This document shows positions 1-51,665 of a stretch of 51,665 nt of DNA, one piece after another. The stretch lies in NCBI GenBank assembly GCA_944323925.1, contig CALUUI010000014.1, positions 1 to 51,665 on the forward strand, given 5' to 3'. Position 1 is the first letter of the stretch. Every line of letters begins with the position of its first letter. Under the pieces are notes generated by a model that worked only from the letters and a program-made list of their open reading frames with translations, did no database searches and was not told where the DNA came from. The stretch comes from Candidatus Gastranaerophilales bacterium (GTDB taxonomy: Bacteria > Cyanobacteriota > Vampirovibrionia > Gastranaerophilales > Gastranaerophilaceae). A program made the position numbers and the translations under genes.

Positions 1-467
1 GGCGAGGAGTGGTTAAAGATTTTTTGCAGGAGTACTATATCATTATATTTTTTATAATGATGATACCCGAATGTCTTCCTTAGTGTATGTGTTCCAATTC
101 TTTCCTTCACCCCAACTGCTTGTGCTGCCTTATTCAAAATTCTATATGCCTGTGATCTATCGAGCCTGCAATGTTTTTGAGTATAAAAAAGCGGTTGCTC
201 ACTCGGCAAACCCTCTACAAATAAATTAATCTCCTCTTTCAAAAATCTATTAAGCGGGAATTTCTTATACTTATTCGTCTTTTTCTCTCTAATTTCAATA
301 TAATCTCTGCCTTTTACATCCCCAATATCAAGCGATAATATATCAGATATTCTGAGTCCCGTATTTATACCGAAACTAAAAAGCAGTGCATCTCTTGGCT
401 TTTTTACCAAATATTTTTTAATCTTTTGAATATCTTCCAGCTTTTTTATAGGTTGTACTACATTCAT
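1..467 (-). CDS. Tyrosine recombinase/integrase, C-terminal part cut by window edge
   Basis: This reading frame starts at the ATG at 465-467, just after an in-frame stop, and runs off the left edge, giving about 155 residues. It matches the catalytic domain of the lambda-integrase/XerCD family. The first catalytic Arg is in GLRISD (R39). A Lys-rich turn (EKKTNKYKK, residues 61-69) suits the beta-hairpin lysine. HTLRKT supplies His127 and Arg130, and FNHSS (His153) is the third His. The nucleophilic Tyr should lie just beyond the edge. No N-terminal SAM-like core-binding domain is present, so this is a short integrase or one that has lost its front part. It faces away from a HipBA module, which suggests the left end is a mobile or formerly mobile segment. 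The family is clear; the element it serves is unknown. Confidence 0.85.
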   Translation of the reverse strand, partial: MNVVQPIKKLEDIQKIKKYLVKKPRDALLFSFGINTGLRISDILSLDIGDVKGRDYIEIREKKTNKYKKFPLNRFLKEEINLFVEGLPSEQPLFYTQKHCRLDRSQAYRILNKAAQAVGVKERIGTHTLRKTFGYHHYKKYNDIVLLQKIFNHSS

Positions 468-537
468 TTTTAAACTCGTCTAATCTCAAACAATGATTGC
501 TTCTTCCCTATAAAAAGTAAAGTCTAATGACACAAAA

Positions 538-592
538 TTTAAACACCATTTAAACAGCGTTTAAATATCGTTTAAATAGCATTCAAAAAACT
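538..592. repeat. 11-bp direct repeats (iterons), four copies plus a partial fifth
   Basis: Head-to-tail copies start at 538, 549, 560, 571 and 582: TTTAAACACCA, TTTAAACAGCG, TTTAAATATCG, TTTAAATAGCA, then the degenerate TTCAAAAAACT. The 11-bp period places each TTTAAA on nearly the same helix face. The array lies 70 bp upstream of the integrase start, between it and hipB. Such arrays often bind an integrase arm domain, an excisionase or a repressor; which applies here is inference. Confidence 0.75.
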
Positions 593-617
593 TTCACCTG
601 CAAAAAACATTTACCCC

Positions 618-650
618 AAAATACAACACAACTTCATTTTGTTGTATTTT
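618..650. terminator. Inverted repeat, possible weak terminator
   Basis: An 11-bp arm at 618-628 (AAAATACAACA) pairs with 640-650 (TGTTGTATTTT) across an 11-nt loop, and a T-rich run follows on the plus strand. The stem is AT-rich, so it may be a weak terminator or a protein-binding dyad insulating hipB from upstream reading. There is no gene on the plus strand before it in the window. Confidence 0.4.
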
Positions 651-668
651 TTGTTTTATTAAAATATT

Positions 669-725
669 AGATAATATATTATCTGAATATTGACTTTTTA
701 CTAAATTTAGTATAATATATTATCT
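669..725 (+). promoter_or_regulatory. hipB promoter with two palindromic operator copies
   Basis: A perfect 16-bp palindrome, AGATAATATATTATCT, lies at 669-684. Its last 14 bases recur at 712-725, so the two sites are about four helical turns apart. Between them is TTGACT (690-695) as a -35, with a -10 inside the second site (TATAAT 711-716 at 15-bp spacing, or TAATAT 713-718 at 17 bp). The start codon of hipB follows at once at 726. Binding to both sites would block the promoter, as expected for HipB autorepression. The mRNA is probably leaderless or nearly so. Confidence 0.75.
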
Positions 726-1004
726 ATGAATGATTTTTTATTTAATTCTAAAACTCCTAATGATATAGCAAAAGAATTGATTGAAAAAATTAAGCAACAT
801 AGAAAAAAGCTTAAAATTTCTCAGGCTCAACTTGCGTCTAAATCAGGTGTTAGTCTTGGCTCCATTAAAAGGTTTGAATCTAAGTATGAAATTTCTTTGA
901 ATTCTTTTATAAAAATCCTAATTGCTCTTAATTTAGAACAGGATTTCGAAAATTTATTCACACAAAAAAGCTATAACTCAATTGATGAGGTTATAAATGG
1001 ATAA
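726..1004 (+). CDS. hipB: HipB-like XRE-family antitoxin/repressor
   Basis: This 92-residue protein has a Cro/C1-type helix-turn-helix at about residues 24-55 (KLKISQAQLASKSGVSLGSI). It overlaps the downstream hipA start by 8 nt, the usual antitoxin-first layout of type II hipBA operons. HipB proteins neutralise the HipA kinase and repress their own promoter. Here paired palindromes flank and overlap the promoter, which fits. There is no Shine-Dalgarno before the ATG and the -10 box is only about 10 nt upstream, so translation is probably leaderless. Because the partner hipA frame is broken, this protein may now act only as a repressor. Function is assigned from family and context. Confidence 0.85.
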   Translation: MNDFLFNSKTPNDIAKELIEKIKQHRKKLKISQAQLASKSGVSLGSIKRFESKYEISLNSFIKILIALNLEQDFENLFTQKSYNSIDEVING

Positions 1005-2104
1005 TTATAAATATTTAAAAGTTTTTTATAATGATAATTTAGTTGGCACGTTGGCTAAAACACCAGATAGAGTTGTCGCTTTTGAATATGATTCAGATTG
1101 GTTGAATAATGGGTTTAGCATTTCACCTTTTAGTTTACCGCTCATCAAGAAAGTCTTTATTCCAAAATACGATCCATTTTGGGGGGGTATTTGGAGTTTT
1201 TAATGACAGTTTGCCTGACGGATGGGGACGATTACTTGTTGATAGATTATTTTTGAAAAATAAAATCAATCCTGCAGAAATTGATAATCTCAACAGGCTT
1301 GCTGTTGTTCAAGAAAGTGGTATGGGAGCTTTGACTTATAAGCCGGAACATAGATTTAAATCTGAAAATAGTATTTCTGATTATGATATTCTTGCTCAAG
1401 AGTGTTCGAAAATATTAGAATCACAAAATTCAGAAAATTTGGATGAACTTTTTCAATTAGGTGGCTCATCCGGTGGTGCGAGACCAAAGATTTTGACATC
1501 TATTGATAATGAGGATTGGATTATTAAGTTCCCATCTTCATCTGATCCCCAAAATATAGGAGAAAAAGAATATCAATATTCCCTATGTGCAAAAGATTGC
1601 GGAATAAATATGACAGAAACAAGGCTTTTTCCTTCTAAAATTTGTTCAGGATATTTTGGGATAAAAAGGTTTGATCGTAAAAACGGTAAAAAAGTTCATA
1701 TGGTATCAGTTTGCGGACTGTTAGAGACAAGTCACAGGCTTCCTAATCTTGATTACAATACATTGATGAAATTAACACTTGAGTTAACAAGAAATTATCA
1801 GGATATTGAACAATTATTTAGACTAATGTGTTTTAATGTGTTTGCACACAATCGAGATGACCATTCAAAGAATTTTTCTTTTCTTTTTGATGATACAAAA
1901 AAAGAATGGTATTTGTCTCCTGCATACGATTTGACTTACAGTTTTGCATTCAATGGTGAACACGCGACAACAATTAATGGCGAGGGTAAAAATCCGACTT
2001 TAGATGATATTCTAGCTGTTGCAAAAAATATAGGACTCAAGGAAAAATTTGCAAAAGATATTGCATTAGACATTCAAGAAAAGTGCTCGAAATTATTTAA
2101 TTAA
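997..2104 (+). pseudogene. hipA: HipA-family Ser/Thr kinase toxin, frame broken at a G7 tract
   Basis: The N-terminal part (997-1203) reads in one frame to SLPLIKKVFIPKYDPF, then stops. The continuation (FGVFNDSLPDGWGRLL onward, to 2104) lies in another frame. The switch falls in TTTT-GGGGGGG at 1177-1187, and removing one base restores a standard HipA of about 368 residues. The kinase part keeps the nucleotide loop GGSSGGARPK, the catalytic NRDDHSKN and the SPAYDLT metal-binding segment, so nothing else looks decayed. HipA kinases phosphorylate translation components such as aminoacyl-tRNA synthetases and cause dormancy. The break may be a true inactivation, slipped-strand phase variation or a sequencing error. 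The family call is secure; the active state is not. Confidence 0.88.
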
Positions 2105-2146
2105 TCTCATTCATAAGTATATTTAATCTTTAACCACAAGCCTTAT

Positions 2147-2359
2147 TCAGGAGAACAATGATAAATTTATCTCTGGTTTATTATAATTGGCTAGCATTTC
2201 AATTTTATCTAAAGTAATATTTATTTTACCTTTTTCAAGTTTTGAAACATAAGAATTATCAACTCCTAAAACTAAAGATAATTCTTCCCTGCTTAACTTT
2301 TTCTGTGTTCGCAGATTTTTAATATTATTTGCTAATATTTGTCTAATATCTTGACTCAT
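2147..2359 (-). CDS. Small XRE-family transcriptional regulator (second of a pair)
   Basis: This 70-residue protein is almost entirely one helix-turn-helix (KKLSREELSLVLGVDNSYVSKLEKGK, about residues 20-45), with no effector domain. Its ATG directly follows the TAA of the upstream XRE gene with no gap, so the two are surely co-translated. It lacks its own Shine-Dalgarno and depends on coupling. It probably binds DNA as a homodimer or as a heterodimer with its neighbour. The target is unknown, but paired palindromes upstream of the operon are candidates. It is convergent with hipA and lies in the accessory left end. Confidence 0.8.
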   Translation of the reverse strand: MSQDIRQILANNIKNLRTQKKLSREELSLVLGVDNSYVSKLEKGKINITLDKIEMLANYNKPEINLSLFS

Positions 2360-2572
2360 TTAAAAATTTAAAAACTCAGCCAACGTCAAATTAAAAGCAT
2401 TGGCAATATTTAATAGTGTAAGGTATTTAGGCTCAACTAATCCTTTTTCTATTCTGCTTATTGTGGATGGTTCAAGACCATTCTTATAACATAACGCACT
2501 AATAGTAAGTTTTCGTTTTTTTCTTAAGGTTTTTATATGGTTACCTAATTTCTTTAATTCAGTATCTTGCAT
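2360..2572 (-). CDS. Small XRE-family transcriptional regulator (first of a pair)
   Basis: This is a 70-residue helix-turn-helix protein (KRKLTISALCYKNGLEPSTISRIEKG, about residues 18-43) with only a short C-terminal helix after it. The start ATG at 2570-2572 lies inside one copy of a palindrome, TTGCATACATGCAA, so the protein very likely represses its own transcription. A second copy sits 40 bp further upstream, before the divergent HAD-like gene at 2650. It resembles C.-type or phage-like mini repressors. It is only about 30% alike by eye to the next gene, so the pair are diverged paralogues rather than a recent duplication. Confidence 0.82.
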   Translation of the reverse strand: MQDTELKKLGNHIKTLRKKRKLTISALCYKNGLEPSTISRIEKGLVEPKYLTLLNIANAFNLTLAEFLNF

Positions 2573-2623
2573 ACATGCAATTTTAATGCTATTATGCGTT
2601 TAAATTTTGCATACATGCAAAAT
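2567..2623. promoter_or_regulatory. Two palindromic operators between divergent genes
   Basis: TTGCATACATGCAA occurs at 2567-2580 and again at 2607-2620. The second lies in a longer palindrome (ATTTTGCAT-AC-ATGCAAAAT, 2604-2623). Spacing is exactly 40 bp. One copy covers the start codon of the XRE gene at 2572 and the other lies 27 bp before the HAD-like gene at 2650. The pair looks like the operator of the tandem XRE repressors and may co-regulate both directions. Confidence 0.75.
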
Positions 2624-2649
2624 TAAGAAATTTAAGAGGGGTATTGTAA

Positions 2650-2985
2650 ATGTTCACTAAAAAGATACTTATAGATTTAGACGGCGTATTAAATGAGTAT
2701 GGGAATGAGAAATTCAATGACAATTATATTCCAGAGATTAAAGTCGGGGCTTATGAATTTTTAGAAAGTTTATCTCAAAGTGCCGAATTGTATCTTTTTA
2801 CATCAAGAAACTTGATGCTTGCAACTAAATGGCTAATTAATAACAATTTAGATAAGTTTTTTAAAGATGTGACTAATGTAAAATTGCTGTCTTATCTTTA
2901 CATTGATGACAGGACAATTTGTTTTAATGGTGATTATCACAAAACTCTTGAAGAAATTGAAAACTTTAAAGTTTACTGGAAATGA
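2650..2985 (+). CDS. HAD-like phosphatase/nucleotidase, small
   Basis: This 111-residue protein carries minimal HAD motifs: DLDGVL near the N-terminus (nucleophile Asp9 and general acid Asp11), LFTSRN at about residues 49-54 (motif II Thr/Ser), and YIDDR near residue 86 (motif IV acids). There is no cap domain, so the substrate may be a small phosphate ester or a macromolecule. A motif III Lys is not obvious. The ATG is preceded by AGAGGGG about 8 nt upstream. The gene is divergent from two XRE repressors and shares their operators, which suggests it is their regulated partner. The substrate is unknown. Confidence 0.65.
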   Translation: MFTKKILIDLDGVLNEYGNEKFNDNYIPEIKVGAYEFLESLSQSAELYLFTSRNLMLATKWLINNNLDKFFKDVTNVKLLSYLYIDDRTICFNGDYHKTLEEIENFKVYWK

Positions 2986-3088
2986 AATTTTGTATTTGTA
3001 TACAAAAAGCAAATTTAAGTCTAATAGCCTGATATAGGAATTTATAATTTATGCTCCTTGTTTATAATGTAAAAAAAAGGAGGAAAAG

Positions 3089-3655
3089 ATGAAATCAATT
3101 ACAAGATTTGATTTACAATATGCTCACAGGTTCTATGGATTTAGGGGCGAAGCACAATATTTGCACGGGCACACTGGAACTTTAACTATAGAAGTTGAAG
3201 ATGGTATTAATCAAGGTGTTAATATGGTTTTCCCTTGTAATGAGATAAAGAAGACGGCTTGGGCTATATTACAAAACTTTGATCATGCAACAATACTAAG
3301 AGAAGACGATCCGCTTTTACCTGTTATATTAGAGGTGTATGAAAAGCAGGGAATTAAAAATGGTGCACCACAAAATACTATGAAGGGTGAAGCGTTTAAA
3401 ACGGATTTAGCTGTTGCCTATCCTGATAGCAGGATTGTTGTTACAAAGGAGACAATGACTGTTGAGGGGATGATTAAAATAGTATATGATTTGCTAAAGG
3501 ATAAGTTAAATATTGCAAAAATAACCTTTAAAAGTGGTGATAATACCGCTAGTGAAGAATACAACATTACAAAAACTATAGACCGTTGTCCGTTATGTGG
3601 TATTGCATTAACTTCTGAAGGGATTTGTACTAAATGTGGATATAGAAAAAACTAA
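3089..3655 (+). CDS. 6-pyruvoyl-tetrahydropterin synthase/QueD-like protein with C-terminal zinc ribbon
   Basis: This 188-residue protein belongs to the PTPS/QueD fold family. Zinc ligands are visible as HR near the N-terminus (YAHRF) and HGH in YLHGHTGTL (about residues 29-31). FDHATIL and TMTVEGMI match the later conserved stretches with the catalytic His and Glu. Classical QueD has a nucleophilic Cys four residues before HGH (C-x3-HGH), but here that residue is Ala (AQYLHGH). An extra tail, CPLCG-x8-CTKCG, forms a four-Cys zinc ribbon not found in ordinary QueD. A good Shine-Dalgarno (AAGGAGG) precedes the ATG. The protein may act on a different pterin or in a variant pathway. No queuosine genes adjoin it and no preQ1 riboswitch was seen. 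The family call is confident, the reaction is not. Confidence 0.75.
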   Translation: MKSITRFDLQYAHRFYGFRGEAQYLHGHTGTLTIEVEDGINQGVNMVFPCNEIKKTAWAILQNFDHATILREDDPLLPVILEVYEKQGIKNGAPQNTMKGEAFKTDLAVAYPDSRIVVTKETMTVEGMIKIVYDLLKDKLNIAKITFKSGDNTASEEYNITKTIDRCPLCGIALTSEGICTKCGYRKN

Positions 3656-3678
3656 TGGACCCTTATTAATTATTAAAT

Positions 3679-3720
3679 AAAAAAGAAAGATTAAATGATT
3701 ACATTCAATCTTTCTTTTTT
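3679..3720. terminator. Bidirectional terminator between the QueD-like gene and hcp
   Basis: A 14-bp stem (3679-3692, AAAAAAGAAAGATT) pairs with 3707-3720 (AATCTTTCTTTTTT) across a 14-nt loop that can itself pair partly. Runs of T lie on both outer sides, which suits the convergent gene pair. Confidence 0.75.
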
Positions 3721-3728
3721 TTTCAAAC

Positions 3729-5270
3729 TTAATTGTTTTTTAGTATTGCCTCTAAATCGTCATTAGGCGTAGTTATTTGTTTGATTTTAAATTTTTCTGT
3801 TAAAATATTTAGAACATTTGGAGATACAAAGGCAGGAAGCGTTGGCCCAAGCCTAATATTTTCCATTCCTAAATACAGTAGAGTAAGCAAAATGCAAACA
3901 GCTTTTTGTTCATACCAAGATAAAATAAGAGATAGAGGCAGGTCGTTAACCGAACAATTAAAGGCTTTGGATAATTCAGTTGCAACTTTAATTGCAGAAT
4001 AAGCATCATTACATTGCCCCATATCTAACAACCTTGGAATATCATTAATTTTGCCTAAATTTAGGTCATTAAACCTATATTTTCCGCAGGCAAGAGTTAA
4101 TACAAGGGTGTTTTTAGGAGTTAGTTTAACAAATTCTGTATAATAATTCCTTCCGACTTTTGCGCCGTCGCATCCCCCTACAAGAAAAATATGTTTTATA
4201 TCGCCTGATTTTATATATTCAATAATTTTATCAGCAACAGATAAAACAGTTTTGTGCCCAAATCCTACTAAAAAAGTATCTCCGCCGTTTATCCCTGTCA
4301 TTTTTTTATCTTCTTTGTATCCGCCAAGTTTAAGTGATTTTTCTATTACAGCGCTAAAGTCTTTATCTTTACCGATATGTTTGATATCAGGGTATTCAAC
4401 AACAGAGGTTGTAAAAACTCTATCTTTGTAACTATCTTTTACAGGCATGATACAGTTTGTTGTAAATAAAATAGGGGCTGGTACATTATCAAATTCTTTT
4501 TGTTGGTTTTGCCAAGCAGTACCAAAATTTCCTTTTAAGTGTTTGTATTTATTTAATTTAGGATATGCGTGACAAGGCAGCATTTCGCCGTGCGTGTATA
4601 TGTTTATGCCCTTATCTTTTGTCTGTTCAAGTAAAAGCTCCAAGTCCTTTAGGTCGTGACCTGTTACGATTATAAAAGGACCTTTTTCTATGTTTGTTGT
4701 AACTTCTTTGGGCTCAGGTGTTCCAAATGTTTCATTATTGGCCCTGTCTAATAATTCCATACATTTTAGGTTTATCTCGCCAACTTTTAAAACTATATTT
4801 AATAACTTATCAGTTGTATTTTCTTTTGAAATATCAATTAATGCTTCATAGAAAAAATTATCTACGGTTTCATCTTTATATCCAAGAACCCTTGCGTGAT
4901 ATGCGTAAGCGGCCATTCCTTTTAGCCCGAATAGTATTAATGATTTAAGGCTTCTTATATCTTCGTTTTCATTCTCCCATACTTTTTTTATATCGAATTT
5001 TGTACTTTTTTCAATATGTTTTTTCACTTCTTCTGTAAGTTCTATTATTGATTTATCATCAAAATTAACGTTAGTTATTGTTGTAAATAGTCCTTTAATT
5101 AGAAGTTCTGTGATTTTATCATCTTTTTTATTGCTATTAGCTAATTCTATTAAAGCAGATGTGAGTTTATCTTGTAAATTAGCGGTATTTTCTTTCTTTC
5201 CGCAAACTCCCTGTACGGTACAACCCTTACCATTTGCGGTCTGTTCGCATTGAAAACAAAACATTGTCAT
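3729..5270 (-). CDS. hcp: Hybrid cluster protein (Hcp, hydroxylamine reductase family)
   Basis: Hcp reduces nitric oxide or hydroxylamine in anaerobes and protects against nitrosative stress in the cytoplasm. At 513 residues it is near the usual length. N-terminal Cys5, Cys8, Cys17 and Cys23 have the C-x2-C-x8-C-x5-C spacing of the cubane cluster. Hybrid-cluster ligands are all visible: VTGHDL (His), YTHGEML (Glu), TTNCIMP, VGGCDGA (persulfide Cys), LACGKY, MGQCNDAYS and SWYEQ. An AAAGGAGG Shine-Dalgarno sits 5 nt before the chosen ATG; a second ATG two codons later is also possible. No hcr partner gene adjoins it, so the electron donor must be elsewhere. It lies 82 nt after the dtxR-type operon on the same strand. 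A degenerate paralogue lies at 39476. Confidence 0.95.
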   Translation of the reverse strand: MTMFCFQCEQTANGKGCTVQGVCGKKENTANLQDKLTSALIELANSNKKDDKITELLIKGLFTTITNVNFDDKSIIELTEEVKKHIEKSTKFDIKKVWENENEDIRSLKSLILFGLKGMAAYAYHARVLGYKDETVDNFFYEALIDISKENTTDKLLNIVLKVGEINLKCMELLDRANNETFGTPEPKEVTTNIEKGPFIIVTGHDLKDLELLLEQTKDKGINIYTHGEMLPCHAYPKLNKYKHLKGNFGTAWQNQQKEFDNVPAPILFTTNCIMPVKDSYKDRVFTTSVVEYPDIKHIGKDKDFSAVIEKSLKLGGYKEDKKMTGINGGDTFLVGFGHKTVLSVADKIIEYIKSGDIKHIFLVGGCDGAKVGRNYYTEFVKLTPKNTLVLTLACGKYRFNDLNLGKINDIPRLLDMGQCNDAYSAIKVATELSKAFNCSVNDLPLSLILSWYEQKAVCILLTLLYLGMENIRLGPTLPAFVSPNVLNILTEKFKIKQITTPNDDLEAILKNN

Positions 5271-5352
5271 ATGTACCTCCTTTAATATTTATCATACGGA
5301 GGATAATGAATCTTTTCCTTATGAAAACAGGTAATTTTTAGTGGTAATTTAA

Positions 5353-6345
5353 TTAATTATTATTTCGGTACCCTATCCCTGCTCTATAACCTGAAACTGA
5401 ATATAATATAGGTAAGGTTGGTTCAATCCATTTTAAGCCTGATAAAAGCGAAACTGTTGCTATATCATCTGTATGTAGCCCAATATCAATAAGCTCTGGG
5501 GTTCGTTCTTCACAATTTTGTTTTGTTCTGTTTTTCTCAATTAGCGGATTTATACATTTATTACCAATAATATTAGCTATTTTACTTCCTCCGATAACTC
5601 CTGTTAAAATTATTCCAGCTGTCATACCAATTCCTCTTGCCATTCTTGAACGGACGTTGCTTTTTTCAAGTATTCCTAATGCTGCTCCTGCGCCTACATT
5701 ACATAAGAATATATTTGCTAAGTATTGATAAGTGCCTTCTTTTATTTTGTTTGGTAATGTTTGTTTCCAATCTCTGTTATTTATTTTATCTGCAGCTACA
5801 CCCCCGCTTATTCCTCCAAAGATTGGTATTGCTCCTACTATTGACAACCAGCTTATCTCTGAAAATATATCCTTTGAACTTATATTTTCCGGTGGAGGAA
5901 TTAGTTTATCTAAAAATTTATTCTCTGTTTTTCCCTTTAGTTCTGTTAATAATAAATATATTTCTTTAGGGGTTAAAATTTGTTTTTTTGCTTTTTCTAA
6001 AATTTTTTTTATACTTTCTGCTAAGTTTTCTTTCTTCGATAAAAATTCATCAATATGTTTAGTGTTATTTTTTATTAATTCTTGATATTTCGGTAGGCTT
6101 TTTTTGTTCGTTATAGATGTTGCTATTTTAGGTGCGGCAAGAGAAGTTGCAATTGTAGCTCCAAGTATTACACCTGTTTCTATTCCCTTCTTTATTTTTT
6201 GTTCTTTCTCTTTTTCTTTGGATGCTTCATTTAGTGTAAAACCTATTGCTAAACTTGATAATCCAATGGGGACTTTCTTCCTTAGCTTTTCTGTTAATAG
6301 TGGTTGATCAAGATATTTCCCTATACTTTTTAGCGCAACTTTCAT
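5353..6345 (-). CDS. Multi-pass membrane protein of unknown function, coupled to a DtxR regulator
   Basis: I do not recognise a family for this 330-residue protein. Gly/Ala-rich hydrophobic segments appear at about residues 25-40, 55-77, 163-186, 208-227 and 238-262. A charged, coiled-coil-prone part lies at 80-145 and a Cys/Asn/Arg-rich stretch near 263-285. There is no ABC or Nramp signature. Its ATG overlaps the TGA of the upstream dtxR-type gene (ATGA), so it is translated with the regulator from a promoter bearing a DtxR-like box. That suggests a role in iron or manganese handling, but this is only context. The hydrophobic glycine stretches also recall pore or membrane-remodelling proteins. 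It may be a lineage-restricted protein. Confidence 0.6.
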   Translation of the reverse strand: MKVALKSIGKYLDQPLLTEKLRKKVPIGLSSLAIGFTLNEASKEKEKEQKIKKGIETGVILGATIATSLAAPKIATSITNKKSLPKYQELIKNNTKHIDEFLSKKENLAESIKKILEKAKKQILTPKEIYLLLTELKGKTENKFLDKLIPPPENISSKDIFSEISWLSIVGAIPIFGGISGGVAADKINNRDWKQTLPNKIKEGTYQYLANIFLCNVGAGAALGILEKSNVRSRMARGIGMTAGIILTGVIGGSKIANIIGNKCINPLIEKNRTKQNCEERTPELIDIGLHTDDIATVSLLSGLKWIEPTLPILYSVSGYRAGIGYRNNN

Positions 6346-6773
6346 TGTTTTATTTGCTCCGCATAGTATTTTTTAAACTCATTTTTGATATTTGGATTTG
6401 ATTTTACATATTCTAAATATATCTTTGTTCTCTCAAGCATTTCGGCAGATATTATGTGTTCTATCCTGCAAGCATTGTCTTCAGCATCTTTATGAGTTGC
6501 ACATAATACTTCTTCAAAAAACATTGATAATGATGAGTGTCTGTTTACTACATCTTGCGCCCTTTTTATCCCTTCAGAAGTTATCTCAATTGTTTGATAT
6601 CTGCCGTATAATATTAACCCTTTATCTGATAGCTTATTTAGGGCTTCTGTTACTGATGCCCTGCTTACTCCAAGCTCTTTTGATATATCTATTGCTTTTA
6701 CACTGTTATTCTTTTTTATACTGTTGTAAATTACTTCTAAATAATCTTCTAAACTGGCACTTAGTTTTTCCAT
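6342..6773 (-). CDS. DtxR/MntR-family metal-dependent transcriptional regulator
   Basis: This 143-residue protein fits the two-domain core of the MntR/IdeR family. A winged helix-turn-helix (SLEDYLEVIYNSIKKNN, then ISKELGVSRASVTEALNKL) spans residues 6-65. A dimerisation and metal-binding part follows, with HSSLSMFFEEVL and the ligand motif CRIEHIIS (Glu and His). It lacks the SH3-like third domain, as MntR does. Such proteins bind Fe2+ or Mn2+ and repress uptake genes. A matching inverted repeat overlaps its own transcription start, so autoregulation is likely. It is coupled to an unknown membrane protein by a 4-nt overlap. The metal specificity cannot be told from sequence alone. Confidence 0.9.
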   Translation of the reverse strand: MEKLSASLEDYLEVIYNSIKKNNSVKAIDISKELGVSRASVTEALNKLSDKGLILYGRYQTIEITSEGIKRAQDVVNRHSSLSMFFEEVLCATHKDAEDNACRIEHIISAEMLERTKIYLEYVKSNPNIKNEFKKYYAEQIKQ

Positions 6774-6792
6774 AATATCCTTTCTTAAAATG

Positions 6793-6843
6793 TTAGGCGA
6801 GCCTTACATGAGGAATTGTAAATCTTACCTAGCAAATTGTCAA
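6793..6843 (-). promoter_or_regulatory. dtxR-type promoter with DtxR-like operator
   Basis: On the minus strand a perfect TTGACA (-35, 6838-6843) is followed after 17 bp by TACAAT (-10, 6815-6820). Transcription should begin near 6808. An inverted repeat, TTAGGC-GA-GCCTTA (6793-6806), covers the start region and matches the TTAGG-N-CCTAA style of DtxR/IdeR/MntR boxes. The metal-bound regulator would block its own operon here. Confidence 0.8.
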
Positions 6844-6868
6844 GCGATAATTAAATTAATTGTAAAAA

Positions 6869-8395
6869 CTAGGCCGTATAGTCAGTAATTTTGCCTTGCT
6901 GAATCATTCTTTCTCTAATTTGTTTTTTTCTGCAGAATTCTTTATCTCCAGGAGAAAGTAGTCTTTTAACTACCATAATTGTTGGAGTAATAATACCAAG
7001 AACTAAGATCCCTGTACCAATGTTGTTGATAATAGCACCACGTTTAAGGTGCTTTAATTTTGCAAAAAATGCATCAGAGGTTTCTGTGTTTGGTTTAGTT
7101 TTATATTCTTCAAGGAGTGTTTTTAAGTTTTGATAATGAGATTTAAGAGTTTCCATATCGATATATTTTCTTGTATCGATTTTTCCGGTATCTTCGTAAA
7201 AAGAAAATTTAAGAATATCTTTTATCCCGATATTTTTCTTGATTTTTTTGTATGGCTGAATTATATCTGAGTCCATAGCTGTTTTAACAACTAAATTGTT
7301 TTTGTTGTTATGAATGAATTCATACAGTTTAACTTCTTCATCCATTAACAAAGACTTTTTAATATTTTTGTCTTTGCAAGCATCAATATCAGGATTAAGG
7401 ATTTTGGCAAACTCTTCCAAGTCTTTTTCTATAGAATTATTTTCAAATGCTTGTTTAAACTTAGGATTTTCAATTACTCTTGCATCAAATTTGATAGTTT
7501 TGTTATAAACTTTTTTAGCTCTGTTTTCTAAAATTTCTTCAAGTTTGTTACCTGCATAGTACATAAAGAAAAGTAGCATACCTTCCTTAAAAGCGTATCC
7601 CCATCTTTCTTGAGCACCTCTTGAGTCGGCAATTCTTTCTGTTGTAATACCTAAATCAAGACACCACATGTTTTTAACTGGATCGTTAGCAAAATCCTGA
7701 AACGCTCTAATCCACCCTGCTCCGGTAAAAGATGGACTTACGTTTTTGTTTTTATTTGTTAAATTAATTTGCTCAGATTTATTTTCTTCTGCATCTTTCT
7801 CTGCTTCTTCTGCTGCAATAATGTCTTCGGTTATTTCATTTATTTCTTCTTCAGTTATTTCAGAATTAGAATTTTGTGTTGTTTTTTGCTGACTTTGTTG
7901 ATATTCTTCAAGAATATTTTTAACAATATTTTTATCGGTATATTTTTGTTTTAATTTAGTTAGACTTATATAACTAGCTAAAGCTAATCCTACTGCAAGT
8001 ATAAATTTAGCTGTTGCAAGTTTTCTGTATTTTGATTCTTTTGAATATATTTTATCCAATTTATTTTTTAAATCATCGGGTGCATATTTTTTAATTAGTT
8101 CTTGGAGTTTAGGATTCCTAAAATTTCTTGCATCAAAATTATAATCTAAACCTTGAGGGATGAAACAAAGAGTGTTAATAACTCCTTTAAAAAAAGGAAT
8201 ACCTAAAAGCCATAATGCTTCTGTTCCGAATTCATCAATAAGTCTGTCAGCGCCTTCTTCTTTCCCTGTAATATAAGAGCCTGCTGTCATTGCAGAAGCG
8301 TTTGAAAAATCTTTTAATCCAAGCGGAACTATAGAGGATGGATTTCCTAATGTTGAAAATATTTTTGCTTGTATAACCGGTGGTATTATTGCCAT
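6869..8395 (-). CDS. Internally duplicated membrane-associated protein of unknown function
   Basis: I do not recognise this 508-residue protein. It has two diverged copies of a module of about 70 residues. Copy one covers roughly residues 28-100 and ends in FDARNFRNPKLQ (87-98); copy two covers about 230-316 and ends in FDARVIENPKFKQ (303-315). The offset is 216 residues. An acidic, Gln/Glu-rich linker at 163-215 separates them. Likely membrane segments are at about 130-146 and 455-478, with weaker hydrophobic stretches in each module. There is no signal peptide. The upstream intergenic region holds a terminator hairpin that may attenuate it. It probably belongs to a lineage-specific family; no function is offered. 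Confidence 0.6.
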   Translation of the reverse strand: MAIIPPVIQAKIFSTLGNPSSIVPLGLKDFSNASAMTAGSYITGKEEGADRLIDEFGTEALWLLGIPFFKGVINTLCFIPQGLDYNFDARNFRNPKLQELIKKYAPDDLKNKLDKIYSKESKYRKLATAKFILAVGLALASYISLTKLKQKYTDKNIVKNILEEYQQSQQKTTQNSNSEITEEEINEITEDIIAAEEAEKDAEENKSEQINLTNKNKNVSPSFTGAGWIRAFQDFANDPVKNMWCLDLGITTERIADSRGAQERWGYAFKEGMLLFFMYYAGNKLEEILENRAKKVYNKTIKFDARVIENPKFKQAFENNSIEKDLEEFAKILNPDIDACKDKNIKKSLLMDEEVKLYEFIHNNKNNLVVKTAMDSDIIQPYKKIKKNIGIKDILKFSFYEDTGKIDTRKYIDMETLKSHYQNLKTLLEEYKTKPNTETSDAFFAKLKHLKRGAIINNIGTGILVLGIITPTIMVVKRLLSPGDKEFCRKKQIRERMIQQGKITDYTA

Positions 8396-8524
8396 TTGAA
8401 ACCTAAATTCTAAACCTTTCTTTGTCTTTACCTGTCTTTTAAAATTTAGCTATCTATCCTTTTTAAAACTCTTGAATAGAATATTTGACTAAATTATTTA
8501 AAATGTTTACATTTTTTTACATAA

Positions 8525-8556
8525 AAAAATAAGACCTGATACGAGGTCTTATTTTT
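8525..8556 (-). terminator. Strong intrinsic terminator in a divergent intergenic region
   Basis: A perfect 13-bp stem (8525-8537 with 8544-8556) closes a 6-nt loop. Read on the minus strand it ends in a run of seven T. No annotated gene ends here, so it belongs either to a short RNA starting near 8643 or to an attenuator before the gene at 8395. Confidence 0.8.
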
Positions 8557-8645
8557 ACAGCTATATGTATGCAAACTAACATATACTTGTATTAAACAAG
8601 CCTCGAAAATGTTATTTTGCGTCTTCGTAAAATCTTAACCATAGT
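8525..8645 (-). ncRNA. Candidate small RNA or attenuated leader, about 120 nt
   Basis: This 329-bp stretch between divergent genes (8396-8724) holds a minus-strand promoter: perfect TTGACA at 8673-8678, then AATAAT at 8650-8655 with 17-bp spacing (TATAAT at 8653-8658 is an alternative). Transcription should start near 8643 and end at the hairpin at 8525-8556. The start region is a dyad, AATCTTAAC-CATA-GTTAAGATT (8631-8652). A 16-codon ORF, MVKILRRRKITFSRLV, runs from 8642 to 8592, with its ATG at the predicted first base of the RNA. The unit could be a free small RNA, a basic micro-peptide gene, or a leader controlling the 508-residue protein downstream. Nothing else was seen in 8396-8524. 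Confidence 0.5.
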
Positions 8646-8724
8646 TAAGATTATTATATAGGATAAAATTTTTGTCAAGTTTTGAAAAACTTTTGAGCTA
8701 TAATGTTTTTTAAGGAGATTAGAG

Positions 8725-8970
8725 GTGCGATTAGATAAATTTTTAAAAGTATCACGGTTAATAAAGCGCAGAACAGTTGCGAATACTGTGTCAGAGAGTG
8801 GTAGAGTATTTGTTAACGGGAACCCTGCAAAGCCTGCAAAGCAGTTAAAAGAGGGTGATATATTGGAGATAGAATACGCATCGGGGACTTTAAAAGTTAA
8901 AGTTGTAAGAATTCCTATGGGTAATGTAAGTGTACAGGAAGCTGAAACTTTATATGAAAAAGTTTTGTAA
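8725..8970 (+). CDS. rqcP: RqcP-type S4-domain ribosome quality control protein
   Basis: The 81-residue protein is a lone S4 RNA-binding domain: MRLDKFLKVSRLIKRRTVAN, then GRVFVNG and KEGDILEIEY. This opening is the hallmark of RqcP (YabO) of Bacillus, related to Hsp15. RqcP stabilises peptidyl-tRNA on stalled 50S subunits so that RqcH can add alanine tails. The start is GTG at 8725, with AAGGAG 7 nt upstream. A TATAAT box lies at 8699-8704, though I see no good -35 at standard spacing. The gene is followed after 17 nt by the YqaA-like gene. No rqcH is in the window. Confidence 0.9.
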   Translation: MRLDKFLKVSRLIKRRTVANTVSESGRVFVNGNPAKPAKQLKEGDILEIEYASGTLKVKVVRIPMGNVSVQEAETLYEKVL

Positions 8971-8987
8971 TTGGAGAGATATAAACA

Positions 8988-9593
8988 ATGCATGATTTGT
9001 TGATAAGTATGAACGAGTTTTTTAAATCAATGGGGATATGGGGATTGGCACTAAATTCCTGTATAGAGAGTTTTTTTCTGGTTCCGCCGCCGGATTTTTT
9101 ACTGATAGTGATGGATTTAGCAAAGCCTGACAAGGCATTATTTTATGCTTTAGTTTGTACACTTGCATCTGCTGTTGGCGGGTGTATTGGTTATGGCATT
9201 GGTTTTTGGGGCGGCAGACCGGCTTTTAATTTTATATTCAGAAAAAACAAGGATAAATTTGAAGCGGTTGAAAAATTATATAATCAATATGGTGCAATTG
9301 CTGTATTTTTCTCTGCTTTTACGCCTATCCCATATAAGATTTTTACTATTGCAAGCGGAATTTTAAATATGAATTTTTGGCAATTCTTTTTAGCAAGTTT
9401 CATTGGCAGAGGTGCAAGATTCTTTTTAGTTAGTATTGTTCTTATGTTATTTGGGGCATGGGTTAAGCAGTATTTGGAACTTATCATTGTTGCTGTTTCT
9501 ATTGTTATTGTTATCTTTTTTGTTATTTTATATAAAAAAAGGCATTCACTAGTTAAGGTTTCTGATGTAGAAATTAATGATAATAATTCTTAA
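8988..9593 (+). CDS. YqaA/DedA-family membrane protein
   Basis: This is a 201-residue integral membrane protein with the VTT (SNARE-associated) fold. It has re-entrant-like hydrophobic stretches, GGCIGYGIGFWGGRP near residues 63-78, the FFSAFTPIPYKIFTIASGI segment with prolines at about 104-122, and a conserved Arg pair in FIGRGARFF. The N-terminal PPPD motif replaces the usual E-x-x-P of DedA, as in the YqaA subgroup. DedA relatives move lipid carriers such as undecaprenyl phosphate or phosphatidylethanolamine across the membrane; which substrate applies here is unknown. GGAGAG sits 11 nt before the ATG. It probably shares a transcript with rqcP. Confidence 0.85.
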   Translation: MHDLLISMNEFFKSMGIWGLALNSCIESFFLVPPPDFLLIVMDLAKPDKALFYALVCTLASAVGGCIGYGIGFWGGRPAFNFIFRKNKDKFEAVEKLYNQYGAIAVFFSAFTPIPYKIFTIASGILNMNFWQFFLASFIGRGARFFLVSIVLMLFGAWVKQYLELIIVAVSIVIVIFFVILYKKRHSLVKVSDVEINDNNS

Positions 9594-9635
9594 AATTTTA
9601 CAGAAATTAAAAGTCTACTGTGCTAAATTATAACT

Positions 9636-12600
9636 ATGGATGAAAGACAATATGTACCATTACATTTACACACGGAGTATTCGCTTTTAGACGGTGCGAT
9701 AAAAGTTAAGGATTTGTGTAAATTTGCAAAAGAACACAATATGCCTGCTGTTGCAATAACAGATCACGGGGTTATGTATGGTGCGATTGATTTATATTTA
9801 AACTGTAAAGAAGCAGGGATAAAACCGATAATAGGTTGTGAATTTTATCTTCACGATGGGGATATAACAGAAAAAAATCCTAATGATAATCCTTTGTATC
9901 ACTTAGTGCTTTTAGCTAAGGATAAAGAAGGGTATATGAACCTTGTTAAGCTGGTTTCAACGGCTCATTGTAAAGGGTTTTATTATAAGCCGAGAATTAA
10001 TATGGATTTGCTAAAGCAGTACTCAAAGGGCTTAATTTGTTTGTCAGCCTGCCTTGGCGGTGAGGTTCTTAAAAACCTTATGCGTGATGATTATGAAGGC
10101 GCAAAAGCTGCTGCTTTAAGGTATAAAGAAATTTTTGGTGATGATTATTATATAGAATTGCAAGACCATGGATTACCTGAGCAGAAAAAAACAAACCCGA
10201 CTTTATTAAAACTTGCTCAAGAACTTGATATTAAGACTGTTATAACAAATGACTCTCACTATCTTAATAAGGCAGATGCTGATTTTCATGATACATTGTT
10301 GTGCTTACAAACAAATGCTTTAAAATCTGATGAGAATAGAATGCACTTCCCAAACAACGAGTTTTATGTAAAAACGGCGGAAGAGCTTAGGGATTCATTC
10401 AAGTGGATGGATACAGAAACTTTTGATAAGTGTATTCAAAATACGGTTGATATAGCAGAAAAGTGTCATCTTATTATTGAATTTGGTAAAAGCCCTTTGC
10501 CACATTATGAAGTTCCTGCGGGTTATACTATTGAAACATATTTAAACCATCTTGTTATAAAGGGATGTAAGGCAAGGTATGGAGAAGAAGTACCACAAAA
10601 TATTTTAGACAGGGTCAAGTACGAGCTTGGCATCATTGAGCAGATGGGGTTTTCAGCGTACTTCCTTATTACTTGGGATTTTATAAACTTTGCTAAAACT
10701 CATGATATACCGGTAGGTCCGGGTAGGGGTTCGGCGGCTGGTAGTGTTGTTGCTTATGCTTTAGGTATTACAGATTTGGACCCTATTGCGCATAACCTGT
10801 TGTTTGAAAGATTTTTGAATCCTGAAAGATACAGTATGCCTGATGTCGATATAGATTTTTGTATCGAGCGTCGTGGTGAAGTAATAGATTATGTTACCCA
10901 AAAATATGGTGCTGATAAGGTTTGCCAGATTATAACCTTTGGTACATTTGCGGCTCGTGCTGCTATGAAGGGTGTTGCAAGAGTCTTTGGTATTGAATAT
11001 GCACTTTCTAATAAATGGGCATCACTTATTCCGTCGGCTCCGGGGGCAAAAATTGATGATGCACTCCAGCCTGGCATGGAGTTAAAAGAACTTTATGATT
11101 CTGATGAACAGGTTAAAAAGCTCGTTGATATGGCAAAAGCCATTGAAGGGATAAAAAACAATATTGGTATGCATGCTGCGGGTGTTATTATTTCTCACAT
11201 GCCGCTTGATGAAATAGTTCCTGTTCAGCCCTCAAAAGAAGGAATCATTATTACTGAATACCCGATGGCAAATCTTGAAAAACTTGGTTTGTTAAAGATG
11301 GACTTTTTGGGGTTAAGAAACCTTACTATGATTTCTAAAACTGTTAAGTTAATAAAACGCTGCCAAGGTATTGATTTGGAAATTAACCGAATCCCGCTGG
11401 ATGATAAACCAACGTACGATATGCTAATAAAAGGTGAAACGGACGGAGTATTCCAATTAGAATCCTCTGGTATGAAAAAGCTGGTAAGAGATTTAAAACC
11501 TGACGTTTTTGAAGATTTAGGTGCATTAGTTGCTCTGTTCCGCCCCGGTCCTCTGGGTTCAGGTATGGTAGCCGATTTCGTTGAACGTAAGCACGGGCGA
11601 CAAAAAATTACTTATGCACATCCGCTTCTTGAACCCGTTCTGAAAGATACTTACGGTACGATTGTTTATCAAGAGCAGATTATGCAAATTTTCCAAGTGT
11701 TAGCTGATTATACTCTTGGTCAAGCGGATATGGTTCGCCGTATGATGGGTAAGAAAAAACTCGAAGAAATGGCAGCGCAAAAAGAAAAATTCGTTGCTAA
11801 TTCTGCCCGCCACGGGATGAGTGCTAAAGACGCAAATGCTTTGTTTGAACAGATTGAAAAATTCGCTACTTACTGTTTTAACAGGTCTCACTCTGCTGCT
11901 TATGCCTTTGTTGCATATCAGACAGCTTATTTGAAATGTCACTATCCTGTAGAATATCTGGCATCTTTGCTTTCATCTGTTGCAGGAGATCAAGATAAGA
12001 CTCAGGCTTATATTGAAGAAGCACAAAGATATGGTATTAGAGTTTTACCGCCTGATATCAATAAATCTTTCCTTGAATATACTCCTGACGGGCATGATAT
12101 CAGATTTGGGCTTGCCGCTATTAAACAGGTTGGTGAAGGTGTTGTAGAAGAAATTATTAAAGAACGTGAAAAGAATGGTGAGTATAAGAATATTTTTGAT
12201 TTCTGTAAACGCTTAGATACCAAACTGGTTAATAAAAGGTTACTTGAAGGGTTAATCAAGGCAGGAGCGTTTGCTAATATTGAAAAAAGTCGTAAGCAAC
12301 TTCTTGATAATATGGAATACATCTTATCTTCAACGGCTAAAGAAGCTAAAGAAAAGGCAATGGGACAAGTTAGTCTTTTTGCGGCTTTAGGTGATGATGA
12401 CAGCTTTTCTCAAACAGTTTATCAGCTGGGTGGCTCTGATGAAGAGTTTGATGATAAGCAAATTCAAATGTTTGAAAAAGAATTCCTTGGATTTTATGTC
12501 ACATCTCACCCGCTGTTTAGTATTAGAGATAAGTTGCCGTTTTTGATGACTCATAAAATTTCTGAATTGAAAGATATGAAGGCTGATGAGTCTGTTACAA

Positions 12601-13082
12601 TCTGCGGGTTGATTACAACAGCAAGACAAATTCCGACCAAGAAAGATCCGACAAAGTTCTTAAGATTTATGACTTTAGAAGATTTAACAGGAAAAGTTGA
12701 AGTCGTGTGCTTTAATAATAAATTGGCGGAATATGGTGAAATGCTTCAAACAGAGCAAAAAGTTATTATATCTGGTAAAGTTCAACATAGAGAAGAAGAC
12801 CAGACAAGTGTTATTATTGATAGCGTAAAAACTGTTGAAAACTCAAATTTGGTTACTTTAAATCTTTTAGATGAGTTTAAATACGAGGAAATGTGTGCCT
12901 TGAAAAATATTTTAGCAGAATTCCATGGCTCTGACCCTGTTGTAATTTCACCTTATGATGAGGAGTGTAAAATCTTAACTGCATCTATGTTCTGGGTTAA
13001 CTCTTCAAATGATTTGGTTAATAAAATTAATGGATTCTTTAAAGATAAAGTCGCTGTAACTGTTAAATCCATGGATAATTAG
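9636..13082 (+). CDS. dnaE: DNA polymerase III alpha subunit
   Basis: This 1148-residue replicative polymerase is full length. It has a PHP domain (LHLHTEYSLLDG at residues 10-21, ITDHG), the palm with GPGRGSAAGS and the catalytic PDVDIDF at about 400-406, fingers and thumb, a helix-hairpin-helix region, and an OB fold near residues 985-1075 (SVTICGLITTARQ). It is the DnaE1 type of Gram-negative and cyanobacterial lineages. In most photosynthetic cyanobacteria this gene is split by an intein before CFN; here ATYCFNRSHSAAYAF reads through without interruption (junction at 11873/11874). The ATG has no Shine-Dalgarno. A terminator follows at 13098. Confidence 0.98.
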   Translation: MDERQYVPLHLHTEYSLLDGAIKVKDLCKFAKEHNMPAVAITDHGVMYGAIDLYLNCKEAGIKPIIGCEFYLHDGDITEKNPNDNPLYHLVLLAKDKEGYMNLVKLVSTAHCKGFYYKPRINMDLLKQYSKGLICLSACLGGEVLKNLMRDDYEGAKAAALRYKEIFGDDYYIELQDHGLPEQKKTNPTLLKLAQELDIKTVITNDSHYLNKADADFHDTLLCLQTNALKSDENRMHFPNNEFYVKTAEELRDSFKWMDTETFDKCIQNTVDIAEKCHLIIEFGKSPLPHYEVPAGYTIETYLNHLVIKGCKARYGEEVPQNILDRVKYELGIIEQMGFSAYFLITWDFINFAKTHDIPVGPGRGSAAGSVVAYALGITDLDPIAHNLLFERFLNPERYSMPDVDIDFCIERRGEVIDYVTQKYGADKVCQIITFGTFAARAAMKGVARVFGIEYALSNKWASLIPSAPGAKIDDALQPGMELKELYDSDEQVKKLVDMAKAIEGIKNNIGMHAAGVIISHMPLDEIVPVQPSKEGIIITEYPMANLEKLGLLKMDFLGLRNLTMISKTVKLIKRCQGIDLEINRIPLDDKPTYDMLIKGETDGVFQLESSGMKKLVRDLKPDVFEDLGALVALFRPGPLGSGMVADFVERKHGRQKITYAHPLLEPVLKDTYGTIVYQEQIMQIFQVLADYTLGQADMVRRMMGKKKLEEMAAQKEKFVANSARHGMSAKDANALFEQIEKFATYCFNRSHSAAYAFVAYQTAYLKCHYPVEYLASLLSSVAGDQDKTQAYIEEAQRYGIRVLPPDINKSFLEYTPDGHDIRFGLAAIKQVGEGVVEEIIKEREKNGEYKNIFDFCKRLDTKLVNKRLLEGLIKAGAFANIEKSRKQLLDNMEYILSSTAKEAKEKAMGQVSLFAALGDDDSFSQTVYQLGGSDEEFDDKQIQMFEKEFLGFYVTSHPLFSIRDKLPFLMTHKISELKDMKADESVTICGLITTARQIPTKKDPTKFLRFMTLEDLTGKVEVVCFNNKLAEYGEMLQTEQKVIISGKVQHREEDQTSVIIDSVKTVENSNLVTLNLLDEFKYEEMCALKNILAEFHGSDPVVISPYDEECKILTASMFWVNSSNDLVNKINGFFKDKVAVTVKSMDN

Positions 13083-13097
13083 AAAATTTATAAACAC

Positions 13098-13126
13098 AAA
13101 TAGAGGCTGAATTTCAGCCTCTATTT
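13098..13126. terminator. Bidirectional terminator between dnaE and rpmH
   Basis: A 12-bp stem, AAATAGAGGCTG (13098-13109), pairs with CAGCCTCTATTT (13115-13126) over a 5-nt loop. It suits the convergent dnaE and rpmH genes, serving both strands. Confidence 0.85.
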
Positions 13127-13155
13127 AAAATCTTTATATCTTAATTAGTAATTAA

Positions 13156-13308
13156 TTAAGCACGTTCTTTAGCAGTGATAGCAATTTTATGTCTGCCTTT
13201 AGCTCTGCGTCTGTTTAAAACTTCTTGACCGCCAGGAGTTGCCATTCTTGCTCTGAAACCGCTAACGTGTTGTCTTTTTACCTTTGTTCCTTCTAGTGTA
13301 CGTCTCAT
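13156..13308 (-). CDS. rpmH: 50S ribosomal protein L34
   Basis: A 50-residue basic protein begins [20 protein letters not shown], continues [20 protein letters not shown] and ends ITAKERA. This is the complete L34 pattern, from the N-terminal R-T-x-(x)-G-T to the R-R-x-K-G-R-x-x-(I/L) near the end. L34 is a late 50S subunit protein at the base of domain III of 23S rRNA. Its ATG is 13306-13308, with AAGGAAA about 8 nt upstream. It has its own promoter. Unusually, no rnpA, yidC or dnaA lies next to it; the downstream neighbour is the convergent dnaE. Confidence 0.95.
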
Positions 13309-13350
13309 TTTTCTATTTCCTTTTCAGCTAATTTTTCTAATAATACTAGT

Positions 13351-13379
13351 ATCATAATTAAAACAATTAATATAGTCAA
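13351..13379 (-). promoter_or_regulatory. rpmH promoter
   Basis: On the minus strand TTGACT (-35, 13374-13379) is followed after 17 bp by TATGAT (-10, 13351-13356). The start site would be near 13344, giving a 5' leader of about 36 nt before rpmH. Confidence 0.75.
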
Positions 13380-13433
13380 CTCTATAGAGGGTATTGATGT
13401 TAAGTAATATTAATAAAGTTAACTCAAAGAAAG

Positions 13434-14225
13434 TTATCCTTCCGATTGGAAAGCCCACGCAGAATGGTTATGGATACTTTCGTACGCTTCACAATCGACT
13501 TCAAAGCTGTCTATTACATCATTATTTCTTAGCTTTAAAACAACATCTCTTAAAAGGTCTTCTACAAATTTTGGATTATCATAGGCTTTTTCAGTAACAA
13601 ATTTTTCATCCTCGCGTTTTAATAGAGGGTAAAGTTCACATGAAGCACAACTTTCAATTGTTTTAACAAGGTCTTCTATCCAGATGTGTTCGTTTTCGTC
13701 ATAAGTTATTTTTACTTTTACGATTGCTCTTTGATTGTGAGCGCCGTATTCGGAAATCTCTTTTGAACAAGGGCAAAGAGTTGTTACGGGAACTTTTACG
13801 GAAAGATAAAATGTATAATTTTCATCTTCTTCCCCATAATTTTCTAAAACTCCTTCAAACGCACAGTCATAGCACATAGGAGCGGTAATGTTTGTAACCG
13901 GTGAACTTTTATCAATAAAGTATTTGAATTTGAATTTTAGGTATCCGCTTTTTGCATTAAGCCTTTCAACCATAGATTGTACGCAACCTTGGATATCAAC
14001 CCCGATTAATTTTTTGTTTCTCCAGTCATTTAGAGTTTCAACAAATCTGGACATGTGTGTTCCCTTGTAGTGAGCAGGAAGTGAAACTCCTGCTGTTACT
14101 TTTGCGGAAACAACAATATCTTCTTTATTTTTTCTCTGTATTATTAGCGGAAAATCCAAGTTCTTAATTCCAACTTTTTGGATATTTATTCCACGACTAT
14201 CTTCAAGGTTTTGTACGTCTTTCAT
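13434..14225 (-). CDS. folE2: GTP cyclohydrolase I, type IB
   Basis: This 263-residue enzyme converts GTP to dihydroneopterin triphosphate, the first step of folate and queuosine precursor synthesis. FolE2 signatures are plain: DVQNLEDSRGINIQKVG at the start, GTHMSRF, the metal-site cysteine in PCSKEISEYGAHNQRA (about residues 154-169), CASCELYPLLKREDEK, and YESIHNHSAWA at the end. FolE2 uses Mn, Fe or Zn loosely and is common where zinc is scarce. It begins 2 nt after the upstream WYDNDP gene, so the two are co-transcribed. It could supply the QueD-like protein at 3089, but they are 10 kb apart. Confidence 0.95.
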   Translation of the reverse strand: MKDVQNLEDSRGINIQKVGIKNLDFPLIIQRKNKEDIVVSAKVTAGVSLPAHYKGTHMSRFVETLNDWRNKKLIGVDIQGCVQSMVERLNAKSGYLKFKFKYFIDKSSPVTNITAPMCYDCAFEGVLENYGEEDENYTFYLSVKVPVTTLCPCSKEISEYGAHNQRAIVKVKITYDENEHIWIEDLVKTIESCASCELYPLLKREDEKFVTEKAYDNPKFVEDLLRDVVLKLRNNDVIDSFEVDCEAYESIHNHSAWAFQSEG

Positions 14226-14227
14226 AT

Positions 14228-14536
14228 CTATACTTCTTCAAAACTGTTTTGCTCAAGCGCGATTAATAGTTTTAATGCAGCTATTCGTTGTGTCTTTGCT
14301 GGCGCATTCCTTAATAATTCAATACCTTTCATCATTACAGGGTCATTGTCATACCATCTGTTTCCTTTTCCTTGGTAGGTATTCATTATTTCATAAACTC
14401 TTTCAATTACGTCAGCTGCTACTTCTTCTTGTAGTTTTAGCATAAAATTTGCTGCTTCTGTTTTGGTTTCATCAGGTGAAAGTTTTAAAAGCTCAAGTGC
14501 CTCTTTTAATATCGGGTCATTATCGTACCATCTCAT
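14228..14536 (-). CDS. Small protein with duplicated WYDNDP repeat, unknown function
   Basis: This 102-residue protein consists of two helical repeats of about 58 residues. Each begins RWYDNDP (residues 2-8 and 60-66) and continues with (I/V)-x-x-(K/G)-x-(I/L)-E-L-L and an amphipathic helix. I start it at the ATG at 14534-14536, 5 nt after AGAAGGAT; a TTG further upstream would add seven residues but lies over the Shine-Dalgarno. Its stop is 2 nt before folE2, so it is probably linked in expression. It has no enzyme motifs and no membrane segment, and may be an adaptor. I do not recognise a named function. Confidence 0.7.
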   Translation of the reverse strand: MRWYDNDPILKEALELLKLSPDETKTEAANFMLKLQEEVAADVIERVYEIMNTYQGKGNRWYDNDPVMMKGIELLRNAPAKTQRIAALKLLIALEQNSFEEV

Positions 14537-14622
14537 AATGTATCCTTCTCTTTTCAACTATATTGTAATATTGTATAATAATTTTACAATAAAAACAAAA
14601 TAATAACTTGGAAGGATATAAT

Positions 14623-15081
14623 ATGAAATTACTATTGGTAAACGGTCCAAATCTTAATTTTTTAGGTATAAGAGAACCGCAAAAGTATGGGAATTTGACT
14701 TTGGCGGATATTGAATCAAGTTTAGTAAAGCTGGCAAAAGCACAAGGTGCGGAGTTGGATTGTTTCCAAAGTAATCACGAGGGTGAAATTATTGATAAAA
14801 TCCAATCAGCTTATGGTTTATATGACGGAATAATAATCAATGCAGGCGGATTAACACATACCAGTGTATCTTTAAGAGATGCTATTGCTGCTGTTAGTAT
14901 TCCGACCGTTGAAGTTCATATGACGAATATTCATTCAAGAGAAGAATTCAGGCACGTTTCTATGATTTCAGGCGTTGCAATAGCCCAAGTTGTCGGCTTT
15001 GGAGCAAAAAGTTATGAGTATGCCCTTGACGGATTAATTTGGCATCTAAAGCAAATAAAAGATATAGATTTAGAGGTTTAG
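14623..15081 (+). CDS. aroQ: 3-dehydroquinate dehydratase, type II
   Basis: This 152-residue enzyme converts 3-dehydroquinate to 3-dehydroshikimate in the shikimate pathway. It shows the type II pattern: LLLVNGPNLNFLGIREPQKYG with the catalytic Arg and Tyr near residues 18 and 23, QSNHEGEIID, IIINAGGLTHTSVSLRDA, and VEVHMTNIHSREEFRH with the catalytic His. I choose the ATG at 14623 because GGAAGGAT lies 6 nt upstream; an upstream in-frame TTG overlaps that site. The 3' end overlaps the convergent cysE stop by 4 nt. No other aro gene is nearby. Confidence 0.95.
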   Translation: MKLLLVNGPNLNFLGIREPQKYGNLTLADIESSLVKLAKAQGAELDCFQSNHEGEIIDKIQSAYGLYDGIIINAGGLTHTSVSLRDAIAAVSIPTVEVHMTNIHSREEFRHVSMISGVAIAQVVGFGAKSYEYALDGLIWHLKQIKDIDLEV

Positions 15082-15752
15082 CGGTTTTCCAGTTTAGCAA
15101 CTCTTTCTTTCAAATCAAGAATTTCATATTTGGTTCTGTTTAGTTCGCAAGTAACAGGATCCGGTATTCTGTTATGTTGAAGAACGCCATCGGAGTTATA
15201 GAATTTTTGTTTAACTACTCTCCCGGGGACTCCAATAACTGTGCAGTGCTCAGGTACGTCGTTAATGACAACGGAACCTGCGCCGATTCTTACAAAATCA
15301 CCGATTTCTATATTCCCTAGTACTTTTGCACCTGCTCCTACTATGACATTGTTTCCTATTGTCGGATGGCGTTTTACTTCGTCTTTGCCTGTTCCGCCTA
15401 AAGTTACTTGTTGATAGATTAGAACATCATCTTTTATTATTGCTGTTTCTCCTATTACAACGCCTTCTCCGTGGTCTATGAAAAATCGTTTGCCTATTTG
15501 GGCTCCTGGGTGAATTTCTATTCCTGTTATAATTCTTGTTAAATAAGTCATAAATCTTGGTATAAAAGGAACTTTCCAGCACCATAACTTATGTGCCATT
15601 CTGTAGGTTATTAGGGCGTGTAACCCCGGATAGCAAAAAATTACTTCCAGTATATTTTTTGCTGCTGGGTCTTTTTCATAGATTACTCCTACATCTTCTT
15701 TAACCCGTTCTATTGCTCGTTTTATAAGGTTTTTATTGTTGTTTTCGCTCAT
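15078..15752 (-). CDS. cysE: Serine O-acetyltransferase
   Basis: CysE acetylates L-serine with acetyl-CoA to give O-acetylserine for cysteine synthase. At 224 residues it has the short helical N-terminal part, then the left-handed beta-helix with hexapeptide repeats: HPGAQIGKRFFIDHGEGVVIGETA (catalytic His and Asp), VTLGGTGKD, KRHPTIGNNVIVGAGAKVLG, and GSVVINDVPEHCTVIGVPGR. A C-terminal extension after residue 190 looks coiled-coil. Its ATG overlaps the cysK stop (TAATG), so the two enzymes are co-translated, fitting the cysteine synthase complex. Confidence 0.95.
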   Translation of the reverse strand: MSENNNKNLIKRAIERVKEDVGVIYEKDPAAKNILEVIFCYPGLHALITYRMAHKLWCWKVPFIPRFMTYLTRIITGIEIHPGAQIGKRFFIDHGEGVVIGETAIIKDDVLIYQQVTLGGTGKDEVKRHPTIGNNVIVGAGAKVLGNIEIGDFVRIGAGSVVINDVPEHCTVIGVPGRVVKQKFYNSDGVLQHNRIPDPVTCELNRTKYEILDLKERVAKLENR

Positions 15753-16642
15753 TATTGAAATAATTCTCCTGATAAGTATCGCTCACCGTTATCCGGAACG
15801 ACTGTTAATATAGTTTTTTGCGGATGTTGTTTAGCAAGTTCTTTTGCTGCCGCAAGATTTGCGCCTGCTGAAATTCCGCCTAAAATTCCTTTTTCTTTTG
15901 CAAGTTTTCGGGTTTCTTCGATTGCTGTATCGCTTGCAACAGTTATAATCCCGTCAGGAATAGTTTTATCGTAGATTTCAGGTATAAAATTCGCTCCTAT
16001 ACCTTGTATTTTATGTGCTCCTGCTTTGCCTTCAGTTATAAGAGGGCTTTCAAGAGGTTCTACTCCATATATCAGAATTGATGGATTATATTTTTTTAAT
16101 CCTTTTGCTGTTCCGATTAATGTTCCGCCGCTTCCTATGCTTGCTACAAATATATCAATATTTCCGTTTGTTGCTTCCCATATCTCTTTTGCAGTTGTTT
16201 CTACATGCGCAAGTGGGTTATTCGGGTTTGAAAACTGCATTGGAATAAAGCTGTTTTGATATTTATTGTGCAATTCGTTTGCTTTATTAACAGCTCCTTG
16301 CATCCCTTCTTCCGTTGGAGTCAAAACAAGCTTTGCACCATAGGCTGAAATTAGTTTTTTACGCTCCTCTGTCATGTTTTCGGGCATAACTACGATTAAC
16401 TCTAATCCCATAGCCGCACAACACATTGCAAGTCCGATTCCCGTGTTTCCGCTTGTAGGTTCAATTATTATTGTCGATTGATTTATTAAGCCTTCTTCTT
16501 GGGCTTTTTTTAGCATGTATAATGATGCTCTGTCTTTTATTGAACTTGTCGGATTAAAAAATTCCAGTTTTAAAAGAATTTGATTATCATATCTTACAAT
16601 TGGTGTATTTCCGATTAATTCGGTAATATTCTCAAAAATCAA
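15752..16642 (-). CDS. cysK: Cysteine synthase (O-acetylserine sulfhydrylase)
   Basis: This 296-residue PLP enzyme makes cysteine from O-acetylserine and sulfide. The internal-aldimine Lys is K36 in NPTSSIKDRAS. The phosphate and substrate loop is EPTSGNTGIGLA (61-72), and GSGGTLIGTAKGLK and ISAGAN match the PLP-phosphate and ring-binding stretches. It is slightly shorter than usual CysK (about 310) and has MQFSNPNNPLAH typical of CysK rather than cystathionine synthase. It begins 40 nt after the CoA-disulfide-reductase-like gene and overlaps cysE. Confidence 0.93.
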   Translation of the reverse strand: MIFENITELIGNTPIVRYDNQILLKLEFFNPTSSIKDRASLYMLKKAQEEGLINQSTIIIEPTSGNTGIGLAMCCAAMGLELIVVMPENMTEERKKLISAYGAKLVLTPTEEGMQGAVNKANELHNKYQNSFIPMQFSNPNNPLAHVETTAKEIWEATNGNIDIFVASIGSGGTLIGTAKGLKKYNPSILIYGVEPLESPLITEGKAGAHKIQGIGANFIPEIYDKTIPDGIITVASDTAIEETRKLAKEKGILGGISAGANLAAAKELAKQHPQKTILTVVPDNGERYLSGELFQ

Positions 16643-16682
16643 AATATAAATCCTCGCTCTTTTTCTTGATTATACCACCAGA

Positions 16683-18044
16683 TTAATTTGTGCAGCAAGA
16701 TAGTTTGTCTTTAAGAATTCTTGCCGCATCAATTAACGGGTCAATACTTGTAGAATAAGGCGGGGCATATGTCATATCAGTATCATTTAATTCCTCAACA
16801 GTTATTCCCCGAATAAGTCCTGTTGATAATGTATTAATTCTCTTATCCGCATCTCCTGAGCCGATTGATTGCGCTCCAAGAATTTTGTGAGAACGTCTAT
16901 CGGCTATTATTTTTAAGGTTACATAACCAACAGTCGGCATATAGCCGGCTTTATCTTTTTTTGTGACTATTACGGAAACCGTATCGTAACCTAAACTTTC
17001 TGCTACCTTAGTACTCAAGCCAATCCTTGACATCGTCATATCCATAAATCTTGTAACGGCTGAGCCTAAGATGCCTTCAAAATCATCTACCACACCACAA
17101 ATATTCATTGCGGCGCAACGTCCTTCTTTATTTGCGGTAGAGCCTAATGGTACCCACATTGGTGTATCTGAAATCATATTTATTTTTTCTACACAATCTC
17201 CTGCTGCGTAAATATCGGAAATATTTGTTTGCATTCTGCTGTTTACTTTGATTGCTCCGCTTGCACCAAGTTCTATACCGGCATCTTTTGCAATATCTAC
17301 AACAGGCACTACGCCGCTTGCAACTACTACCATATCTGTTGCGATTACTTGCCCGTTTGCAAGTTTTACTCCTCGTACGCAGCTTTCACCCAGAAACTCT
17401 GTTATTTTAGCAGATGTTATTATATTTATGCTGTCTCCATAATTTTTTAGTATATATGCAGAAATTATAGAAGTTATGTCCTCGTCAAATGTGTTCATTA
17501 TACTGTAATTTTTTTCAAGCAAGGTGACTTTTACATTGTTTTGCGTAAAACCTTCCAACAGCTCTATTCCTATATATCCTCCGCCAATTATAACTGCGTG
17601 TTTAGATTCAAGCATTTTTTTCCTTATATCGATACCGTTTTGAATAGTTTTTAATGTGTATATACCATTAAGATTAGAGTTTGGAATATTTGGCATATAG
17701 GGCTTTGAACCTGTTGCAATTAACAGTTTATCATAATTGTTTTCAAAGCTTTCTCCTGTTTGAAGGTTTATTATTTTTATTGTTTTTTGTTCAGGTTCTA
17801 TTTTATCAACCCTGTGAAAATTAAAAACTTTTATTCCGTTTTTTTCAAAATCTGCAATTGTTCTTACAATTAACTTTTCTGCACTTTCAAAATTCCCTTC
17901 AACATAGTAAGGTAATCCGCAGCCTGAGTATGAAATATACTCCTCTTGCGTGTAAATTATTATTTCCGCATCAGGTATTAAGCGCTTTGCTTTCGCTGCG
18001 GCTTTTGCTCCTGCTGCTACTGCTCCGATTATTATTAGTTTCAT
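16683..18044 (-). CDS. FAD-dependent pyridine nucleotide-disulfide oxidoreductase, CoA-disulfide reductase/NADH oxidase type
   Basis: This 453-residue flavoprotein opens with LIIIGAVAAGAKAAAKAKR (FAD dinucleotide fold). It then has the single redox cysteine in YSGCGLPYYV (about residues 40-49), the mark of the CoADR/NADH oxidase group. An NAD(P)H fold, AVIIGGGYIGIELLEGF, lies near 150-166, and IYAAGDCVE completes the second FAD site. The C-terminal dimerisation domain is present and ends in SCCTN. Such enzymes reduce CoA disulfide, polysulfide or oxygen. With cysK and cysE downstream, a thiol or sulfur role is reasonable, for example polysulfide to sulfide. There is no rhodanese domain. Confidence 0.85.
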   Translation of the reverse strand: MKLIIIGAVAAGAKAAAKAKRLIPDAEIIIYTQEEYISYSGCGLPYYVEGNFESAEKLIVRTIADFEKNGIKVFNFHRVDKIEPEQKTIKIINLQTGESFENNYDKLLIATGSKPYMPNIPNSNLNGIYTLKTIQNGIDIRKKMLESKHAVIIGGGYIGIELLEGFTQNNVKVTLLEKNYSIMNTFDEDITSIISAYILKNYGDSINIITSAKITEFLGESCVRGVKLANGQVIATDMVVVASGVVPVVDIAKDAGIELGASGAIKVNSRMQTNISDIYAAGDCVEKINMISDTPMWVPLGSTANKEGRCAAMNICGVVDDFEGILGSAVTRFMDMTMSRIGLSTKVAESLGYDTVSVIVTKKDKAGYMPTVGYVTLKIIADRRSHKILGAQSIGSGDADKRINTLSTGLIRGITVEELNDTDMTYAPPYSTSIDPLIDAARILKDKLSCCTN

Positions 18045-18135
18045 ATTATCATTGTGAAACGTGATAAATTATTATAAATTCCATAATCAGGCAGTTTTAA
18101 ATATATATTTGCCTAGTTAAATCCGGTAATGATAA

Positions 18136-19242
18136 TTAAAATTCTCTGACTAACTTCTCTATTCTTGAAGCGGATAAACCATCACCGTATGGATTTTGAG
18201 CTTTAAGTCTTGTTTCTGCTTTTGTTTTAGAAAGGACTTTTTCGCTTTCTTCTATAATTCTGTCATATTCTGCACCGACTAAAATAGAAACTCCGGCTTC
18301 TACTCCTTCTTTTCTCTCTGTTTCGTACCTTAATACGATTACAGGACAGCCAAACGTCGGGGCTTCTTCTTGGATTCCGCCTGAGTCAGTTAAAATTAAT
18401 TGTGCATGCTTCATCAGATACACAAGTCTTGGGTAATCAAGTGGTGGTAATAATTTTACATTTGAAGAATTTTTGAATGCTTCTTCAATTCTTGTTTTTA
18501 CATTCGGATTCGGGTGCACCGGAATAACAAATGTAAAATCAGGATACTTGTTTACTAAATATGAAATTGCTTTAATTATATTCCCTAAGCGTTCTCCGTG
18601 GTTTTCACGTCTGTGTGCGGTTATTAGCACAAGTTTTTCTGTTGGAATATTCTGAGTTTCAAAAAATGTTTTGCTTTCTTCAATAACTTCTTCAGATAAG
18701 CAAGAAAGCGCATCAATTACAGTGTTACCTACAACGTGAATGGTATTTTGATTAATATTTTCTTTTATTAGTGCTTGTTTATTCGCTTCTGTCGGGGCAA
18801 AAAATAAATCAGTTATTCGTGTAACCATTTGTCTTATAGCTTCTTCAGGGAACGGCTCAAACTTGTCATATGAGCGAAGTCCCGCTTCAACATGGAATAC
18901 GGGGATTTTGTTATAGAAACTTGTTAGTGCTCCGCATAAAACGGTCATTGTATCGCCTTGTACAACTGTTGCATCTATTTTTTCTGTTTTATATACCTCG
19001 TTTAAAGAGGTCATTATTCTTGCTTGAACATCATTGAGCGATTGGTTTTCTCTCATAGCATTAAGGTTATAATCGGATTTCAGACCAAAATAGCTTAATG
19101 TTTGATTTGAAAGTTCTTTTTGCTGCTCTGTGTTTATAATAATGACTCTGTAATCACTTGGGTATTTTTTTAACTCAAGTATTACAGGTGCAAGTTTTAT
19201 AACTTCAGGACGTGTTCCAAATATAAATGCTACATTCTTCAT
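18136..19242 (-). CDS. wecB: UDP-N-acetylglucosamine 2-epimerase (non-hydrolysing)
   Basis: This enzyme interconverts UDP-GlcNAc and UDP-ManNAc for surface polysaccharides. The 368-residue form begins MKNVAFIFGTRPEVIKLAPV at 19242; an upstream in-frame start would add an unlikely 23 residues. Motifs include VVQGDTMTVL, HVEAGLRSYDKFEPFPEEAIRQ with catalytic acids, ITAHRRENHGERL, and LTDSGGIQEEAPTFGCPVIVLR for UDP binding. It is divergent from smpB. It may feed the polysaccharide operon at 30216-37971. Its Shine-Dalgarno is weak. Confidence 0.95.
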   Translation of the reverse strand: MKNVAFIFGTRPEVIKLAPVILELKKYPSDYRVIIINTEQQKELSNQTLSYFGLKSDYNLNAMRENQSLNDVQARIMTSLNEVYKTEKIDATVVQGDTMTVLCGALTSFYNKIPVFHVEAGLRSYDKFEPFPEEAIRQMVTRITDLFFAPTEANKQALIKENINQNTIHVVGNTVIDALSCLSEEVIEESKTFFETQNIPTEKLVLITAHRRENHGERLGNIIKAISYLVNKYPDFTFVIPVHPNPNVKTRIEEAFKNSSNVKLLPPLDYPRLVYLMKHAQLILTDSGGIQEEAPTFGCPVIVLRYETERKEGVEAGVSILVGAEYDRIIEESEKVLSKTKAETRLKAQNPYGDGLSASRIEKLVREF

Positions 19243-19304
19243 ATTCTTATTATAAATAAAACAAATTCTTATGTCATATAATCTTATTTGATTTGTTAAG
19301 GGTG

Positions 19305-19333
19305 TTGGCAATGGTTCTGTTTTGAATTATAAT
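19305..19333 (+). promoter_or_regulatory. smpB promoter, probably giving a leaderless mRNA
   Basis: TTGGCA (19305-19310) and TATAAT (19328-19333) are separated by 17 bp. The smpB ATG at 19340 is 6 nt after the -10, which is where transcription should begin. There is no Shine-Dalgarno. Confidence 0.75.
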
Positions 19334-19339
19334 TCCGTT

Positions 19340-19786
19340 ATGGATAGAAAACTTGTTTCAAATAACAGAAAAGCGTTTCATGACTATATAATTTGTGAAA
19401 AGTATATAGCCGGAATTGTTTTGACCGGAACAGAGATAAAATCTATTAGAAGAAACGGTATGAATTTGAAAGACAGTTTTGCAAAAATTGAGAATGGTGA
19501 AATATTTTTGTACAACTCACACATTTCGCCTTATGATCAGGGAAATCGTTTTAATCATAACCCTGACAGAGTCAGAAAATTGCTTTTAAATAAAAAAGAA
19601 ATTTTAAAAATAGATATAAAAGTGAAAAAAGACGGATATACAATAGTTCCGTTGGAATTGTTTTTGTCCCGTGGTTTTGCTAAACTTGAAATAGGGTTGG
19701 GTAAGGGTAAAAAGTTGTATGATAAACGTGAAACTCTTATAAAAAAGACTCAGAATAGGGATATTGAACGTAGCCTTAAAAGATAG
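19340..19786 (+). CDS. smpB: SsrA-binding protein
   Basis: SmpB carries tmRNA to stalled ribosomes in trans-translation. The 148-residue form starts MDRKLVSNNRKAFHDYIICE; a TTG at 19322 is in frame but overlaps the -10 box. The oligonucleotide-binding barrel shows GIVLTGTEIKSIRRN and NLKDSFAKIENGEIFLYN, then ISPYDQGNRFNHNPDRVRKLLLNK and PLELFLSRGFAKLEIGLGKGKKLYDKRE. The basic C-terminal tail is RDIERSLKR. The next gene begins 9 nt later. No tmRNA gene was seen in the window. Confidence 0.95.
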   Translation: MDRKLVSNNRKAFHDYIICEKYIAGIVLTGTEIKSIRRNGMNLKDSFAKIENGEIFLYNSHISPYDQGNRFNHNPDRVRKLLLNKKEILKIDIKVKKDGYTIVPLELFLSRGFAKLEIGLGKGKKLYDKRETLIKKTQNRDIERSLKR

Positions 19787-19795
19787 GGAACTTAG

Positions 19796-20371
19796 ATGCT
19801 TTCAAAAGATGATATACTTAAAAAATTAAGTGCTGAAAATTATTTTATAGATTTAAAGTCATTAGAAATATTTATTTCTGATTGGAAAATTGATCCTGTA
19901 TTTGAAGATGATAATGGGGTTGAGTTTTATGATGATATATCAGTAAAAAAAATAAGGCGCGGAATAACGCTTAAGGCACAAGGGTATCCTGATGAGAAAA
20001 TTGCAGAAAAGTTGGATGATAAAAATAATGTTGTACCGCAAGTAGTTAGTGAATCAGCAATAACTTCTCCTACAATTGAAGCTCCTGTTGAAATTCAAAC
20101 TGCTGAAAAACCCCAAAAGTTAAGAAATCTTACTTTGGATATCAGTTCTCAAACTTTGCAAATGCTAGCTGAAGCTGTTGCGAAAAAAATCAGTGATGAT
20201 ATCAGAGAATCAGATTTTGCTCAAAACTTAATAGAGGCTGGCGGGTATAAAAAGGATAATGAAATTTTATCAAAACAGATAGCTGAACTTCTTGAGGATA
20301 ACAAGAAAATGGCTGAGAGAATTAAGGCGCTTGAGTCTAAAAAAAGTTTCTGGGAAAGATTGTTCGGATAA
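19796..20371 (+). CDS. Unknown protein with MerR-like N-terminus and coiled-coil C-terminus
   Basis: This 191-residue protein is not one I can name. Residues 1-75 (ISDWKIDPVF, then VKKIRRGITLKAQGYPDEKIAEKL) read like a MerR-type winged-helix DNA-binding part with the turn near 60-70. A Pro/Val/Glu-rich linker (76-112) follows. Residues 115-150 form a helix, and a heptad-like coiled coil ends in SKKSFWERLFG, a short amphipathic tail that may touch the membrane. It follows smpB by 9 nt with GGGAAC before the ATG, so it is probably in the smpB operon. It may be a chromosome- or division-linked adaptor; this is a guess from shape only. Confidence 0.6.
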   Translation: MLSKDDILKKLSAENYFIDLKSLEIFISDWKIDPVFEDDNGVEFYDDISVKKIRRGITLKAQGYPDEKIAEKLDDKNNVVPQVVSESAITSPTIEAPVEIQTAEKPQKLRNLTLDISSQTLQMLAEAVAKKISDDIRESDFAQNLIEAGGYKKDNEILSKQIAELLEDNKKMAERIKALESKKSFWERLFG

Positions 20372-20374
20372 ATT

Positions 20375-21301
20375 TTATTTTTGAAATTTGGATCCTTGCC
20401 AAGAATTTCGTCTCTCAAGTTCTCGGTCAATCTTATTTAGAGCATCAAGTTTTTTACCTAACCAGCGTGGAGCAATAAGGTTCTTTTTTAAACCGTTTCC
20501 TGCAAGTCTGTGAATGGTTGTTTGTTCAGGCAGAAGCTCTAAATAATCACAACAAAGGTTTATGTATTCGTCTTCTGTCATAAATTGTAATTCGCCGTTT
20601 TTATACATATCAGCAATTTTGGTTCCTTCAAGAGCACAAAGCATATGAATTTTTACCCCCTCAGGTTCCAATTTTCCCACTTCTATTGCTGTTTCAATCA
20701 TTTCTTCATAGGTTTCATTTAGGCCTAAAATTAAATGAACACAAGTATTTATTCCATATTTTTTAGTCTTTTCATAAGCTCGTAAGAAGCAGTCATAGTT
20801 ATGACCTCTGTTAATCCATTTTAAGGTTTTATCATGTATACTTTGCAGCCCATATTCTATCCAAGTGTAATAGTCTGAAGTATAACTGCTTATTAATTTT
20901 AATTTCTCATCGTCAATACAATCAGGTCTTGTGCCTATTGATATTCCTACTATATCAGGGTGCTTTAAGGCAGAGCCGTATATTTTTTCAAGCTCCTTGA
21001 CAGGTTTGTATGTATTAGAAAATGCTTGAAAATAAGACATAAATTTCTCAGCCTTAAATCTTTTTGATAAGGTTTCAACACCAGTCAGTATTTGATTTTC
21101 TATGCTTATTTGGTTTGAATGAGCCTGAGAAAAACTTCCGCCATCATCACAAAAAATACATCCGCAGTTTGATAATGTTCCGTCTCTATTTGGACAAGAA
21201 AAACCTGCATCCAGTGTTATTTTATAAACTTTAGCCCCAAACTTTTGTTTAAGATGAGCACTGTATTGATTGTAGCGTTTATTAGTACTATTAAAAAACA
21301 T
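20375..21301 (-). CDS. Radical SAM protein, YhcC family
   Basis: This 308-residue protein matches the YhcC family (TIGR01212). After the N-terminal RYNQYSAHLKQKFGAKVYKI comes DAGFSCPNRDGTLSNCGCIFCDD, where Cys36, Cys48 and Cys51 can hold the radical SAM iron-sulfur cluster in the atypical long spacing of this group. GIGTRPDC-like (SIGTRPDCIDD), EYGLQSIHD and HLILGLNETYEEM follow in the barrel. The substrate is not established for the family. It begins at the stop of the upstream zinc-ribbon gene (TAATG overlap), suggesting a linked role. It is convergent with the coiled-coil gene, 3 nt apart. Confidence 0.88.
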   Translation of the reverse strand: MFFNSTNKRYNQYSAHLKQKFGAKVYKITLDAGFSCPNRDGTLSNCGCIFCDDGGSFSQAHSNQISIENQILTGVETLSKRFKAEKFMSYFQAFSNTYKPVKELEKIYGSALKHPDIVGISIGTRPDCIDDEKLKLISSYTSDYYTWIEYGLQSIHDKTLKWINRGHNYDCFLRAYEKTKKYGINTCVHLILGLNETYEEMIETAIEVGKLEPEGVKIHMLCALEGTKIADMYKNGELQFMTEDEYINLCCDYLELLPEQTTIHRLAGNGLKKNLIAPRWLGKKLDALNKIDRELERRNSWQGSKFQK

Positions 21302-21477
21302 TAGTTATTATTTTGTTCTTCGTTATTATCGTAGATAGGATAAACGTAATGTTCACCACAGTTTGGGCAAATTACTTCTTGTTGTTTTCCTTCTTCAAGC
21401 TGTGCTACTTCAAATAATGTTTTACATCCTGATTGTACGCATCTTATTGCCCAAGTTGGTCTGATTAATCTTGCCAT
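21301..21477 (-). CDS. Small zinc-ribbon protein
   Basis: This 58-residue protein starts at MARLIRPTWAIRC (ATG 21475-21477) because AAGGAG lies 7 nt upstream; an earlier in-frame start covers that site. Two Cys pairs, C-x4-C (CVQSGC) and CPNC, are placed for one zinc ion. An acidic Asn/Glu-rich tail follows. Its stop overlaps the radical SAM start, so the two are translated together. It may bind RNA or another protein that the radical SAM enzyme acts on. No closer family is recognised. Confidence 0.7.
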   Translation of the reverse strand: MARLIRPTWAIRCVQSGCKTLFEVAQLEEGKQQEVICPNCGEHYVYPIYDNNEEQNNN

Positions 21478-21586
21478 TTTTTTCTCCTTATCTCTCAATA
21501 TGTCTACATGGTATCATATTTAATTAATATTTGTAAAGATTTTTGTAATAACTAGCAAAAAAAATTATCTCAAGTTTTAATAGGGT

Positions 21587-23989
21587 ATGCACATACAGAA
21601 AATACAAACATCAACTGATATAAATTTTAGGTCACAATTACCCTCAGGGGAAAGTAAAAAAGCTCTACGACGAGCGCTGCAATATGGCAAGAAACAAGTA
21701 TCCAATGGTATGACACCACCTCCTGTTATTACACCAGCTTTTGCTACGGCAGCTGTTATGAGTGTAATCCCTGTTTCTTTGTCGGAATCTCTAAAAAATG
21801 ACTGGTTTAAGCTAGGTTATAACGAGAATGGTGAGTTAAATCGTCCCGATGTATTTCAAAAAACAGCTGGTGTTAATTTGCTCAAAGGTGAGGATGTATT
21901 GGTCACGGCTCCAACAGGTACAGGTAAGACGGCTATTGCACATTTTGTTATTAATAAAAATTTGAACTCTGGTAAAAGAACTCTATATACTACACCGCTT
22001 AAGGCTTTGTCTAATGAAAAGTATAAGTCTTTTTGTGATATTTACGGAGATGAAAATGTCGGAATTATGACCGGTGATGTTAAAATTAATACTAATGCGC
22101 CAATCGTTCTTATGACAACTGAAATCTATAGAAATATGGTGTTTGGTGATTATATGGAAGGTAGAAAAACATCAACCGGATTAAAAGATGTTAAAACAGT
22201 AATTTTTGATGAGTTACATTATCTTGGAGATATTGATAGAGGCGGAATTTGGGAACAAGCGATTATGTTTACTCCTAAAGATATTCAATTACTATCGCTC
22301 TCTGCAACAATTGGAAATAATAAAAAAATAGCAGATTGGATGGCAAGTATTAAGGAAACTCCTTCTAAATACATAACATTTGATAAACACAAGGATAATG
22401 AGGTAGAAGATGGCATGTATATTTCTAAAGGAAGACCAGGAATGGGTGAACTGGGTACTGTTCTTGTTGATGTGCCTAAAGAAAACAGGCATGTTCCTTT
22501 AGAATTTATTGTCTCGCATGCTGAGCCAAAATCTAAGAGGATTGAATCAGGACTTTCTAAGTCTGAAAAAAGAATTGCAAAAAAACATGCCAACAACCAA
22601 ATGGCTTCTCTTTCTGCAAGACCTTCTAAAAATGTTTTTTCTAAATTAGTGGATAATCTCTGTGAAGAAGACAGGCTCCCTGCTATTTTGTTTGTTTTTA
22701 GTAAATCTAACAGTGAGAGAATTTTAGATGAATTAAAAACTAAATGCGAATGCTTAAATAATCGAGATGAAATTCACCAAATTTATCAAACAATAAAAGA
22801 GTATGAAATGCAGGGCAAGTATTTAGGTGAAGGTCTAGATAAAGAAGCTCTTTACAGAGGTTATGCTGTTCATAACGCAGGATTGCTCCCAACTCAAAAA
22901 GAACTGATAGAGGAGTTATTCCAGAAAAAACTGGTTAAGGTTGTTATTGCAACAGAAACTCTTGCTGCCGGTATTAACATGCCTGCAAGAACAACTGTAA
23001 TCAGTGCAATTAGAAAACCCTCCGATCACCCTGATGGTGAGGATGGTATGAGAATGCTTTCTCCAAATGATTTCCATCAAATGGCAGGCAGGGCTGGCAG
23101 AAGAGGGATTGATACTATTGGTTATTGCTATGCACTCGGATGTAACCCTAAGCAAAAAAATATTATCAGAAACTTAATTGCTTCGGGGGCTAATGATTTA
23201 AAAAGTAGTTTTATTCCTGATTTTTCATTCTTGGCTAATTATTACTCTATGAGCCACGATGATGAAAAATTAAATGAAATGATGGCTAAGTCTTTACACG
23301 TATATGATAATGATGAGGCTGTTAGGGCTAAAAAACAAGAGGCTTTGTTTAAACAAATAGAAGCTAAGAAAAATATTCTTAAAAAACTTAGGTTCTTGGA
23401 TGATGATAATTATTTGACTCCTAAGGGTGAATTACTAAAACATTTAAATGGATATGTTCAATTACCTATTATTGAATTTTTAAGTAATGATACTTTGTTA
23501 GACTTATCACCTATTCAGCTTGCTGGGTTCATAGGGATTATGGCAAATATGGATATAATGTCTTCACTTAATGATGACGACAATTTGGAGGAACCATCAA
23601 TTTCTGTTCAAGATGAGTTACTTAAATCCGAAATAGTTTACTTAAGAAAATATTTAAAAGAATATACTTCTGCATCTGGTGATGAAATTGAATTAGATAC
23701 TGATATCGCTCAGAATATCTATCGATTTGCTGAATTAAATTCTGCTCCGGGTAGTAATTCTGTTAATAATTGGGCCTATATGTATAATTTCGATCCTTAT
23801 AGTAATATTGAGTACGAAGGACAATTATTTAGACAAATTACTACTACTATTGATTTAATGAAACAGTTATATGATATTGTTTCAGAAGAATTCATTAAAA
23901 TTGATGGCTTCGAACAACAAACAATGTTGCTTAGAAACAATCTTTTAAAAGCTATATATTTAATTAATCGTGATCCGGTCAAAGTTTGA
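21587..23989 (+). CDS. Ski2-like DExH RNA helicase
   Basis: This 800-residue superfamily 2 helicase has motif I VTAPTGTGKTA (108-115), Ia TTPLKALSNEKY, motif II FDELHYLGD (208-211 DELH), motif III LSATIGN, a second RecA domain with ATETLAAGINMPARTTV (IV/V), and motif VI HQMAGRAGRRGID. The C-terminal part is helical. It resembles HelY/Mtr4-type exosome helicases. The N-terminus (MHIQKIQTSTDINFRSQ and about 60 more residues before the core) is unusual. The ATG is only 1 nt after AGGG, so the start may be weak or leaderless. It probably unwinds structured RNA in decay or ribosome work. Confidence 0.88.
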   Translation: MHIQKIQTSTDINFRSQLPSGESKKALRRALQYGKKQVSNGMTPPPVITPAFATAAVMSVIPVSLSESLKNDWFKLGYNENGELNRPDVFQKTAGVNLLKGEDVLVTAPTGTGKTAIAHFVINKNLNSGKRTLYTTPLKALSNEKYKSFCDIYGDENVGIMTGDVKINTNAPIVLMTTEIYRNMVFGDYMEGRKTSTGLKDVKTVIFDELHYLGDIDRGGIWEQAIMFTPKDIQLLSLSATIGNNKKIADWMASIKETPSKYITFDKHKDNEVEDGMYISKGRPGMGELGTVLVDVPKENRHVPLEFIVSHAEPKSKRIESGLSKSEKRIAKKHANNQMASLSARPSKNVFSKLVDNLCEEDRLPAILFVFSKSNSERILDELKTKCECLNNRDEIHQIYQTIKEYEMQGKYLGEGLDKEALYRGYAVHNAGLLPTQKELIEELFQKKLVKVVIATETLAAGINMPARTTVISAIRKPSDHPDGEDGMRMLSPNDFHQMAGRAGRRGIDTIGYCYALGCNPKQKNIIRNLIASGANDLKSSFIPDFSFLANYYSMSHDDEKLNEMMAKSLHVYDNDEAVRAKKQEALFKQIEAKKNILKKLRFLDDDNYLTPKGELLKHLNGYVQLPIIEFLSNDTLLDLSPIQLAGFIGIMANMDIMSSLNDDDNLEEPSISVQDELLKSEIVYLRKYLKEYTSASGDEIELDTDIAQNIYRFAELNSAPGSNSVNNWAYMYNFDPYSNIEYEGQLFRQITTTIDLMKQLYDIVSEEFIKIDGFEQQTMLLRNNLLKAIYLINRDPVKV

Positions 23990-24019
23990 TTTGACCTAAA
24001 AGTATTTTTTCAGGATAAT

Positions 24020-24922
24020 ATGTGTAACAGTATGACTATTGATGACCAACATAAAATTGAAGGAATTTCTGATTTAATAGATAAAGAAATTCATTCCCAA
24101 GATAAATTATATAAACCTGATTTTAACCAAAGAACAGGGCGAGAGCTTTTGGCTTATTATCTTCAATCAAAATTCAAGCAAGTCCTTGCTTTCGATAGAA
24201 AAGCTGCTGTTCCTATTTTTTCTGAAGTAAAACCTGATTTTATACAAAAATTTTCTAAAAGATTAGTTAATAATCCCAGAAAACGGATTTTGATTTCTAT
24301 AACAGGTGAATCAGCTTCCGGTAAGTCTACTATTTGCAGACGTATTCAAGAGGTTGCTATTAAACTTAATATGCCTGTTTCAATTTTTACCACGGATAAT
24401 TATTTTAATGATATTTCTGCTTTGATTAAAAATTTTGGCACTTTTGATAATCTTAGAGATAACGGATTTGATGTAGATTCTCCAAATAATTTCCAACTTG
24501 ATTTACTTCAATCTGATCTGGAAAAAATATCTGAAGGTGAAGATATCTACAGTCCTGAATATTTACCTAACGGTACAGGTATTTCTGTTCCTAATTCTAA
24601 GTTGGTTAAGGCAAATAAAGTCGTGGTTGTTGAAGGTATGGCGTCTATGTTTATAGATAATACAGATTTGTTTGATGCCAAAGTTTATGTAGAAACAGAA
24701 GATGAAGTTCGCAAAGGTTGGTTTCTTGCTCGTGCTCTTAATGAGAGAAATCAAGATATGGAGAATGCTAAAAAACATTGGAATTATATTGTGGATGCGG
24801 GCAACAAATATATTAAACCGATAAGAAATGACGCCGATATTATTATTAACGGGCTTTCCGGTTTGGATTATTTTACTATTATATTAGAGTATATTTATAC
24901 AATTACTAATAATTTTCAGTAA
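24020..24922 (+). CDS. Uridine-kinase/phosphoribulokinase-like P-loop protein
   Basis: This 300-residue protein carries a Walker A loop, ITGESASGKST (94-104), inside a fold like uridine kinase. The TTDNYFND stretch near 126 and VVVVEGMASMF (Walker-B-like), followed by TDLFDAKVYVETEDEVRKGWFLAR, match the kinase core and lid arginines. It is preceded by a 90-residue helical extension of unknown role. Uridine kinases phosphorylate uridine and cytidine for salvage, but this paralogue's substrate is uncertain. It follows the helicase by 30 nt with AGGATAAT before the ATG, so co-transcription is likely. Its 3' end overlaps maf by 17 nt in the convergent sense. Confidence 0.8.
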   Translation: MCNSMTIDDQHKIEGISDLIDKEIHSQDKLYKPDFNQRTGRELLAYYLQSKFKQVLAFDRKAAVPIFSEVKPDFIQKFSKRLVNNPRKRILISITGESASGKSTICRRIQEVAIKLNMPVSIFTTDNYFNDISALIKNFGTFDNLRDNGFDVDSPNNFQLDLLQSDLEKISEGEDIYSPEYLPNGTGISVPNSKLVKANKVVVVEGMASMFIDNTDLFDAKVYVETEDEVRKGWFLARALNERNQDMENAKKHWNYIVDAGNKYIKPIRNDADIIINGLSGLDYFTIILEYIYTITNNFQ

Positions 24923-25493
24923 TCTCTAATAGGGACTTGACGGCTTTTGATGGTAAGCCTATTACATTATCCAATTCCCCATCAATACTTTTTACAAAGC
25001 CTTCAGGCAGCTCTTGTATTCCGTATGAACCTGCTTTGTCGTATGGTTTATATCCTTCTATGTAATTGGTTATCATTTCTTGTGTTAGGTTGTTAAAGGT
25101 TACATAAGTAATTGTATGAGATTTATAAATTTTATTTGTTGAGTTGTCAATTAAGCAGACACCAGTTACAACGTAGTGTGTAATCCCAGATAATTCTTCT
25201 AACATTTCATAGGCTTCTTTTTCTTTATGTGGTTTGCCCAAAACTTTTTTATTATGGATAACAACAGTATCAGCACCCAGAATTAGAGCATTTTTTTCTA
25301 CCCTCTTTGCAACTTCCTCTGCTTTCTTGTAGGCGATTTCTTCTATCATTTCCGGTTTAAATTCACCATTTGGCATTTTTTCATCCGAATTTGATGGGAT
25401 AATCTCAAATTTTAGTCCCATTTTTGATAGTATTTCTCTTCTCCTTGGTGATTGCGAGGCGAGTATTAGTTTTTTTGTAGTTTCTTTTTCCAT
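24906..25493 (-). CDS. maf: Maf-like nucleoside triphosphate pyrophosphatase
   Basis: This 195-residue protein hydrolyses non-canonical or methylated nucleoside triphosphates (dTTP/UTP or m7GTP type). It opens with LILASQSPRRREIL, the Maf signature with its phosphate-binding Ser and Arg residues. NALILGADTVV and LGKPHKEKEAYEML follow, then GVCLID and the YIEGYKPYDKAGSYGIQE segment near the end. The protein runs the full family length. Its last 17 nt overlap the convergent uridine-kinase-like gene. It is divergent from era; a short intergenic region separates them. Confidence 0.93.
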   Translation of the reverse strand: MEKETTKKLILASQSPRRREILSKMGLKFEIIPSNSDEKMPNGEFKPEMIEEIAYKKAEEVAKRVEKNALILGADTVVIHNKKVLGKPHKEKEAYEMLEELSGITHYVVTGVCLIDNSTNKIYKSHTITYVTFNNLTQEMITNYIEGYKPYDKAGSYGIQELPEGFVKSIDGELDNVIGLPSKAVKSLLEITENY

Positions 25494-25553
25494 AAAATGA
25501 TTTTACAATAAAGTAGTTGTTATAGTAAAATAAATCTACAAAAGGAGAAATTT

Positions 25554-26447
25554 ATGAAGTGTGGTTTTGTAACAATTATTGGCCGCCCAAATGTCGGGAA
25601 ATCAACTTTGCTTAATCAAATTTTAGGTCAAAAAATTGTTATTACTACTGATAAGGCGCAAACTACCAGAAAGCGTATTAAAGGGATTTATACTGACGAT
25701 AGAGGTCAGATTATTTTTATTGATACCCCTGGAGTTCATAGACCCTTAAACAAATTGGGCGAGTTTTTGCTTGATGAGACCAAAGTAGCTGTTCCTGACG
25801 CTGATTTGGTATTGTTTCTTGTAGATGCTTCAGAGCCTGCAGGTAAGGGGGATAAGTGGATTGCTGAAAATATTCTTGCTTCAGTTTCTTCTCCTGTTGT
25901 GCTTGTTATGAATAAAATTGATAAGATTAAAAATCCTCAAAAAATTGAAGAAAATTTGATGAGCTATAAAATGCTCTTTGATAAAAATATTCAAATTCTT
26001 AGAGTTTCTGCTAAAACCGGTAAAAACAAAAATGATTTGGTTTCAAATATCTTCAGATTTTTACCTAAAGGCGAAAAACTATACCCTGATGATATTATCA
26101 CTGAAGAAAATTTGAGAAGTGTTGCCGAAGAAATTATAAGAGAAAAAATACTCTTAAATACCAAAGAAGAAATTCCGCATTCTGTTGCTATAAAGATTGA
26201 AAAGTATGAAGAAAAAGAAGATATTGATAAAATTTATGCCAATATTTATTGCGAAACAAAAAGTCAAAAAATTATTTTAATAGGTAAAAACGGGGCTTTG
26301 CTTAAAACTATCGGGACTCAAGCAAGGATTGAATTAGAGCAAATTACTGAGAAGAAAGTTTACCTTGATTTAACGGTAAAGGTTGAAAAGGATTGGCGAA
26401 AAAATGATAGAATTTTAAAAGAGTTTGGGTATACTCAGACTGATTAA
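25554..26447 (+). CDS. era: GTPase Era
   Basis: Era binds the 3' end of 16S rRNA and guides 30S assembly. The 297-residue protein has G1 IIGRPNVGKSTL (9-20), switch I TTDKAQTTRKRIKGI, G3 DTPGVHRP, G4 MNKIDKI and G5 VSAKTGKN. The C-terminal KH domain includes the GKNGALLKTIGTQARIELEQ stretch and ends in VKVEKDWRKNDRILKEFGY. The Shine-Dalgarno AAAGGAGAAA is good. An inserted loop near the switch is not seen, so it is canonical. Confidence 0.97.
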   Translation: MKCGFVTIIGRPNVGKSTLLNQILGQKIVITTDKAQTTRKRIKGIYTDDRGQIIFIDTPGVHRPLNKLGEFLLDETKVAVPDADLVLFLVDASEPAGKGDKWIAENILASVSSPVVLVMNKIDKIKNPQKIEENLMSYKMLFDKNIQILRVSAKTGKNKNDLVSNIFRFLPKGEKLYPDDIITEENLRSVAEEIIREKILLNTKEEIPHSVAIKIEKYEEKEDIDKIYANIYCETKSQKIILIGKNGALLKTIGTQARIELEQITEKKVYLDLTVKVEKDWRKNDRILKEFGYTQTD

Positions 26448-26485
26448 ATTTTACAAATTTCTATTTATAAGGTTTAATTATTATT

Positions 26486-27289
26486 ATGAAGAGAGTTTTA
26501 TTAATATTAGGAATTTTAATAGTAGCAGCTTTAGCAGGAGTTTTTTACCTTTGGGATAAGATTGAAACTAAAAAACTTGAAATGCCGGATTCTTATCAAA
26601 CAATTATGAACCGAGGATATTTGATTGTTGGTGTAAAAACTGATACAAAGCCTTTTGGGTATATTGATAAAGATGGTCAGATTGTAGGTCTTGATATAGA
26701 TATTGCTAAGGCAATTGCTAAGTTTTTATTTAGAGATGAAAAAAAATTGAAACTTGTTAGTGTTACACCTTCTGATAGGTTAATAAAACTAACAACCGGA
26801 GATGTTGACATTGTCATTGCAACTATGACCGTAACACCTCAAAGGCTTGATTTAATTGATTTTTCTCATGCATATTTTATTGCAGGTCAGACCGTTTTAG
26901 TCCCAAAGGATAGTAAAATATCTGCGCTTGGTGAACTTGGAAATCATAATGTAGGTGTCATTTTCGGTACTACTGCTGAAAAAAATCTCAGAACACTTGT
27001 TCCGACCGCAAGAGTTTTTGGGTACAGAACTTATGATGATGCTTACGAGGCGTTAAATAAGGGTATTATTCAGGCTATTACTTCTGATGATACAATTTTA
27101 AGAAGTTATGCGCTTAACAACAAATCTGTTAGAGTGATTAATCGAAAGTATTCTAAAGAACCATATGCTATAGGTGTTAGAAAAGGGAAAGAAAACAAGT
27201 TGTTATTAGAAAAAGTTAATTTTGTTGTTAAAACTCTTGTTACTAACAATTCTATTAATCATTTGTACTCGAAATGGGGTTTAAGATAA
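26486..27289 (+). CDS. Extracellular solute-binding protein, family 3 (orphan)
   Basis: This 267-residue protein has an N-terminal hydrophobic helix (LLILGILIVAALAGVFYLW, residues 5-23) that may be an uncleaved anchor; no lipobox Cys is present. It then follows the family 3 binding-protein pattern: RGYLIVGVKTDTKPFGYIDK, IVGLDIDIAKAIAKF, LTTGDVDIVIATMTVTPQR and FGTTAEKNL. Such proteins deliver polar amino acids to ABC permeases. No permease or ATPase is nearby, so it is an orphan or works with a system elsewhere. It could also be a sensor domain. It ends head-to-head with the MotB-like gene, with no gap. Confidence 0.85.
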   Translation: MKRVLLILGILIVAALAGVFYLWDKIETKKLEMPDSYQTIMNRGYLIVGVKTDTKPFGYIDKDGQIVGLDIDIAKAIAKFLFRDEKKLKLVSVTPSDRLIKLTTGDVDIVIATMTVTPQRLDLIDFSHAYFIAGQTVLVPKDSKISALGELGNHNVGVIFGTTAEKNLRTLVPTARVFGYRTYDDAYEALNKGIIQAITSDDTILRSYALNNKSVRVINRKYSKEPYAIGVRKGKENKLLLEKVNFVVKTLVTNNSINHLYSKWGLR

Positions 27290-27991
27290 TTATTTTGATT
27301 GACCTTTTTTAATAGAGTCAAGTATAGTTTTTGTTTCTTTTGCTTTTGTAACTAATTTAAGTTCAACGCGTCTGCTTTTTGCGTAATCCTCTTTGCCTGT
27401 TTTGTCTATTATTGGGTTGTTATAACTGCAACCTTCTACAAATAATATTTTTTCTATATCTTTAAAATGTGTTTTATCATAGTTCGTTGCAGGTAAGTAT
27501 GATGCAACTGAATACGCTCTCTTTAGGCTTAACTCCATATTTTTTAAGTATTGTTCTTCCTCACTCTTAAGCCCTGCAAATGTTTGTGAATCTGTATGAC
27601 CTTGGATTATTAATCCTGAAATTTTATCACTATAATTTTTATTCCCAAAAATTGTTTCTATATAAATTGGTATAAATTTGTTTAAATAACGTTTCCCGTT
27701 CTCTGATAATTCATAGCTGTTTACATCAAATAACTCTAAGTCAGAAATCTTTACTACTCCTGTAAATAAGTCGACTGAAGCATCAATGTTTTGTTCTTTT
27801 AGTTTCTCTACCAATTCTTTGTTTATACTTCCTGTTACAGCTTGTTCTCTAACTTTTTCAAAGTAATTCGAGGTTGATGAATAGAAAAATAAAATCATAA
27901 AGACCAATACTAAACCGAGCATTAAGTCGGTCATTGTTATCCAAAAAATATTTTCTTCTGTCTGATTATTGCTTTTTGGCTTGAATTTCAT
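27290..27991 (-). CDS. MotB/ZorB-like OmpA-domain proton-channel subunit
   Basis: This 233-residue protein has one N-terminal membrane helix with a buried acid: FWITMTDLMLGLVLVFMILF, Asp22, as in MotB and ZorB. A short plug-like helix and a periplasmic linker follow. The OmpA peptidoglycan-binding domain shows IQGHTDSQTF, NMELSLKRAYSVASYL and KSRRVELKL. It lies 12 nt after the MotA-like gene. MotAB-type channels use ion flow to drive torque or defence. No flagellar motor genes were recognised nearby, so the Zorya-type reading is worth weighing, but the effectors ZorC, ZorD and ZorE are absent here. Confidence 0.8.
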   Translation of the reverse strand: MKFKPKSNNQTEENIFWITMTDLMLGLVLVFMILFFYSSTSNYFEKVREQAVTGSINKELVEKLKEQNIDASVDLFTGVVKISDLELFDVNSYELSENGKRYLNKFIPIYIETIFGNKNYSDKISGLIIQGHTDSQTFAGLKSEEEQYLKNMELSLKRAYSVASYLPATNYDKTHFKDIEKILFVEGCSYNNPIIDKTGKEDYAKSRRVELKLVTKAKETKTILDSIKKGQSK

Positions 27992-28003
27992 TACTATTTT
28001 TAC

Positions 28004-28903
28004 CTAAAATAATTTATCTATTATATCCGTATTACCTTTGTTCTTTCCTACAAAGGTTTCTTGTAATTTGTTTAGGCTATATACTATATTTTCCAAATAT
28101 GGAAGTATTCCTTCTGTGATATTTTTACTTAATACCTTCTCCATTGCTTCAGGTAGAGTATTTACTATTAACATTTCATTTCCTGATTTATTTTTTGTTT
28201 CTTTAAGAATATCAAGTAAGAATCTTTCTGATGTTCCAACGTCAAATAGTTCGCCAAGTTTGGTTTGTAATTCAAGTACTTTTGAACGGCAAAGGGTATT
28301 ATATAAGATTTTTTCTAGTGCCATAAAAAACAAAGAGCAACCAACTGCAAGTACTGAACATATTGCTGCCAGTTGAATATTGAAAATTAAATTATTCATG
28401 GATTCTGCCATATGTTCTGTATCTGCAAAATTTAGTGATGAAAACGCGTAGGTGATTTTCAAAAATGTAAAAAATGGCCCCAAACCTGTTAGTATTGTTG
28501 GAAATATCTGTATAAACCTGTAATTTATTTTGGATGTGATTAAAGAATCTTCATTAAAGAAGTATGAAGAATCGCAAGTTATATATATTGAATTTGCTAT
28601 TTCAGAAATATTTTCTACTCTGCTGTTAGAATCAGATTTAATATAGATTTTTTCAGGGAATATTACAATTTTTTTGAATTCTGTCCAAATATTGTTTGTA
28701 AAATTATCTTGATGAAAATAATCATCTAATTCTTTAAACCTATAGATTAATTCTTGTTTTTTATATTCACTAAATTTTGAGTTTAATCTTGTTAGGTTTT
28801 TAGAAATATAACAATATTTTGTAATTGTATAAATAAGTAAAAATAAGAAAACAGACAATATTATTAATACCGCCGGTTCTGTTAATACTCTGATAAAATC
28901 CAT
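28004..28903 (-). CDS. MotA/ExbB/ZorA-like proton-channel subunit
   Basis: This 299-residue membrane protein has a first helix at residues 10-30, a long cytoplasmic part, then FPTILTGLGPFFTFLKITYAF (about 150-170) and a last helix near 180-205 (LAAICSVLAVGCSLFFMAL). The LTGLG-x2-FTFL-x-I run closely follows the ZorA and MotA/TolQ pore helix. ZorA of Zorya anti-phage systems has a very long C-terminal rod, but here only about 90 residues follow the last helix. It directly precedes the MotB-like gene with a 12-nt gap. Its role may be ion-driven force or defence; this is inference. Confidence 0.7.
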   Translation of the reverse strand: MDFIRVLTEPAVLIILSVFLFLLIYTITKYCYISKNLTRLNSKFSEYKKQELIYRFKELDDYFHQDNFTNNIWTEFKKIVIFPEKIYIKSDSNSRVENISEIANSIYITCDSSYFFNEDSLITSKINYRFIQIFPTILTGLGPFFTFLKITYAFSSLNFADTEHMAESMNNLIFNIQLAAICSVLAVGCSLFFMALEKILYNTLCRSKVLELQTKLGELFDVGTSERFLLDILKETKNKSGNEMLIVNTLPEAMEKVLSKNITEGILPYLENIVYSLNKLQETFVGKNKGNTDIIDKLF

Positions 28904-28925
28904 TTAAAAAATCCTTTCAGCTATT

Positions 28926-28947
28926 AAAAATCGGGTTTAACCCGATT
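28926..28947 (-). terminator. Terminator after the exported protein gene
   Basis: The hairpin AATCGGG-(TTTAA)-CCCGATT at 28929-28947 is followed by a T run on the minus strand. It lies just 3' of the gene ending at 28955 and before the MotA-like gene, so the two may be separate transcripts or partly uncoupled. Confidence 0.65.
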
Positions 28948-28954
28948 CTTATGT

Positions 28955-29962
28955 TTATTTAACTTTTGATAAATTTGCTTTTATTCCTTGTGCTAAATCG
29001 TGTCTGCCACTTTTTTCATAAATTGCACTCATTGTTTCTAAGAATTTCAAGTTATCAATGTGTGACTGGCTTTCTGCTTTAACAACTTGAGTCTTTGTTG
29101 CAAGCTGCTCTGTAGGAATTGTCATTGTAGAGTTATGCTTTTGACCTTGCGTTGGAGTAGCTTTAACACTTGATACAACCTGTTTGCGAGTTTCGTATGG
29201 ATTTTTATTTACATTTCTATATGCATTAAGCCCATAATTAAGTGTTGTATATGGCTTTTCTGTTGTAGATGTAAAATTGTTGGTAATTGGTTTTTGCATT
29301 GGCTTGTACATATTGATTTCTCTTTCTGCAAGGCTTTGTGCCAAACCAACTTTGATTTCTTCTGTTTCTCTTGTTCTTATTAATTTGATTGCTGCAAACA
29401 ATATTAAACCTAATATTCCAAAGTTTATTATTCCTCGGTTTGTTTGGTTTCCGTAAATTGATTTTAGTATGTCGACTATTTTTTGTCCAAGAGGCGGAAG
29501 TGTTTCTGATGCATATTCTGAATCTTCCTCTGGTGTAAAAATCGGGTCATAAGTTTTCATTGGCTTGCTTAGTACAATTTCTTGTTTTGCACTTTGTTTT
29601 TGCATATTAACCGGCGGAGTTAGAGAGTCAAACGTTACTGTTGAACGTTCTACATTATCACCTTTTATTCTTACTTCTAACTCATCTTTATTTTTGGGAG
29701 TTACTATTACGCTATCTATATTTGATGTACCGTTATATACGGTATTTAACATTTCGGATGCTCGGATTCCCTTCATGCTTAGTAATATTGATCCGTCTTC
29801 TTCTACGTTCTTTTTTACATCAACAGCTTTATCTGATATTAATACAATATTATATGTATCTCTTATTGGATCTATTTGAATTGTTTGTAATACATTCTCA
29901 TCTGCAAATGCGCATAGGGCACTTAACAATATACTCACTACCAAAAACGATTTCTTCATCAT
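28955..29962 (-). CDS. Exported protein with AMIN-like N-terminus and one membrane segment
   Basis: This 335-residue protein starts at MMKKSFLVVSILLSALCAFA (ATG 29960-29962; GGGAGAGAG precedes it), a clear signal peptide with cleavage near ADE. Residues about 22-110 form beta strands (VLQTIQIDPIRDTYNIVLISD, then SILLSMKG) reminiscent of AMIN domains that bind peptidoglycan. A Pro/Thr-rich linker follows. Then comes one hydrophobic helix (GIINFGILGLILFAAIKLIR, about 175-195) and a long cytoplasmic-side tail, Asn/Thr/Gln-rich, with a helical end (LEKS-like, YEKSGRHDLAQGIKANL). It lies upstream of the MotAB-like pair on the same strand and might be its envelope partner. I cannot name the function. 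Confidence 0.6.
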   Translation of the reverse strand: MMKKSFLVVSILLSALCAFADENVLQTIQIDPIRDTYNIVLISDKAVDVKKNVEEDGSILLSMKGIRASEMLNTVYNGTSNIDSVIVTPKNKDELEVRIKGDNVERSTVTFDSLTPPVNMQKQSAKQEIVLSKPMKTYDPIFTPEEDSEYASETLPPLGQKIVDILKSIYGNQTNRGIINFGILGLILFAAIKLIRTRETEEIKVGLAQSLAEREINMYKPMQKPITNNFTSTTEKPYTTLNYGLNAYRNVNKNPYETRKQVVSSVKATPTQGQKHNSTMTIPTEQLATKTQVVKAESQSHIDNLKFLETMSAIYEKSGRHDLAQGIKANLSKVK

Positions 29963-30215
29963 CTCTCTCCCTGTTGTAAGAATATCATTATTCCATGCCC
30001 TCATACATCAATCATAAGGTGGAATTTTTTATTAATCTTTTGGTTAATATGGATTACTAATTGGATGGACAAATAAAATTTCTGTTTTTGTGTTATTATA
30101 TTGAATGCAGAGTGTATTAGGAATTAAATAGTTGGGAAATAATAAAATTTATATAAAACGAGGTGTTTAGTGAACAAAGTTTTTTTCTCCAAAAAATATA
30201 CATATTGGAGGATTA

Positions 30216-31130
30216 ATGCTAAGTAGATTATTTTTCTTTAAAGATTTAGATGATCATTATGTTATATTGCTTTTTGGTATTAGATTGGTAATAAAACATA
30301 AAAGCGGGTTTAAATATAAGCAAGCTACAAATTTTGGATTGAATAAACCAGAGAGAAATCCAAAGTTAATAGTTTCTTTAACAACATATCCTGCAAGGAT
30401 AAGCACTGTTCATAAAACAATAAACACATTATTACAGCAGACAGTTAAGCCTGATAAAATAATTTTATGGTTGGCAGAATCTCAATTTCCAGGAAAAGAA
30501 AAAGATTTACCAAGCGAGCTTTTACGATTAAAAGATTTAGGATTAAGTATTGAGTGGTGTGAAGATTTAAAATCTTATAAAAAACTTATTCCTGCAATTC
30601 AGAAATATCCCCAAGATATAATCGTAACTGCCGATGATGATGTATATTACGAAAAGGATATGTTGGAGAGTCTATATAATGCCTATTTGAAAGATTCTAG
30701 CAATATATATGTAAGAAGGGCAGTTAAATTAGAGTTGGAAGATAATGAAATAAAAAGTATTTCAAGCAGGAAATATTTGTATCAAAGTAATCTAAAGCCA
30801 ACATATCTAAATCAAATAATGGGCGGGAGCGGATGTTTGTATCCGCCGAATAGTTTGCATTCTGATATTACAAACCTTTCGCAAATAAAAAGTTTAATCC
30901 CAACTCATGATGATGCATATTTCTGGGGAATGGCGGTTTTGAACAAAACAAAAATTCAAGTAATTAAGGGATTTGATGCTAATCTTTATTATGTTGAAGA
31001 TACTCAGGATGTAGGTTTGATACATACTAACAAAGAAGGCAGTAGCGGGGTTAGTTTATCAGATGCTCACAAAAGATTGGTTGCTACTTATCCGGAGATT
31101 ATTGATATAATAAAAACGGAGAAGATTTAA
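30216..31130 (+). CDS. GT-A-fold glycosyltransferase
   Basis: This 304-residue enzyme opens with a short tag (ILLFGIRLVIKHK, residues 17-29). The glycosyltransferase core begins PKLIVSLTTYPARISTVHKTI (residues 49-69). The metal-binding DXD is in VTADDDVYYE (about 138-147). GGSGCLYPPN and the THDDAYFWGMAV stretch fit the acceptor side. It is the first gene of a seven-gene operon, with GGAGG 5 nt before the ATG. It likely adds a sugar to a surface polysaccharide. Sugar and linkage are not predictable. Its stop overlaps the next start (TAATG). Confidence 0.8.
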   Translation: MLSRLFFFKDLDDHYVILLFGIRLVIKHKSGFKYKQATNFGLNKPERNPKLIVSLTTYPARISTVHKTINTLLQQTVKPDKIILWLAESQFPGKEKDLPSELLRLKDLGLSIEWCEDLKSYKKLIPAIQKYPQDIIVTADDDVYYEKDMLESLYNAYLKDSSNIYVRRAVKLELEDNEIKSISSRKYLYQSNLKPTYLNQIMGGSGCLYPPNSLHSDITNLSQIKSLIPTHDDAYFWGMAVLNKTKIQVIKGFDANLYYVEDTQDVGLIHTNKEGSSGVSLSDAHKRLVATYPEIIDIIKTEKI

Positions 31131-33070
31131 TGAAAAAGATTATAAATATTAAAAAAGAGGGTGTAAGACTTGTTATAGACTTTTTAGGCGTTAAGTTTAA
31201 ATTACGCTATAGAAAGCAAATTGATTATCCGATAGATTATAAACTGGTAGAAGATTTGTCTTTAAATATACAGTCTAATACAGTACTAATGCTTGAAGCC
31301 AATGATTTTCACGGTGAAATAATGCCAGGGTACATAAAGTATTTTCTGGACTTAGGTTATAATGTGCATCTATTAACAACAGAACAACACAAGCAGGATT
31401 CTACATTATGCAGAATGGATATGAATAATGTAAAATTTTATGCTACAAATATTTCGACAATAGAAAAAATACTTCAGAATAACCAAATAATGGATCGCTA
31501 TAGCGGATTATTTGTAAATTCGTATTTCTTATTCAGAAAAGATAGAGCAATAAAATCACCTGCTCCGATTTATAAATATTTTAAAAAAGTGCATAAGCCA
31601 AAGGATGGTTTTTGTATAAATGTTTGTCATACGATTGGGCATTTGAAACGTGATTTTTTAATATCAAATAATTGTGTTGCACTAGCTAAAAACAAAAGAG
31701 ATTTGCCGATAATAAATCCTTGTTATTTTGGAAATGTACAGATTACATCAAAAAATGATAAAACAATATTTCTGATTTCAGGCGATGGTTCAAAGAATTT
31801 CAGAATAGTTGTTGATAGTGTAAAACGTTTGATAAGTAGTGGAAATACAAATTTTGTTGTATATATAACGGGTCGTCATACGCATGATGAGTTGCCTGAG
31901 GAATTAAATGAATATATCAAATTTTTAGGATATGTTAGTTTCAGTGATTTGTATAGTATAGTTGAACAATCCGATTTTATTCTGCCGTGTTTGGATCCAA
32001 GTATTCCAAAACATCAGTGGTACCTAAAAGATGGAACAAGTGGTGCTTTCCAATTAAGCTACGGATTTTTAAAACCAATGATACTATCATCAGCCTTTGC
32101 TCAAAAAGCTCTTGTTGATAATAGTTCAGCGATTTTATATGATAATAATTCAGAACTGTATGACTCAATGCTAAAGGCGATAAATCTTAATAATGATGAG
32201 TATAAAAGTTTGCAAGATGGAATTAAATGTGCAAAAGATAAGCTCTATAATCTTTCACTTGAAAACATGAAAAATATTATTAAAGCCAATTTCCCTCCGA
32301 CATTATTATTTCGAACTGCTTGTCTAGGCTTTTTAACATTCAAAAATTTTGATTTAGCAAAGTATAAAATAATTAGTTTTAATAAACAAAGAGTTGATTT
32401 CATCTTGGATAAAAAAGATATTTTACCTAAAGAATTAATGTATGAATACGGAAAAGATAATGCATTGGTTGAAGAACGATGGATAACTCAGTATAATGAT
32501 ATTTTTAATCAAAAAAATGTAAAAGCATTAATAATGGATTCTTTTTCAGAAATGGCGGATAAACGCTTTAAATCTAATGAGGGGCAAAATGAAATATGTG
32601 CATTATATTCAGAAATAAAGAAGAGTTCTGACTTCTATACAAAATATTCTGATATGGGGTTGATTGATGAGAATATCACTGAAGAACAGTATTCACAATT
32701 TTTTGCAAAAGTAATTAATCAATATGGAGAAATTCCTATAATATATCTTATTTTCCCTTCAAAGTTTGAAACAAGGGAGTTATATATAGCTAGAACAAAT
32801 AAAATAAGAGAAATTTTAAAGAGTTTAAAAAATAAATTCAATACCTTAAAAGTGTACGAACCTGAATATATAGAACAAAATCAAGATGGATATACATATC
32901 ATTTTTCTGACAAAACGTATAAGTTATTGGCTGAAAGAATATCAAAAGATTACAAAGAGTTTCAACTAAACAAATTTAATAATGTGTTTGAATTTATATA
33001 TAAAAAAGAAGTCACTCTTAACAAAAAGAAAAAGATTATATTATTTTCATTTATAAAAATAAGTTATTAA
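31130..33070 (+). CDS. Large bidomain glycan enzyme: GT-B glycosyltransferase plus SGNH-like C-terminus
   Basis: This 646-residue protein begins with the tag LVIDFLGVKFKLRYRK (14-29). A GT-B-type part follows: IMPGYIKYFLDLGYNVHLLTT, INVCHTIGHLKRD, IFLISGDGSKNFRIVVDSVKRL (start of the donor-binding half) and GTSGAFQLSYGFLKPMILSSAFAQ with the expected donor loop. From about residue 440 a second domain begins, VKALIMDSFSEMADKRF, then a helix-rich stretch and DGYTYHFSDKTYKLLAERI; it resembles SGNH-hydrolase-like DUF6270 proteins that modify glycans, though the catalytic Ser is only a candidate. The C-terminus IILFSFIKISY resembles the N-terminal tag. The two-domain reading is inference. Confidence 0.65.
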   Translation: MKKIINIKKEGVRLVIDFLGVKFKLRYRKQIDYPIDYKLVEDLSLNIQSNTVLMLEANDFHGEIMPGYIKYFLDLGYNVHLLTTEQHKQDSTLCRMDMNNVKFYATNISTIEKILQNNQIMDRYSGLFVNSYFLFRKDRAIKSPAPIYKYFKKVHKPKDGFCINVCHTIGHLKRDFLISNNCVALAKNKRDLPIINPCYFGNVQITSKNDKTIFLISGDGSKNFRIVVDSVKRLISSGNTNFVVYITGRHTHDELPEELNEYIKFLGYVSFSDLYSIVEQSDFILPCLDPSIPKHQWYLKDGTSGAFQLSYGFLKPMILSSAFAQKALVDNSSAILYDNNSELYDSMLKAINLNNDEYKSLQDGIKCAKDKLYNLSLENMKNIIKANFPPTLLFRTACLGFLTFKNFDLAKYKIISFNKQRVDFILDKKDILPKELMYEYGKDNALVEERWITQYNDIFNQKNVKALIMDSFSEMADKRFKSNEGQNEICALYSEIKKSSDFYTKYSDMGLIDENITEEQYSQFFAKVINQYGEIPIIYLIFPSKFETRELYIARTNKIREILKSLKNKFNTLKVYEPEYIEQNQDGYTYHFSDKTYKLLAERISKDYKEFQLNKFNNVFEFIYKKEVTLNKKKKIILFSFIKISY

Positions 33071-33081
33071 AAAAGGTAAGT

Positions 33082-33777
33082 ATGAAAAAGAAAAAAAAGA
33101 AAAATATTTTATCATTTTTATTTAAGACAGATAAAATGACATTAATAAATCGTATAAGAATTGCAAAAAATCTTATAAAAAAGACACCCAATGAAGTGTT
33201 TATATACGCTGGAACTATTTTAAATTTACATAAAACAAGTAAAATAATATGTGATGGTGGAAATTTACAGTTTGCAATAGGTAAAAAAGCTCTTGTTGAG
33301 AATAAAAGTTTTTTGACTATGCAGGAAAATTCCAAAATAATAGTTAGTGGAGAAGACCAGTTTTCTTTTGTTTGTGGGGCAGACATAACAGTATTTAAAG
33401 ATGCAGAATTAATATTAGGTGATTCTTGGGTAAATAGATATTGTCAGATTAGTTGTACAAAAAAAATAGAAATCGGGAATAATACGGCTATTGGAAGAAA
33501 TGTAAAGATAATGGATTCTGATTTTCATATAATAAAAGATGAGAATGATAAAACTATAAATCCGTCCAAACCGATACATATAGGAAATAATGTATGGATA
33601 GGAGATAGTTCTATAATATTAAAAGGTGTAACAATTAACGATGGCGCAATTGTAGCTGCAGGTAGTATTGTGACTAGGGATGTTCCATCGAATACAATAG
33701 TTGCAGGTAATCCGGCAAAAGTTATTAAAAAAATCAAAAGCTGGAATTACAAAAGTACACCACTAATAGAGGAATAG
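33082..33777 (+). CDS. Hexapeptide-repeat acyltransferase
   Basis: This 231-residue protein has a very Lys-rich start (MKKKKKKNILSF) and then a left-handed beta-helix. The repeats run IEIGNNTAIGRNVKIMDSDF (with the catalytic His in DFHII), IHIGNNVWIGDSSIILKGVTI, DGAIVAAGSIVTRDVPSNTIV and AGNPAKVIKKI. It is a maltose/galactoside acetyltransferase relative that probably acetylates a sugar of the repeat unit. The first codons lie in a long A run, which could slip. SD AAGGTAAG is present. It sits between the bidomain enzyme and the MenD-like enzyme. Confidence 0.85.
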   Translation: MKKKKKKNILSFLFKTDKMTLINRIRIAKNLIKKTPNEVFIYAGTILNLHKTSKIICDGGNLQFAIGKKALVENKSFLTMQENSKIIVSGEDQFSFVCGADITVFKDAELILGDSWVNRYCQISCTKKIEIGNNTAIGRNVKIMDSDFHIIKDENDKTINPSKPIHIGNNVWIGDSSIILKGVTINDGAIVAAGSIVTRDVPSNTIVAGNPAKVIKKIKSWNYKSTPLIEE

Positions 33778-33784
33778 AGAAATT

Positions 33785-35518
33785 ATGACAAATAAATTTT
33801 TTAGTATAAGAAAAGAATTTAGTAATAGCAAAACATATAAAGTCGTAAATGTAGCAGGACTAAAATTGAGATTTAAAACTAAGAATAAAACAAATAATAG
33901 CTATAACACAGTTCATTATATGGTGGCGATGTTAAAAGCCTTCAATATAAAGCATATTGTAACCAGTCCCGGGCGTCAGAACTCATTGTTTAATGCTTTG
34001 GTTCAAAATGATGATTTTTTTAAATGTTATTCAGTAGTAGATGAAAGAAGTGCAGCCTATGTAGCCACAGGGATAGCTTATGAAACAAATGAACCTGTTG
34101 TTATTACTTGTACGGGAGCTACTGCAAGTAGAAATTATTTATCAGCTTTAACAGAGGCGTATTACAGAAAAATTCCTATTATTGCATTGACTTTTGTTGA
34201 TTACAACGCTAATATATTTAATTTACAACCTCAATTTGTTGATAGATCAATTTCTCAAAATGATATAAAAACCATATCAGTAGATTTACCAAGGATAAAT
34301 GATGATAGTGATAAAAAAAGGTTAATGTTATATATCAATGCAACATTAATAGAGGCGGTAAATAAGAAATCACCGGTTCATATTAATTGTCCGTCTTATT
34401 TTAATTATGATACGTGCAAAGAAAATTTACCTGAAGATATTTGGACTACCAAATATTATGAATATAATTTTGAGCATTTAGTTTCTGAATTGCAAAATAA
34501 AAAAATGGCGATTTTTATGGGTGCTCACTCCAAATTTGATAAAATGACAGAAGATGCAATTTCTGATTTTACATTGTCATATAATGTACCTGTATTTTGT
34601 GATCATACATCTAATTATCATGGTAAAAATAAAATTTTAATAACTCAATTTTCAACGATGAAAAATAAAAATCTCCGCCCTGAAATTGTTATTGATATCG
34701 GTTCAGTCTGTGGAGATTATAATTTATTTAGAATTTTTACGGAAGCGAAAATTTGGCGAGTTTCTGAGGATGGCTCTTTTAAAAGCCGGTTAAATGTGCC
34801 GGTAGAGTACCTTTTTAATTGCAAAGAAATAGAATTTTTTAAAGCATTACTTAATAAGGATTCAAGTGTTAGCAATTATTATAATGAAGTTAAAAATTTG
34901 GTTTCTAATTATAAAGTTCCTGAACTTGAATTATCAAATCCACTTGTATGCTATGAATTATCAAAAAGATTGCCTAAAAACTCTTCGTTACATTTGGCTA
35001 TTTTAAATTCTTTACGTAGTATGAATTATTTTAAATTAGATGAAAGTATTGATGTTATTTCAAATGTTGGTGGCTTTGGTATTGACGGACCGTTATCGAC
35101 CCTTATAGGGCAATCATTTACTAATAGTCAAAAGTCGTATTTCTGTGTAACAGGTGATTTGGCATTTTTCTATGATATGAATATTCTTGGGCAAAGAGAT
35201 ATTGGTAATAATTTGAGAATTCTTGTTGTTAATAACAATAAAGGTATTGAATTTAGGTTAAATAATGAGCTTGAAAAATCATTAGCTGAGGATACTGATA
35301 AATATATAGCCGCAGGTGGACATTATAAAGGCGGTTTGAAAAATTGGGCAGAATCTTGCGGGTTTGAATATTTATATTCTGACTCAAAAGAAAATCTAAT
35401 AGAAAATCTTGATAGATTTTGTTCTGTAAATAATGAAAAACCAATTATATTTGAAGTTAAAACAACCAATAAAGCAGAACAAACAGCAAATAAACTGATG
35501 CTAAGTTATAATAAGTAA
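33785..35518 (+). CDS. MenD-like thiamine-diphosphate enzyme in a polysaccharide operon
   Basis: This 577-residue ThDP enzyme has the MenD-type N-terminal half: HIVTSPGRQNSLFNALV, then VVDERSAAYVATGIAYETNE with the catalytic Glu87, and VVITCTGATASRNYLSALTEAYY. The C-terminal ThDP motif is VTGDLAFFYDMNILGQRDIG plus VVNNNKGIE. True MenD makes SEPHCHC for menaquinone, but no other men gene adjoins. A short N-terminal tag (VNVAGLKLRFKTKNK, residues 21-35), shared with the two glycosyltransferases, points to glycan work. A C-C ligation on a keto-sugar, as in YerE for yersiniose, is my inference. The downstream SDR would reduce the product. Confidence 0.7.
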   Translation: MTNKFFSIRKEFSNSKTYKVVNVAGLKLRFKTKNKTNNSYNTVHYMVAMLKAFNIKHIVTSPGRQNSLFNALVQNDDFFKCYSVVDERSAAYVATGIAYETNEPVVITCTGATASRNYLSALTEAYYRKIPIIALTFVDYNANIFNLQPQFVDRSISQNDIKTISVDLPRINDDSDKKRLMLYINATLIEAVNKKSPVHINCPSYFNYDTCKENLPEDIWTTKYYEYNFEHLVSELQNKKMAIFMGAHSKFDKMTEDAISDFTLSYNVPVFCDHTSNYHGKNKILITQFSTMKNKNLRPEIVIDIGSVCGDYNLFRIFTEAKIWRVSEDGSFKSRLNVPVEYLFNCKEIEFFKALLNKDSSVSNYYNEVKNLVSNYKVPELELSNPLVCYELSKRLPKNSSLHLAILNSLRSMNYFKLDESIDVISNVGGFGIDGPLSTLIGQSFTNSQKSYFCVTGDLAFFYDMNILGQRDIGNNLRILVVNNNKGIEFRLNNELEKSLAEDTDKYIAAGGHYKGGLKNWAESCGFEYLYSDSKENLIENLDRFCSVNNEKPIIFEVKTTNKAEQTANKLMLSYNK

Positions 35519-35529
35519 GGGATAAATGA

Positions 35530-36387
35530 ATGAAAAAGATTGAAACAGACAAAATAAAGACTTGGTTTGTAACAGGTGCTTCTAGCGGTTTTGGTCATGA
35601 AACGTGTAAACAATTATTAGAGAGAGGGTATAATGTTATAGCTGTTTCAAGAAGGGTTCCGGATTTTAACGAGTCGAACGCACTTTGTTTATCAGTGGAT
35701 GTAACAGATCAGGAACAAGTTAAAAATGCAATCTCTAAAGGAATTGAATATTTTGGCGGTATAGATGTTATATTTTGTAATGCGGGTATAACTGAAAATA
35801 AAACATTAGAAGAACAAAAAATTGAATCTTTGTATAATATAATGCAAACTAATTTCTATGGGACATTTAATGTTATAAACTCTATTTTACCTTATTTGAG
35901 AGAAAATAAAAAAGGTACAATTATAACTATGTCATCACAGAGCGGGATTACTTATAGAGCTTATGGTACAGCATATTGTGCCTCAAAACATGCTGTAGAA
36001 GCATTAAGTTCTGTTTGTTGGCACGAAACAAGAAAATTTTGTAGAGTTATGACTGTTGAACCGGGATTCTTCCCTCAAACTAATGTTGTTTCAAACGTTA
36101 AAAGAAATAATATTTCCGTTATAGAAGACTACAAAAATCTTAAAGATTATCACAAGAAAATAAGAAATCACAGAATTAATGATTTGGTTCTTGGGGTAAA
36201 ATATATAATTGATACAGTAGAACTGGAAAAACTCCCGAGAAGACTTATGTTAGGAGAAGATGCAATAAATAAAATTCAAGAGGAAATTAAATCAATAAAA
36301 AGTGACTTAAAATATTCTAAAAAATTGAAATTTTTAAAGAAAGAAAAATTTAAAAAGTTTATAAATAAGATATTAAAAAAGGGTTAA
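35530..36387 (+). CDS. Short-chain dehydrogenase/reductase
   Basis: This 285-residue SDR shows the Rossmann motif TWFVTGASSGFGHETC (14-26), VDVTD for the adenine ring, IFCNAGI, and the catalytic Ser, Tyr and Lys in TMSSQSGITYRAYGTAYCASKHA. The C-terminus is long and Lys-rich (KYSKKLKFLKKEKFKKF), possibly membrane-associating. It follows the ThDP enzyme by 11 nt with AAGGGAT before its ATG. It probably reduces a keto group on the sugar made by the neighbour, parallel to YerF after YerE. The cofactor is not certain; an Arg pair after beta 2 (SRRVP) suits NADPH. Confidence 0.85.
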   Translation: MKKIETDKIKTWFVTGASSGFGHETCKQLLERGYNVIAVSRRVPDFNESNALCLSVDVTDQEQVKNAISKGIEYFGGIDVIFCNAGITENKTLEEQKIESLYNIMQTNFYGTFNVINSILPYLRENKKGTIITMSSQSGITYRAYGTAYCASKHAVEALSSVCWHETRKFCRVMTVEPGFFPQTNVVSNVKRNNISVIEDYKNLKDYHKKIRNHRINDLVLGVKYIIDTVELEKLPRRLMLGEDAINKIQEEIKSIKSDLKYSKKLKFLKKEKFKKFINKILKKG

Positions 36388-36390
36388 TAT

Positions 36391-36957
36391 ATGTGTATAG
36401 AAAATATTATTGTCGAAAAAATAGCTAAATTATTAACTTTCTACATTCCAAATAAAAAAATGCGAAAAGAAGTAAATTTAAACATTAGGCATTATTTATT
36501 TGGAAAGAAAATAAAAAAACACGCCAGAAGCTGTGGAACAAATTTGAGAGTTAATGCCAAGTCGTCAATAAATACAAATACTTATATTGGGGATTGGGTT
36601 AATTTTAATGGTATGCAGATTCATGGGCAAGGTAAATGTTGTATAGGTAATTATTTCCATTCAGGGGTAGAGTGTTTAATATTAACAGATAGTCATAATT
36701 ATGAAGGGACAATGATACCTTATGATAAGACATATATCTATAAAGATGTAATAATAGGGGATTTTGTTTGGGTAGGGTCAAGAGTTACAATTTTGCCTGG
36801 GACAAAAATTGGTGAAGGTGCAATAATACAGGCAGGAGCTGTTGTACATGGTGAAATTCCCCCTTATGCAATAGCAGGAGGAAATCCTGCTAAAGTCTTT
36901 ATGCATAGGGATATTGAACATTTTAAAAAATTAAAAGCCGAAGGAAAATTTTATTAA
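36391..36957 (+). CDS. Hexapeptide-repeat acetyltransferase
   Basis: This 188-residue protein has a helical front part and then a beta-helix: SSINTNTYIGDWVNFNGM, HGQGKCCIGNYFHSGVECLI, DSHNY with the catalytic His, IIGDFVWVGSRVTILPGTKIGEGAIIQAG and PYAIAGGNPAKVF. It is a second sugar acetyltransferase of the operon, unlike the first at 33082 by eye. It starts 3 nt after the SDR stop (AAAAAGGGTTAATATATG) and its stop abuts the pyruvyltransferase start. Confidence 0.83.
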   Translation: MCIENIIVEKIAKLLTFYIPNKKMRKEVNLNIRHYLFGKKIKKHARSCGTNLRVNAKSSINTNTYIGDWVNFNGMQIHGQGKCCIGNYFHSGVECLILTDSHNYEGTMIPYDKTYIYKDVIIGDFVWVGSRVTILPGTKIGEGAIIQAGAVVHGEIPPYAIAGGNPAKVFMHRDIEHFKKLKAEGKFY

Positions 36958-37971
36958 ATGAATACAAAATATGATTATATATGCTTAAATTTTTGGACAT
37001 CACTAAATTATGGTGCCGTTTTGACGGCTTATGCCACTCAAAGTATACTTGAAAAATTGGGATATTCTTCTGCTCATATTGATTATAAGTATAAGCACGT
37101 TAAAAAGTCTTATGATGGCAGCTTTACGGATAAATTCGCAAAGAAATATCTGACAACTACTAATGAGTGTCGGACTTATACAGATTTTGTTAAACTTAAC
37201 AGTCAAGCAAAGTATGGATTTATTGTCGGCTCTGATCAAGTATTTAGAGATGATTACATTAAGAAAACTTATGGTATGTATTTGCTTGCTTTTGCTAATC
37301 CTGAAAAACTTAGGGTGGCTATTTCTGCCAGTTTTGGAAAAGACTCATTTAAGTATAAATCTTGGAAAAAGTATTTTAAGGCTTTTGATGCTATTTCTGT
37401 TAGAGAATCAAATGCTGTTCAAATTTGTAATCAATTAGATGTAAATGCTGTTCATATTTTGGATCCGGTTTTTATTGCAGATAAAAAAATCTTTGATGAT
37501 TTAGCTGATTCTGTTAGTACTCCTGATAATCTTGCTGTTGGGTATATACTTGATAAAGAAAATGAAAACAGGGTTAAAAGTTTAATTGATTCTTATGGCG
37601 AAAATTTTATTAATCTTGCGAATTCTAATCTTTCGGTTGAAGAATTTCTTGCTTATATCAAAAATTCTAAGTTATTTATTACGGATTCTTTCCATGGAAC
37701 TTGTTTTGCATTGATTTTTAATAAGAAATTTTTAACCATTTCTAATGAAAATAGAGGAAATTCCCGTTTTGAATCTTTGTTTAAAACTTTTGAGCTCGGG
37801 TATGATAATTTAGATACTCCAACTGACTGGGATAAAATTAACCAAATTATTTCTATTCAAAGAGAAAAAGGGCTGGATTTCTTGAAAAATGCTTTAAATA
37901 CTTCTACTAAACATAAAAAGATAAAATTTTTGACTAATATTTCAGCAAGATTTAGATTCTTGTTTAGGTAA
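36958..37971 (+). CDS. Polysaccharide pyruvyl transferase family protein
   Basis: This 337-residue protein fits the WcaK/CsaB/PssM group that adds a pyruvate ketal from phosphoenolpyruvate to a glycan. NFWTSLNYGAVLTAYATQSIL opens the first Rossmann-like half. GFIVGSDQVFRDDY, ISVRESNAVQI and VHILDPVFIA follow, then ITDSFHGTCFALIFNKKFLTIS with the conserved DSFHG catalytic His. GT-B-like folding is known for the family. The ATG is immediately after the upstream stop. It is the last gene of the operon; 69 nt follow before the MATE gene. Confidence 0.88.
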   Translation: MNTKYDYICLNFWTSLNYGAVLTAYATQSILEKLGYSSAHIDYKYKHVKKSYDGSFTDKFAKKYLTTTNECRTYTDFVKLNSQAKYGFIVGSDQVFRDDYIKKTYGMYLLAFANPEKLRVAISASFGKDSFKYKSWKKYFKAFDAISVRESNAVQICNQLDVNAVHILDPVFIADKKIFDDLADSVSTPDNLAVGYILDKENENRVKSLIDSYGENFINLANSNLSVEEFLAYIKNSKLFITDSFHGTCFALIFNKKFLTISNENRGNSRFESLFKTFELGYDNLDTPTDWDKINQIISIQREKGLDFLKNALNTSTKHKKIKFLTNISARFRFLFR

Positions 37972-38040
37972 TAATTTTGAGTTTACAAATCTATAGACTT
38001 ATTTTTAATTAAGTTTTATCATAATTATTGAGGTCAGTAT

Positions 38041-39402
38041 ATGGCGGAGAGAGATTTAACACAAGGTAAACCACTAACTGAAATAATTATGTTTACTATT
38101 CCTATGTTGTTTGGGAATGTGTTCCAACAGTTATACAGTTTCTTTGATACGCTGATTGTTGGACGTACTCTTGGGTTAAAGGCTCTTGCTGGGGTTGGCT
38201 CTACTGGACCTATGCTGTTTTTTATTATTGGTTTTCTTTTTGCTTATACTCAAGGTTTAACTATTATTACAGCACAAAGGTTTGGGGCTAAAGATTATAA
38301 TGGTGTTAGAAAATCTTTTACTACTTCTATTATTTTATGCGTAATTACTGCTATTTTATTTACAGCTCTAACTGCGCCTTTTACTAAAATTGTTCTTACC
38401 GTTATGCAAACCCCTGCTGACATTTTTAATGAAGCATATATTTATATGTTTATTAGTTATTTAGGGTTAGGCACCATATTATTTTATAATATTTTATCAA
38501 ATACTATTCGTGCTGTTGGTGATAGTAAAACGCCTTTGTATTTTCTAATTATTGCATCAATTTTAAATATATTTTTGGATTTATATTTTATTATTAATTT
38601 GAAAATGGGCGTAGCAGGGGCTGCTTTTGCTACAGTTGTTGCACAAGGCGTTTCTGCTATTTTGTGTGCTATTTATATGTTTAAAAAATTCCCGATTTTG
38701 AGGGTTAAAAAAGAAGATTGGAAGTTTGATAAGGATTTTGCTCTTGAACATTTAAGAGTCGGTTTCCCTATGGGGATTCAAATGTCGGTTCTTTCAATCG
38801 GTATTATTGCTGTTCAGTTTGCTCTTAATACGTTGGGGTCAACAGCCATAGCTGCTTTTACTACAGCTGTTAGAATAGACCAGCTGTTCTCTCAAAGTTT
38901 AATTACTCTGGGTGCTACTGCCGCCACTTTCACGGCTCAGAATTTTGGAGCCAAGAAACTAAAAAGAATTAAAGAAGGTGCTAAGGCTTGCGTATTCCTT
39001 GTTTTAATAATGTCTGTTATTGTTGCTATTTTGATATGCGGATTTGGAAGACAACTTGTAGGGTTATTCTTGGATACTCCGGATGAAGAAGTAGTAAGAC
39101 TTGCTATGTTGTATTTGCATATTATTGTTATTTTCTTCTTTTTTCTCGGAACTTTGGTATTATTCAGAAATATTTTACAAGGTATGGGTAAAGTTAAGGC
39201 TCCGCTTATATCCGGTTTAGCAGAATTAGTTGCAAGAACGGCTGCTGCTTTTATTTTATGTACTTATTTTGGTTATCTTGGTGTTTGCCTTGCTACTCCG
39301 CTTGCTTGGATTTTTGCCGCAATTGTACTTTTTGCAGGGTATAAATTGGCTTTGAAAAAGGCTGTTAAATCTATTAGAAAATCGACTAAGTCTGTTTGTT
39401 AG
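38041..39402 (+). CDS. MATE-family multidrug/cation antiporter
   Basis: This 453-residue protein has about twelve membrane helices in two MatE halves. TIPMLFGNVFQQLYSFFDTLIVGRTLG begins the first and VGFPMGIQMSVLSIGIIAVQF the second. The family exports cationic drugs and metabolites against a sodium or proton gradient. AGGTCAGT stands before the ATG. It follows the polysaccharide operon, and MATE relatives include flippases such as MviN and Wzx, but the sequence reads as a NorM/DinF-type exporter rather than a Wzx. It is probably an independent unit. No regulator adjoins. Confidence 0.9.
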   Translation: MAERDLTQGKPLTEIIMFTIPMLFGNVFQQLYSFFDTLIVGRTLGLKALAGVGSTGPMLFFIIGFLFAYTQGLTIITAQRFGAKDYNGVRKSFTTSIILCVITAILFTALTAPFTKIVLTVMQTPADIFNEAYIYMFISYLGLGTILFYNILSNTIRAVGDSKTPLYFLIIASILNIFLDLYFIINLKMGVAGAAFATVVAQGVSAILCAIYMFKKFPILRVKKEDWKFDKDFALEHLRVGFPMGIQMSVLSIGIIAVQFALNTLGSTAIAAFTTAVRIDQLFSQSLITLGATAATFTAQNFGAKKLKRIKEGAKACVFLVLIMSVIVAILICGFGRQLVGLFLDTPDEEVVRLAMLYLHIIVIFFFFLGTLVLFRNILQGMGKVKAPLISGLAELVARTAAAFILCTYFGYLGVCLATPLAWIFAAIVLFAGYKLALKKAVKSIRKSTKSVC

Positions 39403-39475
39403 CATTTTTGATTAGCGTAATTTTATCCGATTGTCTAATGTGTTTTATTAATTATGAATCTAACATATTATTACT

Positions 39476-41068
39476 ATGGTTCACAATTATTTTGAAGATT
39501 ACGGATATGACAGTTGTACATCAAGAGGGGTATGCTCTATTAGTTCCAAGATGGCTTCTGTTCAGGAAATTGTTTTACTCTATCTTAGAGAGTTTGCTTA
39601 TTATTCTATTCAGCTAAAAAAATTTAATATTGAAGAAAATAGCGTTAAAAATTTGATATTAAATGTTTTATCAGTTTTTGTTTCTAATCCTGAGATTAAA
39701 GATAATATGCTTGATGAAATGGTTTGTATTTTTTCTAAAGAATTAAATAAAATTAAGCAGGATTATATCAATTCTTGTAAAAGCTCTAGCTTAGAGCCGG
39801 AATTAATTCAAAATGAGTTCGATTTGACCAATGACTGTGATGCGCTAAAATCCATTAGGCTTGGTGAAAAACAGTATAGCAAACATGGTGATTTGGATAA
39901 AAGAAACAGGATTATTCACGAGTTAATATTCTTTTCTGCTAAAAGTATTACCACTTATATTCTAGAGTTGAATTCTTTTGGTGAAGATTCCAAATCTGCT
40001 TATGATATCTTGTTAGAGCTTTTAGATAGCTTAAATATAGAAAATATTAGAGATGATGATTTGAAGTCTATTTTATATAATGTTGCGGAGGAAGAGTATT
40101 CTTTAGTTAAGCGTTTGGCGAAAATTAAAGAGAACTTATATGGAGAAAAAGGTGAAGTAAGCGTTTCTTACTCAACCTATCCAAATAAGACGATACTTGT
40201 AGAGGGAACGAATATAAAAGAATTAGTTGATATTCTCGATTCTGTTAAAAATATGGGGATTGATGTTTATACTCATGGCGAAATGTTAGCTGCGCATACT
40301 TACCCCAAGATACAAGCCAGAGAAGAACTAAAAGGACATTTTGGCAAAGGGTGTGGAAATACATTGTTAGATTTTTCAACTTTCCCTGGGGCTATATTTG
40401 TTGGAAAACATTCTATTGATAATATTGACAGTTTGTATCGTGGCAGAATTTTTACATCTGATATAGTTGTGCCATCGGGTGTTGTTAAGATTGAAAATTC
40501 GGATTATGAACCTCTAATTGCTTCTGCTCTTGAGGCAAGAGGGTTTAAGAAGGGCAGAAAGGTTGATGATGAAATTGTTGGATTTAATCTGCAATTAATT
40601 AAAGATAAAATCAATGATTTGAATTCTGAAGACTTTAATGCAATATGTTTTGTTACACAGGGTAATGATACTTATGAAGATAAAAGTTACTTTGAAAAAC
40701 TTTTTAAGTTGTTACCAGAGGATATTTTTGTAGTTAATTTTACGCATCATTTTGAGAGAAAAAATATTATTAATATTCCGCATTGTTATGATTTGTATTC
40801 TGTCTTTGAAATTTTAACAATGTTAAAAGAAAAATTTGATATTTCGGATGTTCCAATAATTGGTTTTGTGCCAAAATGTGATAAGCATATTACAAATTTA
40901 ATTCTTAATATGATGAAATTTGGAGTAAAAAAAGTTTTTATGGGAAAATGCGCAGCAAAAAATCTTAATCCTGTTGTCGCAAAGAAATTTTGTGAGATTT
41001 TTGACGTTATACCATACTCTCAAGCTAAAGATGACTATAAGCATTTTATAGACTTGCTTTCGCTTTAA
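39476..41068 (+). CDS. Degenerate hybrid-cluster-protein paralogue lacking most cluster ligands
   Basis: This 530-residue protein aligns by eye with Hcp. GIDVYTHGEMLAAHTYPK, GHFGKGCG, GRIFTSDIVV and CYDLYSVFEIL match the canonical Hcp at 3729. The N-terminal four-Cys cluster motif is replaced by YDSCTSRGVCSI (Cys14, Cys20). The ligand His (GHDL) is GTNI, the Cys of TTNC is lost, VGGCDG is VTQGNDT, ACGKY is THHFER, and only the THGEM Glu and one C-terminal Cys stand. It probably cannot build the full hybrid cluster and so has a new role. There is no Shine-Dalgarno. Its 3' end overlaps the ferredoxin-like gene by 23 nt. Confidence 0.75.
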   Translation: MVHNYFEDYGYDSCTSRGVCSISSKMASVQEIVLLYLREFAYYSIQLKKFNIEENSVKNLILNVLSVFVSNPEIKDNMLDEMVCIFSKELNKIKQDYINSCKSSSLEPELIQNEFDLTNDCDALKSIRLGEKQYSKHGDLDKRNRIIHELIFFSAKSITTYILELNSFGEDSKSAYDILLELLDSLNIENIRDDDLKSILYNVAEEEYSLVKRLAKIKENLYGEKGEVSVSYSTYPNKTILVEGTNIKELVDILDSVKNMGIDVYTHGEMLAAHTYPKIQAREELKGHFGKGCGNTLLDFSTFPGAIFVGKHSIDNIDSLYRGRIFTSDIVVPSGVVKIENSDYEPLIASALEARGFKKGRKVDDEIVGFNLQLIKDKINDLNSEDFNAICFVTQGNDTYEDKSYFEKLFKLLPEDIFVVNFTHHFERKNIINIPHCYDLYSVFEILTMLKEKFDISDVPIIGFVPKCDKHITNLILNMMKFGVKKVFMGKCAAKNLNPVVAKKFCEIFDVIPYSQAKDDYKHFIDLLSL

Positions 41069-41798
41069 GTAACGGAATCAGTTTCTCGGCATAGTACGGG
41101 TTAAAATATTTGCTTACAAGCTGTTCTGTGTTTTCAAACTCTCCAAGATACTTTAATTCGAGATTTGGGGTTATTCCTGTATATGTTTTTATTATCTGCT
41201 TATATTTTTCTGTAGGAATATCAGTAACAATATATTTAGGGTTAGTTAGTTTAATCAGCTTAACAATTTCGTACATCCTTTTTCTAAAGCGAATGATATT
41301 CCCTGATATAAGGTAGTGTTTGCCCCAATCTTCTTCTTGTTTGTTTAACAACTCTATTGATTGAGCATTTAGAACTTTTAGTACCTCGTTAATGTTTTCA
41401 CCAAGATAAATTACTTTTGTTTCGAACTTGGCGGAAATAATTTTTTTCTTTTTATGAAATATTTTTTCCCATAATGCGGATTGCTTAATCCTGATTTTTA
41501 TGCCACCAAGAGTTCTATATAGGTATTTTAATTTGGCAGCAAAAATAATATCTTCAATAGGAATTTCACTAGGACAGCAGGTCGAACATTTTCCGCACCT
41601 TAAACATTTATCAAGATATTTATTAATTCCTGATTTAATGGGAACCTCTCCAAGTATAATTCCTTTTAAAAGTATTAGAATTCCTCGTGCTGTTCCGCAT
41701 TCGTTTCCGGCTTCCAAATATAGTGGACAGGTTTCTTGGCACAATCCACATTTTGAACATTTATGTATAGTTTCTCTGTATTGCTCAAGTTTAATCAT
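41046..41798 (-). CDS. Short GlcF/LutA-like 2[4Fe-4S] ferredoxin-domain protein
   Basis: This 250-residue protein has two clear cluster motifs: CSKCGLCQETCP (Cys14, 17, 20, 24) and CLRCGKCSTCCPSEIP (Cys64, 67, 70, 74). They resemble the N-terminal part of the glycolate oxidase iron-sulfur subunit. The normal protein has about 400 residues with two CCG domains; here the rest (100-250) has none of those Cys-rich motifs. It may pass electrons to or from a partner such as the Hcp paralogue on the opposite strand, but that is only proximity. It begins within the 3' end of glmU (8-nt overlap), so it is in that operon. Confidence 0.75.
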   Translation of the reverse strand: MIKLEQYRETIHKCSKCGLCQETCPLYLEAGNECGTARGILILLKGIILGEVPIKSGINKYLDKCLRCGKCSTCCPSEIPIEDIIFAAKLKYLYRTLGGIKIRIKQSALWEKIFHKKKKIISAKFETKVIYLGENINEVLKVLNAQSIELLNKQEEDWGKHYLISGNIIRFRKRMYEIVKLIKLTNPKYIVTDIPTEKYKQIIKTYTGITPNLELKYLGEFENTEQLVSKYFNPYYAEKLIPLLKAKASL

Positions 41799-43077
41799 GT
41801 TTTAATTGTTTCTTTACCCAGCCTTCTAAGACTTTAAGCGGTGACCGTGTAACAGCAAGCGACCAAGGCTCAACATCTTTTGTTATTACACCGACAGCTC
41901 CTACATTTGCTCCTTCTTTTATTCTGACAGGCGCTACTAAAACAGAATTTGAACCTATTTTTACGTTATCTTCTATTATTGTTTTGCTCTTTATTTTTGT
42001 TAGCGGATTGTAGTTGGCTGTTATTGTTCCTGCACCTATATTTACATTTTCGCCAACTTCTGAATCACCAACGTATGACAAGTGACATATATTTGTGTGT
42101 GATTTAACCTTTGCTTTTTTTAGTTCAACAAAGTTTCCGATTTTTACGTACTCATCTAACTCTACATCACCTCTAATATGCGCAAATGGTCCTATCTTAC
42201 AGTTTGAACCGATTTTGTTTCGCCCGTTTATATAGCAGTTTGGATAGATGATTGTATCACGACCGATTTCTGTTTCCGGTGATATGAAAGTCGTTTCAGG
42301 CGAGACAATTGTTACTCCGTTATCTAAGTGTTTAGCTATTATTTCATCATGTAGAATTTTTGTTGCTTCTGCTAAATGCTTTCTGGAGTTAATGCCAAAA
42401 ATTTCGTTATTATCGTTTAAAGTATATGCATTTACGTTTAGAGCGTTTTCTTTTCCCCATTTTATTATGTCAGTTAGATAATATTCGCCTTGAGCATTAT
42501 TATTTTTTAATTCAGAGAACGCTCTTTTTACTTTTGCCCAGTTAAGACAATAGATTCCAGCGTTAATTTCTTTGATTTGTTTTTGTTCAATGCATGCATC
42601 TTTTTCTTCTATGATTGCTTCAAGCGAATTGTCTTTATTTCTTATAATTCTTCCGTAATTCGTCGGATTTTCAAATATCGCACTCATTACGGTTATATCA
42701 GAATTGTTGTTTTTATGAAATTCTATTAATGATTTAATTGTTTCTGACTTTATAAGAGGAGTATCTCCGCATAAAATTATTACTTCCCCGTCATAATTTT
42801 CCAAATCTTTTTTCGCCATACTTACGGCATGCCCTGTTCCCAGTTGCGGCTCTTGGAGTACGGTTTTTGCAGCACTGTAGTTCTTTTCTACATATTCTTT
42901 TACTAATTCGGATTTATGTCCGACAATTACAAATGCATAGTCTACTAGATTACTATTTTTAACAGAATCTAATACATATCCGAGTAATGGTTTATCAAAT
43001 ATTGTATGGAGCACTTTCGGTAGTTCCGATTTCATTCTTGTGCCTTTACCTGCTGCTAAGATTATTGCTTTTACCAT
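41791..43077 (-). CDS. glmU: Bifunctional GlmU (GlcNAc-1-P uridyltransferase / GlcN-1-P acetyltransferase)
   Basis: GlmU makes UDP-GlcNAc for peptidoglycan, lipid A and other glycans. At 428 residues it is slightly shorter than the usual 450. The N-terminal part has the pyrophosphorylase signature AIILAAGKGTRMKSELPKVL (4-23), QLGTGHAV (uracil-side loop) and CGDTPLI. The C-terminal beta-helix has ICHLSYVGDSEVGENVNIGAGTITANYN, where the catalytic His lies, and VAPVRIKEGANVGAVGVI. The Shine-Dalgarno is GGAGAAAATC. It shares a transcript with the ferredoxin-like gene. Confidence 0.96.
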   Translation of the reverse strand: MVKAIILAAGKGTRMKSELPKVLHTIFDKPLLGYVLDSVKNSNLVDYAFVIVGHKSELVKEYVEKNYSAAKTVLQEPQLGTGHAVSMAKKDLENYDGEVIILCGDTPLIKSETIKSLIEFHKNNNSDITVMSAIFENPTNYGRIIRNKDNSLEAIIEEKDACIEQKQIKEINAGIYCLNWAKVKRAFSELKNNNAQGEYYLTDIIKWGKENALNVNAYTLNDNNEIFGINSRKHLAEATKILHDEIIAKHLDNGVTIVSPETTFISPETEIGRDTIIYPNCYINGRNKIGSNCKIGPFAHIRGDVELDEYVKIGNFVELKKAKVKSHTNICHLSYVGDSEVGENVNIGAGTITANYNPLTKIKSKTIIEDNVKIGSNSVLVAPVRIKEGANVGAVGVITKDVEPWSLAVTRSPLKVLEGWVKKQLKHD

Positions 43078-43222
43078 GATTTTCTCCTCTTGTCCCTATT
43101 AATTTTAGCAAGAAATATTTCTCGAGTACAGAATTTATTAAATTAGTTAATAAGATACTACTTTATGGTATGGTTTAACTTCATTTGCGCGTAATAATAC
43201 TAAAAAAGGAGGCTTTTTATTT

Positions 43223-43501
43223 ATGTCTGATATGATTGATAAAATTAATAGAATTATTGAGATAAGTAATACTAATAAAATTGTTGTTTTTACAAACAGA
43301 TTAAAAATTGTTGGTACTGTTTTTGATTGTGATGAGTGTAACGATGGCTATTTTCTAAACTTGAAAAATGCAATAGTTATATACCTAAATGATTTGTACC
43401 CCTGCGAAGAAGACGGTACCTGTGAAGAATTATCAAGCCAAAGTTTTGATTGGCTTCATATTAATATTGATAAAATTCTTGCATTTAGTTTAATAAAATA
43501 A
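43223..43501 (+). CDS. Small LSm/Hfq-like beta-barrel protein (predicted)
   Basis: This 92-residue protein begins with a helix (MIDKINRIIEISN) followed by strands that read like an Sm fold: KIVVFTNRLKIVGTVFDCDE (residues 19-38), GYFLNLKNAIVIYL (43-55) and WLHINIDKILAFSLI (77-91). The helix-then-five-strand order is that of Hfq and LSm proteins, but the exact Hfq motifs (such as KH) are absent. Cys61 and Cys67 sit in a loop where strands 3 and 4 would be joined. A strong Shine-Dalgarno, AAGGAGG, lies upstream. It may bind RNA. This is a shape-based guess. Confidence 0.5.
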   Translation: MSDMIDKINRIIEISNTNKIVVFTNRLKIVGTVFDCDECNDGYFLNLKNAIVIYLNDLYPCEEDGTCEELSSQSFDWLHINIDKILAFSLIK

Positions 43502-43612
43502 GTATTGAGATAAATATTAACTTTTGTAACGAAAATTATAAAAAAAATCTTTTGAAAATCAATTTTTGTTCTCTGCCTGTTTTATAATATATAGAAAGGT
43601 TAGGAGTTAATA

Positions 43613-44419
43613 ATGTCTATAGGGGTTAATAACAATATAACATCTCCTGTGTTTCAAAGAAAAGAGCGAAAAGATACTTCCCAGCTCAATCCTTCTTTGG
43701 GAGTAGTAGATTTGGATAAAATCCCTGGAGTAGATACTGTTAACAATACAATGTCAGATTTAGCATTAGAGGGCAAAGTAAAAAGTCGAAAATTTGTTAA
43801 TATAGTTATGACCTTAGGTTTAGCAGTTGCGGCATTTTTTACAGGTAAACGCATTTCGAAGTCTGTATTAGATTCTATTTGCAGTCATACGATATATTTA
43901 GATTCTTTTGCAAATATGGTAAGAAAAGGAGTTCAGGGAGCATTAAAACCAATAAAAAATATTAATCCGGAGGAAGGAAATGCCTTTGTTCGTTGTGTGA
44001 AAACATTTGCTGTAGGTATTCCTAAAAGATTAAAAGAATATGCAAGAACAGGAATTCACAAGGACTTAGAGCTAGAAAGATATGCAAAAGCCGTAAATGA
44101 AAAAGTAGAAAACTTAAATGCAAATGATATAAAACGATTTGATGAAAAATTTAATAATACAATAGCAAAGAATGGTATAGCAAAAGCAATTGCATCGACG
44201 GTTGGTTTAATAACCGGGTTTCAGACTTTTGTAGAGGTTGCTGTAGATAAGAATAAAAACGGTATACCTGATTTATTTGAACAAAAATCATATAAAGAAA
44301 TAATGGAAATTCCGCAAAGCAAGATAGATGAAAAAGTTATAGAGCAGGTTCGAAGAATAAACAAAGACGATGATGACGATGATGACTATGAAAAAGAGTC
44401 TAAAGCAGAACTGGACTAA
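43613..44419 (+). CDS. Membrane-associated protein of unknown function with calcium-loop-like motif
   Basis: I do not recognise this 268-residue protein. A disordered N-terminus (VFQRKERKDTSQLN) precedes a hydrophobic helix at about 62-80 (IVMTLGLAVAAFFTGKRI) and a mainly helical middle. Near the end is VDKNKNGIPDLFEQ (about 212-225), whose D-x-N-x-N-G-x-x-D pattern resembles the calcium loop of EF-hand/dockerin/type-3 repeats. The tail has a run of seven Asp. The style resembles the proteins at 5353 and 6869. SD AGGTTAGGAG is about 7 nt upstream. It may bind calcium; that is untested. Confidence 0.55.
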   Translation: MSIGVNNNITSPVFQRKERKDTSQLNPSLGVVDLDKIPGVDTVNNTMSDLALEGKVKSRKFVNIVMTLGLAVAAFFTGKRISKSVLDSICSHTIYLDSFANMVRKGVQGALKPIKNINPEEGNAFVRCVKTFAVGIPKRLKEYARTGIHKDLELERYAKAVNEKVENLNANDIKRFDEKFNNTIAKNGIAKAIASTVGLITGFQTFVEVAVDKNKNGIPDLFEQKSYKEIMEIPQSKIDEKVIEQVRRINKDDDDDDDYEKESKAELD

Positions 44420-44439
44420 ACGTTTAAAATTGTTATAAT
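44412..44439 (+). promoter_or_regulatory. Promoter of the FliK-like gene, leaderless type
   Basis: TGGACT (44412-44417), 16-bp spacing, TATAAT (44434-44439), then the ATG at 44446. The start site falls at or beside the start codon and no Shine-Dalgarno is present. Confidence 0.55.
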
Positions 44440-44445
44440 TAATGT

Positions 44446-45522
44446 ATGGAGAATATAAACGTTTCGCGAATAATAGCCGGTTTGCAGGGACAGAATTTGT
44501 ATACCGGAATAAGAACGGCAGGTGCTGATATTACAGGAAATAATACCGGTTTTTCAGCTGCTGCAAATAATACTCCTTCAAGTTTAATTCGTGAGATTCA
44601 AATCCAAAATATTACGCAATTACAGTTAAAAATGAATTATATAGCAGGTCAGGAGCGTTCAGCATATATAAAAATGCTCTTAAACTTGCCTCAGTCGCTT
44701 GCAGAATTAATGCTTCAGCTTCAAAAAAACAGATTGGCTAATGCAGAGATTATGAAAAATCTCCAGTTTATGCAAATATTCAGTGACGCAGATGATGTGA
44801 AACAATTGTTACCTCAAAATCAACAAGCACAGCAAGCTATACAAACTCAACAGGCTCAGCAATTAGCTTTAATGTTTAGCGGGATGTTGCGCTTGGATGA
44901 TGTTGCATCTCTTATCAAGGCTAATTCCAGAGCGGCGATGACTCAACTGATTGCGGTTATGTCAAACGCTTCAAAGCAAGGTATAGATAGCAGCCAAATT
45001 CTTGATACTATGAAATTGCTTAATTCTTGTGTCGCTATGCTTGAGGATAATACTCCGCAATCAACCCTTAAGAGCTTAATGCTATTGTATCTCCCTTGGC
45101 TTCCGCTTCCTCAAGGTGTTGGGTTTGAGCTTGAAGTGGGGGCGCCGCCTGATGATGAAGAAGCGTCTAACTCTGTTATTACTGTTCTTATTCAGACAAA
45201 GAATTATGGAAATGTTAAAGGCTCACTTACTTTAACGACCCAAAACTCTGTTGATGTGCTTATTTTATGCTCGGAAGAATTTCCGAAAGAATTGCTGCAC
45301 AAAAGACTCACCGAGGAGATGAAAAATAATTCGGTTCAAGCAAATATCGATATAGAAGTACTTATCAAGAAGCAGGAAGACAAAGATGAACATCAAGCCA
45401 AAGTTAATCTTTCTGCTACAAATGAAATGAACCCCTATTTATTACTTATGGCTCATTCATTTATTAGAAATACCATTATTATTGATAATAGTTTTACCGT
45501 AGATTCTAAGCCAGCAGCTTAG
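44446..45522 (+). CDS. Gln-rich protein with FliK-like C-terminal region
   Basis: This 358-residue protein has no signal peptide. Its N-terminal half is helical and Gln-rich (QNQQAQQAIQTQQAQQLAL, near residues 125-145). Residues about 205-310 (YLPWLPLPQGVGFELEV, then VITVLIQTKNYGNVKGSLTL, VDVLILCSEEFPKELLHKRL) resemble the FliK hook-length-control C-terminal fold: a strand-strand-helix ending with a second strand. FliK switches flagellar export from hook to filament. Here no flagellar genes are near, so it could be a divergent FliK or a relative that works with another export system. The match is by eye and weak. Confidence 0.45.
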   Translation: MENINVSRIIAGLQGQNLYTGIRTAGADITGNNTGFSAAANNTPSSLIREIQIQNITQLQLKMNYIAGQERSAYIKMLLNLPQSLAELMLQLQKNRLANAEIMKNLQFMQIFSDADDVKQLLPQNQQAQQAIQTQQAQQLALMFSGMLRLDDVASLIKANSRAAMTQLIAVMSNASKQGIDSSQILDTMKLLNSCVAMLEDNTPQSTLKSLMLLYLPWLPLPQGVGFELEVGAPPDDEEASNSVITVLIQTKNYGNVKGSLTLTTQNSVDVLILCSEEFPKELLHKRLTEEMKNNSVQANIDIEVLIKKQEDKDEHQAKVNLSATNEMNPYLLLMAHSFIRNTIIIDNSFTVDSKPAA

Positions 45523-45530
45523 CTTGTAAG

Positions 45531-48059
45531 TTAGATTTCAACGAGATTATAACAATCTGTAAGACTTGTTATGTAATCTTTGTGACAAGTAAAGAATATT
45601 ACCTGATTTGTTTTTGCAAATTCTTTTAATGCATCTAAAACTAATTTAAGTCTTGTTTTATCAAAATTAACAAAGGCATCATCAATGATTAACGGTAGGC
45701 GATATTTAGAGCCGTCTTTGCCGTAGTTTTGGGCATAACCAAGCCTAAATGCCAGATATACTTGTTCTAAAGTTCCTCTGCTTAATTGATCTGTTGTTTT
45801 GATTTCCCCCTCTTTGGATGTTATTGTCTCAGTTGCATAATTTGCGGAGATATATTTCCCGTTTGTGATTGTTTGTAATAGCTTTTCTGCACATAATAAA
45901 TTCGGTTCTATTGAGCGTTGTTGCTTTTCTGCGTATTCAATGATGTTTAGTGCAAGCTTTTTTGTATAAATTTCTTGGGCTAAGTCTTTTAACCGTTCTT
46001 TCTCTAAGTTTATTTCATTTCTTAGAGCTGTTAAGCCTTCAAATTCTTCCAAACTCTTTTTCTCCTGATTTAAACGAGCTAGAGTTTCAATTTGTTTTGT
46101 TTCCTCTTCTCTTAGCTCCTCAAGTGTTTTTTCGGGGTAGGTGTCCGTAAGGTTTGGTTCATTAAGCTTACCTTCAAGCTCTTTTTGTTGAATAGTAATA
46201 TTCTCAAGGGTCGTTTTGATTTTGTCGTTTTCTTCTATACGCTCTTGAAGTTCCTTCATCTTTTCTCGTAATCTCATTGGATTAATATTGGAATCAAGCT
46301 CGCAGGTTTTTAAAAAAGTTGTTAATTCAGATTGATATTTATCATATTCTTTGCTCAGCTCTGATAATTGTTCCGCCTCAGTGTTTGATTTTTCTATTAA
46401 ACTTCTTAGCTCTCGAATATCTCCTAATAACTCGAGGAAAGCCTTTGGCGGTAGAGGTTTATTATTAAAACTTGTAAGCTCAGCTTGATTAGCTCTTAAT
46501 CTCTCAAGGTTTTGTTCTAATTCTTCAGTCTCGTTATTTATTTTGTTTAAATCTTCTTTGTTATTGTTTAGGTCTTGTTGTTTTTTTATAATCTCACTAT
46601 TAATATTTTTATACTCTTTTATTTTATTTTCTGAATCCAATGCTATTTTATTTAATGTGGTAATGGATTTTATAAAGTTTTTGCTCTCATTTAGCTCTGA
46701 AACATATTTTTCAAGATAATTGTATATCCCAGAGTTACTGTTATTACTCTTTTTGTTATTTAGTATAAAAGTTAGGATTGCAAAAATTATACCTGATATG
46801 ATTAAACAAATTCCAAGTTTTGAACTGAAATTTAGAGCGCCTATAATTAATAACGCAATCGTTGTAATGGTTGTGCATAATATCGGAATATTTTGGAAAA
46901 ATGTTTTGTTCTCAGAATTATCTGTTAAATTGTTTATTCCGTTTTTAAGCTCCTCATAGGCTGATATGTATTTGTCTATATTAGAAATTTTTAATGAATT
47001 AATTTTTTCAGTTAGCTCTTTTAATTCTTGTTCAAGCTCGCTAATCCTTTTTTCTGTATTTTGTTTATTATTTCTGATTAGTTCAATTTTGTTGTTTTCT
47101 TTTTCTATGATTTCTATTGTTTCTCTGATTTGTTCTTCAAAATTCTTTGAAACATCAATATTGTTAATTGTGTCTTTGTGAATATCAACATTGTAATTGA
47201 GCTTAATATCTGCAATCAGTTTTTCAATTTGTATTGGAGTATCAGAAAGTTTTAGTTGATTGCATTTTTCAAGATTGCCAAGTATTAGTTCTGTACATTG
47301 GCTCAGGTTATAAAAAACAGATTTGGTTTCATAAAGTTTTTGATTAAATTCTTTTTTTAATCTTGTTGCTTCGTCTAAAAGAGCAGCAATTTGTTTTTTG
47401 TTTTCCTCATTTTTTAGAATAATTTGCTTGTTCTCAATACCGGCTCTTAAATTTTTAAGTTCTTTGTTTAGTGAAATAATCTGCGTTGATATTGAGTAAT
47501 ATTCTTCTTCTTTGTTTTGAAGTTCACGAACTTTATTCTCTTTTTCTTTTATTGAATCAATAATTTCTTTAAGAGTTTTGTTAATTTTATTTTTGTCAGT
47601 AAGAAATTTCCTTATTTCGTCATTTAATTTTGCTTTTTGCTCACAAAGTGCCGGAGCGTTATGGTCTTGAATTAGGTTAAACAGATCATTATCAATATTT
47701 TGAATATCATCAAGATTAATAGTAAAAGCTTTTTGGTAAAAATTTTGGTCAATGCCTTCAAGAAATTCGTTAATATTAGTGTTGAGAGGCGCGAGAATTT
47801 TTATCCTCTCATTGCTTTTTGATTTTTTCCCTTCTATTTTTATTTGATATTCGGTATCATTTTTATAAGCTACGATATCCCCGTTTAAGTCTTTAGGATA
47901 AAAGAATCCGTATTTTAAAAATTTCATTAAAGTACTTTTTCCTGCTTCATTGTCCCCGCAGACAAGATTAAATCCGTTTGAAAATTCTTTAACAGGAATG
48001 TTTTGTCCGTTTACAGAGTTTATTTTTACAGATTTTATAACAAGTTTATTCATTTTCAA
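45531..48059 (-). CDS. YhaN-type SMC-like ATPase (SbcC/Rad50 family)
   Basis: This 842-residue ATPase has Walker A VCGDNEAGKST (33-43) near the N-terminus. Very long coiled coils surround a membrane hairpin at about 395-435 (TTIALLIIGALNF, then GICLIISGIIFAILTFIL), a feature of YhaN proteins. The C-terminal part carries the ABC signature DQLSRGTLEQVYLAFRL and Walker B RLPLIIDDAFVNFD. There is no zinc-hook CxxC that I can see. It overlaps the nuclease gene upstream by 14 nt. In Bacillus, YhaN-YhaO-type proteins are linked to DNA repair or recombination. The membrane hairpin suggests work at the cell envelope. Confidence 0.88.
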   Translation of the reverse strand: MKMNKLVIKSVKINSVNGQNIPVKEFSNGFNLVCGDNEAGKSTLMKFLKYGFFYPKDLNGDIVAYKNDTEYQIKIEGKKSKSNERIKILAPLNTNINEFLEGIDQNFYQKAFTINLDDIQNIDNDLFNLIQDHNAPALCEQKAKLNDEIRKFLTDKNKINKTLKEIIDSIKEKENKVRELQNKEEEYYSISTQIISLNKELKNLRAGIENKQIILKNEENKKQIAALLDEATRLKKEFNQKLYETKSVFYNLSQCTELILGNLEKCNQLKLSDTPIQIEKLIADIKLNYNVDIHKDTINNIDVSKNFEEQIRETIEIIEKENNKIELIRNNKQNTEKRISELEQELKELTEKINSLKISNIDKYISAYEELKNGINNLTDNSENKTFFQNIPILCTTITTIALLIIGALNFSSKLGICLIISGIIFAILTFILNNKKSNNSNSGIYNYLEKYVSELNESKNFIKSITTLNKIALDSENKIKEYKNINSEIIKKQQDLNNNKEDLNKINNETEELEQNLERLRANQAELTSFNNKPLPPKAFLELLGDIRELRSLIEKSNTEAEQLSELSKEYDKYQSELTTFLKTCELDSNINPMRLREKMKELQERIEENDKIKTTLENITIQQKELEGKLNEPNLTDTYPEKTLEELREEETKQIETLARLNQEKKSLEEFEGLTALRNEINLEKERLKDLAQEIYTKKLALNIIEYAEKQQRSIEPNLLCAEKLLQTITNGKYISANYATETITSKEGEIKTTDQLSRGTLEQVYLAFRLGYAQNYGKDGSKYRLPLIIDDAFVNFDKTRLKLVLDALKEFAKTNQVIFFTCHKDYITSLTDCYNLVEI

Positions 48060-49260
48060 TCTCTCCGTATATTTCTTGGCAAATGTTTTCTGTTAAAGCC
48101 AATGCTTTTGATTTAGCGGTTGTTTTATCAAATTCGGGGATAAGTTTTAGCAAATCGGATAGCTCATCATCGGTGGCTTTAATAATACTTTCTACTTCAT
48201 CATTATCTTCACCTGCAATTATAATTTGAGAAAGGATTCCACCTGATGATTTAATAGTATCAAGGTTTGTTTTATAAAAAGAATTGTCATCAATAGAATT
48301 AACAACAATATTTTCTGTAGAGAGTTCCGCTTTCAATGCTTCAATATCAACTTTTTTGTATCTGCAAATCCCTTTTATAGTAAGGTTAATAATAGTAAGT
48401 TTTGTATTTTGAGAAAGATTGTACAGCTTAGAATTAATGCTTTCAAATGTTTGTTGAATATTTTCATCATTAGATATATCAAATTCAAGGTTATAAAACC
48501 TGACCTTATCACAGGTTACAAATCTGTTTTCAGTGATTTTATTATTTTCAACCTGTACAAAACAGAAACCGTGTTCTCCCGTATCTTTTTTCGATCTAGC
48601 CTGAATAGTCCCCGGATAAACGATTTTTTCGCCTATTTCAGGTTTGTGAATATGTCCTAAAGCATAGTAATCATAGTTAAGTTCAAGAAGTTCTTTTTCT
48701 GTACAAGGTGCATAAATATTTTTTAAATCACCGGATTTATCACAATGTATTAAACCGATATTGAATAAAGAATTATCATTGGCTTTTTCCAATACTTTGC
48801 AAGGTGAATACGGGTATTCTTTAGTTTTAAAGCCAAAAGGGTAAATAACGGCAACATTGTCATTGTTTCTGTTTTGGATGATTGTTGGAACTGACTCAGT
48901 ATTAACGCCAAAGATTTTTACGAGTTTAGAATTTTTAAAAGCCAAATCGCCCTTGTAAGAATCTTGTGGATCGTGGTTCCCGCAGACAATACAAACGCCT
49001 ATATCATTATCTGCAAGCGTTTTAATAGTATTTGTAAGTAGGAGAATGGAGTGCAAATCTTTTTGGACAGCATCAAATGTATCACCAGCCATAAGAACAA
49101 AATCAACATTCTTCTCAATGGCAAAATTTACCATATCTTTAAGAGCTTGCTCGTGAGCGGAGTTAATAATTTCTTTTTGAGATTTAGTAAGCTCAAAATC
49201 TATATCAGAAAACGATCTTCCCAAGTGAATATCCGCAGTATGAATAAAAGAAAACCTCAC
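48046..49260 (-). CDS. YhaO/SbcD-type metallophosphoesterase nuclease
   Basis: This 404-residue protein begins FSFIHTADIHLGRSF (D-x-H metal motif, 8-12), then VDFVLMAGDTFDAV (GD-x), VCIVCGNHDPQDSYK (GNHD), and GLIHCDKSG and YYALGHIHKPEI (GHxH). These five motifs fit the two-metal Mre11/SbcD core. A C-terminal part of about 140 residues replaces the classical capping region. It likely cleaves DNA ends together with the ATPase downstream, which overlaps it by 14 nt. The start ATG lacks a strong Shine-Dalgarno, though AGAGGGCG precedes it. Confidence 0.9.
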   Translation of the reverse strand: MRFSFIHTADIHLGRSFSDIDFELTKSQKEIINSAHEQALKDMVNFAIEKNVDFVLMAGDTFDAVQKDLHSILLLTNTIKTLADNDIGVCIVCGNHDPQDSYKGDLAFKNSKLVKIFGVNTESVPTIIQNRNNDNVAVIYPFGFKTKEYPYSPCKVLEKANDNSLFNIGLIHCDKSGDLKNIYAPCTEKELLELNYDYYALGHIHKPEIGEKIVYPGTIQARSKKDTGEHGFCFVQVENNKITENRFVTCDKVRFYNLEFDISNDENIQQTFESINSKLYNLSQNTKLTIINLTIKGICRYKKVDIEALKAELSTENIVVNSIDDNSFYKTNLDTIKSSGGILSQIIIAGEDNDEVESIIKATDDELSDLLKLIPEFDKTTAKSKALALTENICQEIYGEIENE

Positions 49261-49291
49261 AACGCCCTCTTAAATAATGTATCCTCAAATA

Positions 49292-51097
49292 TTATATCAT
49301 TGAAGAAAGCGAAGGCGCAATCTGTATAAATTTTCTGACTAAGTCTTCATCCCATTGAGTGCCTGCACCTAAAGATAGAATTTCACAAGCTTTTTCAAGC
49401 TGCATGCCTTTACGATAAGGTCTGTCACTAACTAGAGCATGGAAAGTGTCCGCAATAGCCACAATTCGAGCAGCAAGCGGAATTTCATCGCCTTTTAAAC
49501 CTTCAGGATATCCTTTGCCGTCAATTCTTTCGTGGTGATATTTAACGATAGGGATTAAATCTCTAAGAATAGGGTTAGGTTTAAGCACTTTTTCAGCCCC
49601 AATAACAGGGTGTTGTTTCATAATCTTCCATTCATCATCAGAAAGATTTGAGGTCTTTCTCAAAACATTTTCAGGAATTCCGATTTTTCCAACGTCGTGT
49701 AAAAGAGCGCCGAGAGAAATTTGTTCAATCTCGGATTCAGGAAGGTTGATTGCTCTTGCAAGAGCTTCAGAGTATCTGGAAACAGAAGTTGAATGACCTT
49801 TAGTATATGGGTCTTTAGCATCAATAGCACCGGCAAGAGACGTTGCAATCTCAGCAAGGTGATTTGAGGATTTAATTTGTTCATTGTTGAATTTATCAAT
49901 AATTTCTTCTTCAAAATTAACACCTAATTGAGCATGCCGTTTAGTAATGACTTCCGCATAAGATTTAAGCGCTACGTTATCCCAGAAATTGAAGTCAGCC
50001 GAACTAATGATAGCAGACATTCCGTCTTTATAACCTTTAGCTTGAGAAATGTACATAGCTTGTTCGGCAAGGATTAAGAGTTTTTCTTTATCTTTAGAAC
50101 ATTCAGGATAAGTTGCAATCCCAACAGAAACTTTAACCGGTCCGACATCGTCTATGAAGCAGCAGGAAAGAGAATAAGTAATATATTCAGCAAGATATTT
50201 AGCTTGAGCAACATCCGTATTAGGTAATATAATAGCGATTTCATCTCCGCCATATCTACCGGCAATATCGTTTTCTCTAATGTTTTGTCGAACTTTTTCT
50301 CCGACGAGTTTAATAACTTCGTCGCCTTTAGCGTGTGAAAGCTCACGGTTAATTTTTGTAATATTATTAATATCCATCATAACGACAGACAAATGTTGGT
50401 TATTATTTTCAGCAAGTTCAAATTCTTTAGTTAGTTTTTCTTGGAATCCTCTGTGATTATAGAGCTGAGTAAGCGTATCAGTTTTTTCAATTTCGCCGGA
50501 TTTTTCAAGTAAAAGACCATTGTGTATAACAAGTCCTGTATAATCCGCAATAAAGTTGTATAAGTTAAGGTTTTGAGTTAAGTTTTGACCGGAAATAATC
50601 ATAACACCAATAGGTCTGCCAAGAGAAATCATCGGAAGTAAAAGCGCCGGCGATTTATGGAAATAAGCGAATTTAAGAAACTCAGTATCATCGGTAAAAA
50701 CGGGCTCTTTATTGATGAAACATTTAGCAACAGGATTATCCGCATCATTGAGAAAAATTTTTGAGGAGTAAATATTCCCTAATTTATCGAGAAGTTTAAG
50801 ATTAAGGCAATTTGATTTTTCGCTAAAAATGCCAGTGGCAATGAATCTACAACCGACTTGGTGAGGGATTATTTTATAAATAGAGTGTATGAGGGCATTG
50901 GGGTTATTGATGCGGCAGAGTTCATAAAAGCTGGTCATGAAGTTTTCGTAATCCAGACCATAGATTTGTTTTTCAATAGGGTTAGTAAAATGCCCATTAT
51001 TGTTATTATTTCTACCGCTTTTAAGTAGATTTACTTTAGCAATAAGGTCTTTCCCATTTTGAGATGATAATTTTTTTTTGTTTTCCAAATCTTTCAT
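49292..51097 (-). CDS. GAF-GGDEF-HD-GYP cyclic-di-GMP signalling protein
   Basis: This 601-residue protein has a GAF-like sensory part at about 50-195. A diguanylate cyclase domain follows, with LTQLYNHRGF and RYGGDEIAI (GGDEI 283-287); an inhibitory RxxD site (R274, D277) lies five residues before it. Then comes an HD-GYP phosphodiesterase: GHSTSVSRYSE, LLHDVGKIGIP (His466, Asp467), and HHERIDGKGYP (520-530). So both c-di-GMP synthesis and breakdown sites appear intact in one chain, with GGDEI instead of GGDEF. It is soluble, without membrane helices. Which activity dominates cannot be told. It may respond to a small ligand in GAF. Confidence 0.93.
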   Translation of the reverse strand: MKDLENKKKLSSQNGKDLIAKVNLLKSGRNNNNNGHFTNPIEKQIYGLDYENFMTSFYELCRINNPNALIHSIYKIIPHQVGCRFIATGIFSEKSNCLNLKLLDKLGNIYSSKIFLNDADNPVAKCFINKEPVFTDDTEFLKFAYFHKSPALLLPMISLGRPIGVMIISGQNLTQNLNLYNFIADYTGLVIHNGLLLEKSGEIEKTDTLTQLYNHRGFQEKLTKEFELAENNNQHLSVVMMDINNITKINRELSHAKGDEVIKLVGEKVRQNIRENDIAGRYGGDEIAIILPNTDVAQAKYLAEYITYSLSCCFIDDVGPVKVSVGIATYPECSKDKEKLLILAEQAMYISQAKGYKDGMSAIISSADFNFWDNVALKSYAEVITKRHAQLGVNFEEEIIDKFNNEQIKSSNHLAEIATSLAGAIDAKDPYTKGHSTSVSRYSEALARAINLPESEIEQISLGALLHDVGKIGIPENVLRKTSNLSDDEWKIMKQHPVIGAEKVLKPNPILRDLIPIVKYHHERIDGKGYPEGLKGDEIPLAARIVAIADTFHALVSDRPYRKGMQLEKACEILSLGAGTQWDEDLVRKFIQIAPSLSSMI

Positions 51098-51284
51098 TAA
51101 AAATACTTATGCCCACACCTAAATTTATTATCCAAAACAATTGTGAAGAAAATAAATTGCTTTATATTCAAAAAAAGTTTACAAATGTATACTATATTTT
51201 AACACTTTTTAAAGAACATTCCTAGGGGGGAGAGAAAAAAATAAATACTTCTTAACAAAAAATAAAAATATTTATAAAAAGTGA

Positions 51285-51314
51285 TTGACAATTAAGGTAT
51301 AAAGCTGATATGTT
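51285..51314 (+). promoter_or_regulatory. tRNA-Leu promoter
   Basis: TTGACA (51285-51290), 18-bp spacing, TATGTT (51309-51314), then the tRNA 5' end at 51327. The rest of the intergenic space from 51098 contains no other gene that I can support. Confidence 0.65.
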
Positions 51315-51326
51315 ATAGATAACCAA

Positions 51327-51408
<82 letters not shown>

Positions 51409-51417
51409 AATAACAAT

Positions 51418-51442
51418 AAAGAAGCCGAAAGGCTTCTTTTTT
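51418..51442 (+). terminator. Terminator after tRNA-Leu
   Basis: GAAGCC-GAAA-GGCTTC (51421-51436), extended by A/T pairs and followed by six T. It has a stable GAAA tetraloop. A second identical copy stands at 51615-51639. Confidence 0.9.
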
Positions 51443-51614
51443 ATTGCCCCGAAAAAAGAGACGAGAACTCTTCGCAATGCGGAGCATTGCCTGAGTTCGA
51501 GCGGGAGGCGGCAGAGAGCGGAGCGATTTTGCGAAGTGCAAAGCACGAAAGCAAAACGCGGAGACTCGTTTAATGCCGCCGAGCAAGAGAGTCTCTTCTC
51601 GCCCAAATAACAAT

Positions 51615-51639
51615 AAAGAAGCCGAAAGGCTTCTTTTTT
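51615..51639 (+). terminator. Second copy of the tRNA-Leu terminator
   Basis: Identical to the hairpin at 51418-51442, inside the second repeat copy. It follows the orphan tRNA 3' end rather than a full tRNA. Confidence 0.8.
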
Positions 51640-51665
51640 ATTGCCCCGAAAAAAGAGACGAGAAC

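Follow-up and report, generated by a model that had tools for sequence, protein, structure and literature searches.

What becomes of an Hcp when most of its cluster ligands have been replaced? This question is raised by the window, the whole stretch of 51,665 nt of DNA analysed here, which carries two Prismane genes, the only ones found in its genome, on the same contig in opposite orientation and separated by 34 kb (Table 1). One of them encodes a canonical Hcp, as the preliminary description had stated, with all ligands in place and with scores of 555 bits in Pfam and of 745 and 695 bits in NCBIfam. The other encodes the relative that is the subject of this study, hereafter the stripped Hcp. 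Its reading frame begins with an ATG codon and has an in-frame stop four codons upstream, and the Prismane domain (PF03063) spans residues 14-521 of the product (Pfam, E 3.5e-31). The NCBIfam hydroxylamine reductase models give it 208-209 bits, below their equivalog cut-offs of 361-367 bits, and both Pfam and NCBIfam point toward a hydroxylamine reductase name for this protein. A hidden upstream CxxC or a frameshift was considered and rejected, given the stop before the ATG and the short start common to the relatives in the genus.

Table 1. Positions in the window of the two Prismane genes, of selected residues of the stripped Hcp, and of its convergent neighbour.
Feature	Position	Strand	Basis
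Ligand-stripped Hcp-like protein, 530 aa	39476..41068	+	Full-length Prismane domain, Hcp fold, 119-member clade
C14-x5-C20, third and fourth cubane cysteines	39515..39535	+	Alignment to canonical GC-x5-C; Cys in 101 and 103 of 119
C101, new conserved Cys	39776..39778	+	Cys in 105/119; canonical Hcp has no conserved Cys at this position
T245, replacing hybrid-cluster His244	40208..40210	+	Ungapped alignment to 1e2u; His in only few members
E269, retained equivalent of hybrid-cluster Glu268	40280..40282	+	Glu in 27/119 members
C437, sole remaining hybrid-cluster Cys (genus level)	40784..40786	+	Cys in 12/119
C468-D469, new Cys adjoining the Glu494 position (now Asp)	40877..40882	+	C468 in 114/119; canonical Tyr in 23/24
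C492, new Cys replacing the threonine of the canonical GPT/S	40949..40951	+	114/119; always and only together with C468
Dicluster 4Fe-4S ferredoxin-like protein, convergent, overlapping the last 23 bases of the stripped hcp	41046..41798	-	Genus-level neighbour only
Canonical Hcp, 513 aa, all cubane and hybrid-cluster ligands	3729..5270	-	Profile matches, alignment

The fold of the stripped Hcp was predicted with AlphaFold2 (64 relatives), and the model has a mean pLDDT of 86.9 and a pTM of 0.88, with residues 1-19 uncertain. The top Foldseek matches of the model are Hcps (1e1d of D. vulgaris, TM 0.80, and 7de4 of E. coli, TM 0.77), and CODHs follow after them. VIA-align gives a Z of 30.4 against D. 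vulgaris Hcp (1e1d) and of about 17 against CODHs, indicating that a CODH-type fold is not closer. The full-length Prismane match and the Hcp fold confirm that this 530-residue relative keeps the fold signatures ascribed to it earlier.

The ligands were compared residue by residue in an alignment to D. vulgaris Hcp (1e2u) and to the window's own canonical Hcp. In the D. vulgaris protein, we take the hybrid-cluster ligands to be H244, E268, C312, C406, C434, C459, and E494. The stripped Hcp has two of these seven left, E268 as E269 and C459 as C437, and the others are changed (H244 to T245, C312 to S313, C406 to G396/N397, C434 to H424, and E494 to D469). The alignment, in which no full ligand set is found, bears out the earlier statement that the His and three of the four hybrid-cluster cysteines have been replaced, and it shows further losses, with a single Glu ligand remaining of two and only half of the cubane cysteines. 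Cys1 and Cys2 of the cubane are lost, and Cys3 and Cys4 are retained as C14 and C20, two of the four cysteines of a complete set. The C-x5-C start had been described as new; it is old, with the x5 spacing that cubane Cys3/Cys4 have in canonical Hcps (GCTVKGMC in D. vulgaris). The seven hybrid-cluster ligands (one His, two Glu, and four Cys) are common to all Hcp classes (PMC10502027). By the Hcp/CODH position equivalence taken from the same paper, the Cys set of the Ni,Fe-CODH C-cluster is also absent, as T, S, G/N, and H occupy the equivalent Hcp positions and a single Cys remains. From this ligand set we infer, with good support, that the hybrid cluster is no longer built.

Nearly every sampled genome of its Gastranaerophilales family, a group of gut bacteria, has the stripped Hcp; these genomes cover about 40 genera, with tandem copies in places (two in G021 and G056, three in G017). 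In a 60-genome sample of other members of the phylum, only profile scores in the canonical range, about 250-325 bits, are found outside the family. Within the window's genus, the dN/dS values are 0.04-0.10 (about 0.05) where dS is measurable, indicating strong purifying selection, and a pseudogene was rejected on the value of about 0.05 and the confident full-length model. Across 119 members of the clade, none of the hybrid-cluster ligands is kept in 80, one is kept in 27, two in 11 (the group to which the window protein belongs), and three in 1. The hybrid-cluster ligand set is thus lost throughout the clade, together with at least half of the cubane ligands, while the fold is kept and the gene is retained almost universally in the family. 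An ordinary Hcp with normal clusters, in which the ligands are misaligned, would agree with the full-length Prismane match, but canonical paralogues show 7/7 ligands in 24/24 cases in the same alignment where those 80 members show 0/7, and in many members the relevant region does not contain enough cysteines; we regard this explanation as extremely unlikely. At one locus (L072:4968-9830), three divergent tandem copies of the stripped Hcp are found in one genome, and the middle copy is without both N-terminal cysteines.

The distribution of the canonical Hcp in the family is patchy, and because it is absent from several near-complete genomes that carry the stripped protein, the latter is not an obligate partner subunit. 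In the window's genus, a canonical match is found only in G000 and G003 among seven genomes. Both genes lie on one contig in the window, as might be expected if the stripped protein were an inactive partner subunit of the canonical Hcp, but the other five of these genomes have the stripped gene and no canonical match, and the distance and opposite strands of the two genes in the window also argue against such a partnership, which we consider very improbable.

Five cysteines are conserved in the clade, of which C101, C468, and C492 are new. C14, C20, and C101 are each Cys in 85-88% of the 119 members. C468 and C492 are both present in 114 members and both absent in five, with no member having a single one, and the five double losses fall at three places on the tree (L033/L046, L052/L053, and L183). 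In the predicted secondary structure of the model, strands 461-465 and 484-489 precede C468 and C492, respectively. The neighbouring strands and the co-occurrence suggest that C468 and C492 probably lie side by side at the former cluster site. Further clade-specific residues are H288 (Asn in canonical Hcp), D299 (Glu in canonical Hcp), and R322-G323. The idea of a re-purposed Hcp, put forward in the preliminary description, is well supported by the clade-wide ligand loss, the purifying selection, and the conserved residues newly acquired at the old active site.

A glutaredoxin gene lies directly upstream of the stripped hcp, always on the same strand, at 70 of the 117 loci with enough upstream sequence, and it is the only recurrent neighbour of functional look at these loci. 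Pfam confirms glutaredoxin, and the 70 genes fall into two types, a GST_N_3/glutaredoxin type with CPYC or CPYS (56 genes) and a classical type (14 genes). The spacing between the glutaredoxin gene and the stripped hcp is -37 to +48 nt, with one outlier. No glutaredoxin is found within 1.5 kb of the canonical hcp (0/23 loci). On the tree, the glutaredoxin linkage changes six times and the two types are in separate clades, indicating at least two acquisitions; the locus counts are therefore not independent events. In the window's genus, no glutaredoxin adjoins the stripped hcp, and the gene homologous to the linked type is found next to yebC on another contig (C7). The glutathione synthetase (PF02955) is present in 40/40 genomes of the family, and the family therefore very probably makes glutathione. 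A thioredoxin reductase is present in the window's own genome. At two loci (L052:1333-2958 and L053:5001-6626), C468, C492, and C101 are lost, yet an upstream glutaredoxin of the CPYS type is present.

These features bear on the possibility that the protein has become a non-catalytic scaffold or sensor, such as an NO- or redox-sensing pseudoenzyme. The retention of the fold after loss of all ligands in most members would agree with such a role, but chemistry is suggested by the repeated pairing with glutaredoxin and by the conserved, linked cysteines of the former active site, and neither a regulatory domain nor a constant regulatory neighbour is seen, making a role of this kind decidedly unlikely. 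As for the specific roles suggested earlier, nothing was found in particular support of an NO sensor, and a pure structural scaffold is a poor fit with a perfectly linked Cys pair and a glutaredoxin operon.

A thiol pair served by glutaredoxin and glutathione would be the most economical account of what has replaced the cluster. C468 and C492, each of which follows one of two neighbouring strands in the C-terminal domain, may form a redox-active or substrate-binding thiol pair, which would be reduced, or deglutathionylated, by glutaredoxin with glutathione. We propose that glutaredoxin acts on this thiol pair and that its gene lies directly upstream in most relatives for this reason. The stripped Hcp would then act as a glutaredoxin-linked thiol oxidoreductase or a thiol-switch protein, perhaps with a role in the handling of oxidative or nitrosative stress, and would not be an NO/hydroxylamine reductase of the Hcp type. 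We give about an even chance to this explanation, in which an Hcp scaffold has lost its hybrid cluster and is now a dithiol protein served by glutaredoxin/glutathione; the CPYS motif of some linked glutaredoxins counts against it, as does the unlinked glutaredoxin of the window's own genus. The wider claim that an Fe-S-O cluster enzyme has been converted across the whole lineage to a metal-free dithiol enzyme, so that the CODH/Hcp fold would have given rise to a new class of thiol oxidoreductase, is more tentative, and we place it somewhat below even.

The conserved C14, C20, and C101 could be a metal site, and the main rival to the dithiol explanation is a rebuilt metal centre, in which a new Fe-S cluster or a metal ion would be bound by C14, C20, and C101, by C468 and C492, or by all five, with glutaredoxin as donor or acceptor of a [2Fe-2S] cluster. 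Glutaredoxins are known Fe-S carriers, which favours a rebuilt centre, as do the presence of five conserved cysteines and the canonical cubane spacing kept by C14/C20. However, C14/C20 are missing from one whole clade, and C101 is gone in 14 members in which the others are mostly kept. C14, C20, and C101 have thus been lost independently in several members and do not behave as one obligatory four-ligand set. We consider a rebuilt metal centre possible but rather unlikely.

The preliminary description also pointed to the convergence of the stripped hcp with a two-cluster ferredoxin-like gene. That gene exists as described, but it was seen next to the stripped hcp only in this genus, where it lies beside glmU, and on these grounds we rejected the ferredoxin as a functional partner. 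Its product (41046-41798, minus strand) resembles the N-terminal part of GlcF/GlpC, and its position adjoining glmU is constant within the genus. PADLOC gave no match, and an anti-phage role was rejected accordingly.

The tree places the stripped clade apart from canonical Hcp, with three sister-family sequences branching between them. These sequences (L062:4944-6596, L063:4953-6605, and L064:803-2446) are partly stripped Hcps of sister family f7 and adjoin rpoC. L064 keeps the four cubane cysteines, Glu268, C312, and C406 and has lost the His, C434, and C459; L062 and L063 keep only Cys3, Cys4, E268, and C312. The three are plausible intermediates between canonical Hcp and the stripped clade, and a canonical copy (L109) occurs as well in G070, a genome of the same family. 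If a canonical root is assumed, the tree points to stepwise ligand loss after duplication. A strongly altered Hcp-like frame in G069 of family f6 (L186, minus strand, about 1254-2933) keeps C406 and C434 and has mostly lost the cubane cysteines; it may have lost its ligands independently.

If the dithiol explanation is true, the stripped clade would clearly show, in nature, an Hcp/CODH scaffold that has survived the loss of its metal cluster and gained a new active site, and since the sister family retains partly stripped relatives, the evolutionary path could be followed. Should the protein be annotated as hydroxylamine reductase in this family, inferences of NO detoxification drawn from the name would be wrong. 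In the open-access literature, we found no described Hcp that has lost its whole ligand set, and no paper that links Hcp or hydroxylamine reductase to Gastranaerophilales or Melainabacteria. Judged by title and abstract, the match for Gastranaerophilales with glutaredoxin is a Fusobacterium phage study, and the matches for prismane, glutaredoxin, and operon are on other subjects.

Compared to class I/II Hcps (PF03063; D. vulgaris 1e1d/1e2u and E. coli 7de4), the stripped clade shares the full-length fold, the domain order including the outer helices, the structural Gly/Tyr/Thr/Phe positions, and the spacing of cubane Cys3/Cys4. It differs in the ligands, with 2/7 kept here and mostly 0/7 in relatives, in the loss of cubane Cys1/Cys2, in the new C101, C468, and C492, and in the glutaredoxin operon of its relatives. 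CooS-V (CODH-V) is a deviant CODH of the same superfamily in which ligands are swapped and an Fe-S-O cluster is still bound, and it resembles the stripped clade in that the CODH/Hcp scaffold alters its active site via ligand substitution (PMC9311411). The Ni-CODH structural groups A-4 and A-6 have altered C-cluster motifs and are likewise natural superfamily members with replaced active-site ligands, but they retain most C-cluster cysteines, and a glutaredoxin link is not described in the part of that paper drawn on here (PMC6344411). CooS-V and, according to the same part of PMC6344411, these Ni-CODH groups change one or few ligands (PMC9311411, PMC6344411), and CooS-V keeps a cluster-binding ligand set (PMC9311411), whereas the stripped clade has discarded almost all of its own.
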